Shown: in pieces, positions 1 through 64,000 of the stretch
Layout of the letters: every line of letters starts with the position of its first letter
Numbering within the stretch: the stretch's first letter is position 1
Assembly: GCF_022809355.1 (NCBI RefSeq)
Contig: NZ_JAKZMM010000006.1
Coordinates: forward strand, 1-64,000
Direction: 5' to 3'
From: Parabacteroides faecalis
Lineage (GTDB): Bacteria > Bacteroidota > Bacteroidia > Bacteroidales > Tannerellaceae
DNA: 64,000 nt
Notes under the pieces: generated by a model
The model's input: only the letters and a program-made list of their open reading frames with translations
Database searches by the model: none
Told to the model about the DNA's origin: nothing
Program-made: the position numbers and the translations under genes

Positions 1-58
1 AGATAAAAAACGCTGGATAATTTTGTTTAATTTATTGATAATGATTATATTTGTGTAT

Positions 59-268
59 ATGAAAGCACAAGCATTATACACAAAAGAATTAGCAGCCATG
101 TACTTTGCGAATAGCACGCCGAAGGCTGCTACTACGCATTTAAAGCGTTGGATTGACCGGAACGAATCCTTGAAAAACGAATTGACTGAAACCGGATACA
201 TAGAAGGGCAGCGAGTGTTTACGCCACGCCAGGTAGAGTTAGTTTTTCGTTATCTGGGGGAACCGTGA
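59..268 (+). CDS. DUF4248 family small protein
   Basis: A 69-residue protein beginning MKAQALYTKELAAMYF. I place the start at the ATG at 59 because the 12 upstream in-frame residues are hydrophobic and low-complexity and fit a leader better than a protein. The pattern of an LYTKELA opening, a central short helix with a tryptophan (LKRWIDRN) and a C-terminal FTPRQVELVFRYLG resembles the DUF4248 family of Bacteroidota, which often lies near HU-like proteins and cell-wall amidases or peptidases. The fold suggests a small DNA-binding or MerR-like helix-turn-helix, but that is inference. The nearest neighbours fit: a small membrane protein and an M15 peptidase follow on the same strand. Molecular function is unknown. 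Confidence 0.6.
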   Translation: MKAQALYTKELAAMYFANSTPKAATTHLKRWIDRNESLKNELTETGYIEGQRVFTPRQVELVFRYLGEP

Positions 269-280
269 AGCAATTGACAA

Positions 281-850
281 TGGACAATTGACAATTGAGA
301 ATTAGGGAAGTGAGTAGAGGCGCAAAACAATTGAAAATTGAAAATTTAGAATTGAAAATTGGACATGATTGTAGAGGCGTAGCGTGCTGCGCCTCCAGGT
401 AACGCGACAGGATAAAACGACGAATAACATAATAAATTCATTCGTTATTTTGTTGATTGTCATTTTGTTGTGAAATGAAGTTATGAGGCGCAGCAGCGCT
501 GCGCCTCTACCGTCGCGGAGCCTGTTCCATTGATAAATGGAAGATGGAAAAATAATTTTCAATTGTCAATTCTCAATTATCCATTGGATTGGCCTCGTTC
601 TGGTGAGCGTTAAGCGGAGGAACGAAGTGAAGCGGCCGGAGCGTCGCTGTTTGAGCCGGAGGCGAGTTTGCGGCGCGCACAGCGAAACGCAGTGACGGAG
701 TAGCTCAGCAGACGCAGCCTTGAACTTTTGGTTCTTTTCTTTCAAGAGAAAAGAACAGGCAATTACTTGATCTTTTGGCACTTTTGCATCAAGGCAAAAG
801 AACGTACACAGTTTGGGTCAAGCCAAAAGAACGAATACGAATATGATTAC
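281..850. repeat. Long dispersed repeat, copy A
   Basis: Non-coding stretch between the DUF4248 gene and the small membrane gene. It is built from short CAATTGACAATTGA-like AT-rich repeats, two GC-rich hairpins (about 373-395 and 485-507, GAGGCGCAGC...GCTGCGCCTC type), and a 170-bp block beginning GGCCTCGTTCTGGTGAGCG at 591. A second copy lies exactly 840 bp downstream with the same 112-bp spacing between hairpins. The tail holds repeats of a CTTTTGGnnCTTTTG type. Open frames here follow the repeat and are not credible genes. Confidence 0.8.
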
Positions 851-873
851 GAATTAAAACAAGAAAAAGCGAT

Positions 874-1065
874 ATGAAACTACAATTAATCATAGCCACC
901 CTGTTATGCCTTACAGGAATAACCCTGTTGTTCCTGGGCTTCTGGATACCGCCACAAGGCGAGATTGATCCTTCGGTACTGGTTGCTTTTGGCGAAACCT
1001 CTACTTTTGCAGGTGCTTTATTCGGGGTGGACTATAAATATAAACGCAAGTCAATTGACAATTGA
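874..1065 (+). CDS. Small single-pass membrane protein, unknown function
   Basis: A 63-residue protein starting MKLQLIIATLLCLTG. Residues 1-26 form one strongly hydrophobic segment, followed by a proline (WIPPQG), a short polar loop and a second weakly hydrophobic stretch ending in basic YKYKRK. It lies between two copies of a long repeat and 0.6 kb upstream of an M15 peptidase on the same strand. Size and topology recall holins or small anchors encoded beside cell-wall enzymes, but there is no sequence proof of a holin role. The codon pattern and the good start context after an AAAAAGCGAT stretch support it being real. Confidence 0.55.
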   Translation: MKLQLIIATLLCLTGITLLFLGFWIPPQGEIDPSVLVAFGETSTFAGALFGVDYKYKRKSIDN

Positions 1066-1069
1066 CAAC

Positions 1070-1650
1070 TTCATCAATTGAAAATTGAAAATTGAGAATT
1101 AATTAGGCACGGATTTCACGGATTACACGGATTTATCTGGTGAATATACCGAATGTGTTTTTGTGACACAAAGCAATTCACGATTGACAATTGGTAATAG
1201 GAAATGAATGTAGAGGCGCAGCGTGCTGCGCCTCCAGCCAACGCGACAGGATAGAACAACGAATAATAGAATAAATTCATTCGTTATTTTTTTTGATTCC
1301 CATTTGATTGTGAAATGAAGTTGTGAGGCGCAGCAGCGCTGCGCCTCTACCGTCGCAAGGTCTGTTTTCCGGATAAAATTATCCATATCTTATAATTTCC
1401 AATTGTCCATTCTCAATTGTCCATTGGACCGGCCTCGTTCTGGTGAGCGTTAAGCGTAGGAACGAAGTGAAGCGGCCGGAGCGTCGCTGTCTGAGCGCAG
1501 CGAGTTTGCGGCGCGCACAGCGAAACGCAGTGACGGAGTAGCTCAGCAGACGCAGCCTTGATTTTTTGGTACTTTTGCATCAAGGCAAAAGTACGAATAC
1601 GATCTTGACCTTTTGGTACTTTTGGGCAAGCCAAAAGTACGAATGTAGTA
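1070..1650. repeat. Long dispersed repeat, copy B
   Basis: Second copy of the repeat at 281-850. Hairpins lie at 1213-1234 and 1325-1347, again 112 bp apart, and the GGCCTCGTTCTGGTGAGCG block begins at 1431, so every landmark is shifted by 840 bp. Small substitutions and a few indels separate the copies (for example near 1485). The tail again carries CTTTTGGTACTTTTG-like repeats. No gene is seen within it. Confidence 0.8.
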
Positions 1651-1680
1651 TTGAAATAAAAATCAAACATTTATACCCAT

Positions 1681-2082
1681 ATGAAACTATCGAAAAACTT
1701 TACGTTAAACGAATTTACCCATAGTCAGATGGCTATCGAACGGGGTATTTTGAATGAACCCGATGCCGAACAGCGCGAGGCCATTCAGCAGTTAGTAGAT
1801 CATTTATTGCAGCCGCTCCGGGAACGAGTAGGCGAAGCCATTGCCATTACCAGCGGTTTCCGGAATCAGGAAGTAAACCGTTTGGTGGGCGGCGTTCCCA
1901 CCAGTCAGCACACTAAGGGTGAAGCCGCCGACTGTTACTGTGCATCGGGTCCGGAACACCTGTTGCAAGTCTTACTCGACAGCGGCTTGCCTTTTGATCA
2001 GGCTATTGTCTATAAGCGGAAACGCTTTCTGCATCTTTCGTATCGACAAGGACGATGCCGGAAGATGGTGTTGTATACATGA
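1681..2082 (+). CDS. M15 family D-Ala-D-Ala carboxypeptidase-like peptidase
   Basis: A 133-residue protein of the Peptidase_M15_3 type, a zinc enzyme that cleaves peptidoglycan peptides. The signature is clear: SGFRN at about residues 58-62, SQHTKGEAAD at about 75-84 giving the first His and the Asp ligands, and HLSY near residue 118 giving the second His. Length matches single-domain phage-endolysin-like members. There is no signal peptide, so export would need another route, such as the small membrane protein at 874 acting like a holin (inference). The gene stands alone, with 246 bp of non-coding DNA before the next gene. Many Bacteroidota genomes carry this type as a domesticated copy outside an intact prophage. 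Confidence 0.85.
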   Translation: MKLSKNFTLNEFTHSQMAIERGILNEPDAEQREAIQQLVDHLLQPLRERVGEAIAITSGFRNQEVNRLVGGVPTSQHTKGEAADCYCASGPEHLLQVLLDSGLPFDQAIVYKRKRFLHLSYRQGRCRKMVLYT

Positions 2083-2328
2083 TGGGTAAAATGTGGGGAG
2101 CGATGTAAGTAAACGTCGGCTGTCAAGAGCCGGTTGAGGGTTGCAGTTCCTATTTCGTTCAGTTTTTTTGTGTGCAGGTCCTTTTTTGTTCATAGATTCT
2201 GGCAGTTTCCTTCAGGTGATGGACGAAGAATGTTTATTTTTGAGGGGGAAGATGGGGAAAACGGATTCGGCAAACGGCTGATCCCGTCTCCATCGGGAAA
2301 GTAGATAATTCTAAAAAACAGATAAACG

Positions 2329-5226
2329 ATGCGCAAACAGATTTTGGGTTTATTCCTCCTGCTGCTGGCAGGAGTGCTGTATGCCGGGGAAGTGGAAGTA
2401 CCCCGGCTCTCTCCTTTGCCGGAACGGGTGATGGAGGAACGAGTACCGCTGTCCGGGCAGTGGTGGTTTAACCCGGCTCCGGAAGCGGAGTTCTGGGAAA
2501 AGGAAACGGTGAAGCACTGGAAGCCGATAGAGGTACCGGGCGAATGGGTGATGCAGGGATTTGAAGTGGAAAAGGGAAAGGCTGCCGGGTATTTCCGGAC
2601 CTTTACGGTTCCTGCCTCGTGGCAGGGGAAACGGATCAAGCTGCGCTGCAATGCCATTTACAGTGATGCCCGGGTCTATATCAACGGACAAAAGGCGGGC
2701 TCACATCTGGGCGGTTTTACGGCTTTCGAACTGGATGTGACGGACTAGGTGCGCTGTGGTGCCGAGAACAGGATGGCGGTGGCGGTTACTTCGGAGACGG
2801 TGGCCGACTCGACGTCGAACGCCTCGCGGTATGCCGTTCATCCGCTGGGCGGTATCTCGCGCGATCTGTATTTGTTTGCCTTGCCCGAAACCAACCTGTC
2901 GCTGTTTCACGTGAGCACGGCGTTCGATTCGACTTATACGGATGCGACGCTGGTGGCCGAAGTGGATATCACCCATGAGGGAAAGACGGCTTCGGACAAG
3001 TATCAGCTGGCGTTTGAACTGAAGGATGCGGAGGGCCGCCCGGTACGGCTGAAAGACGACCGGCTGAAGCTGCGCGAGCTGGCTGCCGGCGAGACGGAAA
3101 AGCTGACGGTGCGCTTCCCGGTAACGGCTCCCCGGAAATGGGACCCCGAGCATCCGTATCTGTATCGCCTGACTTGCCGCCTGATGGATGGGAACCGCGT
3201 GATGCAGACCAGCGTGCGCCGGGTGGGATTCCGGCAGATTGAAGTACGCGGAAACCAGGTGTTTGTGAATAACCACCCGATCAAGCTGCGGGGTGCCTGC
3301 CACCATGAGGTCATGCCCCTGCGCGGCCGTTCGGTGAATAACGATATGTGGCGCCGGGATGTGGAACTTTTCCGTGAAGGAAACGTCAATTATCTGCGTA
3401 CCTCGCATTATCCGCCTGATGAGGCGTTGCTGGAAGCCTGCGACGAGCTGGGTATGTTTGTCGAGGTGGAAGCTCCTTTCTGCTGGGCACACGAGGCGAA
3501 GGTGCCGGATGCGCTGCGGCAGGATATCCTGGTGAACCAGCATCTGGCGATGGTGAACCTGAACCGCAGCCATCCGTCGGTCCTGATGTGGTCGATGGGC
3601 AACGAGTCGAACCTGTATGCCGAATATTTCAAGGAAGCGGCCGGGCTGGTGAAACAGATAGACCCGACGCGTCCCCGCATCTTCAGCCAGTGGGGACCGG
3701 ATGCCGACCAGGGTGAGCTGGAAGTGACCAACCACCATTATCCCGGACCGGAAGGACCGGACAAATACCGGAATTACAGCCGGCCGGTGGTCTTCGACGA
3801 GTTCTGCCATCTGAATGCCTATAACCGCCTGGAGCTGGCCGCCGATCCCGGCTTGCGCAATATGTGGGGCGTCTTGCTGGACCGGATGTGGAACGCGATG
3901 TATCACAGCCAGGGCGTGCTGGGTGGTGCCATCTGGGCAGGCATTGACGATACCTTCTTCTTGCCCGGCGAGCGTGCCGTGGGATATGGAACCTGGGGAC
4001 CGATCGACGGATGGCGCCGGCCGAAACCCGAATATTGGGGTATGAAGAAGGCCTTCAGTCCGGTGAAGATCCGCTTGAAGGGAAACCAGGATGCCGACGG
4101 GAAGCTCTGCTTTGAGGTGGAGAACCGGCATCTCTTCTCGAACCTGAAAGAGACCCGCTTGGAATGGACCGTAGGAAATCAGCATGGCGTGGTGACGCCG
4201 GATGTCGCTCCGGGTGAGACGGGCGAGTTTACCGTGCAGCTGCCCGAAGAGGTCCGCTCGGCCGGAACGATCGACTGGAAGGTGATCGGGGTGCGGGGCT
4301 TTGAGATCGATGCCTATCATTTCCAGACCTTGCCCGAACCGTTGGCACAGCCGGCTCTGCTGAGTGCCGGACGTATCCAGACCGAAGAGACGGATGAGGC
4401 GTATGTGATCCGGACCATCAGCGGTGGCTTCCGGATCGACAAGCGCAACGGCTTGCTGACCTCGTCGAAAAACAACGGGGCGGTGCTGGTGAAAGCGCCC
4501 GAGCTGATGGTCTTGCCGCTGAATGCCGAAGGCGAAGGCATCCAGATGGTGGGGAAAGACCAGAAGTTCGAGCCTTATACGCCGGTGTGCAGCCGCTGGG
4601 TAGCCCGGAAGATCGGAAAGACGGGTGCGGACGACGACTGGTGCATCCGGGTGGAAGGCACGTATGCCGAAGCCGAGGGCTATTTTGAATATCGTTTCCG
4701 GGCCACAGGCGAAGTGGAGGTGACGTATCACTTCACCTTGCTTGAAGCCGTTTCGCCCCGCCAGGTAGGACTGGTCTTTTCATTGCCGAAGACATACGAC
4801 CATATCCAGTGGCGCCGTCGGGGCTATTGGAGTGTTTATCCGGAGAATCACCTGGGTTCGTTGAGCGGCGAAGCGGTGGCTTATGATCCGTCGCTGCCGG
4901 TTTCGGGTCTGGCAGGACCGTCCAAGCAGCCGGCGAAAGCCTGGTCGTTCGATCAGACGGCGGCCGGTTCCAACCTCTTCCGGGCCACGAAGGAAAATAT
5001 CTACGAGGCAACCTTGTCGGGTGCCGCTGCCAGCCGGGTGAAAGTCCTTTCCGACGGTACGCAGCATATCCGCGCCTGGAGAGCCGGCGAAGAGATCCGC
5101 TTCCTGGTGGCCGACTATAACAATGCCGGAAACGACACCTTCCTCACTTCCCATTCCCGCCTGGATTTCCGTCCGCTGAAACGGGGAGACCAGATCTCGG
5201 GTACAGTCACCCTGCTGATTCTGTAA
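2329..5226 (+). pseudogene. GH2 beta-galactosidase-like enzyme, interrupted by an in-frame amber codon
   Basis: One continuous reading frame of 966 codons broken only by TAG at 2746-2748 (codon 140). It starts with a signal peptide (MRKQILGLFLLLLAGVLYA). Residues about 45-140 plus the next 60 form the sugar-binding jellyroll of glycoside hydrolase family 2, then an Ig-like domain and a TIM barrel follow. Acid/base Glu is in WSMGNES and the nucleophile Glu in VVFDEFCHL. The paralogue at 12520-15948 reads straight through the stop position with a similar sequence, and a TAC or TAT tyrosine codon would give VTDYVRCG, so a single base change is enough. A fragment from GTG 2749 would lack half the jellyroll and the signal peptide. 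Sequencing error, recent loss or suppression are all possible. High G+C compared with later genes. Confidence 0.85.
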
Positions 5227-5254
5227 GGAAACGAATATATAAGCATCAGATATG

Positions 5255-5299
5255 CATCCACGGCAGGCGTCACACCGTCCTGTCGTGGATGTGTTTTTT
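5255..5299 (+). terminator. Rho-independent terminator after the GH2 gene
   Basis: A 13-bp stem with one G-T wobble: CATCCACGGCAGG at 5255-5267 pairs with CCTGTCGTGGATG at 5279-5291, followed by six T residues. It separates two convergent genes. Confidence 0.8.
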
Positions 5300-5311
5300 C
5301 AGGCAGCCGGC

Positions 5312-8300
5312 TTATTTGTTCTCTTTTGCGTATTTGGAAGGACTGACGCCGAACTGGCTGATGAAATTCGTGCTGAAATACGATTGCGAGCGGAAGCCGA
5401 CAGCCTCGGCGATCTCGTAAATCTTCATGTCGCTTTGCAACAGGAGCTCGGCAGCCCGTTTGAGGCGGGTGATGCGGATGAGATCGTTGGGTGTCATGGC
5501 GGAGATCTCCCGGATCTTGCGGTACAAGGTGGGCCGGCTGAGGTGCATGTGTTCGGCGATCTGGTTGACATCCAGATCCGGATCGCTGATATGCTCGAGG
5601 ATGATGCGGTTCAGCTTCTCGAGGAACTGCTCGTCCGTCTTGGAATAGGCAATCGACTTCATGTTGGCCACCGGCGATTTGAAGTAGAACTGGCGGATAT
5701 GCTCGCGGTTGGTCAGCAGGTTGGAGATCTGGGCCAGGAGCAGGCTGGACGAGAACGGCTTGTCGATATAGGCATCGGCACCCGATTCCAGTCCTTCCAT
5801 ATGCGACTGGATGGTGGTCTTGGCCGTCAGCAGGATGACGGGAATATGGCTGAACTCCACGTCCGTCTTGATCTTCTTGAGTAGCTCCAGTCCGTCCATG
5901 ACCGGCATCATCACATCACTGACCACCAGCTGGATGCTTTGCCGGTGCATCCATTCGATGGCTTGGGCACCATTCTCGGCGGTACATACATTGTAATCCT
6001 TATTCAGTTCTTCCGCAATGAAGGTCCGCATTTCCGGATGATCTTCCACCACGAGGATGGTGGGGCGTCCTTCCAGGAAGGAGAAGCGGACCGCCTCGGT
6101 CTTTGTCTCGGGCACTTCCTCTTGTGGCGGCTGGATGGATTCCGGCTGTTGCAGCGGCAGAAGCAGGCGGAAACAAGTCTGTGCCCCGTCGGTTCCCGGT
6201 TTGTCGAGCACAAGCGTCCCGTGGTGCATTTCCGCCAGCGAGCGTGCCAGCGGCAATCCCAGTCCGGTGCCCGTCTTTCCTTCCGTGTTCGGAATCCGGT
6301 AGAACGGCTCGAAGATCTTCTCCCGCAGTTCTTCCGGTATGGGCTTTCCGTCGTTGATAAAGTCCATCTCGATCTGTTCCCGGTCGTTGAGGCGGAGATG
6401 AATCCGGATGCTGCTCCGGGCATATTTGATGGCATTGGCCAGCAGGTTACTGAAGATCTTCGTCACGGCTTCGCGGTCCACATAAGCATAAAGCTCTGCT
6501 GCGGAAGACATCCAGTTGAGCAGCAGCCCTTGCGAGGCGGCAGACTCCTGGAAGCGGTCGGTCGTCTCTTGCAGCAGTTCCACCAGGTTGGTGCGGACAA
6601 AATTCAGACGGAAGCCTTCGATCTCGGTCCGCCGGAAGTCGAGCAGCTGATTCACCAGCGACAATAGCCGGGATACATTCTTGTCCATCAGGCGGAGCGA
6701 CTCTTCCACCTTGTCCGGCAAATGCCCGTCCTGCAACACCCGTTCCAGCGGATTCTTGATCAGCGTGAGCGGTGTGCGGATCTCGTGGGCGATGTTGATG
6801 AAGAATTCGATCTTGGCCTGATAGAGCTCTTTCTCTTTCTGGTCTTCAAACAGGCGCATGTTGTAGGCCATTTCCTGCCGGGTCTTGTTGCGCCACCAAT
6901 AAAGAGCCGATCCGACGAGGGCGAGGGCGACCAGCGCATACACGACCTTGGCCGGGAACGAAGCCCACCAGGCGGGCAATACTTCGATCTCCAGCTGCGT
7001 CACCAGCGGACTCCAGCGGTTGGACAAGTTGGTGGCTTTCACCTCGAACAGATAATGCCCCGGCAGCAGGTTGGTGAAATAGACCACATTGCGCTCGTCG
7101 ATATCGATCCATTTGGGATCACTTCCTTCCAGGCGATACGCATATTGGACAGACGCCGGCGCCATGAAGCTGAGGGTCGAGAAACTCAGGCTGAAAGTCG
7201 ATTCATCGTCGTTCAGCCGGATCTTCCGGAGCGGAGAATCCGGCGATATGTTCAGGACCTGTTCGCGGTTGCCCAGTTCCAGCGTATGCAGATAGACCCG
7301 CGACGGCGCATTGTCCTCTCCTACTGCGTCCGGCCGGAAATGAATGAACCCTTTGATCGAACCGAAGTAGAAATTCCCTTCGGTATCCGTAAAAGCCGAA
7401 TTCTCGTTGAACTGACGGGAGATCAGTCCGTGACTTTCGGTATAGGTCGTGATCAGTCCGCTTTTCGTCTCGAGCCGCACCAGTCCGTTTGCCGAGCTGA
7501 TCCACAGGCAGCCTTCCTGGTCGGGCAGAATCTTGAACACCACGTTGCTGGGCATTCCGTTCTTCACCGTGTAATGGACGGACTCGCCGGTCTGGAAGTC
7601 GTATTTGATGACACCTTCGAGCGTGGCAAACCACATGTTCCCGTCCGGATCCTCACAAATATCGTTGACGAAGTTATGCCGCTGGGTATTCAGCTTGTCG
7701 TACGGAAGATACATCCCGGTGTTGCTGATCGGGTTGTAATAGAAGCTGCGGTTGAACATGCCCGTCCAGATGCGGCCCAGGCGGTCTTCGTAGATACAGC
7801 GGACCGAATAAGCCGGAAACTGGGGCGCATAGCGGAAGCAGTCGTTCAGATAATCATATTTGAACACGCCATCGTCGGTGCCCACATAAATCTGTCCTTC
7901 GCGCAAGACCTTGATACAACGCACCGAGCTGTTCTTCGTGCTGGTGGAATCTTTGAGCAGGCTGTATCGCTTGACCACTTTCCGGCTCTGGATATCCATC
8001 TTGTCGATCCCATGGATGACATGGCCGATCCACAGATAATCGTCGGAAGCTGCCAGACTGCGGATATTGGTATGGGCAATCCCCGAATTGTCCGGTCGCG
8101 GCTGATAGTTCGTGAAGAGCGAAGTCTTCTTGTCCAGGCAGTTGATGCCGGCATCTTCGGTGCCGACCCAGATATTTCCCAGCTTGTCTGTACAAATATC
8201 GCGGATCACTTCCCCTTTCATGGAGTTGGGGCCGTCATCGGGATAATAGATACGGAAAGGCTGGAACGGCGAGCAGTAATTAATTCCGTTCTGGTGGAAA

Positions 8301-9253
8301 CCGATCCAGATGCCCTGTTCACGATCCCGGTAAAAGGCCGAGATATACTGGCTCGACAAGGCATACGGATCGCGCGGGTCCTGTTGTACCCGATGACATT
8401 CTCCGGTATTGACCTGATAGATGATGAGGCCTGAATCTGTTCCGATCCAAAGCTCATTCTCTTCTTTCTCCATCAGGGCATTGATCAGGAAAGTAAGCCG
8501 ATTGGCTTCCTGGATATGCAGGTCCTGGAACAAATGCGAATCCGTATCAAATATCTTGACATCATCGTGCTCATAAGCCACATAAATCCGATGGGCGAAA
8601 GGCGACGGATAAAGCATCAGGATCTTGCGGGCCGGCTCATTGGGAAAGAGCGGGAACGTCTCGATCCGGTCTTCTGCCTCCACGATACGCGAAAGAGAAC
8701 CGTTGCTGTCGCTCACCCAGATTCCCTGGTTGGATGTGATGCAGAACGAGGTGTAAGACAAATGCTCCGGATGGGCGAAGATGCGGCAGGTCGTGTCGGT
8801 CTGGTCATAGCGGATCAGGTTTCCGTCCATCAGCAGCCACAACCGGTTTTGCTGATCGAACTGGAACAAAGAGATGCGCTTGTTGGCTGTCAGGGATAAA
8901 TGGTGGAACGATTCGCGCTCCTTGTCGTACCGGAAAAGTCCGGCCAGCGTTCCGACCCACAGATTCCCGGTCTGGTCACAGTTCAATGAAGTAATCCAGT
9001 TGCTGCCCAGGGTGGAACTGACTTCCGGGTCGTGGCGGAACACCTTGAAGGAATAGCCGTCGAAGCGGTTCAGGCCGTCGCGTGTACCGATCCAGACAAA
9101 TCCGTCGTTGTCCTGGATGCAGGCAGTAACCATATTATCGCTCAGGCCATGTTCCACCTGATAATGACGGAAGATATAATTCGTCTCTTGGACCGCCCAT
9201 GTAAACAGCGGAAGAAGACAAGATAAGCAGACGATCCACCAAGTGTTCCTCAT
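5312..9253 (-). CDS. Hybrid two-component system sensor/regulator (HTCS)
   Basis: A 1313-residue one-protein signalling system typical of polysaccharide-use loci in Bacteroidota. Order: signal peptide 1-20; two seven-bladed-propeller-like Reg_prop repeats with recurring W-G-T motifs, then a Y_Y_Y domain, up to about 765; transmembrane helix about 770-788; histidine kinase with HEIRTPL (His about 823), N-box near 936 and GTGLGL; receiver starting near 1064 with phosphoacceptor Asp near 1113 (VVSDVMMP) and Lys near 1165; C-terminal AraC-type DNA-binding domain, about 1205-1313. The periplasmic part should bind an oligosaccharide and the AraC domain activate nearby carbohydrate genes. It is convergent with one GH2 gene and divergent from the MFS transporter, which are its likely targets. 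Intact, unlike its GH2 neighbour. Confidence 0.95.
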   Translation of the reverse strand: MRNTWWIVCLSCLLPLFTWAVQETNYIFRHYQVEHGLSDNMVTACIQDNDGFVWIGTRDGLNRFDGYSFKVFRHDPEVSSTLGSNWITSLNCDQTGNLWVGTLAGLFRYDKERESFHHLSLTANKRISLFQFDQQNRLWLLMDGNLIRYDQTDTTCRIFAHPEHLSYTSFCITSNQGIWVSDSNGSLSRIVEAEDRIETFPLFPNEPARKILMLYPSPFAHRIYVAYEHDDVKIFDTDSHLFQDLHIQEANRLTFLINALMEKEENELWIGTDSGLIIYQVNTGECHRVQQDPRDPYALSSQYISAFYRDREQGIWIGFHQNGINYCSPFQPFRIYYPDDGPNSMKGEVIRDICTDKLGNIWVGTEDAGINCLDKKTSLFTNYQPRPDNSGIAHTNIRSLAASDDYLWIGHVIHGIDKMDIQSRKVVKRYSLLKDSTSTKNSSVRCIKVLREGQIYVGTDDGVFKYDYLNDCFRYAPQFPAYSVRCIYEDRLGRIWTGMFNRSFYYNPISNTGMYLPYDKLNTQRHNFVNDICEDPDGNMWFATLEGVIKYDFQTGESVHYTVKNGMPSNVVFKILPDQEGCLWISSANGLVRLETKSGLITTYTESHGLISRQFNENSAFTDTEGNFYFGSIKGFIHFRPDAVGEDNAPSRVYLHTLELGNREQVLNISPDSPLRKIRLNDDESTFSLSFSTLSFMAPASVQYAYRLEGSDPKWIDIDERNVVYFTNLLPGHYLFEVKATNLSNRWSPLVTQLEIEVLPAWWASFPAKVVYALVALALVGSALYWWRNKTRQEMAYNMRLFEDQKEKELYQAKIEFFINIAHEIRTPLTLIKNPLERVLQDGHLPDKVEESLRLMDKNVSRLLSLVNQLLDFRRTEIEGFRLNFVRTNLVELLQETTDRFQESAASQGLLLNWMSSAAELYAYVDREAVTKIFSNLLANAIKYARSSIRIHLRLNDREQIEMDFINDGKPIPEELREKIFEPFYRIPNTEGKTGTGLGLPLARSLAEMHHGTLVLDKPGTDGAQTCFRLLLPLQQPESIQPPQEEVPETKTEAVRFSFLEGRPTILVVEDHPEMRTFIAEELNKDYNVCTAENGAQAIEWMHRQSIQLVVSDVMMPVMDGLELLKKIKTDVEFSHIPVILLTAKTTIQSHMEGLESGADAYIDKPFSSSLLLAQISNLLTNREHIRQFYFKSPVANMKSIAYSKTDEQFLEKLNRIILEHISDPDLDVNQIAEHMHLSRPTLYRKIREISAMTPNDLIRITRLKRAAELLLQSDMKIYEIAEAVGFRSQSYFSTNFISQFGVSPSKYAKENK

Positions 9254-9460
9254 ACGATTGATTCAAAGATTGACAGCCGAAAGATACATAAAAATATTCC
9301 AATCCAAGCGGTCCGCCTAAGGAAAAGAAGGTATGCCGGGCTTTAGATATCGTATCAAAAGTATGCAATATTGTATCAGCCATGAGCTTCCATGCCGTAA
9401 ATGAGACAAATATGAAAAAGAAAGGTATGATTTCAGGCCGGCATCCAAGCGCCTCCGAAC

Positions 9461-9468
9461 TACATTTG
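9461..9468 (+). promoter_or_regulatory. Candidate -7 element for the MFS transporter gene
   Basis: TACATTTG matches the Bacteroidota -7 consensus TAnnTTTG and lies 45 bp before the ATG at 9514. No good -33 TTTG is seen at the right spacing. The direct repeats GTATCA at about 9352 and 9373 upstream may be regulator sites, but this is speculative. Confidence 0.35.
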
Positions 9469-9513
9469 TGATACAAAACCGCGAGATATTAAGCACTAAT
9501 TTTTATATGTATT

Positions 9514-10752
9514 ATGATTAACACAAGCAACAACGCGACGAGTATGGGCACGAAGATTCAGCTTTGCGTCATGATGTTTCTTCAGTACATGCTGAGCGCC
9601 GTATGGTGGGTTCCCTTAGCAGCCTATCTGTCGCATACCCTGAAACTCGAAGTTTACCAGATTTCGCTGGTACTAAGTTCGATGGCCATTGGCGCCATGG
9701 CCTCATCTTTTATCGGAGCGATAGCCGACCGCTATTTCGCCGCCGAGAAAATCCTGGCAGTCCTGAATGTACTGACAGGCATCTTCCTGCTGATCGCTGC
9801 CCGGCAAGACGCCTTTCCGGGACTGATGGTGAGTGTGGTGCTGGCTATGCTTTGCCACATGCCCACGCAGAGCCTCACGAGTACGATTGCCATGCAGCAT
9901 GCGCCTGCCGAGCAGTTCCCGCGTATCCGGATGTTTGGTTCGGTGGGCTGGGTCGCATCGGGCATCTTCAGTATCGTCGCCCTGCATTGCCTGCATCTGC
10001 CGGCTTTCGATGATACCAATCTCCCGATGTATTGCGGAGCGGCAGTCTGCTTTGTGGCTGCCCTGATGAATCTGCGTCTGCCACATACGCCTCCGGCCAC
10101 TTCGAAGGCGACTTCCCTTTCCTGGATGGACATAACAGGCTTCAGCGCTTTCTCGCTGATGAAAGACAAGAACTACCGGATCTTCATGATACTGACTTTC
10201 CTGTCGATCATCCCGTTCACGCTGTATCATGTGTATGGCTCGATGATTCTGGCCGATGAGCATGTGCAACATATCACCGTCACCCTGAATCTGGGTCAGC
10301 TGGCGGAGATGTTCTTTCTGGTCATTACTACTTCTATTCTGGTGAAGTCTGGTATCAAGAAGACGCTGATATATGGTCTGGTGGCCCTGTTTGTGCGCTA
10401 TTTCGCCTTCTTCCTGGGAGCCGAGACCGACGCGCAGTGGTTTTATTACATCGGAATTATCGTACATGGGCTGATCTTCGGCTTGTTCTATGTAGGCGGA
10501 CAAGTGTACACTGACCAAGTAGCACCGAAAGAGATGAAAGCCCGTGCGCAAGGACTTTTATTCTTCCTCGTATGGGGAATCGGTTTTCTGATTGGTACGT
10601 TATGGAACGGATGGCTGATTGATTTATTCCGGGATGGCGACAAATGCGATTGGCCCGTGCTGTTCCTGATCTCATCGGGTGGATCCTTGATCTTGCTGTT
10701 ATTATTTGTGTTTGCTTTTAAACCCGTCGAGTTGAAACGGAAAGAAGAATGA
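9514..10752 (+). CDS. MFS transporter, nucleoside:H+ symporter-like
   Basis: A 412-residue inner-membrane protein with about 12 transmembrane helices. The beginning (MFLQYMLSAVWWVPLAAYL), the RMFGSVGWVASGI segment near residue 150 and the QVYTDQVAPKEMKARAQGL loop near residue 335 resemble the NupG/XapB nucleoside symporter branch of the major facilitator superfamily. In Bacteroidota, such proteins next to glycoside hydrolases and a hybrid regulator may import monosaccharides or disaccharides instead of nucleosides, so the substrate is unresolved. It is divergent from the hybrid regulator gene (260 bp apart) and convergent with the ASKHA gene, with a terminator between them. Confidence 0.8.
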   Translation: MINTSNNATSMGTKIQLCVMMFLQYMLSAVWWVPLAAYLSHTLKLEVYQISLVLSSMAIGAMASSFIGAIADRYFAAEKILAVLNVLTGIFLLIAARQDAFPGLMVSVVLAMLCHMPTQSLTSTIAMQHAPAEQFPRIRMFGSVGWVASGIFSIVALHCLHLPAFDDTNLPMYCGAAVCFVAALMNLRLPHTPPATSKATSLSWMDITGFSAFSLMKDKNYRIFMILTFLSIIPFTLYHVYGSMILADEHVQHITVTLNLGQLAEMFFLVITTSILVKSGIKKTLIYGLVALFVRYFAFFLGAETDAQWFYYIGIIVHGLIFGLFYVGGQVYTDQVAPKEMKARAQGLLFFLVWGIGFLIGTLWNGWLIDLFRDGDKCDWPVLFLISSGGSLILLLLFVFAFKPVELKRKEE

Positions 10753-10777
10753 GTAACCTCATACGGGGGAGTGAATG

Positions 10778-10812
10778 GGCGGGAAAGAACAGGCGTGTTT
10801 TTTCCCGCCTTT
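10778..10812. terminator. Bidirectional terminator between convergent genes
   Basis: GGCGGGAAA at 10778-10786 pairs with TTTCCCGCC at 10801-10809, followed by TTTATT on the plus strand. It lies in the short gap between the convergent MFS and ASKHA genes. Confidence 0.65.
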
Positions 10813-10836
10813 ATTATCTGTCGCTGCGATGTGGAA

Positions 10837-12366
10837 TTATTCCGGCATCGGTGGCATAAAGAACAGGTTGTTACAATAATAATCCTGGAAATCGGGCGAA
10901 GCTTCCAGGGCAAAATGCCGGGTGGCGGAAAGAATCTCGGCAATGTCCGGTCGGGTTTCCCGATAAAGAAAGAGTTTGCAACCGGCCAGCGCACTGTTGC
11001 CAGCCTTCCGGATTTGTTCGGGCGATGAGGCCTGCAGTAATCCGACGGCCAAAGCGTGTTTTACATCCAGATATGTTCCTAATCCGCCCGACACATAGAT
11101 ATGTTCCAAGTCGTCAGTCGTGATGCCCAGCTCTTTCAGCAGCAGTTGGAATCCCGTCGCTATGGCTGCTTTCGCCAGCTGGAATTCCCGGACATCTTTT
11201 TCCCACAGTGATACTTTCGGCGTGAGAGGCAGTTCGCCGTGGCGGGATTCGTCGGCAATCGAGCCCGACATATCAATAGCTTCCTGCTGGCAGAAATAAT
11301 GAATGGCATCGATCAGTCCGCTTCCGCAAAGACCGGAAGCCTCTCCGCCGCCGATCACTTCTACGTGACCGTCCGATTCATTCACCGAGCAGATGGCTCC
11401 TGTCACAGCCCGCATTCCTTGTGTGATATTGATTCCCTCGAATGCTGGACCGGCAGCTGTGGAAGTACACAGAATCTCTCCTCTTCGTCCGACGACAATC
11501 TCACCATTCGTGCCGAGGTCGATCAGCGCCTGCCATTTCTCCTGCTTGTGGATCTGGATGCTTTCCATGCCTGCCAGGATATCGCTGCCTACGAAATGAC
11601 TGATGTTTGGCAGGAAGACCACTTCGCACGAGGCCGGAAGCGCCCAATGTAATTCGTCGGTCGAGAAACGGCGGGCAGCATTGTTCGGCGACTGGAATGG
11701 ATAGGCGGATAAAGGCGTGACATCGAGGTCACAGAACAGATGGTGCATCACGCTATTGCCCACCAAGACCACGCGTCGGACTTCAGCCCGGATTTCCGGC
11801 TGCACCAGCGAGGCTATCTGTTCCCCGATTTGCTCCCGGATCAATTCGGAGAGCTGTTTCCGTTCGGCTTCTCCCTGGATGGCATACGATATGCGCGAGA
11901 TGATATCAGCTCCATGGCGACTTTGCCGATTCAGTTCAGCCGACGAACCCAAGATTTTCCCTGTACTCAGATCAACGAGTTGTACTACGACTGTGGTCGA
12001 ACCCAGATCGACAGCCAAGGCATAGCCTGTCTCCTCTCCCAGCCGGATTTCCGTCTCGTCGGTCAGAATTTGCTGTTCACCTTGCGGAATACGGATGGTC
12101 AGATCGTCCGTCACCAGGCTGAGGCATGCCAGCCGCCAAGAAGCGGGCGATAATCCTTGCCGTTCCAGCAGTGTGCGATGCCATTCGGTCAGTTCCACTT
12201 CTCCTTTCAGCAGTTCCACCCGGCACTTGCCGCAGACACCTCGTCCGCCGCAGGCAAAGTCCACGCCCTGCTCGCCAACAATCTGCCCCAATGATGTTCC
12301 ATGTGGAACTCTCCGTTCGATACCCGCCGGTTCCAACCGCACGGTATGTTCTTGGTTGTTTTGCAT
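10837..12366 (-). CDS. Ferredoxin-ASKHA protein (RACo-like, DUF4445)
   Basis: A 509-residue protein. I start at the ATG at 12366 (MQNNQEHTVRL) because AAAGGAAAA lies just upstream; the frame also extends 9 codons further. The N-terminal 90 residues form a [2Fe-2S] ferredoxin-like domain with CGGRGVCGKC and a fourth Cys in RLACLS. The remainder is an ASKHA ATPase fold with phosphate-binding AVDLGSTTVVVQLVD and LIDLGTNGEIVV, and GGLGTY near the C-terminus. This architecture matches reductive activators of corrinoid proteins and uncharacterised DUF4445 proteins. It may re-reduce a corrinoid enzyme, but no corrinoid methyltransferase gene is in the window, so the partner is unknown. Probably its own transcription unit, since a hairpin separates it from the upstream GH2 gene. 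Confidence 0.85.
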   Translation of the reverse strand: MQNNQEHTVRLEPAGIERRVPHGTSLGQIVGEQGVDFACGGRGVCGKCRVELLKGEVELTEWHRTLLERQGLSPASWRLACLSLVTDDLTIRIPQGEQQILTDETEIRLGEETGYALAVDLGSTTVVVQLVDLSTGKILGSSAELNRQSRHGADIISRISYAIQGEAERKQLSELIREQIGEQIASLVQPEIRAEVRRVVLVGNSVMHHLFCDLDVTPLSAYPFQSPNNAARRFSTDELHWALPASCEVVFLPNISHFVGSDILAGMESIQIHKQEKWQALIDLGTNGEIVVGRRGEILCTSTAAGPAFEGINITQGMRAVTGAICSVNESDGHVEVIGGGEASGLCGSGLIDAIHYFCQQEAIDMSGSIADESRHGELPLTPKVSLWEKDVREFQLAKAAIATGFQLLLKELGITTDDLEHIYVSGGLGTYLDVKHALAVGLLQASSPEQIRKAGNSALAGCKLFLYRETRPDIAEILSATRHFALEASPDFQDYYCNNLFFMPPMPE

Positions 12367-12465
12367 GATTTTCCTTTGATTTTGAAGTCTCAAAGATACC
12401 GAATTTCCTTCTATTCTACTTGTTTGTCTGCATAAAGAATGGTGTATCTGAGAAGACTAAATTGT

Positions 12466-12499
12466 AACGAGGCAGAAACCGTCCGGCTCCTGCCTCGTT
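12466..12499 (-). terminator. Hairpin after the second GH2 gene
   Basis: AACGAGGCAG at 12466-12475 pairs perfectly with CTGCCTCGTT at 12490-12499. The loop is 14 nt. The T-run on the minus strand is weak (ACAATTTAG follows), so it may only slow transcription. Confidence 0.5.
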
Positions 12500-12519
12500 T
12501 GTGTATGCTTTGGTTGCTT

Positions 12520-15500
12520 TTATTCGTGAGTTGTATTGGATTCACCTACAACAAGCTTCACGGTACCACCAATGGAATCTCCTGTTTTCAAGGGTTTGCG
12601 GTAAGGTGCGTAATAACTGCTGAGGAACATCTCGTCGCCCGGAGTGACAAAGTCGGCTACCAGGAAGCGGATCCGGTCTTGCTGTAACCACGAGCGCCAG
12701 TGTTGATGACCTTCTGATACGGCAGTAACGGTGTTTCCATCCTCGTTTTTCAGTCCGGCATACCAGATATTCCGGCGGGTAGAACGGAAATCGTTACTTC
12801 CCAACTCGTTGAAGTCGCGGCTCCAGGCCCATGAAGGTTTTACCCGTGGATGAATGGTTTCCGGCAGACCTGTATAGAACAACGCCGCCTCTCCTACCGG
12901 ACGACTGATATGATCTTCGGGATAAACCGTCCATAAACCATCGCGCCGCCAGAAAGTACGGTCGAACGATGCCGGGGCTTCGAATACCAAACCCCATTGA
13001 CGCGGATTCACGTCCTGCAGTGCTTCGAATGTGTAGCTGACCGCTATCTCTCCGCTGGCATTAATACGCAGTGTATAGTTCCCTTTGAATTCTTTGTATG
13101 AACCTTGTACGGTGATGCAGACATCTTCCCCTTCGGTACGGGCTTCGGTTGAAGAAACCGTCCATTCAGTACACAGATCGTTGAAGATAGGTGTATTCGC
13201 ATTATGATTCGGATAGCAGCCTCCACCTGTCAATGGCAGCGCCATCAGCCACGGACCACCGACGAGACATTCCTTGCCGTCTTTCTTCAACGAGAGAATC
13301 TGTCCGTTTGTCCGGCTTACTTCGCAGGTGAAATGCGATCCTGATACAAGATACTGGTCTTTCTTCTCCTTCAGGCGAGTTGGCAGTGCTGAAGGAATTG
13401 CCCATACATTTTGGGATTGTTCTCCTACGGGAATCCGATATTCATCGGCTAAGAATCCACGCGGATCGACAAATGAAAGATATAATCCGTTGGCCTGTTC
13501 CGGATGTTGCACGTCAATGGTAAACTGTCCGTTCTGTCCGGCCGGGCAATCCACGAAAGCCACTCCTTTCTCATCGCCGAACTGCCAGTTGATCCGCAGT
13601 TCATTCAGGTTGGTATATGTATAACGGTTTTCTACTTCGACGGTAAATGTGGAGGCTGGTGATAAGGTTGTCGTCTTCACCCGGATCGGACTGTAAATCT
13701 TCTTCATGTCCCAGTATTCCGGTTTCGGACGACGCCAACCGTCAATCGGTCCCCACGGTCCGTATCCCACGGCATCTCCGTTCGGCATTTGGAAAATATC
13801 ATCAATTCCCGACCAGATAGAACCACCCAACACGCCCGGAGTCTGATACATATTCTCCCAAGTCGGAGCCAAGGCCAAAGCCCAGTCGCTTCGGATACCC
13901 GGATCAGTAACCAGTTCGCTTCGGTTATAAACATTCAGGTGACAATATTCGCCATAGATCATGGGGCGTTCGCTTTTTGCTGCCACCTTATATCCGTCCG
14001 GTCCCGGATAGTGGATATTCGCAATCGGAGCCGTACTTCCCTGATTATTGAAACCTCCATACGCCTGATCGTGGAAGGTATGCGGACGCGACGGATCGGC
14101 TTTCTTTACATAGACTTCCACTTGGGCAAACTCCTTGTTCCAATACGATTCGTTGGCCATCGACCAGAATAGAATGGACGGATGATTCCGGTAGAAATGA
14201 ATGGTCTCCATGTTGGCTTGCAAGACAGACGCGTAGTATTTCGGGTCACGGTAGTTCAGGCGTTTCCAATTCTCGTTGGCATGATGTCCGATCCAGCAGA
14301 CAGGAGATTCCACTTCGACAAACATACCCAACTCATCACATACTTCCAATAATTCTTCACAAGGTGGATAATGCGATGTGCGGATGAAGTTACAGTTTCC
14401 GCTCCGGTACAGTTCCACGTCTTTCCGTACTAAATCCGGATTCATCACGCGTCCTGTCAGCGGATGAACCTCGTGCCGGCAGACGCCCCGGAGTTTGACC
14501 GGAACACCGTTTACCAGTAATCGGTTTCCTTTCAGTCCCACTTCCCGGAAACCAAACCGTTTCTCGGCGATTTCCAGGGTTTCGTCTCCCTGATGCAAGG
14601 AAGTCTGCAAAGTATATAAATGCGGATGCTCATTATCCCATTTCTGCGGGTTTGATACTTTCCCGCTGATCCAACCACTCCATGAACCACCGGCAGCTAT
14701 TTCCGGAACAGGCGCATGCAGATCCACCGGCAGTCCGTCGATGGTTAACTGAAGATGAATATCTTTCTGAGGCTGGTCACTCTGATTCGTAACAGTTGTA
14801 TAGACTTTCAACTCGGCATCCTGATAATCCGCATCCAAGTCTGTCAGAATCCGCATATCGGATAGATGTACTTTCGGAACAGCCATCAAGGTAACCTTTC
14901 GGGTGATACCACCCAACTGATGCGCCGCGTATTGGGTCAGACTGCCTAACATATCTGCCAACGACTCACTTCGTACCCGAAGAGACAGGATATTATCGCC
15001 CGGTTGTAAAGCCTGAGTGATATCCAGTTCGAAGGCAGTCATACCGCCCATGTGCGAACCTATTTCTTTTCCGTTCAGATAAACAATCGATTCACTGGAA
15101 ACTCCGTCGAAACGAAGCTTGATTTGTTTCCCTTTCCAGTCGGCCGGCAACGAGAATCGGGTTTGATATCCGGCAAAAGTAGCTGAGTCCACCTGGAATC
15201 CTTGCATGGACCATTCACCCGGGACGGTAATAGGCTTCCATCCTTTGTCTGTCTGGAATGACTGATAGAAGTCTGGAGCCGGTTTCTCATGGAATTGCCA
15301 GGTTCCGTTCAACGACATCAAGGGTTGATAGACTCCCGTTACTTGTGAAGGCTTGACCGAATAAACCGGAAGCACCTTTTCGGCACAAACCGTCGTGTCA
15401 ACTACGTAACTTTGTGTATGAACCAAGTCCGCTTTCTTATCTCCTTCAAATGGAACAGTCTTCAGGGAACTGTTCGTATATAGATTCACTTCCGAAACCA

Positions 15501-15948
15501 AGGCATTTGGTCCTTTCAAGGCTTCGAATACGAGGACCAGCTGTCCGTACGCATACGCTTTCTTCGGTAAGTCGATCCGATACCTTTGTTCCTTCCCTGC
15601 CTGGAGAACAACAGGAGCCTGAACTTCATTTCCGTCGGCAACGATTCGCTGTTCCCGTTCGCTGTCTGCCAGGTAAACGACTTCCAACTGATATGCAGCG
15701 TTAATGTCCATCTGGTTAAAGGCATAAATAACAGTCCCTCCGAAGTTACAGGTAAGGGCCTCTTTACTACCTGTAAACTTCTCCGGGAGCGTGTAGTTCT
15801 CTCCTTTGATCAAATAAGGCTGGGCGCCTTCTACACCACAATCATTCCGGGCAACGCACGACATCTGTTGTGCCTGGCTGATAGAGAACCATCCGCATGC
15901 AGCGGTCAATAAAATACATTTGCGTGTTATGTTTATCCGTTTCTTCAT
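12520..15948 (-). CDS. Glycoside hydrolase family 2 beta-galactosidase-like, with N-terminal extension
   Basis: A 1142-residue secreted enzyme. I use the ATG at 15948 because it begins a proper signal peptide (MKKRINITRKCILLTAACGW...QAQ); the 33 upstream codons overlap the promoter. Residues about 25-180 form an extra beta-sandwich-like module (possible carbohydrate-binding domain) absent from the GH2 at 2329. Then come the GH2 jellyroll (GEWSMQGF near residue 225), an Ig-like domain and the TIM barrel with acid/base Glu in SMANESY and nucleophile Glu in MIYGEYCHL. C-terminal beta-domains complete the protein. It probably removes terminal beta-galactosyl (or related) residues in the periplasm. 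It is a paralogue of the broken GH2 gene and may cover for its loss. A gene remnant lies just upstream on the same strand. Confidence 0.9.
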   Translation of the reverse strand: MKKRINITRKCILLTAACGWFSISQAQQMSCVARNDCGVEGAQPYLIKGENYTLPEKFTGSKEALTCNFGGTVIYAFNQMDINAAYQLEVVYLADSEREQRIVADGNEVQAPVVLQAGKEQRYRIDLPKKAYAYGQLVLVFEALKGPNALVSEVNLYTNSSLKTVPFEGDKKADLVHTQSYVVDTTVCAEKVLPVYSVKPSQVTGVYQPLMSLNGTWQFHEKPAPDFYQSFQTDKGWKPITVPGEWSMQGFQVDSATFAGYQTRFSLPADWKGKQIKLRFDGVSSESIVYLNGKEIGSHMGGMTAFELDITQALQPGDNILSLRVRSESLADMLGSLTQYAAHQLGGITRKVTLMAVPKVHLSDMRILTDLDADYQDAELKVYTTVTNQSDQPQKDIHLQLTIDGLPVDLHAPVPEIAAGGSWSGWISGKVSNPQKWDNEHPHLYTLQTSLHQGDETLEIAEKRFGFREVGLKGNRLLVNGVPVKLRGVCRHEVHPLTGRVMNPDLVRKDVELYRSGNCNFIRTSHYPPCEELLEVCDELGMFVEVESPVCWIGHHANENWKRLNYRDPKYYASVLQANMETIHFYRNHPSILFWSMANESYWNKEFAQVEVYVKKADPSRPHTFHDQAYGGFNNQGSTAPIANIHYPGPDGYKVAAKSERPMIYGEYCHLNVYNRSELVTDPGIRSDWALALAPTWENMYQTPGVLGGSIWSGIDDIFQMPNGDAVGYGPWGPIDGWRRPKPEYWDMKKIYSPIRVKTTTLSPASTFTVEVENRYTYTNLNELRINWQFGDEKGVAFVDCPAGQNGQFTIDVQHPEQANGLYLSFVDPRGFLADEYRIPVGEQSQNVWAIPSALPTRLKEKKDQYLVSGSHFTCEVSRTNGQILSLKKDGKECLVGGPWLMALPLTGGGCYPNHNANTPIFNDLCTEWTVSSTEARTEGEDVCITVQGSYKEFKGNYTLRINASGEIAVSYTFEALQDVNPRQWGLVFEAPASFDRTFWRRDGLWTVYPEDHISRPVGEAALFYTGLPETIHPRVKPSWAWSRDFNELGSNDFRSTRRNIWYAGLKNEDGNTVTAVSEGHQHWRSWLQQDRIRFLVADFVTPGDEMFLSSYYAPYRKPLKTGDSIGGTVKLVVGESNTTHE

Positions 15949-15968
15949 GTTATTTCGATTTACTGATT

Positions 15969-15976
15969 CAAAGATA
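15969..15976 (-). promoter_or_regulatory. -7 element for the second GH2 gene
   Basis: On the minus strand the sequence reads TATCTTTG, a perfect TAnnTTTG, 20 bp before the ATG at 15948. The gap to the upstream fragment also holds a perfect 9-bp inverted repeat (16045-16053 and 16093-16101). No clear -33 box is seen. Confidence 0.45.
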
Positions 15977-16113
15977 CGATATTCTACAAAAGAAAACCAG
16001 GCATTTGAAACAGAGAAAATAAACGAAAAAGGAACGGATTGGGCCAATCAGGCTTGAAAAACGGAACAAACGCTTTCGGTCTGGCTTTCTCCGCCTGATT
16101 GAATCTCTTTATG

Positions 16114-16479
16114 TCAGTATTGGATTGACAAACTTCTGAGATTGTTTTTTCCCGTTAGCTCTACAATCAGATAACCGGATGAACTTTCCGGTGAAATGGA
16201 TTGGAACTGGTAATCTGAAGCGGGTTCTATCTTGAGTTGACCTTGTTGGGCTCGCTTCAAATCCGGAATGAACCAGATACTCGCTTTGTCTCCGGAAGGA
16301 TATTCTCTCCATTGACAAGAAAATCCTTGTGCTGTGTTGGAGTAAGAATCCAATATGCCGCCAATTGCCATGGGATAAGTTCTGGATAAGAACGGAAAGA
16401 AGTCTTGGGTTTCAATCTGTGGCCACCAGGAATCGTAATCTAACGATAAGTGGCTGAATATCTTTGATGTATATCTTAG
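16114..16479 (-). pseudogene. 3' remnant of an unidentified gene
   Basis: An open stretch of about 120 codons that reads like real protein, including SLDYDSWWPQIE, YPMAIGGILDSYS and GYLIVELTGKNNLRSL, and ends in a normal stop just upstream of the GH2 gene. It has no credible start: a TAG interrupts the frame immediately upstream, where the AT-rich island begins. I do not recognise the family. Its position suggests it was the gene before GH2 in the carbohydrate locus and lost its 5' part when the island was inserted or the region was rearranged. Confidence 0.5.
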
Positions 16480-16498
16480 CTAAAGAGGTAATCTCCCG

Positions 16499-16693
16499 CT
16501 ATTGCTCCATCTTTGGATTGCTTTGTTTTGCACAAGGTCTCGTGGATGTTTCCTGTTGCAAGGATAGTTTTCTATTCTGAGAATCCCGCATTTCGTATAG
16601 ATTTTCTTCATTTATCTTTTCAAGTTCATCTTGAAAGCGTTCCCATGTCCTTAAATCCTCATGTCAACTTTCTAATTCTTCCCAATCGTCCAT
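16499..16693 (-). pseudogene. Small gene with an early stop, last in the island operon
   Basis: ATG at 16693 lies 6 bp after the stop of the ATP-binding protein. The frame reads MDDWEELES, then TGA at 16664-16666, then continues open for 54 codons (HEDLRTWERFQDELEKI and so on) to TAG at 16499. The content is charged and helical. A TGG codon at the stop would restore a 64-residue protein. Family not recognised. It may be an accessory small protein of the operon inactivated by one mutation, or chance open sequence. Confidence 0.4.
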
Positions 16694-16699
16694 AGCTCT

Positions 16700-18076
16700 T
16701 TATTCTATAATCTGCCAATATCCTTGTTTCCTGCCTCCTACACGTTTCAGTAAGCCAATTTCTTGAAGTCGGGAAAGATTGTACTTTACGCCATCTTCTG
16801 TAATGTTAGAAAGACTCTTGCTTATCTCTTTTCGAGTTGCTTCTGGGTGTTCTTTTAAGAATGAAAGTATAGCTTGCTGTTGTTCTGTTAGGTTTTGCAT
16901 ACCCTTTTGGGTAGTCTTTTGGGTAGTCTTTTGGGTAGTCCTCTGGTCGTCTTGGATAGTTGCCCTTTCAGGATACTCAAAATTGAATATAGTCCAAATG
17001 CCCGAAGCGTCATAGCGGAACTCAGGTGTGGAAAATCCGTCTTTCTTACAAGCTATAATGATACGCTCAATACCACGTCCCCATGCCTCAATCTCACCGG
17101 AACGAAAGAAGGTATTGGCAATGTCGGGGTTATATGGAAAACTGCGATGAGAAGACAACAATGTTTCTACTGTCCATCCGTCTGGCAATACACCTCCATT
17201 TACTATTTCCAGTTTGTTCTCATATACACGGATTTGTATGGGAGAAGGCTCTGCATAATCTTTGTTGATACAAGCATTTAGTAATGCTTCACGCAGTGCT
17301 TCTCTCGGCATGGGCAATGTTTCGATGCGGTGAATACCCTCGTAGGTAATAATGGCTTTCATGTATTTGGTACACAGTAAGTCCATCAGTTTTATAATTT
17401 GCTGGAACAGATTGCCATGTACTTCATCTTGGTATACCAAGTCCATTTCTTCGCGAAAGAAACCTACCTTTACGAAAGCTCCGGTTACATATCGTTCCGG
17501 ATCGGTATGAAACAGCAAAGCGGCAGCACGTTTCAAATAATCACCTTCATAAAGCCGGAGCTTCTCCAACAAGCCGTGATTATCATCCATCAAATCTGCA
17601 TCATCCATGCGTCCGCTCCGTTTCGCATACTTACGGAACAAGTCGAATGTGGCATTATCCAAATCCTCTACTTTCAGGTAAGGAACAGGCACACCGTCCC
17701 ATGTTTTACCTTGTTTGCGAAGCATGAAACGGTCGAGTGCTGCACCTTTCAGTTCCTGATTGGTTGCACCACTTCGCTGGTAATATTTGCCGCGAAAGCT
17801 GATAGGATAAGGATATGCTTCTGCCGCAATCTCCAGATATTGTTTATCGTCTTTTTCTTTCAGATTAACCTCTACCAAGATACCAAGCATGTCACGTACC
17901 TTGTTGGGAATATCCTCCATCAGTTTCTTTGCATCCTGCACACCGCATACTTCACCACTGTCTTTTATACCGATGTATAGCATACCGCCTTGTGCATTGG
18001 AAAAGCCGCATATCCATTTCAGATATTCGTCACGCCAAGATTCTTTGAACTCTATGTTTTGGGATTCGATGTTCAT
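16700..18076 (-). CDS. AlbA_2/Schlafen-like ATP-binding protein with C-terminal winged helix
   Basis: A 458-residue protein. Residues 1-115 match the AlbA_2 (Schlafen AAA-4) nucleic-acid-associated domain: IEFKESWRDEYLKWICGFSNAQ and GGMLYIGIKDSGEV. Residues about 230-365 look like a HATPase_c_4 region (MPREALREALLNACINKDY, WGRGIERII) as in RecG-like transcriptional regulators. A TTQK-repeat linker (about 378-392) leads to a winged helix (LTEQQQAILSFLKEHPEATRKEI). Such proteins are predicted ATP-dependent regulators or nucleic-acid enzymes and are frequent in defence islands. It is the last intact gene of the minus-strand island, 28 bp after the gene at 18105. Function within the operon is unknown. 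Confidence 0.8.
   Translation of the reverse strand: MNIESQNIEFKESWRDEYLKWICGFSNAQGGMLYIGIKDSGEVCGVQDAKKLMEDIPNKVRDMLGILVEVNLKEKDDKQYLEIAAEAYPYPISFRGKYYQRSGATNQELKGAALDRFMLRKQGKTWDGVPVPYLKVEDLDNATFDLFRKYAKRSGRMDDADLMDDNHGLLEKLRLYEGDYLKRAAALLFHTDPERYVTGAFVKVGFFREEMDLVYQDEVHGNLFQQIIKLMDLLCTKYMKAIITYEGIHRIETLPMPREALREALLNACINKDYAEPSPIQIRVYENKLEIVNGGVLPDGWTVETLLSSHRSFPYNPDIANTFFRSGEIEAWGRGIERIIIACKKDGFSTPEFRYDASGIWTIFNFEYPERATIQDDQRTTQKTTQKTTQKGMQNLTEQQQAILSFLKEHPEATRKEISKSLSNITEDGVKYNLSRLQEIGLLKRVGGRKQGYWQIIE
16904..16939. repeat. Three perfect 12-bp tandem repeats inside the ATP-binding protein gene
   Basis: CTTTTGGGTAGT occurs three times head to tail and encodes the TTQK linker repeats on the minus strand. 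Copy number could change by slippage without shifting the frame, altering linker length. Confidence 0.85.
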
Positions 18077-18104
18077 CTTTTATCATAATAATAGTATATG
18101 ATTA

Positions 18105-19040
18105 TTATAACTCACGATATATCGCAATTGGGTCAATGATGCATTCATTATCAAGCCTTCCTAAAAAGAATTTTTCTACGTTTGTTAGTTTGTCTGACAG
18201 ATTCAAACAAGCATTCTTTAAACTATTTGGAATATGTTCTGCTAATGGCTCCATTGTTTTTCCAGATTGAGTAACTATGCCTATCATTGTAAAATCATAT
18301 TCTGTTTGCCTTGAATATTTTGAAACAAATTGCGCTTCTGTATCTCGTAAATACTCTCTATTAAGAATAGCTGAGAATTGGAACGGAAGTTCGTTTGGTG
18401 ATACTCTAAATTCTAGTTCTCCATGGAATCCATATTCCATAATGTTCAACATATGCTTTATGTCATTTTCTGCTATGTGTAACCCGTTTTTTTGTAAATA
18501 AGAAGTAAGAGCTTTATTAGCTTGCTGTTTGATGTTTTTTATTTTTGCTCTTTGATTTCTATCATTCGTAGATTTTAACGCATTTGATGCGATATCATTA
18601 AGCGTTGTTATTTCTTCCTTATGCTGAAAATATCCAAAGGACTCACCAAGGCTATTAAAATGAGACATTGTAGACTGTAATGTGCGATAATCATTAAATA
18701 CAGCACGCCCGATAATTTTAACAATTCCTTTTGTTTGAATTGTATCGGTTGTATCTTCAGGTGTGATGGCATACAGAATACCTCTATTTGTCAATTCAGT
18801 TTCTAAAAGATTGAACGCATAGTCGTGTAGATATTTCTTCTCGGCAGAAGCCTTCTCTATTTTCAGAAGGTCACTCATGATTTTCCCACTTGCGAACATT
18901 CCTTTCTGACTCTCTTCTTCAGTAAGCGATGCTGCATTTTCCGAGATAATATACTCTGTAAAGCCTTGAAACAATTGCGATGAAAGAGAGTATAATTTAT
19001 AATCGTCCAGATATATAAATGATTTAATGTTTTGTCCCAT
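18105..19040 (-). CDS. DUF6414-like protein, unknown function
   Basis: A 311-residue soluble protein. The ATG at 19040 is preferred (MGQNIKSFIYLDDYKLYSLS); the longer frame begins at TTG. The N-terminal FIYLDDYKLYSLSSQLFQG resembles my recollection of the DUF6414 family, found next to defence genes. The middle is helical, with Lys/Asn-rich stretches (RNQRAKIKNIKQQANKALTSY), and the C-terminal half looks alpha/beta. No catalytic motif is recognised. It overlaps the upstream 56-residue membrane gene by 17 bp, implying translational coupling, and precedes the Schlafen-like gene by 28 bp. AT-rich like the rest of the island. A role as the cytosolic partner of the two small membrane proteins is inference. 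Confidence 0.65.
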   Translation of the reverse strand: MGQNIKSFIYLDDYKLYSLSSQLFQGFTEYIISENAASLTEEESQKGMFASGKIMSDLLKIEKASAEKKYLHDYAFNLLETELTNRGILYAITPEDTTDTIQTKGIVKIIGRAVFNDYRTLQSTMSHFNSLGESFGYFQHKEEITTLNDIASNALKSTNDRNQRAKIKNIKQQANKALTSYLQKNGLHIAENDIKHMLNIMEYGFHGELEFRVSPNELPFQFSAILNREYLRDTEAQFVSKYSRQTEYDFTMIGIVTQSGKTMEPLAEHIPNSLKNACLNLSDKLTNVEKFFLGRLDNECIIDPIAIYREL

Positions 19041-19194
19041 AATTCCCAAATTCTATTTTTCTTTTTTCTTTTCTGTCGTTATATTGTTTAATATTTTCCT
19101 TTCTCGTTTTTATGATTAATCTAATACCATATACGATACAGCCTAATGAAAATACTCCGACTATTCCTACATATATACAATCAATTGTTCCCAT
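19024..19194 (-). CDS. 56-residue membrane protein in the island
   Basis: A small gene starting MGTIDCIYVGIVGVFSLGCI with one transmembrane helix (about residues 6-28), then a strongly basic tail (IKTRKENIKQYNDRKEKRK). It overlaps the previous gene by 14 bp (19181-19194) and the next by 17 bp (19024-19040). The tight double overlap on one strand, hydrophobic-then-basic layout and codon use argue that it is real. No family recognised. Topology predicts N-out/C-in with the basic tail in the cytoplasm. Confidence 0.6.
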   Translation of the reverse strand: MGTIDCIYVGIVGVFSLGCIVYGIRLIIKTRKENIKQYNDRKEKRKIEFGNYGTKH

Positions 19195-19606
19195 AATAGC
19201 GTTGTATTTTTAACATGACATTCCAACTAAAAACAAAGGATGCAACACTCATCAAAATAGAGCATATATAAGTACTAGTAATACTTAAAATTTTAACGGC
19301 AAGAAGTTCAGATATATATATCATTCCCAACGTGATTGCAAGTAAAATAATTAATAATAGAGATAGTCCTAATACTCTATCTTTATTAGGTTGAGCTACG
19401 TGGCTCTCAACCTTTTTAGATTTGTTTTTCAATCCATTGAGTTCATTTATATTTGAAATATTAAGAGTTAATCCGAAAAATACAATGTCTATAGGACTGA
19501 CAGCAGAGCCAACAGGATTTTTTAATACCCAAAAACATATCAGTCGAATAAATAGGGGTAAGGCCGCTACCAATACTGTATATATTAGCCAACGTTCAAA
19601 TTTCAT
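19181..19606 (-). CDS. Four-helix membrane protein of unknown function in the island
   Basis: A 141-residue protein starting MKFERWLIYTVLVAALPLFI. Hydrophobic segments lie at about residues 6-28, 38-50 (weaker), 80-105 and 106-130, with a charged loop (LKNKSKKVESHVAQPNKDRV) between the second and third. It starts 20 bp after the DUF262-HNH nuclease gene and overlaps the next gene by 14 bp. No family recognised. In this context a membrane effector or sensor linked to the restriction core is possible but unproven. Confidence 0.65.
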   Translation of the reverse strand: MKFERWLIYTVLVAALPLFIRLICFWVLKNPVGSAVSPIDIVFFGLTLNISNINELNGLKNKSKKVESHVAQPNKDRVLGLSLLLIILLAITLGMIYISELLAVKILSITSTYICSILMSVASFVFSWNVMLKIQRYYGNN

Positions 19607-19626
19607 ATTTCAATCAATTTGTTATA

Positions 19627-20736
19627 TTATTTCCCTCCTTTAATCCTATTACAATTCTTACAAAGCATCTGGCAGTTCTCTGCCACAGTTGTACCACCTT
19701 CTTTCCAAGGCGTGATATGGTCAGCTTCCATTTCCTCCAGTTCAAAATGTTTACCGCAATGTACGCAAATACCTTTCTGACGTTCGTAGGCTTCACGTTT
19801 TTGTTTCTTGTCAAAAGTGCGAAAACTTAGGTCGCGCAGGTCTCCACTTAGGACATAACGATAAATACCAGACTTCTTCATAATTTCGTCATCCTCCATT
19901 AAGTCGTGTATCTGCTTTTCGAGAGTTGCTGTATTATATACGTTTTCACCAAACTCATCGTACATAGCTCCCCAATCCAAGCCTTTCATTTCGCGGCGGT
20001 ATTTGATAAATGTTGAACGTATCCATGTGATGATTGATACGAAGTAAGCCCAAAGTTTATTGGCATTCGGGTCAAACTGATGTAGTGCCATGTATTTGTC
20101 GATGCTTTCCACACCGTCATGACGAGCCGCCCATTTTAAGATAGTCTCCAAGTATGTCTGCTCTATGGCATTGCCATTCAAGAAGTCGGCTCCCATTTTG
20201 TAAGCCGGACATCCATTCTTTGAAAAATGCCTACGTGCGTCTGTCACGAAAGGTCCGGCATAGACGGCATTCAACAATTCTTGGTCGAGAAGTTTTTCTC
20301 CTGCAATATTGATTACACGAAACCAATCCAGTTTTTCTTTATCTGTTCCTTCACAAAAATAGACTGTTAATTCATAATTGAGGAACTTTTCTTTTTCTTC
20401 AGCTGTAAGTGTTGAAAAATAAAGTGTACCTCGATCAGGGTCAACTATGTTGAAGTCATGAGTATAGAACCCACAGATTGAAAGAGTACGTTGTTGTCCA
20501 TCAATCATTTCATAATTGTCGTTATTATCCACACTCCAATACATAATATTGAGTGGAAACCCTTTAAGTATAGTGTCTATTACAGCCTGTTGTTGTTTTT
20601 CGTCATAACGGAACTCTCGTTGATAGGGTGGACGTATATCCAACTTTCCATGGTAGCCTTTAACACCTGTATCTGGATCATTGACATAACCGTCAATAAG
20701 ATCTGCTATTTTTATTGATTTTAGTTCTATTTTCAT
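19627..20736 (-). CDS. DUF262 and HNH endonuclease domain protein (restriction-like)
   Basis: A 369-residue protein. The N-terminal 200 residues form a DUF262/ParB-like nucleotide-binding domain with the diagnostic MIDGQQRTLS motif near residue 77 and PPYQREF near residue 37. The C-terminus is an HNH nuclease with paired zinc-binding cysteines (CVHCGKHF and CKNCNR) and the ADHITPW core. DUF262 nucleases include GmrSD and SspE-type enzymes that hydrolyse nucleotides and cut foreign or modified DNA. Here a methyltransferase gene ends 5 bp upstream, so a type II-like restriction-modification pair is the simplest reading: this protein would cut unmethylated DNA. Recognition sequence unknown. Confidence 0.85.
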   Translation of the reverse strand: MKIELKSIKIADLIDGYVNDPDTGVKGYHGKLDIRPPYQREFRYDEKQQQAVIDTILKGFPLNIMYWSVDNNDNYEMIDGQQRTLSICGFYTHDFNIVDPDRGTLYFSTLTAEEKEKFLNYELTVYFCEGTDKEKLDWFRVINIAGEKLLDQELLNAVYAGPFVTDARRHFSKNGCPAYKMGADFLNGNAIEQTYLETILKWAARHDGVESIDKYMALHQFDPNANKLWAYFVSIITWIRSTFIKYRREMKGLDWGAMYDEFGENVYNTATLEKQIHDLMEDDEIMKKSGIYRYVLSGDLRDLSFRTFDKKQKREAYERQKGICVHCGKHFELEEMEADHITPWKEGGTTVAENCQMLCKNCNRIKGGK

Positions 20737-20741
20737 GACTG

Positions 20742-21791
20742 TTATTTTTTTCTGCGGATAAGTATTCTACTATATGGAACAATAACTTCATCTCCGTTCA
20801 TCATATATAAATCACCATCAACTGCGCCTCGTTTCTGAACTTCTTTACGGTATTTTTTATGTTCAGGCTTATAAGGTTTGACTCCAGCAGCCAATCCTAA
20901 TCCTGCGATACCTACTCCAAGAATCTCAAATTGTTCTGGGTTATATTTATCCATAAATGTAATAGGAACTCCCATAACACCATTATAGTCACAAGGAATG
21001 TCTTCTGTACGGTTTATATTAATTGCATCAAAATTCTCAAATTTAGGATATTCTTCTGGAGAATAATGCTTATAAAGGATCAAGTTTTCATGACGTTCTT
21101 TGTAATCAAGGTTTGTGAACCATCTTACTCCTTTTACCCGAATATATTTTCTACCTGTTTCATCTATTCCACATCCAGCAGCATTCAATTCATAGTCATT
21201 TGGAACCCAAAATTTTCTATCTCCGCTATGAATACTTGCACCAAGCCATATTTTATTGTTCATTATTAGGGGAAATAGTTCTTTATATTTAACAGCATTT
21301 ACATTACCTATAATCAAAAACTTCTTATCATATTCAATCAATTGGGCTACATATTCTCTAAATAATGAGAATGGCGGATTAGTAACCACGATGTCTGCCT
21401 CTTTAAGCAATTCAATACATTCTTTACTCCGAAAGTCACCATCACCTTTTAATGGCATTACACCTATTTCATCAGCATTAGGAATATGATCTCCATTCTT
21501 GTCTCCTTCATAAACTAAATATACAGCTTTATCACTTTGATTTTGGCTGAATAAGTCCATATCCTGATTTTTATAACATGTGGTAATCAACTTTTTCAGT
21601 CCAAGAAATTCGAAGTTATAAGCAAAATAAGTAAAGAAGTTGCTTACACGTGGATCGTCACAGTTGCATAATACTGTTTTACCACGAAAATGTTCGCGGT
21701 AATGTTTTAGCTCATTATTGATATCATCAAGCTGAGTATAAAATTCGTCTTTCTTCGCTTCTTTAGCTTTATTCAGATTTTTGTTAGCCAT
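20742..21791 (-). CDS. EcoRI-type adenine-specific DNA methyltransferase
   Basis: A 349-residue protein of the EcoRI methylase family. The N-terminal KKDEFYTQLDDINNEL and the NPPF catalytic motif (VVTNPPFSLFREYV near residue 138) identify an N6-adenine methyltransferase using S-adenosylmethionine; VLCNCDDPRVSNFF near residue 42 is the family-typical segment. It lies 5 bp from both the upstream XRE gene and the downstream nuclease gene, giving a compact regulator-methylase-nuclease order. It should protect host DNA at the site cut by the downstream nuclease. Low G+C relative to the flanking carbohydrate genes suggests acquisition by transfer. Confidence 0.9.
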   Translation of the reverse strand: MANKNLNKAKEAKKDEFYTQLDDINNELKHYREHFRGKTVLCNCDDPRVSNFFTYFAYNFEFLGLKKLITTCYKNQDMDLFSQNQSDKAVYLVYEGDKNGDHIPNADEIGVMPLKGDGDFRSKECIELLKEADIVVTNPPFSLFREYVAQLIEYDKKFLIIGNVNAVKYKELFPLIMNNKIWLGASIHSGDRKFWVPNDYELNAAGCGIDETGRKYIRVKGVRWFTNLDYKERHENLILYKHYSPEEYPKFENFDAININRTEDIPCDYNGVMGVPITFMDKYNPEQFEILGVGIAGLGLAAGVKPYKPEHKKYRKEVQKRGAVDGDLYMMNGDEVIVPYSRILIRRKK

Positions 21792-21796
21792 ATCCT

Positions 21797-22009
21797 TTAT
21801 TCGTTTTTTCCGTTTCTAATCAATCGTCTCGCATCAATATCTAATATGGATGCTATCTTCATCAGCATTTCCAAAGATGGCTGGCTTACATTAGAACACC
21901 ACCGTGAAACTGTCGCTTCATTCTTCCCTAACTGTCCGGCAAGCCATTTCCCGGTTTTTCCTTGTTCTACCAATACTATTTTTAGTCTGTTTATCTTTTC
22001 TGTTCCCAT
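21797..22009 (-). CDS. XRE-family helix-turn-helix regulator of the island operon
   Basis: A 70-residue Cro/CI-type DNA-binding protein. I choose the ATG at 22009 (MGTEKINRLKIVL) over an upstream TTG. The helix-turn-helix spans about residues 18-50 (GKWLAGQLGKNEATVSRWC) and is followed by the conserved PSLEMLMKIASILDI. Size and place, directly before a methyltransferase and nuclease, match controller proteins that delay nuclease expression until DNA is methylated. It starts 13 bp from a candidate operator. It is the first intact gene of the minus-strand operon. Confidence 0.85.
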   Translation of the reverse strand: MGTEKINRLKIVLVEQGKTGKWLAGQLGKNEATVSRWCSNVSQPSLEMLMKIASILDIDARRLIRNGKNE

Positions 22010-22021
22010 ATTTGGCTTATA

Positions 22022-22063
22022 TTGCAAATCTGCGATAATTGATTGATGATATTTGCAAAGTTA
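22022..22063 (-). promoter_or_regulatory. Promoter and candidate operator of the island operon
   Basis: On the minus strand TAACTTTG (22056-22063) matches the -7 consensus TAnnTTTG; a TTTG about 22 bp further upstream may act as the -33 box. Between the -7 element and the XRE start are two copies of a TTTGCAA-type sequence (22052-22058 and about 22022-22029), a plausible binding pair for the XRE protein. Confidence 0.4.
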
Positions 22064-22161
22064 ATGATTAACAATGAAAATAAAACAAAGTCTTAGCAAG
22101 AATCTTCCATTTTTATATTGTAATTGTGCCTATGGAGGTCGTATCAAGTGTCTTATACGTA

Positions 22162-22440
22162 TCATCTACTTTGCTTTCTATTGTTTTTCACTTGTCTTAC
22201 CTTCAAACTCTCCTGCATCAGGCTGTCAGAAACGGTTTTCAAATCTTTGTCGTAACCGTCAGCTTGTCCTCGTATCCATTCGATGGACTTTTCGTCACGG
22301 TGAATGTCGAACACATCATTCAGCCAAAGAATCTCTTTGGGACTGCATCCTCCCCACGAGCGGATGGCACGGAACTTCAGCGCATCGTCCGCATACTGAC
22401 ATCTGGACTGCCAAAGTTCGATGTTGCCCCAGATGCAAAT
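22162..22440 (-). pseudogene. Coding remnant upstream of the island operon, family unknown
   Basis: About 92 codons read as convincing protein (ICIWGNIELWQSR, SWGGCSPKEILWLNDVFDI, SIEWIRGQADGYDKDL) and end at TGA 22162. No ATG occurs in the frame near its beginning, so the 5' end is missing. Codons are more G+C rich than the adjacent island genes, pointing to another origin. I do not recognise the family. It may mark the other edge of the inserted island or an older mobile element. Confidence 0.45.
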
Positions 22441-22484
22441 TATTGAAAATAAATCGGATAAACTTCTTTTTCTGAATGGATTAG

Positions 22485-22515
22485 TTGCATAATTCGGGAT
22501 ACTTTGTTACTTTTG
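22485..22515 (+). promoter_or_regulatory. Promoter of the HU-like gene
   Basis: TTG at 22485-22487 and TACTTTTG at 22508-22515, separated by 20 bp, fit the Bacteroidota -33/-7 promoter. It would give a leader of about 135 nt that contains the four-dyad array at 22532. Confidence 0.5.
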
Positions 22516-22531
22516 TAACGATAAGTAAAAC

Positions 22532-22616
22532 TTTTCAGCCTAATGAGAAGTCCTTTTCATTCCTATGAAAAACACGTTTCTCCTAAGTGAAAAGCACATA
22601 TCATCCAGTTGAAAAA
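22532..22616. repeat. Array of four dyads at 22-bp period in the HU-like gene leader
   Basis: Four imperfect palindromes have left halves TTTTCAGCC, TTTTCATTCC, GTTTCTCC and ATATCATCC and right halves ending GAGAA or GAAAA. The shared C of the TTTC-like motif falls at 22536, 22558, 22580 and 22602, exactly 22 bp apart. It lies between the promoter and the start codon. The four-unit layout matches arrays at 37670, 50881 and 60157. Confidence 0.65.
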
Positions 22617-22658
22617 TAATGTGATAACTTGATTACAAACTCAAAAACTTAACTCAAT

Positions 22659-23276
22659 ATGGCTATTGAATTCGAATTTTACCAGTCTCCACATACATTC
22701 GGCGAGAAGACAAAAAAGTATTATCCTAAGGTTGTTAACTATCGGACGGTAACTACGCAGGAGTTGGCTGAGGAAATCCATTCCGGTTCTACCCTGACGA
22801 CGGCAGATATTCGGGCAACAATCGATGCTTTGAGCTATCAAATTGCGCAGCACTTGAGCGAAAGTGAACGGGTTCATGTTGAAGGAATCGGTTTTTTCGA
22901 GGTGAGTTTGCAATGTCCGGAAACGGAAAACCCGAAAGAAACACGCGCCGGAAAGGTAAAGTTTAAGTCCGTCAATTTCCGGGCGGATAAGGCTTTGAAG
23001 GAGAAGATGCACAAAGCACAGACCATTCGTTCCAAACGCAAGGTACATTCGTCTGCTTTCTCGCCGGAAAAGATGGATGAAAAGCTGACGGTTTATTTCC
23101 AGACGAACTTGTTTTTGATGCGTCGTGACTTGGAACAGCTTTGTGGCCTGACTCAAATTACGGCGAACCGCCAACTGAAACGGCTGATCGAGGAAAAGAA
23201 ACTGAAAAATATGGCCACACGTTATCATCCTGTTTATGTCCCGATGCCGGGCTGGTACGGGAAAGAAGCGGAATAG
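22659..23276 (+). CDS. HU-like DNA-binding protein with C-terminal helix-turn-helix region
   Basis: A 205-residue protein. Residues 1-115 fit the HU/IHF-like family of Bacteroidota (HU-HIG type): YYPKVVNYRTVTTQELAEEI, then TLTTADIRATIDALSYQIAQHL and HVEGIGFFEVSL, which corresponds to the DNA-binding beta-arm base. Residues about 135-190 form a helix-turn-helix-like segment (FLMRRDLEQLCGLTQITANRQL) typical of the longer members. It likely binds DNA as a dimer in the nucleoid. Relatives often neighbour DUF4248 and wall-hydrolase genes, as at the left end of this window. Preceded by a promoter and a four-dyad leader array. Confidence 0.8.
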   Translation: MAIEFEFYQSPHTFGEKTKKYYPKVVNYRTVTTQELAEEIHSGSTLTTADIRATIDALSYQIAQHLSESERVHVEGIGFFEVSLQCPETENPKETRAGKVKFKSVNFRADKALKEKMHKAQTIRSKRKVHSSAFSPEKMDEKLTVYFQTNLFLMRRDLEQLCGLTQITANRQLKRLIEEKKLKNMATRYHPVYVPMPGWYGKEAE

Positions 23277-23418
23277 TCCTCTTTATTATCCGAGGATTAA
23301 GTCCTGTTTGAGGGATTGGTAAGGAACATCCCAAAGAATATCGGAATTTACATTTGCGTTTCAAAAGCTTGTTCACCTGCCAATTTCTCTCTAATATTGT
23401 AGTTCAAATCGAAATATC

Positions 23419-25536
23419 ATGAATCGACGTATAGCGACACTTATTTTAGTATTTGGGGGAATGATCTCTTCGTTCCTGTATGCCGAAGGACGGCAAGTGA
23501 TTCCTTTTAACGAGGGTTGGAAATTTAAGAAAGCACCCGTACAACAAGAGCTCTTGGTGAATATGGCAGCTTGGGAAAAGGGTTGGAAAGAAGTAACCTT
23601 GCCTCATACGTGGAATAATATTGACATGCAGACAACACCTAATAATTTCTACCAGGGTCCGGCTTATTATCAGAAGACATACGATTGTCCGGCCGACCTG
23701 AAAGGAAAACGAGTCTATCTACGTTTCGAAGGTGTGGGCGCTTGTGCTTGGGTTTATGTCAATAACACGTTGGCTACAACCCATAAAGGCGGATATTCGG
23801 CTTTCGCCTGTGAGATTACAGACTTATTGAAACCGGGAGCAAAGAATGAGATTGTCGTGAAGGCGGATAATGCTTCCCGTCCGGATGTGATTCCGGTCAA
23901 TCATCAGTTGTTCGGCGTATATGGTGGTATTTATCGTCCGGTTTCTTTGATTGTGACCGAGGATTGTCATATTTGTCAGACCGATTATGCTTCGCCCGGT
24001 GTCTATATTACGCAAAAGCAGGTATCCAAACAATCGGCCGGTGTCCATATCCGTGTGAAATTGGATAACGGAACGCTTTATACGGTTCCGTTAACACTGG
24101 AGAATACCATTTATACCCAAGAAGGAGAGCCAGTGGCGAGCCAACAGCAACCTCTTGAATTGACACCACAGGGCATACAGGAGTTTACAGCAGACTTTAA
24201 ACTTCGGAAACCGACGCTTTGGCAAGGACGAAAGAATCCTTATCTATATAAAGTGGTGACTCGCCTTTTACGTGATGGAAAAGTCATCGATGAGGTTGTA
24301 CAACCCTTGGGCATCCGTAAGTATGAGCTGATAGCCGGAAAAGGCTTTTTCCTGAATGGCGAGAAGTATCCGATGTATGGCGTGACCCGTCATCAGGACC
24401 GTTGGAAACTGGGAAGCGCACTGGAGAATAAGCATCACGACGAAGACCTGTCTTTCATTATGGACATCGGTGCGACGACGGTACGTTTTGCCCATTACCA
24501 GCAATCGGATTATTTATATTCGCGGTGCGATAGTCTGGGACTGATCATTTGGGCCGAGATTCCTTTTGTCAACCGGGTAACGGGCGAAGAAGCCGAGAAC
24601 GCGCGTAACCAGTTACGGGAATTGATCCGGCAGAACCTGAATCATCCGTCGATTTATGTATGGGGATTGCATAATGAAGTTTATCAACCTCATATTTATA
24701 CACGAGAACTGACGCAATCATTGCATGATCTGGCCAAGACGGAAGATCCAGACCGCTTTACAGCTTCGGTCAATGGATACGGACATATGGAACATCCGGT
24801 AAACTTATGTGCCGATATTCAGGGAATGAACCGTTACTTTGGCTGGTACGAAAAGACATTGCAGGATATCGAACCGTGGGTGAAAGGATTGGAAACAAAC
24901 TATCCGGAAACGAAACTGATGCTGACGGAATATGGAGCGGATGCGAATATCCATCACCAGTCGGAGTATTTGGGTGATGCGTTGAAGTGGGGAAAAGAGT
25001 TTTATCCGGAAACCTTTCAGACGAAAACCCACGAATATCATTGGAGTGTGATTGCTCAGCATCCGTATATTCTGGCCTCTTATCTGTGGAATATGTTTGA
25101 CTTTGCCTGCCCGATGTGGGAACGTGGCGGCGTGGCTTGCCGGAATATGAAGGGACTGGTTACCTTTGATCGGAAGATCAAGAAAGATGCTTATTATTGG
25201 TACAAAGCGAACTGGAGTCAAGAGCCTGTTTTGTATCTGACACAGCGCCGTAATGTAGACCGGGAGAAGAAGGTGACTTCCATCACGGTGTATTCGAATA
25301 TCGGAACGCCCCGGGTGTTCTTGAACGGAAAAGAATTAAGTGGTATCCAGCAAGGATATACGGAGGTACATTACCGGATCGATCCGGTTACGTTGGCCGA
25401 TGGCGAGAATATCGTACGGGCACAAGTAGAGAAAGACGGGAAAGTCTATGAAGATGAGATCCGTTGGATGTACACAGGAGAGAAAAGACGAGAAGCCGAC
25501 GCTTCTTATGAAAAAGAAGAACACGCCGGCTTCTGA
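23419..25536 (+). CDS. Glycoside hydrolase family 2 protein (beta-galactosidase or beta-glucuronidase type)
   Basis: A 705-residue secreted enzyme. Signal peptide about 1-22 (MNRRIATLILVFGGMISSFLYA). Jellyroll residues about 30-180 (LPHTWNN, YYQKTY, VGACAWVYVN), Ig-like domain about 185-295, TIM barrel about 300-600 with acid/base Glu in WGLHNEVYQ and nucleophile Glu in LMLTEYGAD, then a short C-terminal beta-domain. It is shorter than the other two GH2 proteins and closer to the compact beta-galactosidases of gut Bacteroidota. A candidate -7 TACATTTG lies at 23349. It is convergent with the esterase gene, only 9 bp away. The substrate cannot be told from sequence. Confidence 0.9.
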   Translation: MNRRIATLILVFGGMISSFLYAEGRQVIPFNEGWKFKKAPVQQELLVNMAAWEKGWKEVTLPHTWNNIDMQTTPNNFYQGPAYYQKTYDCPADLKGKRVYLRFEGVGACAWVYVNNTLATTHKGGYSAFACEITDLLKPGAKNEIVVKADNASRPDVIPVNHQLFGVYGGIYRPVSLIVTEDCHICQTDYASPGVYITQKQVSKQSAGVHIRVKLDNGTLYTVPLTLENTIYTQEGEPVASQQQPLELTPQGIQEFTADFKLRKPTLWQGRKNPYLYKVVTRLLRDGKVIDEVVQPLGIRKYELIAGKGFFLNGEKYPMYGVTRHQDRWKLGSALENKHHDEDLSFIMDIGATTVRFAHYQQSDYLYSRCDSLGLIIWAEIPFVNRVTGEEAENARNQLRELIRQNLNHPSIYVWGLHNEVYQPHIYTRELTQSLHDLAKTEDPDRFTASVNGYGHMEHPVNLCADIQGMNRYFGWYEKTLQDIEPWVKGLETNYPETKLMLTEYGADANIHHQSEYLGDALKWGKEFYPETFQTKTHEYHWSVIAQHPYILASYLWNMFDFACPMWERGGVACRNMKGLVTFDRKIKKDAYYWYKANWSQEPVLYLTQRRNVDREKKVTSITVYSNIGTPRVFLNGKELSGIQQGYTEVHYRIDPVTLADGENIVRAQVEKDGKVYEDEIRWMYTGEKRREADASYEKEEHAGF

Positions 25537-25545
25537 TCAACTGTC

Positions 25546-27528
25546 TTATTCGGGCTGGTTGACGACAAAGTCGCGGATCACACATTCGGTCCGTTCGCCT
25601 TTCGGGATGCGGAGTTTCAGTGTGTGCGATTTGTTCTCCAACTTCTTCTCAAACATATAAACCCAAGGAATGTATAATCCGGAGCTCCATTCGGTATACG
25701 TATCGATTTTCTTGTAAGGAGCTCCGTCGATGCTATACTCCAAAACGCAGGCTTTCGGACCGGCAGCGCAGAAGATACCGACGGCTGTTCCGGTGAATGA
25801 GAAAGTCAGCGATGACTTCCCTTGAGAAGCATGTAACATGGGGACATGAACGAAGCCCGGCCGGGTAGCGATTTGCGGATCATCGGGTGTCCAGTCGTTG
25901 ACGATCTCGAAGCCTTTCAGTTTTTGGGCGTCGCTGATCGGAACCAGTTTCCCGTCTGCATAGCTGAACGGATTCAGGGGCGTTGGCAAGGAGTGCTTCT
26001 GTTCCTGCAAGGCATCAAACGGCTTTGTCTCCTGATCCAGCAAAAGATTGATGGCAGCCGTATAATATTTGTGTCCGAACCAGCTGGGATGCGTTCCGCC
26101 GAATTGGTTCCAGTCGAATTCTCCGGCTTTCATTCGCTCGGCCACTTCCTGTGCCAAATGAATGGAAGGCAGCTGATAATGTTCCGCTACCTTTTCATGG
26201 TTGGTAAATACTTCCGGTTGCTCACCTTTCTGTAAAGGTTCGATAAACGGATCATAAATGAAATGAAGGAAGATGATATCCATCTTCGGATTCACCCGAA
26301 GGGCATGACGGACGATCCCTTCCATGCCTTGAATCTGTTCTTCTCCCGTAAAGTAGTTGGTATCATCGTTGACAGCCGCTTCGACAAACATCAAGTCGGG
26401 CGTTCCGTGTTGCAGCACATCCTGTTCCATGCGGAAAGCATGCGGCGTGGAACCTGCCGAGGGCAACCCGGCTTTGATAAAGGTGAATTGAGTATCGGGG
26501 AAGCGTTGTTGCAAGTCTTCCCTGATTTGAGCGCACCAGCCTCTCATTTCTGTGATGGAACCGCCCAGGAAAGCTACGCATCCTTTCTTCTCGATATTGA
26601 ATTTATGGAAGGCATTATTCAGATTATTCCGTGCTTGGATATGTACTTTGTCGGCATATCCCGGCTGATACCGCTTGATGAAATCGACTACCGGTTCCGG
26701 ATTCTCCAGACTGTGCGGATGATGGTCGCAGTCCGGTTTGACAATCACTTCGATGACGCCACCGGCTTTCCGATATTTGTCGGCTACCGGCTTCAGATTC
26801 TCTTCGTATGGAACGACTTTATCCACTCCTCCGCAAACGGCCATGACCGGAACTTTTCCGGCCACAAGTTTATCTACCAGATAAATGACATTCCCTTGGA
26901 AGTCCTCTCCTACTTCCTCATCTTTCAGGTTCCATTCCTTTAGCAGGTCCGGCCAAAGATCCGGAGCTGTCTTTTTAGGCCAGCTGAAGACGTTACAAAC
27001 GGGCGCGTCCACGTACAGGCAAGCTACTTTCTCCGGATTCTGGGCTGCCCAGTGAAAGGCATATAATCCGCCCCGGCTGAATCCTTCGACCGTTACTTTC
27101 GAGGCCAAATGATAGTGGTTCACCATTTCGGCATAGAAATCATTTCCCAGCTTGACTCCATGCGGACTTCCATACAGGTGTGTCAAATCGTAGTAAACGA
27201 TATGAAATCCTTCTTTCAATAAAGCCTGATCGACCGAAGGAAATGCGCCGAAGAAAGCCGGACGCCAGATCCACGGACGGCCGGGTGCTGCCTTTTTCGG
27301 TACAACGACAATTGCATCCCGGTCCTGAAACTTGAAGTCATACCGGTCACATCCTTCCCACTGACTTTTAGTCCCGGGAAAAACGGTTTGCGGAAGTTGT
27401 GTTGCTGTCATCACATTCGGATGAGGAAAGGTTGGACTGTCCGTAACCAAAGCGTCCATACGGGTTGCCTGCATATTCGACAGACAAGAGAATCCCGCTA
27501 CTAAGATACCAAAGAGTGCTCTTTTCAT
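25546..27528 (-). CDS. Two-domain esterase: alpha/beta hydrolase plus SGNH hydrolase
   Basis: A 660-residue secreted protein. Signal peptide about 1-21. Residues about 60-295 are an alpha/beta hydrolase with the nucleophile elbow GFSRGG (Ser about 155) and a His-rich DCDHHPHS near residue 270. Residues about 315-500 are an SGNH/GDSL hydrolase: block I GGSITEMRG, Asn in AAVNDDT, and the GTHPSWFGH block carrying the catalytic Asp/His region. The remainder is a beta-sandwich. Two esterase domains in one chain suggest removal of acetyl or other ester groups from plant or host glycans before GH2 and GH29 attack. It is followed by the fucosidase gene upstream on the same strand, but a terminator hairpin lies between them. 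Confidence 0.85.
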   Translation of the reverse strand: MKRALFGILVAGFSCLSNMQATRMDALVTDSPTFPHPNVMTATQLPQTVFPGTKSQWEGCDRYDFKFQDRDAIVVVPKKAAPGRPWIWRPAFFGAFPSVDQALLKEGFHIVYYDLTHLYGSPHGVKLGNDFYAEMVNHYHLASKVTVEGFSRGGLYAFHWAAQNPEKVACLYVDAPVCNVFSWPKKTAPDLWPDLLKEWNLKDEEVGEDFQGNVIYLVDKLVAGKVPVMAVCGGVDKVVPYEENLKPVADKYRKAGGVIEVIVKPDCDHHPHSLENPEPVVDFIKRYQPGYADKVHIQARNNLNNAFHKFNIEKKGCVAFLGGSITEMRGWCAQIREDLQQRFPDTQFTFIKAGLPSAGSTPHAFRMEQDVLQHGTPDLMFVEAAVNDDTNYFTGEEQIQGMEGIVRHALRVNPKMDIIFLHFIYDPFIEPLQKGEQPEVFTNHEKVAEHYQLPSIHLAQEVAERMKAGEFDWNQFGGTHPSWFGHKYYTAAINLLLDQETKPFDALQEQKHSLPTPLNPFSYADGKLVPISDAQKLKGFEIVNDWTPDDPQIATRPGFVHVPMLHASQGKSSLTFSFTGTAVGIFCAAGPKACVLEYSIDGAPYKKIDTYTEWSSGLYIPWVYMFEKKLENKSHTLKLRIPKGERTECVIRDFVVNQPE

Positions 27529-27636
27529 GATAAATACAAATTAGTCTGCTTGTTGATGACAAAGATGCAGAAAAAAGAGAAATAACCCAAAGATATGAGG
27601 ACAGATTATCGTGCAGTTGGGTTTGAAAACAGAAAA

Positions 27637-27686
27637 TAACGAGAATCGACTTCAATCTTCACCGGATTCGAAATCGATTCTCGTTA
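27637..27686 (-). terminator. Terminator after the fucosidase gene
   Basis: A perfect 13-bp stem: TAACGAGAATCGA at 27637-27649 pairs with TCGATTCTCGTTA at 27674-27686. The loop is 24 nt. A T-rich stretch (TTTTCTGTTTTC) follows on the minus strand and CTTTTAATT on the plus strand. Confidence 0.65.
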
Positions 27687-27717
27687 CTTTTAATTCGGAT
27701 AATAAGGCTTGTCAGTT

Positions 27718-29064
27718 TTAATTGGCCGAAATCACCTGGCCTTCTCCACGGTATAGTTTGATCGGACCGTCGAGCAAGACAGCCAATACCGTGATTTGTT
27801 CATCCTGAACCCGTTCGGGCACTTCGATGTATAAGTTACCCGGCACCTGGCTCCAGTAACTCTTGTTGTGAATCTTGAAAGGAAGCATGGCTCCGTTTCC
27901 TACTACCCAGACACGATTCACCTTATTCATCAATCCTTTGATTTCGATGGGTCCGTTCGGACGATACGGGAGATAGAGATACAGGATATCGCCGGCTTTG
28001 TTGAGAGTTGTATATCCTTGGAAGTGCTCTGCCGGAATACCAGCCTGCGTCTCATAAACCGCTTCTTTGTGTTTCTTGATCCACCGTCCGAATTCCTTCA
28101 GGATCGCCACTTGCTCTTCCGGGATTGTACCATCTTCCTTCGGACCTATATCCAATAATAAGTTACCGCCCATGCTGAGGCAATCGACAAACGTACGCAA
28201 CAGGATATGCGGTGTTTTATAATTCGTATCGGCATGCTGAAAGCCCCACGAATCATTCATCGTCATACATAACTCCCAGTATTTGTCTTTCGGACGAACG
28301 ACCGGAACTCCTTGTTCGGGAGTTGCATAGTCGCCATAGCCTTGGATACGCGAATTAATAATGACATTCGGATTGGTAGAACGAAGCAGATCGACAATTC
28401 CTTTGGAGTTCCAAGCCTCGGCACTTTGTTCCCAGTCGCCGTCAAACCAGTATAAATCCGGTTTCCAGGTTTTATTCAGTTCTGCCAATTGGGCAAAGTT
28501 GAACTGGACAAACTTATTCCATCGGGCCGGATCGTCTTTATACCGGGTTTCTGTCTTGGTCTTGTTCGGATAATCCGGATGCGACCAGTCGAGGAGTGAA
28601 TAATAAAATCCCAGTTTCAGTCCGTGTTTGCGTACTTCTTCCACGAAAGGAGCCACCAGATCCTTTCCAGCCGGAGTCGATTTGACAACACTCAAGTCGC
28701 CGGCTTTCGTATCCCATAAGGCAACACCGTCGTGATGCTTGGTAGTCAGTACCGTATAGCGGGCACCGCTCTCCTGAATCAGGTCCAGCCATTCTTTCGG
28801 ATTGTATTTCGAAGCCGTAAAGCCTTTGGTCTGATTCATATATTCCTCATACGGCAGGTAATTATTGTAGAACGACCAACTCTCTGACACACCGTTCACG
28901 GCATAAATACCCCAGTGAATGAAAATACCCAGTTTGGCTTCTTCAAACCATTCCATCCGTTTTTCCTTCTGCTCATCTACTTGTGCGCGGCTAACTTCCT
29001 GAGCCGGAAGTTGCATTGACATTGCCAGGAAAGCAATGCCTAAACTCATTAAATGTGTTCGCAT
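27718..29064 (-). CDS. GH29 alpha-L-fucosidase
   Basis: A 448-residue secreted glycoside hydrolase family 29 enzyme. I choose the ATG at 29064 because it follows a consensus promoter and opens a signal peptide (MRTHLMSLGIAFLAMSMQL). Family marks: LGIFIHWGIYAVNG, TTKHHDGVALW and the nucleophile Asp in DLYWFDGDWE; GGNLLLDIGPKEDG closes the barrel. A C-terminal beta-domain starts at about residue 345. It hydrolyses terminal alpha-L-fucose from glycans in the periplasm. Together with GH2 and esterase neighbours it suggests use of fucosylated galactose-containing glycans, possibly host mucin or plant xyloglucan; that is inference. Confidence 0.92.
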   Translation of the reverse strand: MRTHLMSLGIAFLAMSMQLPAQEVSRAQVDEQKEKRMEWFEEAKLGIFIHWGIYAVNGVSESWSFYNNYLPYEEYMNQTKGFTASKYNPKEWLDLIQESGARYTVLTTKHHDGVALWDTKAGDLSVVKSTPAGKDLVAPFVEEVRKHGLKLGFYYSLLDWSHPDYPNKTKTETRYKDDPARWNKFVQFNFAQLAELNKTWKPDLYWFDGDWEQSAEAWNSKGIVDLLRSTNPNVIINSRIQGYGDYATPEQGVPVVRPKDKYWELCMTMNDSWGFQHADTNYKTPHILLRTFVDCLSMGGNLLLDIGPKEDGTIPEEQVAILKEFGRWIKKHKEAVYETQAGIPAEHFQGYTTLNKAGDILYLYLPYRPNGPIEIKGLMNKVNRVWVVGNGAMLPFKIHNKSYWSQVPGNLYIEVPERVQDEQITVLAVLLDGPIKLYRGEGQVISAN

Positions 29065-29090
29065 TGTATTAAAATTTAATGTTTGACACA

Positions 29091-29120
29091 CAAATGTAGT
29101 ATTTTAGGAAGAATTTTCAA
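29091..29120 (-). promoter_or_regulatory. Promoter of the fucosidase gene
   Basis: On the minus strand TTG (29118-29120), a 19-bp spacer and TACATTTG (29091-29098) match the Bacteroidota -33/-7 consensus. The start codon is 27 bp downstream. Confidence 0.65.
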
Positions 29121-29147
29121 GGAGAATGAGGAAAAATCAGTTATTTC

Positions 29148-29561
29148 TTATTTCCATAACGGAGTCTGCTCGGTGATGGCTGCGTCGGTAAAGGTAAATT
29201 GTTCCAAAGAATGCTGCTTGGCTTGTACGACAATATAATGCATGGGCTCATTAGCTGTATTGCGCATCGAACGGTTTCCTTCGGGAGCTACGCGAACTAC
29301 ACTGCCGCTTTGGATCGGGAAACACTGATCGTCAACCTGAAAATCACCTTTCCCGCTCAGAATAATATAAGTCTCTTCATTCTGCTTGTGGGCATGGAAG
29401 AACGGAACAGCCTCATTGGGTTGTAAAGTCGAGATAGAAATCTCGGTAGCTGTTGCACTGGTAACATCTTTCAGGAAGACTTTTTCTTTCCATTCGTTCA
29501 TCGATCCAGTTTCAATACTTGTAAAATTCTTACCGCTGATTGTAGTCATTTTCTGTTCCAT
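29148..29561 (-). CDS. Cupin-domain protein
   Basis: A 137-residue single cupin barrel. Motif 1 is represented by PFFHAHKQNEETYIILSGKG (His/His/Glu metal ligands) and motif 2 by PEGNRSMRNTANEPMHYIVV. The usual motif-2 His is not evident, so metal binding may be altered. Such proteins bind small molecules or act as isomerases or dioxygenases; the exact role is not clear. It is divergent from an HxlR regulator gene 147 bp away, which is likely to control it, since HxlR regulators often act on the adjacent divergent gene. Confidence 0.75.
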   Translation of the reverse strand: MEQKMTTISGKNFTSIETGSMNEWKEKVFLKDVTSATATEISISTLQPNEAVPFFHAHKQNEETYIILSGKGDFQVDDQCFPIQSGSVVRVAPEGNRSMRNTANEPMHYIVVQAKQHSLEQFTFTDAAITEQTPLWK

Positions 29562-29708
29562 AATCTGTTAAATTTAAAAGTGTTCTTTATATTTGTGATG
29601 CAAAGATGAACGAAAGAATAGAAGTAGTCAAGAAGGCACAAAGACGTTCGTCAGTAACATTTTTGTTACGATTATTCGCTTACAGACAGATAGTAAAGGG
29701 TTAAAAAA

Positions 29709-30080
29709 ATGAAAGAATTTCATCATCATAAATTTTGTCCGATTCGGGATATCTTGAGTCGTATCGGCAGTAAATGGTCTATGTTGGTTTTGATTACATT
29801 GGATGCGAACGGTACGATGCGTTTCAACGAGATTCAGAAGTCTATCGGTGATATTTCCCAGCGCATGCTTACATTAACGGTACGTACGCTCGAAGCAGAT
29901 GGACTGATAAAACGGGATGTCTATCCGGAAGTCCCGCCACGCGTTGAATACACACTGACCGACCGTGGCCGTAGTCTGATGCCATTATTGAAAGAATTAG
30001 TCCGTTGGGCATTGGATAATCAGGAACAGATCCTGGAGGAAAGAGCCAACCTGGATGCTCAGGAAGAAGTGAAAGGATGA
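29709..30080 (+). CDS. HxlR-family winged-helix regulator
   Basis: A 123-residue transcription factor. It carries the family pattern: N-terminal Cys in FCPIRDILSRIGSKWSMLVL, MRFNEIQKSIGDISQRMLT as the recognition helix, and the wing VPPRVEYTLTDRGRSL. HxlR/YodB-type proteins sense electrophiles or oxidants through this cysteine in some species. Divergent from the cupin gene, a likely target. It is convergent with the TIGR02757 gene, with only 21 bp between stops. Confidence 0.85.
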   Translation: MKEFHHHKFCPIRDILSRIGSKWSMLVLITLDANGTMRFNEIQKSIGDISQRMLTLTVRTLEADGLIKRDVYPEVPPRVEYTLTDRGRSLMPLLKELVRWALDNQEQILEERANLDAQEEVKG

Positions 30081-30101
30081 CTCCGGTGATGAAGGCCACT
30101 C

Positions 30102-30884
30102 CTACTCAATTCTCTTTTGATTTGCTTCTTCCTCTCCTTTCCCGAAGAGAGCAAAATCTCCTAAGCAAGGATCATCTGGGAATATTTCTCTTAACTGTTC
30201 CGTAATCTGCTGGGCAATATACTGTGTTTGTGATTTTGTATCTGGAATTAGTCCGAGGCGGATTGCCATTTTGATTACGTGGGTATCTAACGGAATAATC
30301 AGATCTTTGGGCTGAAGAGCCTGTTCCCAAATACCTAAATCTACAGTTCTGTCTTGTCGTACCATCCAGCGCAGGAATAGAGCCAGGCGTTTGCAGGCAG
30401 AATAGCTGGAAGGCTCAGGGATTCCTTTGATCCCGGAAAATAATGATTGCAATTTATATAGGTGAATATTCGCATGGCGATGTATATCCGACCCTATTTC
30501 TGTCTGCATAACGGCTTCTTCCAGAGAATGGTATTCGGTATATATCCGTTGGAGTCTCAAGCATAGCGCTCTTAAATCCTCATAAGAATAGAACCGGTAA
30601 AACTTCTTTCCTTTATCCATCTTAGAAATCACTTGGTTGATGTTGTCTGTATTGCGGATAAATTCGAAAGGTCTCCAATCAATAGCCTGATGAAATTCTT
30701 CTAATTTTCGAATGATGCATTCCCGTTTCCCGAAAGTAATCCAGGTTGTTATAAAGGCAGAGATCTCAATATCCTTTTTATCGGTGAAATGATGAGGAAA
30801 CTGTATTGGATCACGGGTGATAAAATCAGGGGTATGATATCTCTTTGCCAGTTCACGAATTTCTTCTGCTATTGTCTTGTTCAT
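30102..30884 (-). CDS. TIGR02757 family protein (DUF2400)
   Basis: A 260-residue protein of the uncharacterised TIGR02757 family, common in Bacteroidota. It shows SAFITTWITFGKRECIIRKLE near residue 42 and KRLALFLRWMVRQD near residue 164, followed by LIIPLDTHVIKMAIRLGL. The helical pattern and PLDTHV segment recall HhH-GPD DNA glycosylases, so a DNA-repair link is possible. It lies on the same strand as, and 37 bp after, the AlkD-like gene, which supports a repair theme. Confidence 0.85.
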   Translation of the reverse strand: MNKTIAEEIRELAKRYHTPDFITRDPIQFPHHFTDKKDIEISAFITTWITFGKRECIIRKLEEFHQAIDWRPFEFIRNTDNINQVISKMDKGKKFYRFYSYEDLRALCLRLQRIYTEYHSLEEAVMQTEIGSDIHRHANIHLYKLQSLFSGIKGIPEPSSYSACKRLALFLRWMVRQDRTVDLGIWEQALQPKDLIIPLDTHVIKMAIRLGLIPDTKSQTQYIAQQITEQLREIFPDDPCLGDFALFGKGEEEANQKRIE

Positions 30885-30921
30885 AAATTCTTACTTCTTA
30901 TAGATGATGACAAATCTACTG

Positions 30922-31635
30922 TTATTTCTTTCTAAGAAAAGCCTGTCTTTCCTCTTCCGGATAATGCTCAATGGCATAACGAAGAGCCGTGCGGGGCAAA
31001 CGGGTGGCATACTCATCGAGGAAGTCGGTAAGGACATTCCGGTCGCGTTTGCCGATTTCACGGAGCATCCAGCCAACAGCCTTGTGCATGAGGTCGTGTT
31101 TATGATTCATCAGTTGCTTGGAAAGGGCAAGGGTGTCAGCAAACTGATCGTGACGGATGAGGGTTATGGTAGAGACAATCGCAATGCGTTGTTCCCACAG
31201 ATTGTTACTTTCTGCCAAACGATACAGCAGACTATGGTCTGTCTGATGCAGGAGATAACCGCCGAGAAGAGTCGGACAACTTAAATCCACCAGATCCCAG
31301 TTGTTACAACGACGGGTATTCTTCAAATAAAACTGGTAGATGATGGTACGTTCCTCATCGGTTGTCTTTCTTTTCTTGAAGCGTTCTACAAGGATGAGAA
31401 GCGCACAAAGCCGTGCTTCATGCCATGGAGAATGAAGCAGGATTTGTAATTCTTCCAGAGGCGTTTCCAGGTTTGCCTTGGCAATGTTGCGTGTCAGCGG
31501 AACAGGAATACCTAAGAAGCTGTCGCCTTCACCATATTCTCCGGGACCAGTCTTGAAAAAGCGACTCAAATGTGCTGCTTTCTCGGTTGATGCGACCGAT
31601 TGGAGTTCGTCTAAGATAAAAGATGCCGTTTGCAT
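30922..31635 (-). CDS. AlkD-like DNA alkylation repair protein
   Basis: A 237-residue all-helical HEAT-repeat-like protein of the AlkD family. It has the family's YGEGDSFLGIPVPLTRNIAK, SPWHEARLCALLIL, NNWDLVDLSC and HDLMHKAVGWMLREIGKRD segments. AlkD enzymes remove N3- and N7-alkylated purines by excision without base flipping. Start at ATG 31635 (MQTASFILDELQ). Probably co-transcribed with the downstream TIGR02757 gene. Confidence 0.88.
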   Translation of the reverse strand: MQTASFILDELQSVASTEKAAHLSRFFKTGPGEYGEGDSFLGIPVPLTRNIAKANLETPLEELQILLHSPWHEARLCALLILVERFKKRKTTDEERTIIYQFYLKNTRRCNNWDLVDLSCPTLLGGYLLHQTDHSLLYRLAESNNLWEQRIAIVSTITLIRHDQFADTLALSKQLMNHKHDLMHKAVGWMLREIGKRDRNVLTDFLDEYATRLPRTALRYAIEHYPEEERQAFLRKK

Positions 31636-31788
31636 GAAAATGTGATATTTGGATTTTAGTTATCGAGAAAGTAATTTACAAACGTACAAAAAATCCTCGC
31701 TATCTGAAATAGCCGGATATACAAAGAAAAGCTTGGGAATGGAAAATGGAAAGATATTCTTATATTTGCTTCCTAAAAAACGGATCAC

Positions 31789-33021
31789 ATGGTACTGAAT
31801 TATATTTGGATTGCTTTCTTTCTGATTGCTTTTGTCGTAGCTGCCTGCAAATTGATTTTCTTGGGCGATACGAATGTCTTTACAGAGATTGTCAATGCTT
31901 CGTTTGCCTCAGCAAAAACAGGCTTTGAGATTTCATTGGGACTGACCGGTATATTATCTCTTTGGTTAGGTATTATGAAGATTGGAGAGAAAGGTGGCGT
32001 GATTCAGGCATTTGCCCGGATGGCTTCGCCGGTATTCAGCAAGCTTTTCCCGGATATTCCGAAAGATCATCCGGTGACCGGCTCTATTTTCATGAACTTG
32101 TCGGCAAATCTTTTGGGATTGGATAACGCGGCCACGCCGATGGGACTGAAAGCGATGACACAGTTGCAGGAATTCAACCGGGAGAAAGACACTGCCAGTA
32201 ATCCAATGATTATGTTCCTTTGCATCAATGCTTCCGGATTGACGCTTATTCCCATTACGATCATGATGTATCGGGCGCAATTGGGAGCAGCCAATCCTTC
32301 GGATGTCTTCTTGCCTATTATGTTGGCCACATTTATTTCTACCTTGGTGGCTATTCTGGCGGTCTGCTTTAAGCAGAAGATCAATATTCTGCAACGGAAC
32401 TTATTGCTTTTCTTTGGAGGTATGGCAGCTTTGATTGGTGGCTTGATCTGGTTGTTCCATTCCATGACACAGGAACAGGTTTCCCTCTACTCTACCCTTT
32501 TTGCCAATACCTTGCTGTTTACCATTATCTGTGGATTTATCCTGAGTGGTGTCCGTAAAAAGCTGAATGTCTATGATGCTTTTATTGAAGGAGCGAAAGA
32601 AGGATTCCAGACAGCCATTACGATTATTCCTTATTTGGTCGCCATTCTGGTTGGAATCGGGATTTTCCGGGCTTCAGGAGCGATGGATTTCCTGATCGAA
32701 GGCGTTCGTTTCTGTGTAGGTTCTCTCGGTTTGAATACCGATTTTGTTGAGGCTCTTCCTACTATTCTGATGAAACCGTTAAGCGGAAGTGGTGCGCGCG
32801 GTATGATGCTCGATGCGATGAATACGTATGGAGCGGACTCATTTGTCGGTCGTTTGTCTTCTATTGTGCAAGGTTCGTGTGATACTACATTCTACGTTGT
32901 CGCACTTTATTATGGCAGTGTAGGCATTAAGAATACCCGATATACGGTTCCCTGTGCTTTACTGGCAGATTTGGCTGGAGCAATTGCGGCTATAGCCATG
33001 GCTTATTTATTCTTTGGATAA
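31789..33021 (+). CDS. Nucleoside-recognition (Gate) domain membrane protein, SpmA-SpmB fusion-like
   Basis: A 410-residue inner-membrane protein with two homologous Gate domains. The first half resembles spore maturation protein SpmA (GFEISLGLTGILSLWLGIMK, GLDNAATPMGLKAM) and the second SpmB (GFQTAITIIPYLVAILVGI, LPTILMKPLSGSGARGMMLD, QGSCDTTFYVVALYYGSVG). Bacteria that do not sporulate also carry this fusion. It may transport or gate a small solute; the substrate is unknown. TATATTTG at 31761-31768 is a candidate -7 element, 20 bp before the start. Confidence 0.85.
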   Translation: MVLNYIWIAFFLIAFVVAACKLIFLGDTNVFTEIVNASFASAKTGFEISLGLTGILSLWLGIMKIGEKGGVIQAFARMASPVFSKLFPDIPKDHPVTGSIFMNLSANLLGLDNAATPMGLKAMTQLQEFNREKDTASNPMIMFLCINASGLTLIPITIMMYRAQLGAANPSDVFLPIMLATFISTLVAILAVCFKQKINILQRNLLLFFGGMAALIGGLIWLFHSMTQEQVSLYSTLFANTLLFTIICGFILSGVRKKLNVYDAFIEGAKEGFQTAITIIPYLVAILVGIGIFRASGAMDFLIEGVRFCVGSLGLNTDFVEALPTILMKPLSGSGARGMMLDAMNTYGADSFVGRLSSIVQGSCDTTFYVVALYYGSVGIKNTRYTVPCALLADLAGAIAAIAMAYLFFG

Positions 33022-33044
33022 GACAGAAAACAGAGAGAAAATAC

Positions 33045-33052
33045 TACCTTTG
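33045..33052 (+). promoter_or_regulatory. -7 element of the first AAA-ATPase/nuclease paralogue
   Basis: TACCTTTG within a block of about 45 bp that recurs almost unchanged before the second paralogue (34652-34659). It fits TAnnTTTG and lies 30 bp before the ATG. Confidence 0.5.
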
Positions 33053-33082
33053 TAAAACGACAATCCTCAAATCAGAGAAGCT

Positions 33083-34630
33083 ATGAACAGAAAGTATCCG
33101 ATAGGCATTCAGAGTTTTGAGAATATCCGCAAGGAAGGATATTTGTATGTGGACAAGACCGCATTGATTTATCAGCTGGTTCAGACGGGAAAGTATTACT
33201 TTCTGAGCCGTCCCCGCCGTTTTGGAAAGAGTCTGTTGCTTTCAACCTTGCAGGCTTACTATGAAGGTAAGAAAGAATTGTTCGATGGTTTGGCAATGGC
33301 TTCCTTGGAAAAGGATTGGAAAACTTATCCGGTATTGCTTTTGGATTTGAATGCCCAGCGTTATGATTCGGTCGATAGTTTGACTTCTATTCTGAATGAT
33401 ACCTTATGTGAATGGGAACGTCTCTACGGAACACAGGAAAGTGAAACAACGTTATCTCTTCGCTTTAAGGGTGTTATCCAACGGGCAGCTGAGAAAACAG
33501 GCCGGAATGTGGTGGTCTTGATTGACGAATACGATAAGCCGATGCTACAGGCAATCCATAATAAAGAGCTTCAATCCAGCTATCGGAATATCCTGAAGGC
33601 ATTTTATGGAGTACTGAAAAGCAAGGATGCTTATCTGCAGTTCGCGTTGCTGACTGGCGTAACGAAGTTCAGTAAAGTGAGCGTATTCAGTGATTTGAAT
33701 AATTTGATGGATATATCCATGGATAATCGTTATGCCGCTATTTGTGGTATCACAGAGCAGGAACTTGTGACGGATTTGGGAGAATATATACGCGATTTAT
33801 CCGGAACCTTGCAGATGAGTTATGAGGATTTACTGCGGGAATTACAAGAACGTTATGATGGTTATCATTTTGTAGAAGATTCAGAAGGTCTGTATAATCC
33901 GTTTAGTTTGTTGAATACTTTCGCCCGAAAGAAATTGGGCAATTACTGGTTCGAGACAGGAACACCAACATATCTGGTAGAATTACTGAAAGAGAATCAT
34001 TATCCGTTGGAACATCTGACGTATGAACAGGCAACGGCCGATACGCTGACTGGTATTGATACGGTGGATTCATCTCCGATCCCGGTACTTTATCAGAGTG
34101 GTTACCTGACGATCAAGGATTATGATCCGGAATTTGAAACTTATACATTGGGTTTCCCGAATAAGGAAGTGGAAGAAGGCTTTACCCGCTTCTTGTTGCC
34201 TTATTATGCGCATATCCGTTCAGGAAGTTCTGCTTTCCATATTGTGAACTTTGTCAAGGAAGTGCGTTCGGGGAATATAGATGGATTCATGAAACGTCTT
34301 CAGAGTTTCTTCTCGGATACACCTTATGAGCTGGTACGTGACTTGGAATTGCATTACCAGAATGTTCTGTTCATCATCTTCCGTTTGGTAGGATTTTATA
34401 CCCAGGCCGAATACCATACATCGGAAGGTCGTGTGGATTTGGTTATCCGCACGGACCAGTTCATCTATGTAATGGAATTTAAGTTAGATGGTACAGCCGA
34501 GGAAGCCTTGCAGCAGATAGAAGAAAAGCAGTATGCTTTGCCTTTCGCCTCCGATTCGCGTCGCTTGTTCAAGGTAGGTGTGAACTTCAGCAACGCGACT
34601 CGGAATATCGAGAAATGGCTGGTGAGATAA
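33083..34630 (+). CDS. AAA-ATPase-like and PD-(D/E)XK nuclease domain protein, copy 1
   Basis: A 515-residue protein of a family highly expanded in Bacteroidota (AAA-ATPase_like plus PDDEXK_9). The P-loop region is SRPRRFGKSLLLSTL (about residues 42-56), Walker B is VVLIDEYDKP (about 124-133). The C-terminus holds the nuclease fold with RVDLVI followed by YVMEFKLDG (Asp and Glu-x-Lys, about residues 450-470). Role unknown; proposed links are to DNA processing or defence. A near-identical second copy follows 59 bp downstream, but residues about 94-141 differ strongly between the copies. Confidence 0.85.
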   Translation: MNRKYPIGIQSFENIRKEGYLYVDKTALIYQLVQTGKYYFLSRPRRFGKSLLLSTLQAYYEGKKELFDGLAMASLEKDWKTYPVLLLDLNAQRYDSVDSLTSILNDTLCEWERLYGTQESETTLSLRFKGVIQRAAEKTGRNVVVLIDEYDKPMLQAIHNKELQSSYRNILKAFYGVLKSKDAYLQFALLTGVTKFSKVSVFSDLNNLMDISMDNRYAAICGITEQELVTDLGEYIRDLSGTLQMSYEDLLRELQERYDGYHFVEDSEGLYNPFSLLNTFARKKLGNYWFETGTPTYLVELLKENHYPLEHLTYEQATADTLTGIDTVDSSPIPVLYQSGYLTIKDYDPEFETYTLGFPNKEVEEGFTRFLLPYYAHIRSGSSAFHIVNFVKEVRSGNIDGFMKRLQSFFSDTPYELVRDLELHYQNVLFIIFRLVGFYTQAEYHTSEGRVDLVIRTDQFIYVMEFKLDGTAEEALQQIEEKQYALPFASDSRRLFKVGVNFSNATRNIEKWLVR

Positions 34631-34651
34631 ACATTTCTTAGAAGGAAATAC

Positions 34652-34659
34652 TACCTTTG
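34652..34659 (+). promoter_or_regulatory. -7 element of the second AAA-ATPase/nuclease paralogue
   Basis: Duplicate of the promoter block before the first paralogue: TACCTTTG followed by the same leader through the start codon. The duplication therefore covers promoter and gene. Confidence 0.5.
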
Positions 34660-34689
34660 TAAAACGACAATCCTCAAATCAGAGAAGCT

Positions 34690-36237
34690 ATGAACAGAAA
34701 ATATCCGATAGGCATTCAGAGTTTTGAGAATATCCGTAAGGAAGGATATTTGTATGTGGATAAGACCGCATTGATTTATCAGCTGGTTCAGACGGGAAAG
34801 TATTACTTCTTGAGCCGTCCCCGCCGTTTTGGAAAGAGTCTGTTGCTTTCAACCTTGCAGGCATACTATGAAGGGAAGAAAGAATTGTTCGATGGTTTGG
34901 CAATGGCTTCCTTGGAAAAGGACTGGAAAACTTACCCGGTATTACATTTGGATTTGAATGCCCGTCGGTATGAAGACGTTCATTCGCTGGTGGCTATTCT
35001 TAATCAACACTTGGAAAGTTGGGAAGCTGTTTATGGAGATGAGAAAAAAGATCGGGCTCCGGAAGAGCGTTTTGCTTATTTGATTGAGAAGATTTGTCGG
35101 GAAACAGGTCAGAAAGTTGTTGTCTTGATTGACGAATACGATAAGCCGATGCTACAGGCAATCCATAATAAAGAGCTTCAATCCAGTTATCGGAATATCC
35201 TGAAGGCATTTTATGGAGTACTGAAAAGCAAGGATGCTTATCTGCAGTTCGCGTTGCTGACTGGCGTAACGAAGTTCAGTAAAGTAAGCGTATTCAGTGA
35301 CTTGAATAATTTGATGGATATATCCATGGATAATCGTTATGCCGCTATTTGTGGTATCACAGAGCAGGAACTTGTGACGGATTTGGGAGAATATATACGC
35401 GATTTATCCGAAACCTTGCAGATGAGTTATGAGGATTTACTGCGGGAATTACAAGAACGTTATGATGGTTATCATTTTGTAGAAGATTCAGAAGGCTTAT
35501 ATAATCCGTTTAGTTTGTTGAATACTTTCGCCCGAAAGAAATTAGGCAATTACTGGTTCGAAACAGGAACACCAACATATCTGGTAGAATTATTGAAAGA
35601 GAATCATTATCCGTTGGAACATCTGACGTATGAGCAGGCAACAGCCGATACGTTGACCGGCATTGATACAGTAGATTCATCTCCGATTCCGGTACTTTAT
35701 CAGAGTGGTTACTTGACGATCAAAGATTATGATCCGGAATTTGAGACATATACATTGGGTTTCCCGAATAAGGAAGTGGAAGAAGGCTTCACCCGCTTCT
35801 TGTTGCCTTATTATGCGCATATCCGTTCGGGTAGTTCGGCTTTCCATATCGTGAACTTTGTCAAGGAAGTGCGCTCAGGGAATATAGACGGATTTATGAA
35901 ACGTCTTCAGAGTTTCTTCTCGGATACACCTTACGAGCTGGTACGTGACTTGGAATTGCATTACCAGAATGTTCTGTTCATCATCTTCCGTTTGGTAGGA
36001 TTTTATACCCAGGCCGAATACCATACATCGGAAGGTCGCGTAGATTTGGTTATCCGCACGGACCAGTTCATCTATGTGATGGAATTTAAGTTAGACGGCA
36101 CAGCGGAGGAAGCCTTGCAGCAGATAGAAGAAAAGCAGTATGCTTTGCCTTTCGTATCCGATTCGCGCCGCTTGTTCAAGGTAGGTGTGAACTTCAGCAA
36201 CGCGACTCGGAATATCGAGAAATGGTTGGTGAGATAA
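34690..36237 (+). CDS. AAA-ATPase-like and PD-(D/E)XK nuclease domain protein, copy 2
   Basis: A 515-residue tandem paralogue of the gene at 33083. Outside residues about 86-141 I count only a few differences, such as Gly to Glu in DLSGTLQ versus DLSETLQ and Ala to Val near residue 498. The variable block, between the P-loop and Walker B, includes HSLVAILNQHLESWEAVYG here versus DSLTSILNDTLCEWERLYG in copy 1. Walker and nuclease motifs are intact in both. Synonymous differences are scattered along the gene, so the duplication is not brand new, or conversion is partial. Confidence 0.85.
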   Translation: MNRKYPIGIQSFENIRKEGYLYVDKTALIYQLVQTGKYYFLSRPRRFGKSLLLSTLQAYYEGKKELFDGLAMASLEKDWKTYPVLHLDLNARRYEDVHSLVAILNQHLESWEAVYGDEKKDRAPEERFAYLIEKICRETGQKVVVLIDEYDKPMLQAIHNKELQSSYRNILKAFYGVLKSKDAYLQFALLTGVTKFSKVSVFSDLNNLMDISMDNRYAAICGITEQELVTDLGEYIRDLSETLQMSYEDLLRELQERYDGYHFVEDSEGLYNPFSLLNTFARKKLGNYWFETGTPTYLVELLKENHYPLEHLTYEQATADTLTGIDTVDSSPIPVLYQSGYLTIKDYDPEFETYTLGFPNKEVEEGFTRFLLPYYAHIRSGSSAFHIVNFVKEVRSGNIDGFMKRLQSFFSDTPYELVRDLELHYQNVLFIIFRLVGFYTQAEYHTSEGRVDLVIRTDQFIYVMEFKLDGTAEEALQQIEEKQYALPFVSDSRRLFKVGVNFSNATRNIEKWLVR

Positions 36238-36258
36238 TCGGCTCTTATCTGTTATCGG

Positions 36259-37062
36259 TTACTTCTTTTCGTGTTCCCGGATGAATTGCAGGAGTAATGG
36301 GAAGGAAGGTGCTGCCATGTTCCCATGATCATACCCGTCCAATTCATACAGTGTTACATCCGGATGTCCTAATAACTTGAATAAACGGTGGAAGAATGCC
36401 TGCTCTTCATATCTTCCGTACAGTTCCTTTTCCCTGTCTGCTGAGATAATCAGGATAGGCGGACAGTCTTTCCGTACATAGTAAAGCGGAGCTATCGAGT
36501 CGATCAAAGGTTGTAATGGTGGCATTCCCATGCGGCGCCGGGCTTCAAAGTGCGTAATGACTTGTCCGCTGAAGGGAATCAGTCCGGCGATTTGATCGGC
36601 ATCCTTTCCGTATTTCTTTAATAAGCTTTTATTCAATCCTACTAAATCGATCAGATAACCTCCGGCAGAATGACCGGATAAATAAATCTTTTGGGTACTT
36701 CCTCCGTATTGGCTAATGTGATCGAATGTCCAGCTGACGGCTAGTGTTGCGTCATCAATGATCTCCGGGATGGTTACTTTCGGCGACAAGCGGTATTCGA
36801 CACCTACAACGATCAGACCTTCTTTTAATAACGCTTCTGGTATTTCCCGTTTTCCTCCGGTCAGGCCACCTCCGTGAAACCAGACAACCACGGGTGCGTC
36901 CTTAGCATCTGACGGATAAGCAATATCTAGCCGGCACATCGAATCGGCATATGCGTCATTTGTCTGTCGGTAGGCAATGTTTCGTTCGTAACGATAATCG
37001 GCAGCGATTGCTTGCCAGGCACAAAGGCAGCTTAGAATAATAAACACAACAATTCTTTTCAT
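36259..37062 (-). CDS. Alpha/beta hydrolase, BD-FAE/acetyl-esterase-like
   Basis: A 267-residue secreted esterase. Signal peptide about 1-20 (MKRIVVFIILSCLCAWQAIA). Oxyanion-hole motif HGGG (VVVWFHGGGLTGGKR), nucleophile elbow GHSAGGY (Ser about 131), Asp in LIISADRE and His in GYDHGNM. This arrangement matches small carbohydrate or feruloyl esterases and kynurenine-formamidase-like proteins. The product probably removes acyl groups from glycan fragments in the periplasm. Divergent from ybeY, with which it shares a symmetrical promoter region. Confidence 0.85.
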   Translation of the reverse strand: MKRIVVFIILSCLCAWQAIAADYRYERNIAYRQTNDAYADSMCRLDIAYPSDAKDAPVVVWFHGGGLTGGKREIPEALLKEGLIVVGVEYRLSPKVTIPEIIDDATLAVSWTFDHISQYGGSTQKIYLSGHSAGGYLIDLVGLNKSLLKKYGKDADQIAGLIPFSGQVITHFEARRRMGMPPLQPLIDSIAPLYYVRKDCPPILIISADREKELYGRYEEQAFFHRLFKLLGHPDVTLYELDGYDHGNMAAPSFPLLLQFIREHEKK

Positions 37063-37083
37063 GATATTTTAAATTTCTGTTTC

Positions 37084-37125
37084 CTGCAAAGGTAGAGATA
37101 TTTGCTTACTTTCGTACCTTTGCAG
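37084..37125. promoter_or_regulatory. Symmetrical divergent promoter between the esterase gene and ybeY
   Basis: CTGCAAAGGTA (37084-37094) and TACCTTTGCAG (37115-37125) form a perfect 11-bp inverted repeat around 20 bp. Each arm holds a TACCTTTG -7 element pointing outward, one for each gene. Confidence 0.5.
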
Positions 37126-37143
37126 ACAATAAAATCAAGAGAT

Positions 37144-37575
37144 ATGGCAATAGCTTTTTATGCGGAAGATACTGAACTTCCGGCAATCAATAAACAGGCA
37201 GTGAGCGGTTGGGTGAGAGCTGTGGCTGCGACGTACGGCAAGAAAACGGGCGACATCAGTTATATTTTCTGTTCGGACGAAAAGATCCTGGAAGTCAACC
37301 GCCAGTATTTGCAACATGATTATTATACGGATATCATTACGTTCGATTATACGGAGGGAAACAAGATTTCCGGCGATTTGTTCATCAGCCTGGATACGGT
37401 CAAGACGAATGCCGAGGCTTTTCATACTTCATATAACGAGGAATTGCACCGGACTATTATCCACGGGATTCTGCATCTTTGCGGAATCAATGACAAAGGT
37501 CCGGGCGAACGGGAAATCATGGAGGCAAACGAAAATAAAGCCTTGGCGATTTTACCGGAAGAATGCAAGCAGTAA
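37144..37575 (+). CDS. ybeY: Endoribonuclease YbeY
   Basis: A 143-residue metal-dependent RNase needed for rRNA maturation and ribosome quality control. I use the ATG at 37144 (MAIAFYAED); the 14 upstream codons overlap the promoter. Motifs: YYTDIITFDY, GDLFISLDTV and the metal site HGILHLCGINDKGPGE. The third ligand position is Asp where many species have His (HGxLHLxGxDH); I believe this is common in Bacteroidota. Followed by a strong terminator. Confidence 0.93.
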   Translation: MAIAFYAEDTELPAINKQAVSGWVRAVAATYGKKTGDISYIFCSDEKILEVNRQYLQHDYYTDIITFDYTEGNKISGDLFISLDTVKTNAEAFHTSYNEELHRTIIHGILHLCGINDKGPGEREIMEANENKALAILPEECKQ

Positions 37576-37602
37576 CCTTATTCTCTCTACGTAATAAATC
37601 TG

Positions 37603-37646
37603 AAAACTCCCGATAGATAACTGAAATTCTACCGGGAGTTTTTTGT
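37603..37646 (+). terminator. Rho-independent terminator of ybeY
   Basis: AAAACTCCCG pairs with CGGGAGTTTT around a loop of about 20 nt, followed by a T-run. Confidence 0.75.
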
Positions 37647-37669
37647 GTTTCTCCTGAAGAATTCTTTAG

Positions 37670-37745
37670 TTCACGGCGTGAACTAAGTAATTCTCGTCGT
37701 GAACTACTTAATCCACGGCGAGAACTAAGTAATCCACGGCGTGGA
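37670..37745. repeat. Array of four dyads at 21-bp period
   Basis: Units start at 37670, 37691, 37712 and 37733: TTCACGGCGTGAA, TTCTCGTCGTGAA, TCCACGGCGAGAA and TCCACGGCGTGGA, joined by CTAAGTAA-like 8-bp spacers. The array is bounded by ATTCTTTA and TAAAGAAT, so the whole block is roughly palindromic. It lies between the 3' ends of ybeY and the kinase gene. A near-identical array is at 50881. Confidence 0.85.
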
Positions 37746-37818
37746 TTAAAGAATATCTGCCGGGAAAAGAAAGAATGGTTGCCTACCATTGAACGTTTAT
37801 GTACCGCCCTTCGGAAGT

Positions 37819-39087
37819 TTAGGGAAAGATGATTCGGAAACAGCAGCCCTGACCATTCTCGGAAGTTGCCGAGATACTGCCTCCATGCAGGGTAATGATT
37901 TGTTTACAGAGGCTGAGACCGATGCCTGAACCGCTTGGTTTGGTGGTGAAAAACGGGATGAAAATCCGTTCCAGTACGTCGGGCAGGATGCCTTCTCCGT
38001 TGTCTTGGATGATGAAGATCCGTTCTTTTCCGTTCGATTCAGCCAGGACTTGGATAGAAGGTTCGCTTACAGTGGCACAAGCCTCGCGGGCGTTCTTCAG
38101 CAAGTTCAGGAAGACTTGCTCCATTTGTGCTCGGTCGGCTTCCCATTCCAGTGATTCGTCGGTCAGCTGGAAGTGGATATATGGTTCCGGATTCAGGCGT
38201 TTCAGGTCGGCAAAGAACTCTTTGACGGAAATACGGACTTTAACCGGCGGAGCGATGCGGGTGAGTTTTCGGTAATTCTCAACAAACTCCAGCAGACCTT
38301 TGCTGCGACGGCGGATGATGTTCAAGCCTTGTTGCAGGTGCTGGCGGTTCCGGGTTTCTTCCGGAGACTCTTTACATCGTTCGCTTAAGGTCTCGGCCAA
38401 CGAGATAATGGGTGTAATGGAATTCATGATTTCATGCGTAAGAACACGGATCAGCTTTTGCCAGGCTTCCATCTCATTTCGTTCCAAAGTCGCGTGAATG
38501 TTCTTTAAACTGACAATCCATCGTTCACATCCTTGCAGATAAATACGGGTCACGTCGATGGATAAATCCAAAGGAAGGTTTTGCCGGGTATAATGGACTA
38601 CTGGCAATTGTTTCCGGATCGCCGTCAGAATCTCATCAGGTAGGAATGGCGAGGACGCCAATAACGTATCAGCAGCCCGGTTGGTCCAGTCTATCTTCCC
38701 TTGCTTATCGGCAACGAGGACGGCGGTATCGACTTTGTTCAACAGGCTTTCGTAATATTGTCTCTTGACTTCTTCGTTCAGCAATTGCTGGCGCAGCGAA
38801 CGAAGGGCTGCCGACAAATCGGTAGCCAGTTCCTGCATGGCTTTGTCTTTAAACGGGGCGTGAACCATTTGGGTTAAGTCGTGTTGCAACAGACAATCGA
38901 CCAGATAACGCCAAGACTTCACCTGCCGCATCTGCAGGATATAAAGCCGGATACTGATACTCACGATAGCCAATACGCTGAATACACTGCAAAAGAACCA
39001 TTCCTGCAGCAGACTGTAGGCAAGGAACAGAGCCGAAAGGAAAATTCCGGCGATGTGGAGCGCGATTGTCAGCGTATAGGTTTTCAT
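37819..39087 (-). CDS. Sensor histidine kinase, NtrY-like
   Basis: A 422-residue membrane kinase. Two transmembrane helices at about residues 7-25 and 31-51, with almost no periplasmic loop; a HAMP-like segment; a PAS domain about 110-200 (SLLNKVDTAVLVADKQGKIDWTNRAA); phosphoacceptor His in VLTHEIMNSITP (about 217); and a HATPase domain with QVFLNLLKNAREAC, DNGEGI and GSGIGLSL. The very short external loop suggests it senses a membrane or cytoplasmic signal. It overlaps the regulator gene upstream by 4 bp (ATGA), so they form one operon and a cognate pair. Confidence 0.92.
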   Translation of the reverse strand: MKTYTLTIALHIAGIFLSALFLAYSLLQEWFFCSVFSVLAIVSISIRLYILQMRQVKSWRYLVDCLLQHDLTQMVHAPFKDKAMQELATDLSAALRSLRQQLLNEEVKRQYYESLLNKVDTAVLVADKQGKIDWTNRAADTLLASSPFLPDEILTAIRKQLPVVHYTRQNLPLDLSIDVTRIYLQGCERWIVSLKNIHATLERNEMEAWQKLIRVLTHEIMNSITPIISLAETLSERCKESPEETRNRQHLQQGLNIIRRRSKGLLEFVENYRKLTRIAPPVKVRISVKEFFADLKRLNPEPYIHFQLTDESLEWEADRAQMEQVFLNLLKNAREACATVSEPSIQVLAESNGKERIFIIQDNGEGILPDVLERIFIPFFTTKPSGSGIGLSLCKQIITLHGGSISATSENGQGCCFRIIFP

Positions 39088-40450
39088 AAGCCTAACTTTT
39101 CGATTTTACGGTAAAGGGAGAAACGGGTGATTCCCAATAGCTCGGCGGCATAGGTCATATTGCCATTGCTTTGCCGCAAGGCTCGTTCGATGGTCTTTCG
39201 TTCTACCTGTTCCAGATTCAGTTCGTTGTCTTCGGGCTGTTTCCGCTCGTGTGTGGCCGGATACAACGGAAAATCGTTCGGACGCAACAGGCTGCTTTCG
39301 TTAAGGATTACGGCGCGTTCCAATACATGCTGTAGCTCGCGGACGTTACCTGGCCATTTGTATTTCATCAACTTGGCACTGGCATCCCGGCTGAAGCCTT
39401 TGATCTCTTTCTTGTATTTCCGGTTATAATGTTTCAGGAAATGCTCGGCCAACAACAGAATATCTTCACCCCGTTCGCGCAGCGGCGGAATGATCAGTCC
39501 AATGGTATTGATACGATAGAGCAAGTCTGACGGAAATTCCCTTCGGCTACCAGCTGATGCAGATTGGCATTGGTGGCACAAATCAGACGGACGTCGATCG
39601 GAATCGGTTCGACAGCTCCCAAACGTGTGATGTAACGCTTCTCTATCGCCGTCAGTAGTTTGGCTTGCATTGGCAACGACAGATTACCGATTTCATCGAG
39701 AAACAACGTACCGCCGGAAGCTGTTTCCATCCGTCCGGGTTTCGACTTGCGGGCATCGGTAAACGCTCCTTTCTCGTATCCGAACAGTTCGCTCTCGAAG
39801 AGTTGTTCCGGAATACTGCCCAGATCGATGGTAATGAAGGCATCGTCGCGCCGGGGAGAATAATATTTCAGTAATCGGGCCACCAGGTCTTTTCCGGTTC
39901 CGTTCTCGCCCGAGATAAGGATATTCGCATCCGTTTCAGAAAGCCGGGTAATCGTTTCTTTCACTTTCTGCATAGCCGGCGATTCACCGATCAGTTCCGG
40001 CAGATCAGGCTCTCCTTTCAAGGCATTCATTTGTGCTTGGAGGCGATCCACTTCTTTACGGGAATGGCTCAACTTGATAGCCGAAGAAAGCGTCGCCAAT
40101 AACTTCTCCGTTTCCCAGGGCTTGGATACAAAGTCGGTCGCTCCGGCTTTAATCGCCCTGACAGCCTTTTCCGTATCCGAATAAGCCGTCATGAAAATGA
40201 CAACCGCCTGCGGATCAATGTTCAGGATTTGTTCGAGACACTCAAAACCTTCCTGTCCGCTTACGGCATCACGCCTGAAGTTCATATCCAGCAAAACCAC
40301 ATCCGGCTGGAATGTTCGCATAAAGTGTTCGATACGCGCAGGCTGTGTGGTTACTTTGATCTTCTGCATATACGGTTCGAGCAGCATATTCAAAGCAAAC
40401 AGAACATCTTCGTTATCGTCGATAATCAATATTTTCCCTTTTTCTTCCAT
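39084..40450 (-). pseudogene. NtrC-family sigma-54 response regulator, frameshifted
   Basis: Two overlapping frames (39494-40450 and 39084-39581) form one regulator. Receiver 1-125 with Asp55 (VVLLDMN) and Lys110; AAA+ domain with Walker A GENGTGKD at 181-188, GAFTDA at 228-233 (contact with sigma-54), and Walker B GGTLFLDEIG at 246-255; Fis-type helix-turn-helix at the C-terminus (MTYAAELLGITRFSLYRKIE). The frame breaks around 39529-39531: after EGNF the sequence would read RSDLLYRI if one T were restored in CGTCAGAC on the minus strand. The truncated product would lack half the AAA+ domain and DNA binding. Either a real null mutation or a sequencing error. Confidence 0.88.
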
Positions 40451-40486
40451 ACAGGCAAAGATACAAGGAATACAAATACCTTGTGC

Positions 40487-40521
40487 GTGCGTTCCCGCAC
40501 GTTTTTTGTGCAGAATCGCAC
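40487..40521 (+). promoter_or_regulatory. Upstream activator sites before the tolC-like gene
   Basis: Two dyads, GTGCGTTCCCGCAC and GTGCAGAATCGCAC, both fit GTGC-N6-GCAC and are separated by GTTTTTT, giving 21 bp between centres. The site lies between the divergent regulator gene and the sigma-54 promoter at 40577. The same two-site design recurs at 51042 and 53598. Confidence 0.7.
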
Positions 40522-40576
40522 GGAGTTAATTCTCTCCTTTTTCTATATATCGCTATCATATAATAGGTTACGGGTA

Positions 40577-40592
40577 TGGCACGATATTTGAA
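40577..40592 (+). promoter_or_regulatory. Sigma-54 promoter of the tolC/adaptor/permease operon
   Basis: TGGCACG-N4-TTGAA; GG and GA are 10 bp apart, close to the -24/-12 consensus TGGCACG-N4-TTGCA. It is 28 bp before the ATG at 40620 and 55 bp after the activator dyads. Confidence 0.7.
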
Positions 40593-40619
40593 TTTGTGTT
40601 TGTGATAAATCGTGTCTAT

Positions 40620-42092
40620 ATGAAACTCTATCGGACTATACTTTTATTAAGCGGAAGCCTGTGGCTGACTTTGACAAGTATTGCTCAAGCCCAACATCAA
40701 TTGACTTTGAAGCAGTCGATTGAATTGGCGCAAGCCTATTCTCCGGAAGCGCAGGCGGCTGCACATACTTATCGGGCTGCTTATTGGAGTTACCGCTACT
40801 TTCGGGCCAATTATCTGCCGGGAGTCAGCTTAACCTCTTCGCCTTATCTGAACCGGCAGATTAATAAGGTAACACAACCCGACGGAACCGAACAGTTTAT
40901 CCGACAAAACCAATTGAGTACGGACCTAGCTCTCTCGATCAGTCAGAATATTTGGTTCACGGGTGGTAACTTGTTTATACAGACAGCTACGCAGCGGATG
41001 GATGAACTGACGACAAAAACGAAGGCTTATAATACGCAACCGATTACCATTGGTTACCGTCAGTCGCTTTTCGGTTATAATTCGTTGAAATGGGACCGGC
41101 GTATTGAGCCGGTACGTTTTCGGGAAGCCAAGAAAAGCTATGCGGAAACGTTGGAGCTGATTGCTTCTAAAACGTGTGATTTGTTTTTCAGTCTGGCAAC
41201 GGCGCAGGCAAACCTGCAAATAGCCAAGTCCAATTATGCTTCGGCAGATACATTATACCGGTATGCAAAAGGTCGGTATGAGATAGGAAGCATATCAGAG
41301 AATGAGATGTTGCAGCTGGAAGTAAACCGGCTGAATGAAGAAACGAATGTGATGAAGGCTCAGATAGAAGTAGAAGAAGCTGCCTTGACATTCCGTTCTT
41401 TTTTAGGTTTGCGGGAAGATGAGAATCTGGAAGTCCTTCCGAGTGTCGAAGATATTGTTGCGTTTGAAGTACCATTAGACCGTGCTTTGGAACTGGCGTA
41501 TGCGTATAGTCCGGAAATGGAAACTTATGAACGGATGCGACTGGAAAGTAAAAGTAATCTGGCAGCAGCTCGGGCTGAACGGGGACTAAAAGCCGATTTG
41601 TATTTGCAGTTTGGTCTTTCGCAGACCGGAGAAGAATTAAGGGCTTCCTATCGGAATCCGTTGAATCAGCAGTATGTGAGTCTTTCATTAGCCATTCCGA
41701 TTCTGGATTGGGGACGTGGAAAAGGAAAAGTCCGCGTAGCAAAGTCTCAAATGGAGCTGGTTGATACGCAAGTGGGCCAAGCCATGACCGACTTCGAACT
41801 GAATGTCCGGAAGATGGTGCGGCAGTTTAACTTGCAGGCGAAGCAAGTACAGGTAGCCCAGAAGACAGATGAAACAGCCCGTAAACGTTATGAAGTAGCC
41901 ATGAAGTTATACCTGATGGGAAAGTCGTCTATCCTGGATTTGAATGCCGCTACGACCGAAAAGGATGCTGCACAGCGTAATTATCTGTCGGCGATGAAAA
42001 CCTATTGGACATTGTATTATGGGTTGCGTAGTATGACGCAATATGATTTCCAACAGAATTGCCCGTTAAGTGAAAATTTACCCGAAATATAA
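40620..42092 (+). CDS. TolC-family outer membrane efflux protein
   Basis: A 490-residue outer-membrane channel. The ATG at 40620 gives a clear signal peptide (MKLYRTILLLSGSLWLTLTS...AQAQ). The family pattern is present in both halves: LTLKQSIELAQAYSPEAQAA and VPLDRALELAYAYSPEMETYE, long coiled-coil helices, and beta segments such as YVSLSLAIPILDWGRGKG. First gene after the sigma-54 promoter and 11 bp before the adaptor gene. It should form the exit duct of a tripartite ABC export system with the adaptor and permeases. Confidence 0.92.
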   Translation: MKLYRTILLLSGSLWLTLTSIAQAQHQLTLKQSIELAQAYSPEAQAAAHTYRAAYWSYRYFRANYLPGVSLTSSPYLNRQINKVTQPDGTEQFIRQNQLSTDLALSISQNIWFTGGNLFIQTATQRMDELTTKTKAYNTQPITIGYRQSLFGYNSLKWDRRIEPVRFREAKKSYAETLELIASKTCDLFFSLATAQANLQIAKSNYASADTLYRYAKGRYEIGSISENEMLQLEVNRLNEETNVMKAQIEVEEAALTFRSFLGLREDENLEVLPSVEDIVAFEVPLDRALELAYAYSPEMETYERMRLESKSNLAAARAERGLKADLYLQFGLSQTGEELRASYRNPLNQQYVSLSLAIPILDWGRGKGKVRVAKSQMELVDTQVGQAMTDFELNVRKMVRQFNLQAKQVQVAQKTDETARKRYEVAMKLYLMGKSSILDLNAATTEKDAAQRNYLSAMKTYWTLYYGLRSMTQYDFQQNCPLSENLPEI

Positions 42093-42103
42093 ACGAATCT
42101 CTT

Positions 42104-43351
42104 ATGGATATAAAACTAGAAAAGAAACCTTGGTACATACGTTACCGTTATTACTTGGCCGGAGCTTTCCTGGTATGCTGTGGCCTGATTTATGTGATTG
42201 TATTGGCTTCTGGTCCGAGACGGTTGCGGATTAACGCGGAACATATTCAGATAGAAGAAGTAAAACAAGCCGACTTTATGGAATATGTGGATGTAGAAGG
42301 CATTGTTCATCCGATTCTGACGATTATTGTCAATACGCGGGAAGCCGGAAATGTGGATCAGATCATCGGGGAAGAAGGCAGTTTGCTGGAGAAAGGTGAT
42401 ACGATTCTGACACTGACGAATCCGAATTTGATGCGCGAGATAGAAGACCAGCAGGATGAATGGGAGAAACAACGGATTTCGTATCAGGAGAAAGCCCTGG
42501 AGATGGAACAGAAGAGTCTGACTTTAAAGCAACAGACGTTGGAAGCCGAGTATGAATTGAATAAGATCCGGAAGAGTTTCTCGCTCGAAAAGGAAGAGTA
42601 TGCGATGGGAATCCGCAGTAAAGCCCAGCTGGAAGTATCGGAAGACGAGTATCGGTATAAGACGGAATCAACTCGCCTGAAGTTGAAAAGCCTTCAGAGT
42701 GATTCTTCCATGACGGTTATCCGGAAAGAGTTATTGCAAAACGATCGTGACCGGGAAGAAAAGAAGTTGATACGAAGTCGGCAACGGATTGAGGACTTGG
42801 TGGTCCGCTCTCCAATAGACGGGCAGCTGAGTTTCGTGAAAGTAACGCCCGGACAACAGGTGGCTGCCGGAGAGAATATCGCGGAAGTCAAGGTGATGGA
42901 TCAGTTTAAGATTCATACATCCCTCAGTGAATATTATATTGATCGGGTAACTACCGGTTTACCGGCTGCCATTACTTATCAGGGAAAACGTTATCCGTTG
43001 AAGATTAGTAAGGTGATTCCGGAAGTGAAAGATCGTCTCTTTGAAGTGGATTTGGTCTTTACCGGAGAAATGCCGGAGAATGTCCGACTGGGGAAAAGCT
43101 TCCGGGTGCAAATTGAATTAGGACAACCCGAGCAGGCGTTAGTCGTTCCACGTGGAAACTTTTATCAGCAAACCGGTGGGCAGTGGATTTATAAAGTCAA
43201 TGCCGACAAGACGCGGGCTGTAAAAGTTCCGGTAACTATTGGCCGGCAGAATCCTCGTCAATACGAGATCACAGAAGGATTACAACCCGGCGACTTGGTC
43301 ATTGTTTCCGGATACGATACCTTTGGTGAAGCAGAAGAGCTGGTGTTTTAG
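42104..43351 (+). CDS. HlyD/MacA-like periplasmic adaptor
   Basis: A 415-residue membrane-fusion protein. One N-terminal transmembrane helix (about residues 17-37), a lipoyl-like half (VNTREAGNVDQIIGEEGSLLEKGD), a long alpha-helical hairpin about residues 110-230 rich in Glu/Lys, the second lipoyl half (VRSPIDGQLSFVKVTPGQQVAAGENI), then beta-barrel and membrane-proximal domains. It links inner-membrane permeases to the TolC-like channel. Gap to the first permease gene is 35 bp. Confidence 0.92.
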   Translation: MDIKLEKKPWYIRYRYYLAGAFLVCCGLIYVIVLASGPRRLRINAEHIQIEEVKQADFMEYVDVEGIVHPILTIIVNTREAGNVDQIIGEEGSLLEKGDTILTLTNPNLMREIEDQQDEWEKQRISYQEKALEMEQKSLTLKQQTLEAEYELNKIRKSFSLEKEEYAMGIRSKAQLEVSEDEYRYKTESTRLKLKSLQSDSSMTVIRKELLQNDRDREEKKLIRSRQRIEDLVVRSPIDGQLSFVKVTPGQQVAAGENIAEVKVMDQFKIHTSLSEYYIDRVTTGLPAAITYQGKRYPLKISKVIPEVKDRLFEVDLVFTGEMPENVRLGKSFRVQIELGQPEQALVVPRGNFYQQTGGQWIYKVNADKTRAVKVPVTIGRQNPRQYEITEGLQPGDLVIVSGYDTFGEAEELVF

Positions 43352-43386
43352 ATGCCTATGTTATTGATGATAGAAATAAGAGATAT

Positions 43387-45756
43387 ATGATACAACATTA
43401 CCTGAAAGTAGCAATCCGGAATCTGCTGAAGTATAAAGTGCAGACGGGAATTAGTATGCTGGGCTTGGCGGCAGGTTTTATCTGCTTTGTCTTATCGGCT
43501 TTTTGGATTCATTATGAGATGACTTACGATCAGTTCCGGAAAGATGCCGACCGGCTTTATTTGGTGCGGGTGAATGATGGTTATGCCGAAGGACGGATTA
43601 CGTGGCGTGTGCCGATTCCATTAGGTCCGTATCTGAAAGAACACTTTCCGGAGATAGAATCGTTTGCCTATTTCTATTCGTTTGAATATCGGGTGAAGGT
43701 AGAAGGAAGGTACGAAAAAGCCTTCTTCTCGTCGGCCGATAGTGCTTGGGTGCAGATGATGGATGTCCAATTAGTAGACGGAAACCGGAACTTTATGCAA
43801 CAACATTCTACAGAAGTGGCAATTACGGAAGAAACCGCCAAAGCTTGGTTTGGCCAAGAGAATCCGTTAGGAAAGGAATTGGAAATAGGAATAGACGATA
43901 AAAGAACGATTGGCGCTGTTGTTCGGGTGAATAACCGGCATACCAATTTCCCAATTGCTTTGATGGGTGATCCGCAAACTGGACGTACGTGGTGGTATCA
44001 GAGTTGGAATATATTGGTAAAGGTGAAAGAAGGAACGGATATTCCGGCATTGGAAGTCAAGATAAGCGAAAATCTGCCCTATGAACTCATTCATCCGTCA
44101 GAGACAAGGAATACCGGTATTGAACGTTTATATCTTACGCCTTTAACGGAATTGCGCTATGCGAAAGATTTCCGTGATCAAAGTGAAGGTGGCATTACTT
44201 TCCGGTACATCGTTTATTTCTCTGTAACCGGTTTATTGGTGATTCTCTGTGCGCTGATGAATTATTTGACCTTGTTTATTAACCGGATGCAAGTCCGGAA
44301 ACGGGAAATGAAGCTTCGTCTCGTACATGGAGCGTCAATACAGTCGTTAGTCCGTTTGTTGGGTTTGGAGTTCTTACTTCTGTTGATTGGTTCGTTCCTG
44401 ATCGGGATGTTAGGTATGGAAATTCTTTTCCCGGCCTTCCTGGAGTTGACGGGAACGGATGCCGGTCGAACTTCCTTGTATGGAGAAGCTTTGCTCTTCT
44501 TAATACTTATTTCTGTTTTGTTGCTGGGTGTGGCAATCGGTGTGATTTATGGTATCCAACGCAGGCAATTGCAGGGATCAGGAAATGGAGAGAGCGAACG
44601 TCGTTTCCGTACGTGGATTCGGAAAGGCAGTATTGTCTTCCAGCTTTTTATCTGTATGCTTTTTATGACGGGCACACAATGGATGAACCGTCAGTTGGAT
44701 TATTTGCGCCAGCATGATTTAGGAATAGAGTTACACAACCGGGGTTATTTTGCCCTCGATAGGACAGAAAATACTTCACCTTTCGTTGAGAAGTTGAAAC
44801 AACTACCGATGATTACCGAAGTCCTTCCGGCCGATTATCGTCCCTTGGTGTCGGATATAGGGGCAACTGTTGGGCAGATTTATCAATGGGAAGGATTGGA
44901 GCAGAAGCTGGATGTACCGATGCCGATCAACTTGTTTGTAGGAGATGAAACGTTGGCCCGCTTTTATGGGCTTACGCTTTTGGCTGGTGAATGGCTGAAC
45001 GAATTTTCCGGCTATGGAGAGATAGTGATCAATGAATCGTTGGCTCGGCGTATGGGATATACACCGGAAGAAGCTGTTGGGAAGCATATTCGGATGGGAC
45101 TACAAACTGCCAACCAAAAGATCAAAGGTGTAGTGAAAGATTTCCAATATAAGGCTCCGACCGAACAAATGCCAAATACAGGTTTTATTATTGGGGATGA
45201 AATGGGAATTATGCTCCGGAGCAACGGCATCCTTTTCCGTTTCAAGGAAGGAACATGGGACGCTTGCCGCACGGCAATTGAACAGCTTTGCCGGAAAGAA
45301 GCTCCGGATAAAGAAATTAGGCTTGTCAATGAAGAAGAGTCCTATAATAAATACCTGCAATCCGAAGCCATGCTGGCCCGTTTGCTGGCATTCGCCTCGT
45401 TGGTTTGTATATTGGTTGCAATCTTTGGCATCTATTCATTGGTGACGCTTACTTGCGAACAACGTCGTAAGGAAATAGCCATTCGGAAAGTCAACGGTGC
45501 TACGGTACGGAATATCCTTTCGCTATTCTATCGGGAATATATCGTATTGCTACTGTTAGCGGCATTACCGGCATTTCCGTTGGCTTATATCTTGGTTAAA
45601 CATTGGATAGAAACCTACACGCGCCAGATGCCGATTCCGATTGCTCCGGCATTGGGCGTTTTTCTTGTCTTGTTATTGGTCGTCGGATTGAGTATTAGTT
45701 GGCGTGTCTGGCGTGCCGCCCATGAGAATCCGGCGGAAGTCATCAAGCGGGAATAA
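43387..45756 (+). CDS. FtsX/MacB-type ABC permease 1
   Basis: A 789-residue inner-membrane protein. N-terminal helix (about 20-42), a large periplasmic MacB_PCD domain to about residue 270, three helices (about 275-400), one helix near 415, a second periplasmic domain, and three C-terminal helices after RRKEIAIRKVNGAT (about residue 695), the loop that faces the ATPase. It ends in NPAEVIKRE. Such permeases act mechanically on periplasmic partners instead of forming a transmembrane pore. First of six paralogues here; the single ATPase gene comes last at 58454. Confidence 0.9.
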   Translation: MIQHYLKVAIRNLLKYKVQTGISMLGLAAGFICFVLSAFWIHYEMTYDQFRKDADRLYLVRVNDGYAEGRITWRVPIPLGPYLKEHFPEIESFAYFYSFEYRVKVEGRYEKAFFSSADSAWVQMMDVQLVDGNRNFMQQHSTEVAITEETAKAWFGQENPLGKELEIGIDDKRTIGAVVRVNNRHTNFPIALMGDPQTGRTWWYQSWNILVKVKEGTDIPALEVKISENLPYELIHPSETRNTGIERLYLTPLTELRYAKDFRDQSEGGITFRYIVYFSVTGLLVILCALMNYLTLFINRMQVRKREMKLRLVHGASIQSLVRLLGLEFLLLLIGSFLIGMLGMEILFPAFLELTGTDAGRTSLYGEALLFLILISVLLLGVAIGVIYGIQRRQLQGSGNGESERRFRTWIRKGSIVFQLFICMLFMTGTQWMNRQLDYLRQHDLGIELHNRGYFALDRTENTSPFVEKLKQLPMITEVLPADYRPLVSDIGATVGQIYQWEGLEQKLDVPMPINLFVGDETLARFYGLTLLAGEWLNEFSGYGEIVINESLARRMGYTPEEAVGKHIRMGLQTANQKIKGVVKDFQYKAPTEQMPNTGFIIGDEMGIMLRSNGILFRFKEGTWDACRTAIEQLCRKEAPDKEIRLVNEEESYNKYLQSEAMLARLLAFASLVCILVAIFGIYSLVTLTCEQRRKEIAIRKVNGATVRNILSLFYREYIVLLLLAALPAFPLAYILVKHWIETYTRQMPIPIAPALGVFLVLLLVVGLSISWRVWRAAHENPAEVIKRE

Positions 45757-45833
45757 AGAAGACAAACAGGTAAGGCAATAAAGTCTGATAGCCTTGTTAA
45801 GTTCAAATATAGAAACAGATAAACTGAAAAGAT

Positions 45834-48167
45834 ATGATACTACATTACCTGAAAGTGGCTGTGCGTAGCCTGATGAAGTATAAGATGCAGACGGCAATAA
45901 GTATTGTCGGTTTGGCTGTTGGTTTTGTATGCTTGGCCTTTTCCATGATTTGGATTCGGTACGAGTTGACGTATGATGATTTCCACCGGGGAGCGGAACG
46001 ACTCTATGTACCGTATCAAACCAGTGGACTTGATTTGAAAGGCTTTTCTCCCCGTTCAGTTTTCCCAGTGGGTAAGGTGATACGGGAAACTTTCCCGGAA
46101 GTGGAAGATGCGGCGTCGTTCTCTTGTTGGACGACTCAAGCCGGACGAACTGAGGATGAACGGATGGAAGTTGAATATATACGAACTGACTCGGCTTTTA
46201 TCCGGATGTTTGATATCCGTTTGTTACAAGGAAGTTGGGGATTCTTGCATAAGCCGGAGGAGGAAATCGCCTTGACACAGGAAGCGGCGCAACGCTTCTT
46301 CGGATCGATAGAGGATGTGTTGGGTAAAGAGTTGTATTTGCTTGGGAAATCGAGGAAGATAACGGCTTTATTATCGGGTTGGAGTAAACACTCCAATTTC
46401 TTTTATGAGATTATAGAAGGTGTTCCAGACAAAGCCAATGATAATTGGACGGCGAGTGGCTTTTATTCCTGTCTGCGCTTGAAGGAAGGCGTGGACAGGA
46501 AGGTGTTTGCCGAGAAGTTGAAGCAAACAAACCTAAACCCGAAAGGTATTGTCTCTGTGAGTGGATTGATGTTGGAGAGGCTGATGGATTGCCATTATAC
46601 CCTGTTTCAAGATACAAACCGGATTGCTTTACAATATGTCCAGTTGTTTTCGGTGGTGAGTATGTTGATTATCGGTGTAGCATTGGTTAATTTCTTTTCC
46701 ATGATGGTGACACGCATTCGCATCCGCCGGAGAGAAATCGGGTTACGTGTGGTTTGCGGTTCGACAACGGGTGGGCTGTTCCGTTTGTTTGTTTCCGAAT
46801 TGGTGTTGCTTATGTTGGGCAGCGGACTTTTAGGACTGGTGTTTCTGGAGGTCGCTAAAGAAAAGTTTCAGGAACTATCGGCGGTAGAAGGTGGACTTTA
46901 TCTGCCGGCTTTGGGTTATTTCTTTTTCCTTTTCCTTGTATCTGTATTACTTTCGGTGGTAATTATCCGTTATTATAGCCGGAAATCCATCATGGAAACT
47001 TTGCATCATACGATTGGAAATGTACGGGAGCGGATGTTCTTCCAGCAAGGTAGCATTGTTATTCAGTTGACAATCTGTGTCGGTATTTTATGGGGCTTGT
47101 CGGTTTTGTTTCTTCAACTGAACCATTTGTCGTATACAGATATTGGTTTCGAACGTGACGGACGGGCAACGTTTTCTTCTGATCCACAAGAAGAAGGTGT
47201 GATTGCACAAATCAAACAAATACCGTATGTGCAGGAAGTGAAAGAGCTGGTTTCGCTCTTCCCCCGGCGAAGCATGGCAGCCACGCTTGTCAATGCATGG
47301 GACGGAAAGTCGGAGAATGATGAACCTTTCGAGATGCAATATATTCCCGAGGGGCAAGAATTTATGGATTTCTACGGTCTTCGGTTGATTCAAGGCACAC
47401 CGTTGTCGGAACAGACAGATGGTCATCAGGTTTTGATCAATGAGACGGCGGCGAAACGCCTGGGCTGGGCAGATCCGGTTGGGAAATACTTCGGATATGT
47501 GGATCCGGAAGGGAGGTTTCGTCGTGACTTTACCGTGGTAGGTGTGATTAAAGACTTCCACATTTCGGCTCCGACAGATCCGGTACAACCGACTTTGCTG
47601 GCGGGTTATGGTGTCGGAGCAATCCGTCTCGGGCGGAATATCCTATTACGTTTCGATGAAACCCGAACGGCTGATTTGCATCGGGCGGTTGAATCCATCA
47701 TGCAAGGTTTGGACGGTCATCATGATTTCGAATTGAAGACCGTTCGTGAAGCCTATGATGAATACCTGACTTCCGAACGTTCGTTGATGAAGCTGCTCGC
47801 TTTTGTATCGGTAGTTTGTATAGTAATTTCTCTGTTTGGTGTGTATTCGCATGTGACGCTTGCTTGTGAACGGCGGCGGAAAGAAATCGCTATCCGAAAA
47901 GTAAACGGGGCAACGGCTTGGCTTATCATGCAAAGCTTCCTGAAACAGTATGCTTGGATGTTGCTTCTCTCCTGCCTCATCGCCTTTCCGGTAGGGACGC
48001 TGGTGATGCGACGTTGGTTGGAGCAATATGTTGAACAGACCACGATAAATGGTTGGTTGTATGGTTTGATTATGGTAATCTTGGCTTTGTTTATCGGACT
48101 TTGTACCGGACGAAGTGTCTGGCGTGCCGCGCATGAGAATCCGGCGGAAGTCATCAAGCGGGAATAG
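45834..48167 (+). CDS. FtsX/MacB-type ABC permease 2
   Basis: A 777-residue paralogue of permease 1 with the same layout. The opening MILHYLKVAVRSLMKYKMQT is shared almost exactly with permease 5 at 53739, which suggests local duplication or conversion of 5' ends. Coupling loop RRKEIAIRKVNGAT near residue 683, and C-terminal NPAEVIKRE. Separated from permease 1 by 77 bp and followed by a 41-bp repeat array, which may weaken readthrough to permease 3. Confidence 0.9.
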   Translation: MILHYLKVAVRSLMKYKMQTAISIVGLAVGFVCLAFSMIWIRYELTYDDFHRGAERLYVPYQTSGLDLKGFSPRSVFPVGKVIRETFPEVEDAASFSCWTTQAGRTEDERMEVEYIRTDSAFIRMFDIRLLQGSWGFLHKPEEEIALTQEAAQRFFGSIEDVLGKELYLLGKSRKITALLSGWSKHSNFFYEIIEGVPDKANDNWTASGFYSCLRLKEGVDRKVFAEKLKQTNLNPKGIVSVSGLMLERLMDCHYTLFQDTNRIALQYVQLFSVVSMLIIGVALVNFFSMMVTRIRIRRREIGLRVVCGSTTGGLFRLFVSELVLLMLGSGLLGLVFLEVAKEKFQELSAVEGGLYLPALGYFFFLFLVSVLLSVVIIRYYSRKSIMETLHHTIGNVRERMFFQQGSIVIQLTICVGILWGLSVLFLQLNHLSYTDIGFERDGRATFSSDPQEEGVIAQIKQIPYVQEVKELVSLFPRRSMAATLVNAWDGKSENDEPFEMQYIPEGQEFMDFYGLRLIQGTPLSEQTDGHQVLINETAAKRLGWADPVGKYFGYVDPEGRFRRDFTVVGVIKDFHISAPTDPVQPTLLAGYGVGAIRLGRNILLRFDETRTADLHRAVESIMQGLDGHHDFELKTVREAYDEYLTSERSLMKLLAFVSVVCIVISLFGVYSHVTLACERRRKEIAIRKVNGATAWLIMQSFLKQYAWMLLLSCLIAFPVGTLVMRRWLEQYVEQTTINGWLYGLIMVILALFIGLCTGRSVWRAAHENPAEVIKRE

Positions 48168-48169
48168 CT

Positions 48170-48373
48170 CGACGATGCTTCCTGAGCTGCGGAAGGCCTG
48201 TCGAGCACTCCGACGATGCTTCCTGAGTCGCGGAAGGTCTGTCGAGCACTCCGACGATGCTTCCTGAGCTGCGGAAGGTCTGTCGGAGTACTCGGATGAT
48301 GCTTCCTGAGAAAAGGAAGGCCTGTCGGACACTCGGACAGAGCTTCCCGAACAGCGGAAGCATCGTCCGAGGA
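48170..48373. repeat. Five tandem 41-bp hairpin repeats between permeases 2 and 3
   Basis: Units start at about 48171, 48212, 48253, 48295 and 48336. Each reads roughly GACGATGCTTCCTGAG, a short variable part, then GGAAGG and TGTCG, so each can fold into a hairpin. Units drift in sequence, the last being most different. There are no CRISPR-like unique spacers. Confidence 0.85.
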
Positions 48374-48410
48374 TTTAGAAAAAGGAAAAAGAATTAAAGA
48401 AATAGATACA

Positions 48411-50795
48411 ATGAAAACACTTACGTATGCATGGCGTTTCTTGGCTCGGTCCAAGGCATATACGATAATCAATATCTTGGGATTGTCGTTCAGTTTGGCT
48501 TGTTGCCTGATTTTAATGAGGTATATCCATCGGGAACTGACGGTTGATACACATTGTGTGGACCGGAATGAGGTGTATGCTGTGATTATGAATATGGAAG
48601 GTTACCGAGGATTAAGCAGTTATTCGAACGGAGACGAGAAGGATAGTACTTATATTGATCCTCGTTTTATCGAGATGATCGGGAGCGCAATTACAATGCA
48701 AGACGATTATGTATTGTCGGGTAACCAACGTTTCCAGGCGAATGTACTGGCAGTGGACAGTGGTTATCTTCAGTTGTTTCCATATCAGGTAGTTGAAGGA
48801 AAGTTGTCATTGGATAATCCGCAGTCGGCTTACCTGATGGAAACTTTTGCCCGTAAACTTTTCGGGAAAGAAAATCCGGTGGGAAAAGTGCTTCGGTATA
48901 GCAACGGGAAGGATGTAACGGTGGCAGGCGTATTGGCCGAACCGGCTTGTAAGACTTTGCTTCGATTTGATGTCTTGCTCTCTTCATCTATATCAGAACA
49001 TTGGGAACGTATCCCGACCGAGTTTTATCGTTTTTCACCGGGCACGGATATGGCAGAAATCAATCGGATTGCTTCGAATCCTCGTTTTGTGAATCCGCAT
49101 ATGAAAGATATAGATACGCGGCAGGAAACTTTTTCCTTTATCCCTTTGAAAGAGATTTATTGGGAAGAATCGGTCATGAAATCACTCCGCGAAGATCAGA
49201 TGTTCAGTTACGGCGTTCGCTCCTACTTGTATGTGATTGGTGGTATCTGCTTGTTGCTTTTCCTGACAGGTATGATCAATTTCCTGAACTTGTATCTGGT
49301 TTCCTCTTTGAAGCGAGGGAAAGAATACGGGGTGAAACGAATCTTCGGGATTCATCCTCAAGGTCTGTTTGGACAAATGTGGCTGGAAAACTTGCTGCTG
49401 GTCGGCATTGCTTTGTTCTTTGCCTGGTTATGGATGGAGATTACAACGCCTTGGATAGAACATTTGTTGGCTTGTCACTTTGTTTATACCGTTTTCGATG
49501 TTCAGCTTTCGGTTGTGATCTTGGTGTTCCTTCCATTATTGACGGCAGCTTATTCATATCTTAAGTATAGTCGGATGTCGCCGATTGTTTCGATTCAATC
49601 TGTCGGACAAAACAGCCGTTCGGTTCGGGTACGTATGGTATTTCTTTTTGTACAGTATCTGTTCTGTTTCTTACTCGTTACTCTTTCTTTATATTTCAAC
49701 CAACAATTGTCGTTGATGTTGCATACCGATCCGGGAATCCGGACAAAAGATATCATCCAAGCCAATTTGATTTATGAATCGCGCGACATGGCAATCTATC
49801 GAGATCCGGCAAAGATTCAGGAACGAATAGACCGTATTTATCACATTGATCAGCAACTGAATGCTTGTCCGCATATTCAACATTGGACAAACGGTTATGA
49901 CTGGTTGCCGAATCCGGGATACAGTACTCTGTTTACGAACGAAGCAGGTCAGGTTCAGAATGTTCAGGTACATACGATTTGTGTAGAATTCTTTCATCTG
50001 TTTGATATACAAGTTTTGGAAGGAGCTTTACCGGAAGCAGATGGTCAAAAAGGCACTTATTTCGTTGTAAACAAAGCAGCGATGAAAGCTTTTGGGTTCG
50101 ATAGTTGCGAGAATGCTCGGATTGCAGAAGATAGTGATGTGCGTGCTTCCAGAAAAGATCCGTGGAAACCTGTTTGTGCTGTGGTAGAAGATACATATAT
50201 GAGTCATGTGAGCGAAGGAATCAAGCCAACCGTTTATCGGGTGTTTGTAGGTTATGGCGGTGATTGTTATCAGATAGCTTGCACTCCAGGTCATACGAAA
50301 GATGTATTGGATTATTTACGGAAGATAGAGCTTGATACTTATGGATCGGAAGACTTTGAATATTCTTTACTCGAAGATGATATGCAGGCTCTTTACCGGC
50401 AAGACCGCCAGGTAGCGTATATTTATACCGTCTTTGCAATGGTGGCCATTGCAGTATCTTGTCTGGGTTTGTTTGGTTTATCTTTGTTTGATGTCCGACA
50501 GCGTTACCGTGAAATAGGCATCCGAAAAGTGAATGGCGCCCAGTTGAAAGATATTTACCGCTTGTTGTTCCGGAAATATATGTTCCTGTTGTTGGTATCC
50601 TTTGCCGTTTCGATACCGATAGCCGTAGCCGTGATTATCCGTTATACCGAGAATTTCGCGGTCAAAGCGCCGCTGGGAGCAGGAATCTTCCTGTGGTCAT
50701 TACTGTTGGTATCGGTTATTTCGTTGGGAACATTGTTCTGGCAGGTAAACCGGGCGGCACGGATTAATCCGGCGGATGTAGTGAAGCGGGAATAA
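48411..50795 (+). CDS. FtsX/MacB-type ABC permease 3
   Basis: A 794-residue permease with the same two-module layout. Its N-terminus (MKTLTYAWRFLARSKAYTII) and coupling loop (RYREIGIRKVNGAQ) group it with permease 4 instead of 1 and 2. Cytoplasmic helices include GICLLLFLTGMINFLNLYLV near residue 280. It ends NPADVVKRE. A 21-bp dyad array and a sigma-54 promoter follow before permease 4. Confidence 0.9.
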   Translation: MKTLTYAWRFLARSKAYTIINILGLSFSLACCLILMRYIHRELTVDTHCVDRNEVYAVIMNMEGYRGLSSYSNGDEKDSTYIDPRFIEMIGSAITMQDDYVLSGNQRFQANVLAVDSGYLQLFPYQVVEGKLSLDNPQSAYLMETFARKLFGKENPVGKVLRYSNGKDVTVAGVLAEPACKTLLRFDVLLSSSISEHWERIPTEFYRFSPGTDMAEINRIASNPRFVNPHMKDIDTRQETFSFIPLKEIYWEESVMKSLREDQMFSYGVRSYLYVIGGICLLLFLTGMINFLNLYLVSSLKRGKEYGVKRIFGIHPQGLFGQMWLENLLLVGIALFFAWLWMEITTPWIEHLLACHFVYTVFDVQLSVVILVFLPLLTAAYSYLKYSRMSPIVSIQSVGQNSRSVRVRMVFLFVQYLFCFLLVTLSLYFNQQLSLMLHTDPGIRTKDIIQANLIYESRDMAIYRDPAKIQERIDRIYHIDQQLNACPHIQHWTNGYDWLPNPGYSTLFTNEAGQVQNVQVHTICVEFFHLFDIQVLEGALPEADGQKGTYFVVNKAAMKAFGFDSCENARIAEDSDVRASRKDPWKPVCAVVEDTYMSHVSEGIKPTVYRVFVGYGGDCYQIACTPGHTKDVLDYLRKIELDTYGSEDFEYSLLEDDMQALYRQDRQVAYIYTVFAMVAIAVSCLGLFGLSLFDVRQRYREIGIRKVNGAQLKDIYRLLFRKYMFLLLVSFAVSIPIAVAVIIRYTENFAVKAPLGAGIFLWSLLLVSVISLGTLFWQVNRAARINPADVVKRE

Positions 50796-50880
50796 GTTGG
50801 GATATATTCTTCCGTTTCCCGGGAGATAAAGTTGGAAAGAGGCAGAAGGGAAAGTTGGATTCATTAGACCAATTCTTTAG

Positions 50881-50956
50881 TTCACGGCGTGAACTAAGTA
50901 ATCCACGGTGTGAACTAAGTAATTCACGACGTGAACTAAGTAATCCGCGTCGTGAA
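50881..50956. repeat. Array of four dyads at 21-bp period, near-copy of the array at 37670
   Basis: Units start at 50881, 50902, 50923 and 50944: TTCACGGCGTGAA, TCCACGGTGTGAA, TTCACGACGTGAA and TCCGCGTCGTGAA, with CTAAGTAA spacers, bounded by ATTCTTTA and TAAAGAAT. It lies 85 bp after permease 3 and before the activator dyads of permease 4. The rest of 50796-51178 holds only the regulatory sites listed separately. Confidence 0.85.
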
Positions 50957-51041
50957 CTAAAGAATGGGATGTCGGATCCTTACTTTTTCTTCCGGGCTTG
51001 ACAAGTTTATCAGGTGTGAACGATAGATAACGAGGAAGAGT

Positions 51042-51076
51042 GTGCGTTCGTGCACGTTATTTGTGCGAAGACGCAC
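51042..51076 (+). promoter_or_regulatory. Upstream activator sites before permease 4
   Basis: GTGCGTTCGTGCAC and GTGCGAAGACGCAC, two GTGC-N6-GCAC dyads separated by GTTATTT, with centres 21 bp apart. Identical to the site at 53598. Confidence 0.7.
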
Positions 51077-51132
51077 AGGTGATTATCAGTAGGTAGTTCG
51101 TTAAGTTATTGTAAACATAGCATTTATCTGTT

Positions 51133-51148
51133 TGGCATACGTTTTGTT
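51133..51148 (+). promoter_or_regulatory. Sigma-54 type promoter of permease 4
   Basis: TGGCATACGTTTTGTT: GG and GT separated by 10 bp, 57 bp downstream of the activator dyads and 31 bp before the start codon. The -12 element has GT in place of GC, so it is weaker than consensus. Confidence 0.6.
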
Positions 51149-51178
51149 TATGTGTTTGTAGATATAAAAGAAGAAAAC

Positions 51179-53572
51179 ATGAAACACGTGTTGTTATCAT
51201 TGAGGACAATTTTCCGTTTTAAGACTTATACGGGGATTAATGTAGCAGGCTTGGCACTGAGTTTGGCTTGTGTGTTTATCTTAGTACGTTATATCCATCA
51301 GGAAATGACGGTAAACCACTTTGTTCCGGAATTGGATCGGACGTTTCTGACGGCTGAAGTAAAAGAAGACGGAAGTGTTAGGTTGTCGAGTAGCTGGAAT
51401 CCGAATAAGGATGTGGAATTCCGAAGTCCGTTGGACGATCCGTCTGTTGAACGATATAGCCGGTTCATCTTGTTGGGAGAAGACTTTATCGAAACGGGTG
51501 GTTCTCGATATAACTTAAACTCGTTAGTAGTCGATACGTCGTTCTTTCAGTTGATTCCTTATCCTTGTCTGGAAGGAACGATGAGGCTGGCTCCGAATGA
51601 TACCTTGATTACACATACTTTCGCAAAACGGATTTTTGGAAAAGAAAGTCCGATAGGAAAAGAATTTACAACGTCAACCGGGAAATTGGTTCGGGTCGTA
51701 GGTGTAGTTGGTCAACCTTCTACAAAGTCTTCTTTTCAGTTTGATATGGTATTTTCCACTGAATTGACAGATTGGTCACTGGTGCCATACGAAGTAGTAC
51801 GCCTTTATCGTCCGGAAGATGTTGTGGCATTGAATAAGAAGAATGCGAAACCCATGAAATTAAGTTATACCATGGATGAAGAAATCTTTTATCGGATGTA
51901 TCCGCTACGAGAACTTTATCTGAATCAAGAGGTACAAATCTACGTTAAGACGTTCTTGCGTGGAAATACGGATGTCTTGAAGTTATTGGCATTGGTATCG
52001 GGTTTGATCTTGTTGGTAGGCTTGTTCAATTACGTGAATCTGTACACGGTGGTAATGCAGAAGCGAGGGAAAGAATTAGGTATAAAACAGATCTTCGGAG
52101 CCAGTAAGAAGCAAATCTTCGGACAATTGTATGTCGAGAATATGTGTCTGAACGGGATCGCTTTGCTGGTAGTTTGGTTGATCGTAGAAGTCACCCGACA
52201 AGTAGTAGCTACGAAGTACGGTATTCCGGTACAATCGGATTCTGGATTTGACTGGCTGTTATCGGGAAGTGTATTGTTTGTCTTGCCTTTCCTGACAGTT
52301 CTTTATCCATTCTGGAAATATACTCATGCAATACCTGTCCGTTCGTTGCATTCGGTCTTTGTCGGAGGTAAATCGTTGGCTTCCCGTTTTATCTTTTTGT
52401 TTTTCCAATATATTATTACGTTTTGTCTGGTGGTTACGGCGGTCTATTTAAGTCGGCAACTCTATTTCTTACTGCATACAGACGTAGGTTATCAGACAGA
52501 GAACGTGATTCAATGCCGTTTCTGGCGGGAGAATCCGTCGATCTATTCCATGTCACCCGAAGAATATGATAAGGAAATGGCTAAAAATAAATCAGTTTGT
52601 GCTTTGGTGGAACAACGATTGAAAGAATCTCCTTTGCTGACGGGTTTTGCCTATGGCGAACCTCCTTATCAGTTGAATTGGGAACTGAAGTTCAGTACTG
52701 AACAAGGTGAGACAGCTGAAGTCTTATGGATGATGACAGACAAGGAACTGATGGACTTGTTTGGCTTTCAGGTAGTAGAAGGACGAACTTGGAATGAAGA
52801 AGACGAGCTTACGCAATACAAGCTGATTGCCAACCGGGCTTTCCTGAATGCCTTGCATATTACAGGCTGGAAATCGACCAAGGTAACGCCCGATCGCCGT
52901 TTGTGGTGGAGCAGTCTCGAGAATGCGAAAACACCACTTCCTTATGAAATTGTGGGTGTGATGGAAGACTTCCGGAGTGGACATTTATCCGGTGGGAACA
53001 AACCGATCATCTTTGCTTTCGGCAAAGGCGATCCGCGTGATTGGCTTTATATCTCTTTCGTTCCCGGCAAACAAAAAGAAGCGATTGCGTATCTCAAGCA
53101 AGTATATGCCGAAGCCATAGGAAGTGGCGAGTTTGCGTATTCATTGGTTACAGACGAGATTGCCAAGCTGCATGCAGAAGACCGGAAAGTGATGTTGGTG
53201 ATCATCACCTTTGCTTTGATAGCTGTAGGTATTTCCTGTCTGGGTTTGTTCGGCCTTTCGCTGTATGATATTCGTCAACGTTATCGGGAGATTGGTTTGC
53301 GGAAAGTGCATGGTGCACAAGTCGGCGATATTTACCGGTTATTGATCAAGAAGTATGTTTACGTCCTGTTGCTGGCCTATCTGGTTGGTTCTACCGTAGC
53401 CTATCTCAGTATCGAGCGCTATATGGAAACCTTTGTTCATCGTGCACCTTTATCCTTATGGATATTTCTGGTTGCAGGAGCCTTGATCGCTTTGGTTGCT
53501 TTGCTGACTTTGTATGAACAAGTCCGGCGTGCCTCTCGGATTAATCCTGCGGATGTCATCAAACGGGAGTAA
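51179..53572 (+). CDS. FtsX/MacB-type ABC permease 4
   Basis: A 797-residue permease. The ATG at 51179 (MKHVLLSLRTIFRFKTYTGI) follows AAAGAAGAAAAC and is preferred to an upstream in-frame ATG inside the promoter region. Same two-module layout; coupling loop RYREIGLRKVHGAQ and C-terminal NPADVIKRE. Related to permease 3. Own sigma-54 promoter with activator dyads, so it can be made apart from permeases 1-3. Confidence 0.9.
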   Translation: MKHVLLSLRTIFRFKTYTGINVAGLALSLACVFILVRYIHQEMTVNHFVPELDRTFLTAEVKEDGSVRLSSSWNPNKDVEFRSPLDDPSVERYSRFILLGEDFIETGGSRYNLNSLVVDTSFFQLIPYPCLEGTMRLAPNDTLITHTFAKRIFGKESPIGKEFTTSTGKLVRVVGVVGQPSTKSSFQFDMVFSTELTDWSLVPYEVVRLYRPEDVVALNKKNAKPMKLSYTMDEEIFYRMYPLRELYLNQEVQIYVKTFLRGNTDVLKLLALVSGLILLVGLFNYVNLYTVVMQKRGKELGIKQIFGASKKQIFGQLYVENMCLNGIALLVVWLIVEVTRQVVATKYGIPVQSDSGFDWLLSGSVLFVLPFLTVLYPFWKYTHAIPVRSLHSVFVGGKSLASRFIFLFFQYIITFCLVVTAVYLSRQLYFLLHTDVGYQTENVIQCRFWRENPSIYSMSPEEYDKEMAKNKSVCALVEQRLKESPLLTGFAYGEPPYQLNWELKFSTEQGETAEVLWMMTDKELMDLFGFQVVEGRTWNEEDELTQYKLIANRAFLNALHITGWKSTKVTPDRRLWWSSLENAKTPLPYEIVGVMEDFRSGHLSGGNKPIIFAFGKGDPRDWLYISFVPGKQKEAIAYLKQVYAEAIGSGEFAYSLVTDEIAKLHAEDRKVMLVIITFALIAVGISCLGLFGLSLYDIRQRYREIGLRKVHGAQVGDIYRLLIKKYVYVLLLAYLVGSTVAYLSIERYMETFVHRAPLSLWIFLVAGALIALVALLTLYEQVRRASRINPADVIKRE

Positions 53573-53597
53573 ATTAGTAAGGCAATCAATTTATACT

Positions 53598-53632
53598 GTG
53601 CGTTCGTGCACGTTATTTGTGCGAAGACGCAC
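53598..53632 (+). promoter_or_regulatory. Upstream activator sites before permease 5
   Basis: Same two dyads and the same 21-bp spacing as at 51042. The region 53597-53721 is a near copy of 51041-51165, so the regulatory block was duplicated as a unit. Confidence 0.7.
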
Positions 53633-53688
53633 AGGTGATTATCAGTCAGTAGTTCGTTAAGTTGTTGTAAACATAGCGTTTATCTGTT

Positions 53689-53704
53689 TGGCATACGTTT
53701 TGTT
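53689..53704 (+). promoter_or_regulatory. Sigma-54 type promoter of permease 5
   Basis: TGGCATACGTTTTGTT, identical to the element at 51133, 57 bp after the dyads and 35 bp before the ATG. Confidence 0.6.
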
Positions 53705-53738
53705 TATGTGTTTGTAGATATTTCAACTGAGAAGCAAT

Positions 53739-56027
53739 ATGATATTACATTACTTGAAAGTTGCTGTACGTAGTCTGATGAAGTATAAGATGCAGAGTTT
53801 AATCTCTGCTATTTGTTTGGCTGTCGGGATTGTATGTTTCAGCTATGTCTATTTATTTGTATCGAATGTAGATAAGTCTGATCAACTATCCCGTTACGAC
53901 CGGCGTGTTTTGATACAGGCTGTTTGGGAAAATCAATTGAGTACGAAGTTTTCTTTCGATGAGGTTTTACGGTTGGAAGAAGAACTGAAGCCGTTGGGTG
54001 TCTCTCATGTGGCGGCTTATACATTTGCAAATGAGGGAGAAGTCGAGTTTTTGGATTCAGAAGGAAAAGTTACTCCTTATTTGTTCCGTTACAGTTATGC
54101 CAATGCTTATTTCTTTCACTATTATGATATGACTTCGGAATTGGATTTATCGGAATTAAAACCTGATGAAGTTGTTTTGTCGGCAGCCTTTGCCCGTAAG
54201 GTATTCGGAGACAAAGATCCGAGAGGAGAAACATTGCGTCTGGCCGGTAAAAAGGGCGAAGGAAAAATCTATCGGATAAGAAGCGTTGTAGATGATTCGA
54301 AGATACAAATGGATTATCAACAGGCGGATTGTTATTTCTCTGTGGAAGTACAGCCTCGGATGAATAATATATTTGTTGAATTGTTCTTGCTGGACGGTAT
54401 GTCGTCTCAGGCATTCGAAGATGTTGTTGGAAAAATGTCTTTTCAGCGGGAAAGCGGAAAGATCTTATTGAGGCCTCAACTTAATAATCAGGATGGAGTG
54501 CAGAAAAACATAGCCAAATTTCTTTTACTGATGCTTTCTTCATTGATTCTTGTTTCAGGCATGATCCAGTTTCTGAAGTTTGTTATCCAGTTGTTCTTTA
54601 CTCGTCAGCGAGAATTGGCCTTGCGTAAATGTATGGGATCAGATAAAAAGGGGATTTTCATGCTCCTGGCTTCCGAAGTATTTGTTGTGATGACATTGGC
54701 CTGGCTGTTATCATTATTATTCTCAGAATGGACTTTATTATTACTGAAGAACTACTTGCCGGATCAGATGCTTTCTGCGTTGCCTTGGAAGCATGTATAT
54801 CTGATTCAATGTGTGGTTTATATACTTGTCATAGGGATCAGCTTGCTTATTATTATTTCTCCTGTATTGAAGTTGCAATGGGTGTCGATGAATCATTTCA
54901 TTCTGACGGGTCGGAAAAAGCATATATGGCGCAATATCATGATCGGAATACAATGGACCATTTCGATGTTTTTCGTAGGAGGCGTGATCTTGATATGGAT
55001 GTCGTGGAATGAACTGATATTCGACAAAATGTATATGCCGCTATCTGATCAGGAAGAAGACCATATCGTGATGCTTCCATTAAACAGTTCTCGGCTGAAA
55101 GAAAATATAGAACCTATCATTACAGAAGTACGTAAAATGCCGGAAGTAGAGGAGGTTACTTATATTTCAATGTTATCTGATTTGCAGAGTTACACGTACA
55201 TGAATTATAAACATGCCGACGGAAGAACTTCGCTGGTTCAGATGGGCTCCGGGAATACGGACTATTTTCGTTTCTTTCATATCCCGATGGATGGAAAAGA
55301 AGTCGATGTGACCGCAGACGGACAAATCTATGTGAGTGAAAAGGTAAAGCAAGTACTGGATCAGGAAGGCAATATAGGTACTATCCGCTTGGACGATAAG
55401 GATTATCAGATTGCCGGTGTTTATAAAGCATTGCATGGAGAGATAGAAGATCCCAGATTTATGGGTTCGGTCTTTATGCCTTCTTCTTCTGCCGGTTATT
55501 ATTATATCAAACTGAGTGAAGGAACGGATGTCAGTCTTTTAACGGATCAGATTACTGCTGTATGCCGTGAGTTTGTCCCGATCACTTTACCTTTGGAAAT
55601 TTATTCATTGGAACAAGAAGTTGAGGTTCTTTCTGTTATCAAAACCATGCGTTTGGTTTTGCTTATGTTAGCACTGATCAGTATGATTTTGGTTGTGTTG
55701 AGTATTTATTCGGCCATATCAATGGACACATTAGGAAGAAGGAAAGAAGTCGCCATTCGTAAGATCAACGGGGCAAGGTCATGGGATATAGTCTTACTGT
55801 TTGGGAAAGTATATATATTCATTTTCTTCCTTTCATTTATTGTTGTCTGTCCGTTATTGAAGATTGCTTTCGATGAAGCTTTCTACGGCATGATAACTTG
55901 TATCTACCGTTGGAATTGGATGTTCTATCTATTCATCATTATGGCATTCTTGCTGGTCAGTGTAACTGGTTTCAAGATCTGGCGAGTGGTTTGTTTAAAT
56001 CCGGCGGATGTAATCAAACGGGAATAA
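53739..56027 (+). CDS. FtsX/MacB-type ABC permease 5
   Basis: A 762-residue permease whose first 20 residues match permease 2, after which it diverges strongly (QSLISAICLAVGIVCFSYVY). The periplasmic domain is the shortest of the set. Coupling loop RRKEVAIRKINGAR near residue 667 and C-terminal NPADVIKRE. Only 19 bp before permease 6, so these two and the ATPase gene probably share the sigma-54 promoter at 53689. Confidence 0.9.
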   Translation: MILHYLKVAVRSLMKYKMQSLISAICLAVGIVCFSYVYLFVSNVDKSDQLSRYDRRVLIQAVWENQLSTKFSFDEVLRLEEELKPLGVSHVAAYTFANEGEVEFLDSEGKVTPYLFRYSYANAYFFHYYDMTSELDLSELKPDEVVLSAAFARKVFGDKDPRGETLRLAGKKGEGKIYRIRSVVDDSKIQMDYQQADCYFSVEVQPRMNNIFVELFLLDGMSSQAFEDVVGKMSFQRESGKILLRPQLNNQDGVQKNIAKFLLLMLSSLILVSGMIQFLKFVIQLFFTRQRELALRKCMGSDKKGIFMLLASEVFVVMTLAWLLSLLFSEWTLLLLKNYLPDQMLSALPWKHVYLIQCVVYILVIGISLLIIISPVLKLQWVSMNHFILTGRKKHIWRNIMIGIQWTISMFFVGGVILIWMSWNELIFDKMYMPLSDQEEDHIVMLPLNSSRLKENIEPIITEVRKMPEVEEVTYISMLSDLQSYTYMNYKHADGRTSLVQMGSGNTDYFRFFHIPMDGKEVDVTADGQIYVSEKVKQVLDQEGNIGTIRLDDKDYQIAGVYKALHGEIEDPRFMGSVFMPSSSAGYYYIKLSEGTDVSLLTDQITAVCREFVPITLPLEIYSLEQEVEVLSVIKTMRLVLLMLALISMILVVLSIYSAISMDTLGRRKEVAIRKINGARSWDIVLLFGKVYIFIFFLSFIVVCPLLKIAFDEAFYGMITCIYRWNWMFYLFIIMAFLLVSVTGFKIWRVVCLNPADVIKRE

Positions 56028-56046
56028 TAAATCTAATAAGAATGAT

Positions 56047-58404
56047 ATGAAGTACAGTTTTATACTGAAAATGGTTTTACGTGGGTGGTGGCGGAACAAA
56101 GTGTTTTTCCTCATCGCCGTGATCAGCTTGTCGATCGGATTGGCAGGGACGAATCTGTTGCTGACTTATTTTATCCATGATTATTTTATGGAACGGGATA
56201 ATCCGGATAAGGAACGGATCTTCTGCTTGCGGCAGGATAATCCGTTTGATGACGGGCAGAAAGTGGCTTTTGCTTCGGTAGAGGCGGCTTCGGATGTACA
56301 GAAGAAGATTCCCGGTGTGGAGAGTTTTATGCAGATACAGGAGTATGTTGTTTCTGTTATGTATAAAGGACAGACATATTCTGATTTGGAAATGATTGGG
56401 GCTGATTCTACTTTACCGACTTTCTTCCCGGTAGAAGTTATTTCAGGTGACTTGAAAGAAGCTCTTACGAGTCCGAATAAGATAGCCATTCGGGAATCTG
56501 TGGTAAAACGGATCTTTGGAAAAGAAGATCCGTTGGGCAAGACTTTGGAAACAGAATCGGAAGGAAAGAAAACGGCTTATGAAGTGGTTGCGGTGATGGC
56601 AGAGCAAACTCAGTCGTTGTTGAAGTATGATGTATTAACAAGTAAGACGGCTGATTATTGGGGTGGAGCCACGTTCTTGAAGTTATTGCCGCATGTTTCA
56701 GCAGAACAGGTGGAAAAGGCGATTCGGGCAGACAAGTCGATTCAGACGATGATGCCGGATCGAACTCAATATTATGTGGATTCGTTGTCAGAGCTTTATT
56801 TTGTCCAGTCGCAAGGAACGAGTCAGCAACAGCTTCCGTTTATCCAGCAAAGCCAGGTACAGTTATTATATATCGGTTTGCTGGCTGCTATTTTGATCTT
56901 GGTGATTGCCTGCTGCAATTATACCAATATGAACTTGAGCCGGCTGATGCAGCAGTTAAAGATGATTCATGTGGAGAAACTAATGGGTGGAACGCTCCGT
57001 GAAATCCGGATGCAGTTATTGGGTGATGTGGTGCTGACGGTTGTGATCTCGTTCTTGCTTTCCTTGTTGATCATTGCAGATGTATTACCGGTGTTCAATA
57101 CGATACTGAAGTCTCGGATGACGTTTGCTTTCTTCTTCAGCGGACAAGTATTTCCGTTATTACTTGGCTTCTTATTGGTGATGGCTCTTGTTCCGGCTTG
57201 GTATGCTAGCCGACGTTTGATGCGGTGGTCGTATTCTGAATATAAAATGGTCTCGACCGGAAAGGGAAAACATGTACTGATGGCGGTATTGGTTGTCGTC
57301 CAGTTTGCCATTTCCTGTGGTTTGGTATTGGCCACTTGCATCGGAGAAAAGCAACAACGTATGATTCTGCAACAGGCGTCTCATTACGAAGGATTGATCG
57401 AAACGGGAGATATGTTTTCGCCTCCGGCAGCACCTTTGAAGGCTGAACTGGAAAAGCGGGTGCCGGGAATCGAATCGATATCTTTGTCGTTAGGCTCTGT
57501 GCTGAATTCTCCCATTCGGGAATTGCAGATTCCCCAACCGGACGGTACGGAAAAGCGTACTTATATGCTGACGTTATACAGTGATTCTTCTTTTCTGGAG
57601 ACGATGCATATCCGACAATTGACGGGACATTCGCCGGCTCGGCTTCAGCAAGAATATGCTTATCCGGTATTGGTCAATGAAAGTTTCGTGCGTCAGTTGG
57701 TGCCGGCAGGAGTAGATCCGATTGGCCGTCCATTACAGGAATTTGATACCTATGCCGATTCTTTATATGTAATCGGTGGCACCGTTGAAGACTTTCCGAT
57801 CAATTCGTTGGAGAAGGAGATAACACCGATTACCATTCACCTGCCTGCTTCGTCGGCCTTGGGTAATGCGAATGTATTGCATATCAAACTTCGTCCGGAA
57901 GATAAAGAAGAGACGATCCGTCAGATAGCTCAGATATGGGAAGAGATCAATACGAAGCAAGCCTTTCAATATATGGATATGCACGCCTTGTTTATGGAAC
58001 GGAATGCGCGGTTTGTCTCTTTTGCACAGGTCATCACTGTATATGCCGTGATCGGATTGTTGCTGACTTTATTCGGCTTGTTTGGTATTACGTGGTATGC
58101 TACGCGCCAACGGATACGGGAAATCAGTATCCGGAAAATACATGGTGCCAGCCGTTGGCAGATTGTCTGGCTCCTGAACAAGCCGTTTATGGTGTATGCT
58201 GTGATAGCTTATCTGATCGCTCTTCCGATAACATACGGACTCCTTTCCAACTGGCTGGAGCAGTTTGCTTATCATGTATCTTTCTCGATACTTGACTGGC
58301 TATTGCCTTTCTTGGTGATTTGGCTGGTATCTGTCATTACTGTAGGTATTCAGGCGTATGTTTTGATGAAGGTTGATCCGGTGAAGTGCCTGAAAGTTGA
58401 GTGA
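56047..58404 (+). CDS. FtsX/MacB-type ABC permease 6
   Basis: A 785-residue permease, the most divergent of the six. N-terminus MKYSFILKMVLRGWWRNKVF, coupling loop RIREISIRKIHGAS and an altered tail, DPVKCLKVE, in place of NPADVIKRE. Same two periplasmic modules with about eight helices. Followed after 49 bp by the ABC ATPase gene, its likely closest partner. Confidence 0.9.
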   Translation: MKYSFILKMVLRGWWRNKVFFLIAVISLSIGLAGTNLLLTYFIHDYFMERDNPDKERIFCLRQDNPFDDGQKVAFASVEAASDVQKKIPGVESFMQIQEYVVSVMYKGQTYSDLEMIGADSTLPTFFPVEVISGDLKEALTSPNKIAIRESVVKRIFGKEDPLGKTLETESEGKKTAYEVVAVMAEQTQSLLKYDVLTSKTADYWGGATFLKLLPHVSAEQVEKAIRADKSIQTMMPDRTQYYVDSLSELYFVQSQGTSQQQLPFIQQSQVQLLYIGLLAAILILVIACCNYTNMNLSRLMQQLKMIHVEKLMGGTLREIRMQLLGDVVLTVVISFLLSLLIIADVLPVFNTILKSRMTFAFFFSGQVFPLLLGFLLVMALVPAWYASRRLMRWSYSEYKMVSTGKGKHVLMAVLVVVQFAISCGLVLATCIGEKQQRMILQQASHYEGLIETGDMFSPPAAPLKAELEKRVPGIESISLSLGSVLNSPIRELQIPQPDGTEKRTYMLTLYSDSSFLETMHIRQLTGHSPARLQQEYAYPVLVNESFVRQLVPAGVDPIGRPLQEFDTYADSLYVIGGTVEDFPINSLEKEITPITIHLPASSALGNANVLHIKLRPEDKEETIRQIAQIWEEINTKQAFQYMDMHALFMERNARFVSFAQVITVYAVIGLLLTLFGLFGITWYATRQRIREISIRKIHGASRWQIVWLLNKPFMVYAVIAYLIALPITYGLLSNWLEQFAYHVSFSILDWLLPFLVIWLVSVITVGIQAYVLMKVDPVKCLKVE

Positions 58405-58453
58405 AAGATTAAATAAAAACAAAGAAATGAACAAACTTAAAAACTGAAAAGAT

Positions 58454-59128
58454 ATGATTAAGACAGAAAATTTACAGAAGGTTTTCCGTACAGACGAGGT
58501 GGAAACCTGGGCGTTGAATAACGTAAGTATAGAAGTAAAGAAAGGCGAATTTGTCGCTATTATGGGACCTTCGGGATGTGGTAAGTCCACTTTGCTGAAT
58601 ATTCTGGGCTTGTTGGATAATCCGACTAACGGAACGTATTATCTGGACGGCATAGAAGTCTCGAAATATACCGAATCGCAGCGAACGAACTTGCGGAAAG
58701 GTGTCATCGGCTTTGTGTTCCAAAGCTTCAACCTGATAGAAGAATTGAATGTCTATGAGAACATCGAATTGCCGCTTTTGTATATGGGTATTCCTGCCAA
58801 CGAACGGAAACGCCGTATCGAAGAAGCGATGGACCGGATGGCGATCAGTCACCGTTCGAAGCATTTCCCGCAGCAGTTGTCCGGCGGTCAGCAGCAACGT
58901 GTGGCAATTGCCCGTGCTGTTGTCGGGAATCCGAAGTTAATCCTGGCCGACGAGCCGACCGGTAACCTGGATTCAAAGAACGGAAAAGAAGTGATGGAGC
59001 TATTGACCGAATTGAATAAAGAGGGAACAACCGTCGTTATGGTAACGCACTCGCAGCATGATGCCGGTTATGCCGGACGAACCATCAATCTGTTCGACGG
59101 ACAAGTGGTAAACGAAGTGCAGTTGTAA
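58454..59128 (+). CDS. ABC transporter ATP-binding protein, LolD/MacB type
   Basis: A 224-residue complete ABC ATPase. Walker A GPSGCGKST at about 38-46, Q-loop FQSFNLIEELNVYENIELPL, signature LSGGQQQRVAIARA, Walker B LILADEPTGNLD and switch His in VTHSQHD. The sequence is closest to the LolD/MacB/FtsE branch that drives FtsX-type permeases. It is the only ATPase gene near six permease genes, so it may serve all of them. Last gene of the export cluster. Confidence 0.93.
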   Translation: MIKTENLQKVFRTDEVETWALNNVSIEVKKGEFVAIMGPSGCGKSTLLNILGLLDNPTNGTYYLDGIEVSKYTESQRTNLRKGVIGFVFQSFNLIEELNVYENIELPLLYMGIPANERKRRIEEAMDRMAISHRSKHFPQQLSGGQQQRVAIARAVVGNPKLILADEPTGNLDSKNGKEVMELLTELNKEGTTVVMVTHSQHDAGYAGRTINLFDGQVVNEVQL

Positions 59129-59231
59129 GCCTGAGCCAAAAACGTAAATTAACACACGGCATGCAGCATTTTTATGGGTTTCTGCATTATTATTAGAAAA
59201 TGAATAAACAGTTAACGAATAAAGATGCATT

Positions 59232-59975
59232 ATGAAAATGAGTTTTAAGAAATGGATGGTATTGGCAGTCGCTGCCGTGTGTTCAATGGGATTTCAGTCT
59301 TGTTTGGATGATGATGATAATGATGCGTATTATCTGACCATTCCGAATGCGTTGGTAACGGTAAAACCAACCAGCGAGAATGCGTTCTTCTTGCAATTGG
59401 ATGATACAACAACGTTGTTGCCGGTTAATATGACTTCTTCACCGTTCGGATCGAAGGAGGTAAGAGCTTTGACGAACTTCTCGGAAGTAAACGAGCCCAG
59501 CGAAGGCTATTCAAAGGCTGTTCATATCAATTGGATTGATAGTATTCTGACGAAGAATATCGCTCCGGATCTGGGCGCAAAGAACGATTCTATTTACGGG
59601 AAAGATCCGGTTGAGATTGTTGGAGACTGGGTAACTATCGCAGAAGACGGTTATTTGACGTTACGTTTCCGTACAGCCACTTCGTTTGGCTCGAAGCATT
59701 TCGTCAACTTGCTTTCGACAAACAACCCGGAAAACCCGTATGAAGTGGAATTCCGCCACAATGCTTATGGCAATACCTACGGTGAGATGGGCGATGGACT
59801 GGTAGCTTTCAAGTTAGACAGTCTGCCGGATACAGAAGGAAAGACGGTGAAGTTAAAGCTGAAATGGAATTCTTACAGCGGAGAAAAGTCGGCTGAGTTC
59901 AATTATTGTTCTCGTAAGTCAACGCCGGCAAGTGCTTCCATCGCTTCTGAACGGGCTACCTTGTCGTTAGAATAA
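59232..59975 (+). CDS. NigD-like lipoprotein
   Basis: A 247-residue secreted lipoprotein. Signal peptide with lipobox GFQSC (Cys about residue 24), then an acidic stretch (LDDDDNDAY). The rest fits the NigD-like N- and C-terminal beta-domains found in Bacteroidota; NigD was named from a bacteriocin-associated locus but its action is not known. Located 103 bp after the ABC ATPase gene and closed by a terminator, so it may be a separate unit or the tail of the export operon. Confidence 0.82.
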   Translation: MKMSFKKWMVLAVAAVCSMGFQSCLDDDDNDAYYLTIPNALVTVKPTSENAFFLQLDDTTTLLPVNMTSSPFGSKEVRALTNFSEVNEPSEGYSKAVHINWIDSILTKNIAPDLGAKNDSIYGKDPVEIVGDWVTIAEDGYLTLRFRTATSFGSKHFVNLLSTNNPENPYEVEFRHNAYGNTYGEMGDGLVAFKLDSLPDTEGKTVKLKLKWNSYSGEKSAEFNYCSRKSTPASASIASERATLSLE

Positions 59976-60048
59976 GCTTCGGAAGTAAGCAGTGCGTTGT
60001 TGAGAGCTGATCTCACAGGCGCAACAAGTCTTGCAGGAACAAATAAGA

Positions 60049-60088
60049 CCGTGGTACAAACGAATGAGGTTTGTGCTACGGTTTTTTT
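60049..60088 (+). terminator. Terminator after the NigD-like gene
   Basis: ACCGTGGTACAAAC pairs with GTTTGTGCTACGGT (one mismatch) around a short loop and is followed by a run of T. Confidence 0.75.
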
Positions 60089-60156
60089 ATGCTACAACCT
60101 GATTCTTTTATCAATACATGCGATTTATTTTGTCTTTCCTTATCAGATAAACTTTA

Positions 60157-60234
60157 TTCGCCTTAGGCGTTTTTATATTCGCCTACAGTGAATATATATT
60201 CAGACTAAGCGATTATATGTTCGCCCAGGGCGAA
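60157..60234. repeat. Array of four dyads at 21-bp period, different sequence family
   Basis: Units at 60157, 60178, 60199 and 60220: TTCGCCTTAGGCGTT, TTCGCCTACAGTGAA, TTCAGACTAAGCGAT and TTCGCCCAGGGCGAA, with 6-bp AT spacers (TTTATA, TATATA, TATATG). The period is exactly 21 bp. It lies in the non-coding stretch between a terminator and the sigma-factor operon. Confidence 0.75.
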
Positions 60235-60282
60235 CAAAGAAAATGCAGTTAGATTCTCTGGTTTTTGTATAAGGAATCCAGA

Positions 60283-60348
60283 AAAGTTTCAAGTATAGTT
60301 GAAACTTTCTCTGTTTTTGCCAAAAGTTTCAAGTATGATTGAAACTTT
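60283..60348. repeat. Two dyads with 10-bp arms, 40 bp apart
   Basis: AAAGTTTCAA-N6-TTGAAACTTT occurs twice with perfect arms; the loops are GTATAG and GTATGA. They may be two operator sites or hairpins. Nothing else is seen in 60235-60398. Confidence 0.7.
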
Positions 60349-60398
60349 TCCCTAAGGATTACTTTTTTTTGTATCCTCAAAAAAATCCCGATTATTTT

Positions 60399-60424
60399 GT
60401 AACGAATCCGAAGGTTAACTCGTC
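60399..60424 (+). promoter_or_regulatory. Candidate ECF-sigma promoter of the DUF4252/sigma operon
   Basis: GTAAC at 60399-60403 and CGTC at 60421-60424 with a 17-bp spacer resemble ECF-type -35 (AAC) and -10 (CGTC) elements. It lies 86 bp before the first gene of an operon that encodes an ECF sigma factor, so self-activation is likely. Confidence 0.5.
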
Positions 60425-60510
60425 ATATAAGTGAAAGCGCTTCAGAAAACGTGCACGACTGGCGAAGCTCGCTTGAATGAATGTTTAATGAATGGATAAA
60501 ACTAACGGAT

Positions 60511-60966
60511 ATGAAGATGAAAGGTTTATTTTTGGCGGGACTTTTATGGATGACTGCAACCGGAATGCAGGCGAGAGGTATTGAACATTTTATGGATGAA
60601 CTGGCCTCACAACAGGAAGTGACACGGGTTTCTTTAGGCGCTGCAGCGATGGCTCTCGGCAGTATGTTTACAGATACCTACGGAGTAAAGCATATCGACG
60701 TTTTATGTCTGGAGCATTGTTCGGATGAAGTCCGGACGAAGTTCGGTCAGGCCATTGCCGACTTGCATGATCCCGACTTTGAACCGCTTGTTTCGCATTC
60801 GGAAAATGGAGAGCGGACCAAGATATTGGTGAAGATAAAAGATGAAATGATCCGGGAAATGGTGATTTGTCATGTCGACGACGAGGTGGCTGTTGTTCGC
60901 CTGAAAGGAAAGATTAAACCATCGGATATCGAACAAGTCATACAGGATCATGGAAGTGACCGCTGA
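60511..60966 (+). CDS. DUF4252 family secreted protein, first in the sigma-factor operon
   Basis: A 151-residue protein with a signal peptide (MKMKGLFLAGLLWMTATGMQA). I prefer ATG 60511 to the upstream 60481. The body carries a DUF4252-like pattern: helix with HFMDELASQQEVTRVSLG, central strands HIDVLCLEH, and a C-terminal VVRLKGKIKPSDIEQVI. Its stop overlaps the sigma gene by 17 bp. A second DUF4252 gene closes the operon. Function unknown; the regulon of an envelope-stress-type sigma factor is a reasonable guess. Confidence 0.75.
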   Translation: MKMKGLFLAGLLWMTATGMQARGIEHFMDELASQQEVTRVSLGAAAMALGSMFTDTYGVKHIDVLCLEHCSDEVRTKFGQAIADLHDPDFEPLVSHSENGERTKILVKIKDEMIREMVICHVDDEVAVVRLKGKIKPSDIEQVIQDHGSDR

Positions 60967-61462
60967 TATCTTTAAGCGTCTTTATCTGCCATTTCATCCA
61001 AAGCTTTATCGGATTGCATTTGCTTTGGTCGGGAATCAGGAAGAAGCGGAGGATATCGTACAGGAAGTTTATTCACGTCTGTGGGAACGGAGGGAAGAAC
61101 TGGCAGCTGTCCGGAATCCGGAAGCGTATGCCATTACGTTGACCAAACATTTCTGTCTGGATTATCTTCGTTCTCCACGGGCCAGCCGTCAGGCAGCCGA
61201 GCTGGAAGAAACGGGAGAGTTCCAGTCTGACTCATCTCCGGAAAAGGAAACGGAAGAGAAAGACCAGATTCGGCAGATACAACGATGGATCGATAAACTT
61301 CCCTTGAATCAGCAACAGGTACTGAGGTTGCAGGGAATGGAAGATTATTCAGTTGAAGAGATCGAACAGATCACCGGTTACACAGCCGGTAATATTCGGG
61401 TTTTACTTTCGCGTGCCCGGAAAACAATACGCGAGCAATTCAATAAACTGTATGGAAAATGA
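60950..61462 (+). CDS. ECF RNA polymerase sigma factor
   Basis: A 170-residue sigma-70 family protein. Region 2 includes LVGNQEEAEDIVQEVYSRLWERR (about residues 28-50) and region 4 includes LPLNQQQVLRLQGMEDYSVEEI and GNIRVLLSRARKTIRE. Start ATG lies inside the preceding gene and the stop overlaps the anti-sigma gene by 4 bp, so all are translationally coupled. Probably held inactive by the next gene product until an envelope signal arrives. Confidence 0.92.
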   Translation: MEVTADIFKRLYLPFHPKLYRIAFALVGNQEEAEDIVQEVYSRLWERREELAAVRNPEAYAITLTKHFCLDYLRSPRASRQAAELEETGEFQSDSSPEKETEEKDQIRQIQRWIDKLPLNQQQVLRLQGMEDYSVEEIEQITGYTAGNIRVLLSRARKTIREQFNKLYGK

Positions 61463-61866
61463 ATGATCAGCAAATAGACGAATTAATCAGACAGGCGTTG
61501 AAGGATCAAAGTCGGGTTCCGGCACATCTGGAAAAACGACTAGAACAGCATATTGACCAGCTGGCTGCGGAAGATAGGAAAGAGGTCCGTATTCCGATGT
61601 ACAGAAACCGGATCAGGCGCTGGTGTGTGGCGGCAAGTATTTTGCTGGTATTGGGAGTAGGGACAACGGTTTATTTCTCGGCTTCAGATGCCCGACCAAA
61701 GGATACGTTTGATAATCCGGAGGAAGCCGCAATGGCTGCCGAACATGCCTTGACTTTGTTGTCGCAAAACCTGAATAAAGGCTTTGGCGAAATGAATCAG
61801 GCTCGGCAGGAAATGGAAAAGATACACGCAGTATGGACGAAACATATAAATGATCAGACAAAATGA
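61459..61866 (+). CDS. Probable membrane anti-sigma factor
   Basis: A 135-residue protein. The N-terminal 50 residues are charged and cytoplasmic (MNDQQIDELIRQALKDQSRV), then one transmembrane helix (about 54-72, CVAASILLVLGVGTTVYF) and a helical periplasmic domain of about 60 residues. Size, topology and place directly after the sigma gene identify it as the likely anti-sigma factor, although no ZAS-type metal motif is seen. Confidence 0.75.
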   Translation: MNDQQIDELIRQALKDQSRVPAHLEKRLEQHIDQLAAEDRKEVRIPMYRNRIRRWCVAASILLVLGVGTTVYFSASDARPKDTFDNPEEAAMAAEHALTLLSQNLNKGFGEMNQARQEMEKIHAVWTKHINDQTK

Positions 61867-62336
61867 AACATCAGATTTTTTTAATCGTATGCCTTTTGTG
61901 CTTAAGTCTGACAGGCTATGCACAGGACAAATTATTTGATAAGTTCTCCGATATGGATCAGGTATCCTCGGTTTATATATCCAAATCCATGTTTCAGATG
62001 ATGCCGGAATTATCGACGGCCGGTTTGAATCTGATTCATCTGAAAGGGAAGATTGACAATCTGCAAGTACTGTCAACCGAAAATGCAGCCGTCCGTGAAG
62101 AGATGAAAAAAGACTTTCATGCCGCCATTGGTAAAACCTATGAGTCGTGGATGAAGGTAAAATCAGAAGGAACGAAGGCTGATTTTATGGTGAAGAAGAG
62201 CGGCGACAAACTCCATGAGATGATTATGCTGGCCGATACGGATTCTTCTTACGTAGTTATCCGGATGACGGGTAATTTTACAATGGACGATCTGCAGGAA
62301 TTAGCCGGACAATCCGAAAATGATAACAAAAAGTAA
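61863..62336 (+). CDS. DUF4252 family secreted protein, last in the sigma-factor operon
   Basis: A 157-residue protein with signal peptide (MKHQIFLIVCLLCLSLTGYAQ) and the DUF4252 pattern: LFDKFSDMDQVSSVYISKSMF, LIHLKGKIDNLQVLS and VVIRMTGNFTMDDLQEL. It overlaps the anti-sigma gene by 4 bp. Similar to the protein at 60511 in fold but not close in sequence, so the operon is bracketed by two family members. Confidence 0.82.
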   Translation: MKHQIFLIVCLLCLSLTGYAQDKLFDKFSDMDQVSSVYISKSMFQMMPELSTAGLNLIHLKGKIDNLQVLSTENAAVREEMKKDFHAAIGKTYESWMKVKSEGTKADFMVKKSGDKLHEMIMLADTDSSYVVIRMTGNFTMDDLQELAGQSENDNKK

Positions 62337-62374
62337 AACCATACTTCCCTCATAAATCCTATCTCATTTCTAAC

Positions 62375-62382
62375 TATCTTTG
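62375..62382 (+). promoter_or_regulatory. Candidate -7 element of mnmG
   Basis: TATCTTTG fits TAnnTTTG and lies 25 bp before the ATG at 62408. No matching -33 box is evident. Confidence 0.4.
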
Positions 62383-62407
62383 CAGAAAGAAACTAAGATA
62401 TTGAGAG

Positions 62408-64000
62408 ATGAGATTCGATTACGATGTAATAGTAGTAGGAGCAGGACATGCGGGCTGCGAAGCCGCTGCCGCTGCGGCCAATCTGGGTTCGCGTACGTTG
62501 TTAATCACGATGGACATGAACAAGATTGCGCAAATGAGTTGTAATCCGGCTGTCGGAGGAATCGCCAAAGGACAGATCGTTCGTGAAATCGATGCGATGG
62601 GTGGCTTTATGGGGATTGTAACCGACCGGACAGCCATTCAATTCCGGATGCTGAATCGGAGTAAAGGTCCGGCTATGTGGAGCCCGAGAGCACAGAGTGA
62701 TCGTGCCCGTTTTATTGAAGCCTGGCGGCACGTCTTGGAAAATACGCCGAATCTGTGGATGTGGCAGGACAGCGTAAACGAATTAATCATCGAGAACGGT
62801 CGCGTTTGTGGCGTAAAGACCGGCATGCAGGTTGAGTTTCGTGCCGGAGCGGTTGTACTTACCAACGGAACATTCTTGAACGGTTTAATGCATATCGGGC
62901 GGACTCAAATTCGGGGCGGTCGTATTTCGGAACCGGCTTCGACAGGCCTGACGGAACAATTGGTTTCTTTGGGTATTCAATCGGCCCGAATGAAGACTGG
63001 AACGCCGGTTCGTATTGATGCCCGCAGCGTACATTTCGATGAAATGGCAGAACAACCTGGTGAAGACGATTTCCATAAGTTCTCTTATCTGGATACGTCA
63101 CACCGAGAATTGAAACAGCTTTGTTGCTGGACTTGCTTTACCAACGAACGAGTGCATGAAATTCTTCGGGAAGGTCTCCCCGACTCTCCTCTTTACAACG
63201 GACAGATTAAAAGTATCGGTCCGCGTTATTGCCCCAGTATCGAAACGAAAATTGTTACGTTTGCTGATAAAACGCAACATCAGCTTTTCTTGGAACCGGA
63301 AGGTGAAAATACGCATGAATTATATTTGAACGGATTCTCTTCTTCCCTGCCCTTGCAGATACAGTTACGCGCTTTGCAGGCAATCCCTGCTTTTCGTGAT
63401 GTACAGATTTATCGTCCGGGTTATGCTATTGAGTACGATTTCTTCGATCCGACGCAGTTAAATCATAATTTGGAGACAAAGCAAATCAAGAATCTCTTCT
63501 TCGCCGGACAGATTAATGGTACGACAGGATATGAAGAAGCCGGCGGTCAAGGTTTGGTAGCAGGAATCAATGCACACATCAATTGCCATGGCGGCAATCC
63601 GTTTGTTTTGGGACGAGATGAAGCTTATATTGGCGTATTGATCGATGACTTGGTGACAAAAGGCGTAGATGAACCCTATCGTATGTTTACATCGCGGGCT
63701 GAATATCGTATTCTGCTTCGGCAGGACGATGCGGATATGCGTCTTACAGAAAAGTCTTATCAATTAGGTTTGGCAAACGAATACCGTTATCATTTGCTTC
63801 AGGAGAAAAAAGAACAGCGCGATCAGCTGATTCATTTCTGTGAGAATTATTCTGTCAAGCCGCAATATATTAATGCTGGTCTGGAAAGTTTGGGAACTGC
63901 TCCCCTAGCTCACGGCTGCAAACTTTATGATCTGGTTCTTCGTCCACAGTTGGATTTGTATAAGCTGGCCGATTTGATTCCGGCATTGAAAGCTGAATTA
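62408..64000 (+). CDS. mnmG: tRNA uridine-5-carboxymethylaminomethyl(34) synthesis enzyme MnmG, 3' truncated by window end
   Basis: An open frame of 531 codons running off the window. It opens with the FAD-binding motif YDVIVVGAGHAGCEAA and has SCNPAVGGIAKGQIVREIDA, LTNGTFLNGLMHIG, RMKTGTPVRID and FFAGQINGTTGYEEAGGQG, all diagnostic of MnmG (GidA). With MnmE it modifies U34 of certain tRNAs to keep decoding accurate. The family has about 620-630 residues, so about 90-100 residues lie beyond position 64000. No defect is seen in the visible part. Confidence 0.95.
   Translation, partial: MRFDYDVIVVGAGHAGCEAAAAAANLGSRTLLITMDMNKIAQMSCNPAVGGIAKGQIVREIDAMGGFMGIVTDRTAIQFRMLNRSKGPAMWSPRAQSDRARFIEAWRHVLENTPNLWMWQDSVNELIIENGRVCGVKTGMQVEFRAGAVVLTNGTFLNGLMHIGRTQIRGGRISEPASTGLTEQLVSLGIQSARMKTGTPVRIDARSVHFDEMAEQPGEDDFHKFSYLDTSHRELKQLCCWTCFTNERVHEILREGLPDSPLYNGQIKSIGPRYCPSIETKIVTFADKTQHQLFLEPEGENTHELYLNGFSSSLPLQIQLRALQAIPAFRDVQIYRPGYAIEYDFFDPTQLNHNLETKQIKNLFFAGQINGTTGYEEAGGQGLVAGINAHINCHGGNPFVLGRDEAYIGVLIDDLVTKGVDEPYRMFTSRAEYRILLRQDDADMRLTEKSYQLGLANEYRYHLLQEKKEQRDQLIHFCENYSVKPQYINAGLESLGTAPLAHGCKLYDLVLRPQLDLYKLADLIPALKAEL

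Follow-up and report, generated by a model that had tools for sequence, protein, structure and literature searches.

A three-gene membrane module, a candidate anti-phage device, in the exchangeable slot of a type II restriction-modification operon of Parabacteroides faecalis

The window, a stretch of 64,000 nt of the Parabacteroides faecalis contig NZ_JAKZMM010000006.1, carries an operon at 16499..22063. On balance we lean towards reading it as a mobile type II restriction-modification (RM) operon with an exchangeable slot, usually followed by an AlbA_2 gene, where the slot here would be occupied by three genes (TM4-TM1-DUF6414) that form a module of their own, for anti-phage defence or superinfection exclusion. 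Comparison with close relatives shows that cargo is exchanged at fixed gene borders between the nuclease and AlbA_2 genes, and the module is independent of the RM pair that it accompanies. Because the module is also present in prophages and in other RM loci, it is probably a separate anti-virus device.

Operon layout and the exchangeable slot

The initial annotation described seven genes on one strand in one operon, and all of the frames were found on the minus strand, with spacings of 5, 5, 20, −14, −26 and 28 bp. Genes were called by a longest-frame script and start positions are approximate. The first three genes encode an XRE/Cro-type regulator (21797..22027, HTH_3 2.4e-8), an EcoRI-type adenine methyltransferase (20742..21791, PF13651 EcoRI_methylase 4.1e-148) and a GmrSD_N (DUF262)-HNH nuclease (19627..20736, PF03235 GmrSD_N 5.3e-18 and PF01844 HNH 5.3e-14), and are an ordinary type II RM core. 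The RM core proposed earlier was borne out by matches to the PADLOC type II models for methyltransferase (MTase_II, 1.2e-126) and nuclease (REase_II, 9.8e-125), which with the 5 bp between the two genes identify a type II RM gene pair; from these matches the two enzymes are predicted to be cognate. The XRE regulator probably controls the RM operon, and a relative of it precedes the methyltransferase in eight of the nine viewable loci close to the window's (L068, L069, L070, L071, L083, L084, L153 and the window; not L157). Nuclease matches of E 1e-60 or better occur in 29/295 Bacteroidales genomes and methyltransferase matches of any strength in 37/295. The window core resembles type II RM systems with an EcoRI-type methyltransferase and a GmrSD/HNH nuclease in matching both PADLOC models, but differs in having an XRE gene and cargo, both of which are mostly absent from the distant relatives inspected.

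The cargo slot (18077..19626, no strand assigned) runs from the nuclease stop to the AlbA_2 start and was delimited by alignment break-points against relatives. On the minus strand it holds TM4 (19181..19606), the first module gene, encoding a 141-aa helical membrane protein; TM1 (19024..19194), which overlaps both of its neighbours; and the DUF6414 gene (18105..19049), with a TTG start and an in-frame ATG at 19040. The last gene, also on the minus strand (16700..18076), had been labelled AlbA_2/Schlafen-like and ATP-binding, in agreement with its matches to SLFN_AlbA_2 (1.4e-16) and HATPase_c_4 (8.6e-18), with weaker winged-helix matches; its AlbA_2 domain scores 61.5 bits against a cut-off of 25.3. 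A broken eighth small frame is indeed present, with an ATG at 16693 and a stop after nine residues.

The GC content of the operon is a mosaic. The AT-rich composition reported earlier holds for the DUF6414 (33.4%), TM4 (30.8%), TM1 (26.9%) and methyltransferase (33.1%) genes and for the N-terminal part of the nuclease (34.6%), but not for the C-terminal part of the nuclease (42.8%) or AlbA_2 (42.7%), as compared to 45.8% for the window.

Ten close RM loci have nucleases about 80% or more identical to that of the window: the window itself, L068, L069, L070, L071, L083, L084, L153, L154 and L156, with L154 and L156 represented by partial nuclease frames and L156 at 76-80%. Five kinds of cargo follow the nuclease in these loci: TM4-TM1-DUF6414 (window, L083, L084), zinc-ribbon plus DUF4145 proteins (L069, L071 and, by identical protein starts, L154), a soluble plus a membrane protein (L068 and L153, the pairs 25% and 23% identical), a soluble, a membrane and an NA37 protein (L070), and a DUF4268/DUF4357 protein (L156). 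Wherever the cargo is of another kind (all seven such loci), alignment with the window ends at 19616-19627, and in three of the seven (L068, L069, L154) it restarts at 18067-18068, the AlbA_2 start. AlbA_2 follows the cargo in seven of the ten loci, as genes in the window, L069, L071, L084 and L154 and as remnants in L068 and L083; neither was seen in L070, L153 and L156.

The TM4-TM1-DUF6414 module and its neighbours

TM4 has about three strongly hydrophobic stretches by hydropathy and five helices in its predicted structure (pLDDT 84.9). This makes the earlier four-helix description of the 141-aa protein plausible but unproven. The 56-residue TM1 product shows the one hydrophobic stretch expected of the single-pass membrane protein it had been taken for. 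The DUF6414-like label was upheld by PF19952 (2.6e-22), with 80.3 bits over residues 9-311 against a Pfam gathering cut-off of 25. The DUF6414 model (pLDDT 79.7, pTM 0.72, residues 30-71 below 50) predicts a barrel with a helical insertion, perhaps OB-like; 37 of 50 rows of the structure search are OB-fold proteins, all weak matches labelled by eye from their titles, and the searches with DUF6414 and TM4 returned no strong structural match. Ten residues are invariant in a 45-row DUF6414 alignment, and positions 13-29 contain seven of these. The window TM4 and TM1 have no convincing family match in Pfam or PADLOC, and the Pfam search of the window proteins recognised no nuclease domain in the module. 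The dN/dS values for the three genes are 0.07-0.18 (window against L083 and L084, with dS above 1 for L084), indicating selection against protein change.

A profile scan with a three-row DUF6414 alignment found 38 loci in genome contigs and 18 in viral contigs. Of the full set of 59 loci (window, L066, L067, L083-L138), five were set aside as duplicates with an identical DUF6414 and one because it has no frame, which left 53 distinct loci. L066 is the module of a marine Vibrio cyclitrophicus prophage. TM4 lies in range in 48 of these, TM1 in 40 and all three genes in 39. TM4 was not found in range in L095, L101 and L104; L130 was counted without it, its contig starting inside the module, and L118 was so counted because its split DUF6414 frame broke the distance limit, although TM4 is present there. 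The DUF6414 frame is likewise split in L099, L102, L112, L116 and L117. Gene order and overlaps recur in loci from Bacteroidota, Pseudomonadota, Poribacteria, Chloroflexi, Campylobacterota, Bdellovibrionota and Chlorobi, phyla taken from the names of records many of which are metagenome bins. This recurrence, together with the low dN/dS, indicates that the three-gene arrangement is more than chance.

TM4 and DUF6414 are each found in 2/295 Bacteroidales genomes, the window's own and G101. The G101 module, in the same order with overlaps, is on contig 16, while a nuclease relative and a stop-interrupted methyltransferase are on contig 18. A Vibrio P2-like phage record matches the window in both the identity and the order of the three genes. 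A viral scan with TM4 gave 11 loci, ten with DUF6414 and one (L196) without; it is not independent, because ten of its eleven contigs are already among the 18 of the DUF6414 viral scan. L101 combines a restriction-type Mrr_cat protein with DUF6414, TM4 and TM1 not being found there, and L196 combines an Mrr_cat protein with TM4, DUF6414 not being found; we read both as part-trading variants of the module. The search for plasmid relatives of DUF6414 or TM4 returned none. Solitary DUF6414 relatives also exist.

RM systems of several unrelated types lie directly beside the module in at least 10/53 distinct loci, a lower bound as Pfam was run on chosen neighbours. The EcoRI-type methyltransferase and GmrSD/HNH pair accounts for three of them (3/53: window, L083, L084) and type I RM genes for another three, namely L086, L087 (on a contig that begins within hsdR) and L088 (with the module ahead of the RM genes). 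A C5 methylase is paired with an MvaI/BcnI nuclease in L085 and accompanied by DUF4928 and Vsr in L097. Type ISP enzymes are the neighbours in L111 and in L099, the latter with its split DUF6414 frame. TerB, BrxC/D and DEAD-helicase genes neighbour the module in L117, and a SMEK-NACHT protein is encoded further upstream in L095. In 12/53 loci, in P2-like prophages, a CI-type repressor and a P2-type integrase enclose the module, in some together with other genes. Four related phages were inspected for what fills this slot: one has a PH-domain gene, another a pair of acyltransferase-like and lipase-like genes, a third an AAA protein together with a hypothetical, and the fourth, K139, orf2 plus Glo. 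Glo of K139 is annotated as involved in phage exclusion, as it is described in the available excerpt of PMC8537503. Six prophage neighbours were tested against Pfam and four were informative: KAP_NTPase, DUF4041 plus T5orf172 (SNIPE-like, L109), AAA_21 and AlbA_2. T5orf172 is a GIY-YIG nuclease domain. The 576-aa neighbour in L109 and the neighbour in L122 gave no informative domain match. The unrelated RM types and the prophage exclusion-gene slot agree with the earlier impression that the extra genes look defence-linked. Over half of the 53 loci show neither the RM nor the CI-integrase pattern; many have no defence neighbour and some lie among housekeeping genes, these housekeeping labels, like those of integrase and SEFIR-like genes, being assigned by eye.

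In a tree of 44 DUF6414 proteins, the three EcoRI/GmrSD-linked modules cluster (100/100) and, with the type I-linked, MvaI-linked and G101 modules, form a group of eight, all Bacteroidota (98/91). Ten of the 11 prophage modules fall in one group of twelve (100/98), and L136 is on a very long branch. RM-linked modules from Chloroflexi and Poribacteria form a separate group of five (99/98). As RM-linked modules fall in separate groups, there was more than one encounter between modules and RM loci, or modules passed from one such locus to another.

Candidate function and alternative readings

The module probably acts against phages, as its neighbours suggest. We propose that TM4 and TM1 would form an inner-membrane assembly, a complex for which we consider the case evenly balanced. 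Beneath it would sit the soluble DUF6414 protein, which may be an OB-like barrel carrying a helical insertion; tentatively, this protein may bind incoming phage DNA or a DNA intermediate, which would block the DNA or switch the membrane part on. As RM cargo the module would back up the RM system as a second layer, acting on phages that restriction fails to stop. More broadly, and still short of a firm proposal, TM4-TM1-DUF6414 may be an undescribed portable membrane-linked anti-phage family in several phyla. Its parts, a membrane pair, an OB-like DUF6414 and an Mrr-type nuclease, would be interchangeable, and it would move with P2-like prophages, as an exclusion set, and also with RM operons, as cargo swapped at the fixed nuclease and AlbA_2 borders; the RM operons would serve as delivery frames for second-layer defences.

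The initial annotation knew no described system that adds these three genes, and we found none in PADLOC or the literature. The window TM4, TM1 and DUF6414 have no PADLOC match up to E 1. Among 44 DUF6414 relatives there was one match (C3a55, 0.0036) and among 45 TM4 relatives three weak ones (RTasSLATT, best 0.0015), none to Kiwa models; TM1 was represented by the window copy. No PADLOC model fits convincingly, which rejects a catalogued defence system by sequence. A PMC full-text search for DUF6414/PF19952, a scope lying outside most subscription papers and bioRxiv's own collection, returned no paper, and among titles and abstract openings on RM accessory genes and P2 hotspots no title names the module.

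In anatomy the module is nearest to Kiwa (KwaA + KwaB), which pairs a multi-helix membrane protein with a soluble partner: the available part of PMC12904381 describes a membrane tetramer that senses infection and a partner that binds phage DNA. The module differs in lacking KwaA and KwaB homologues by PADLOC, in its third gene, TM1, and in that DNA binding is hypothetical for it; a Kiwa-like course of events, argued by analogy, is a rather doubtful extension. SNIPE, in the portion available of PMC13190303, is a membrane-anchored DNA-acting protein directed against injected phage DNA, with DUF4041 and a nuclease domain in one protein. Membrane anchoring of a DNA-acting protein would be the shared feature, and a SNIPE-like gene adjoins the module in L109, but the module consists of separate proteins with no such domain recognised. 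Glo and the other slot genes of P2-like Vibrio phages share the CI repressor-integrase slot with the prophage modules; Glo, annotated as periplasmic, is encoded by one gene, whereas the module has an unrelated three-gene anatomy.

The alternative that survives best, though we consider it unlikely, is a guard of the RM enzyme that works by abortive infection, comparable to PrrC, which watches EcoprrI, or PARIS, which senses an anti-restriction protein: a phage that inhibits restriction or makes DNA ends would cause DUF6414 to free the membrane pair, which would damage the membrane. Time and again the module does directly adjoin restriction genes, of unrelated types, either following or preceding them, and the weak RTasSLATT matches of three TM4 relatives point the same way, SLATT domains being membrane effectors. 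Such devices are known as accessory genes beside RM genes, in the excerpt available of PMC12707154. No sequence relation of PrrC or PARIS to the module was found with PADLOC, however; 43/53 loci have no recognised RM system directly beside the module, most copies being away from RM loci, and the prophage copies need no RM partner nearby.

It is improbable that the module is instead a portable membrane module for envelope stress, lysogen fitness or element maintenance that shares islands with defence genes because both ride mobile elements. The loci without a mobile or defence neighbour and the solitary relatives would suit such a role, but against it stand the insertions beside several unrelated RM types and in the prophage slot where K139 has its exclusion gene. 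Very improbable is the initial proposal that RM core, membrane module and AlbA_2 act together as one seven-gene defence system: despite the tight spacing on one strand and the recurrence of module plus core in L083 (with AlbA_2 remnants) and L084 (with an AlbA_2 gene), the neighbourhood check of the 18105 and 19181 products found homologues mainly without the methyltransferase and nuclease, the outcome named beforehand as counting against it, with 3/53 loci joining module and this pair and 7/10 close RM loci holding other cargo.

Should the module prove protective, the membrane-linked defences would gain a compact system, of about 1.5 kb in this locus, and DUF6414, named in no paper of the searched literature, would have a function. 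The operon also makes testable the idea of an RM core as a frame whose adjoining slot swaps second-layer defences at fixed borders, so that what lies next to restriction genes may belong to the frame as cargo instead of to the restriction system.

Edges of the locus and a conserved non-coding element

Horizontal gain had been suggested earlier, and parts of the locus do move between genomes, as seen in the differing cargo of relatives and the other contexts of the module. The accompanying claim, that both edges hold gene fragments, is not proven. The frame at 16114-16371 has no Pfam family match and no second copy elsewhere in its own genome, and 22060-22480 gave weak matches without clear meaning; its comparison with the relaxase-like gene of L068, as a possible remnant of that gene, gave no support. 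An empty site was sought in 38 genomes of the genus, and the flank matched in three, two of them over short stretches only. Downstream of AlbA_2 lies a conserved non-coding element (16422..16555, minus strand), defined by its recurrence in other loci. It has no Rfam match up to E 5, which rejects a known RNA, and no 12-base stretch of it is repeated at 21901-23400. The element is possibly a recombination site; it is also present in L068, L069 and L083, and a second copy, 89% identical, lies in the same genome (C14:30585-30706).

Cargo positions in the restriction-modification operon

The junction between the methyltransferase and nuclease genes is a second insertion point of the restriction-modification frame, as indicated by a Bro-N (DinD-like) gene found there in two of the compared loci, L068 (7470-8327) and L083 (5453-6310), whose copies are 93% identical. 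The slot after the nuclease gene, which in the window holds the membrane-DUF6414 module, holds another pair, of a soluble and a membrane protein, in L068 (9449-11235; 329+266 aa) and in locus L153 (1229-2969; 354+243 aa). The soluble proteins of both pairs had no Pfam match, and the pairs are a candidate second module.

A conserved element and an apparently split AlbA_2 gene

The operon's 3' end carries a conserved non-coding element of ~120-135 bp (window 16422-16555), which is also present in L068, L069 and L083. The window's genome carries a second copy at C14:30585-30706 (L175:9586-9707), where, by eye, an integrase-like frame lies ~330 bp away and a SEFIR-like gene is nearby. The element is possibly a recombination site.

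In L083 the AlbA_2 gene is apparently split around the operon (2883-3766 and 8946-9085). The 3' portion of the gene lies, together with the conserved element, upstream of the XRE gene, and the 5' portion follows the DUF6414 gene, an arrangement that would fit a circle opened within AlbA_2 or recombination of a tandem array; L083 is a metagenome contig, and the split may be a misassembly.

The membrane-DUF6414 module in phage-like contexts, and DUF6414 without the membrane genes

In L118 and L135 the module of two membrane-protein genes and DUF6414, here with DUF6414 split, follows a run of small genes. By eye this run resembles filamentous phage, with a Zot-like frame, and from this context the module may ride on inoviruses too. 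In a P2-like Vibrio prophage the module adjoins a SNIPE-like protein with DUF4041 and T5orf172 domains (L109:9122-10795). A Sulfurovum locus (L101:7095-8942) carries a PemK-like gene, an Mrr_cat gene and DUF6414 consecutively, without the module's membrane genes.
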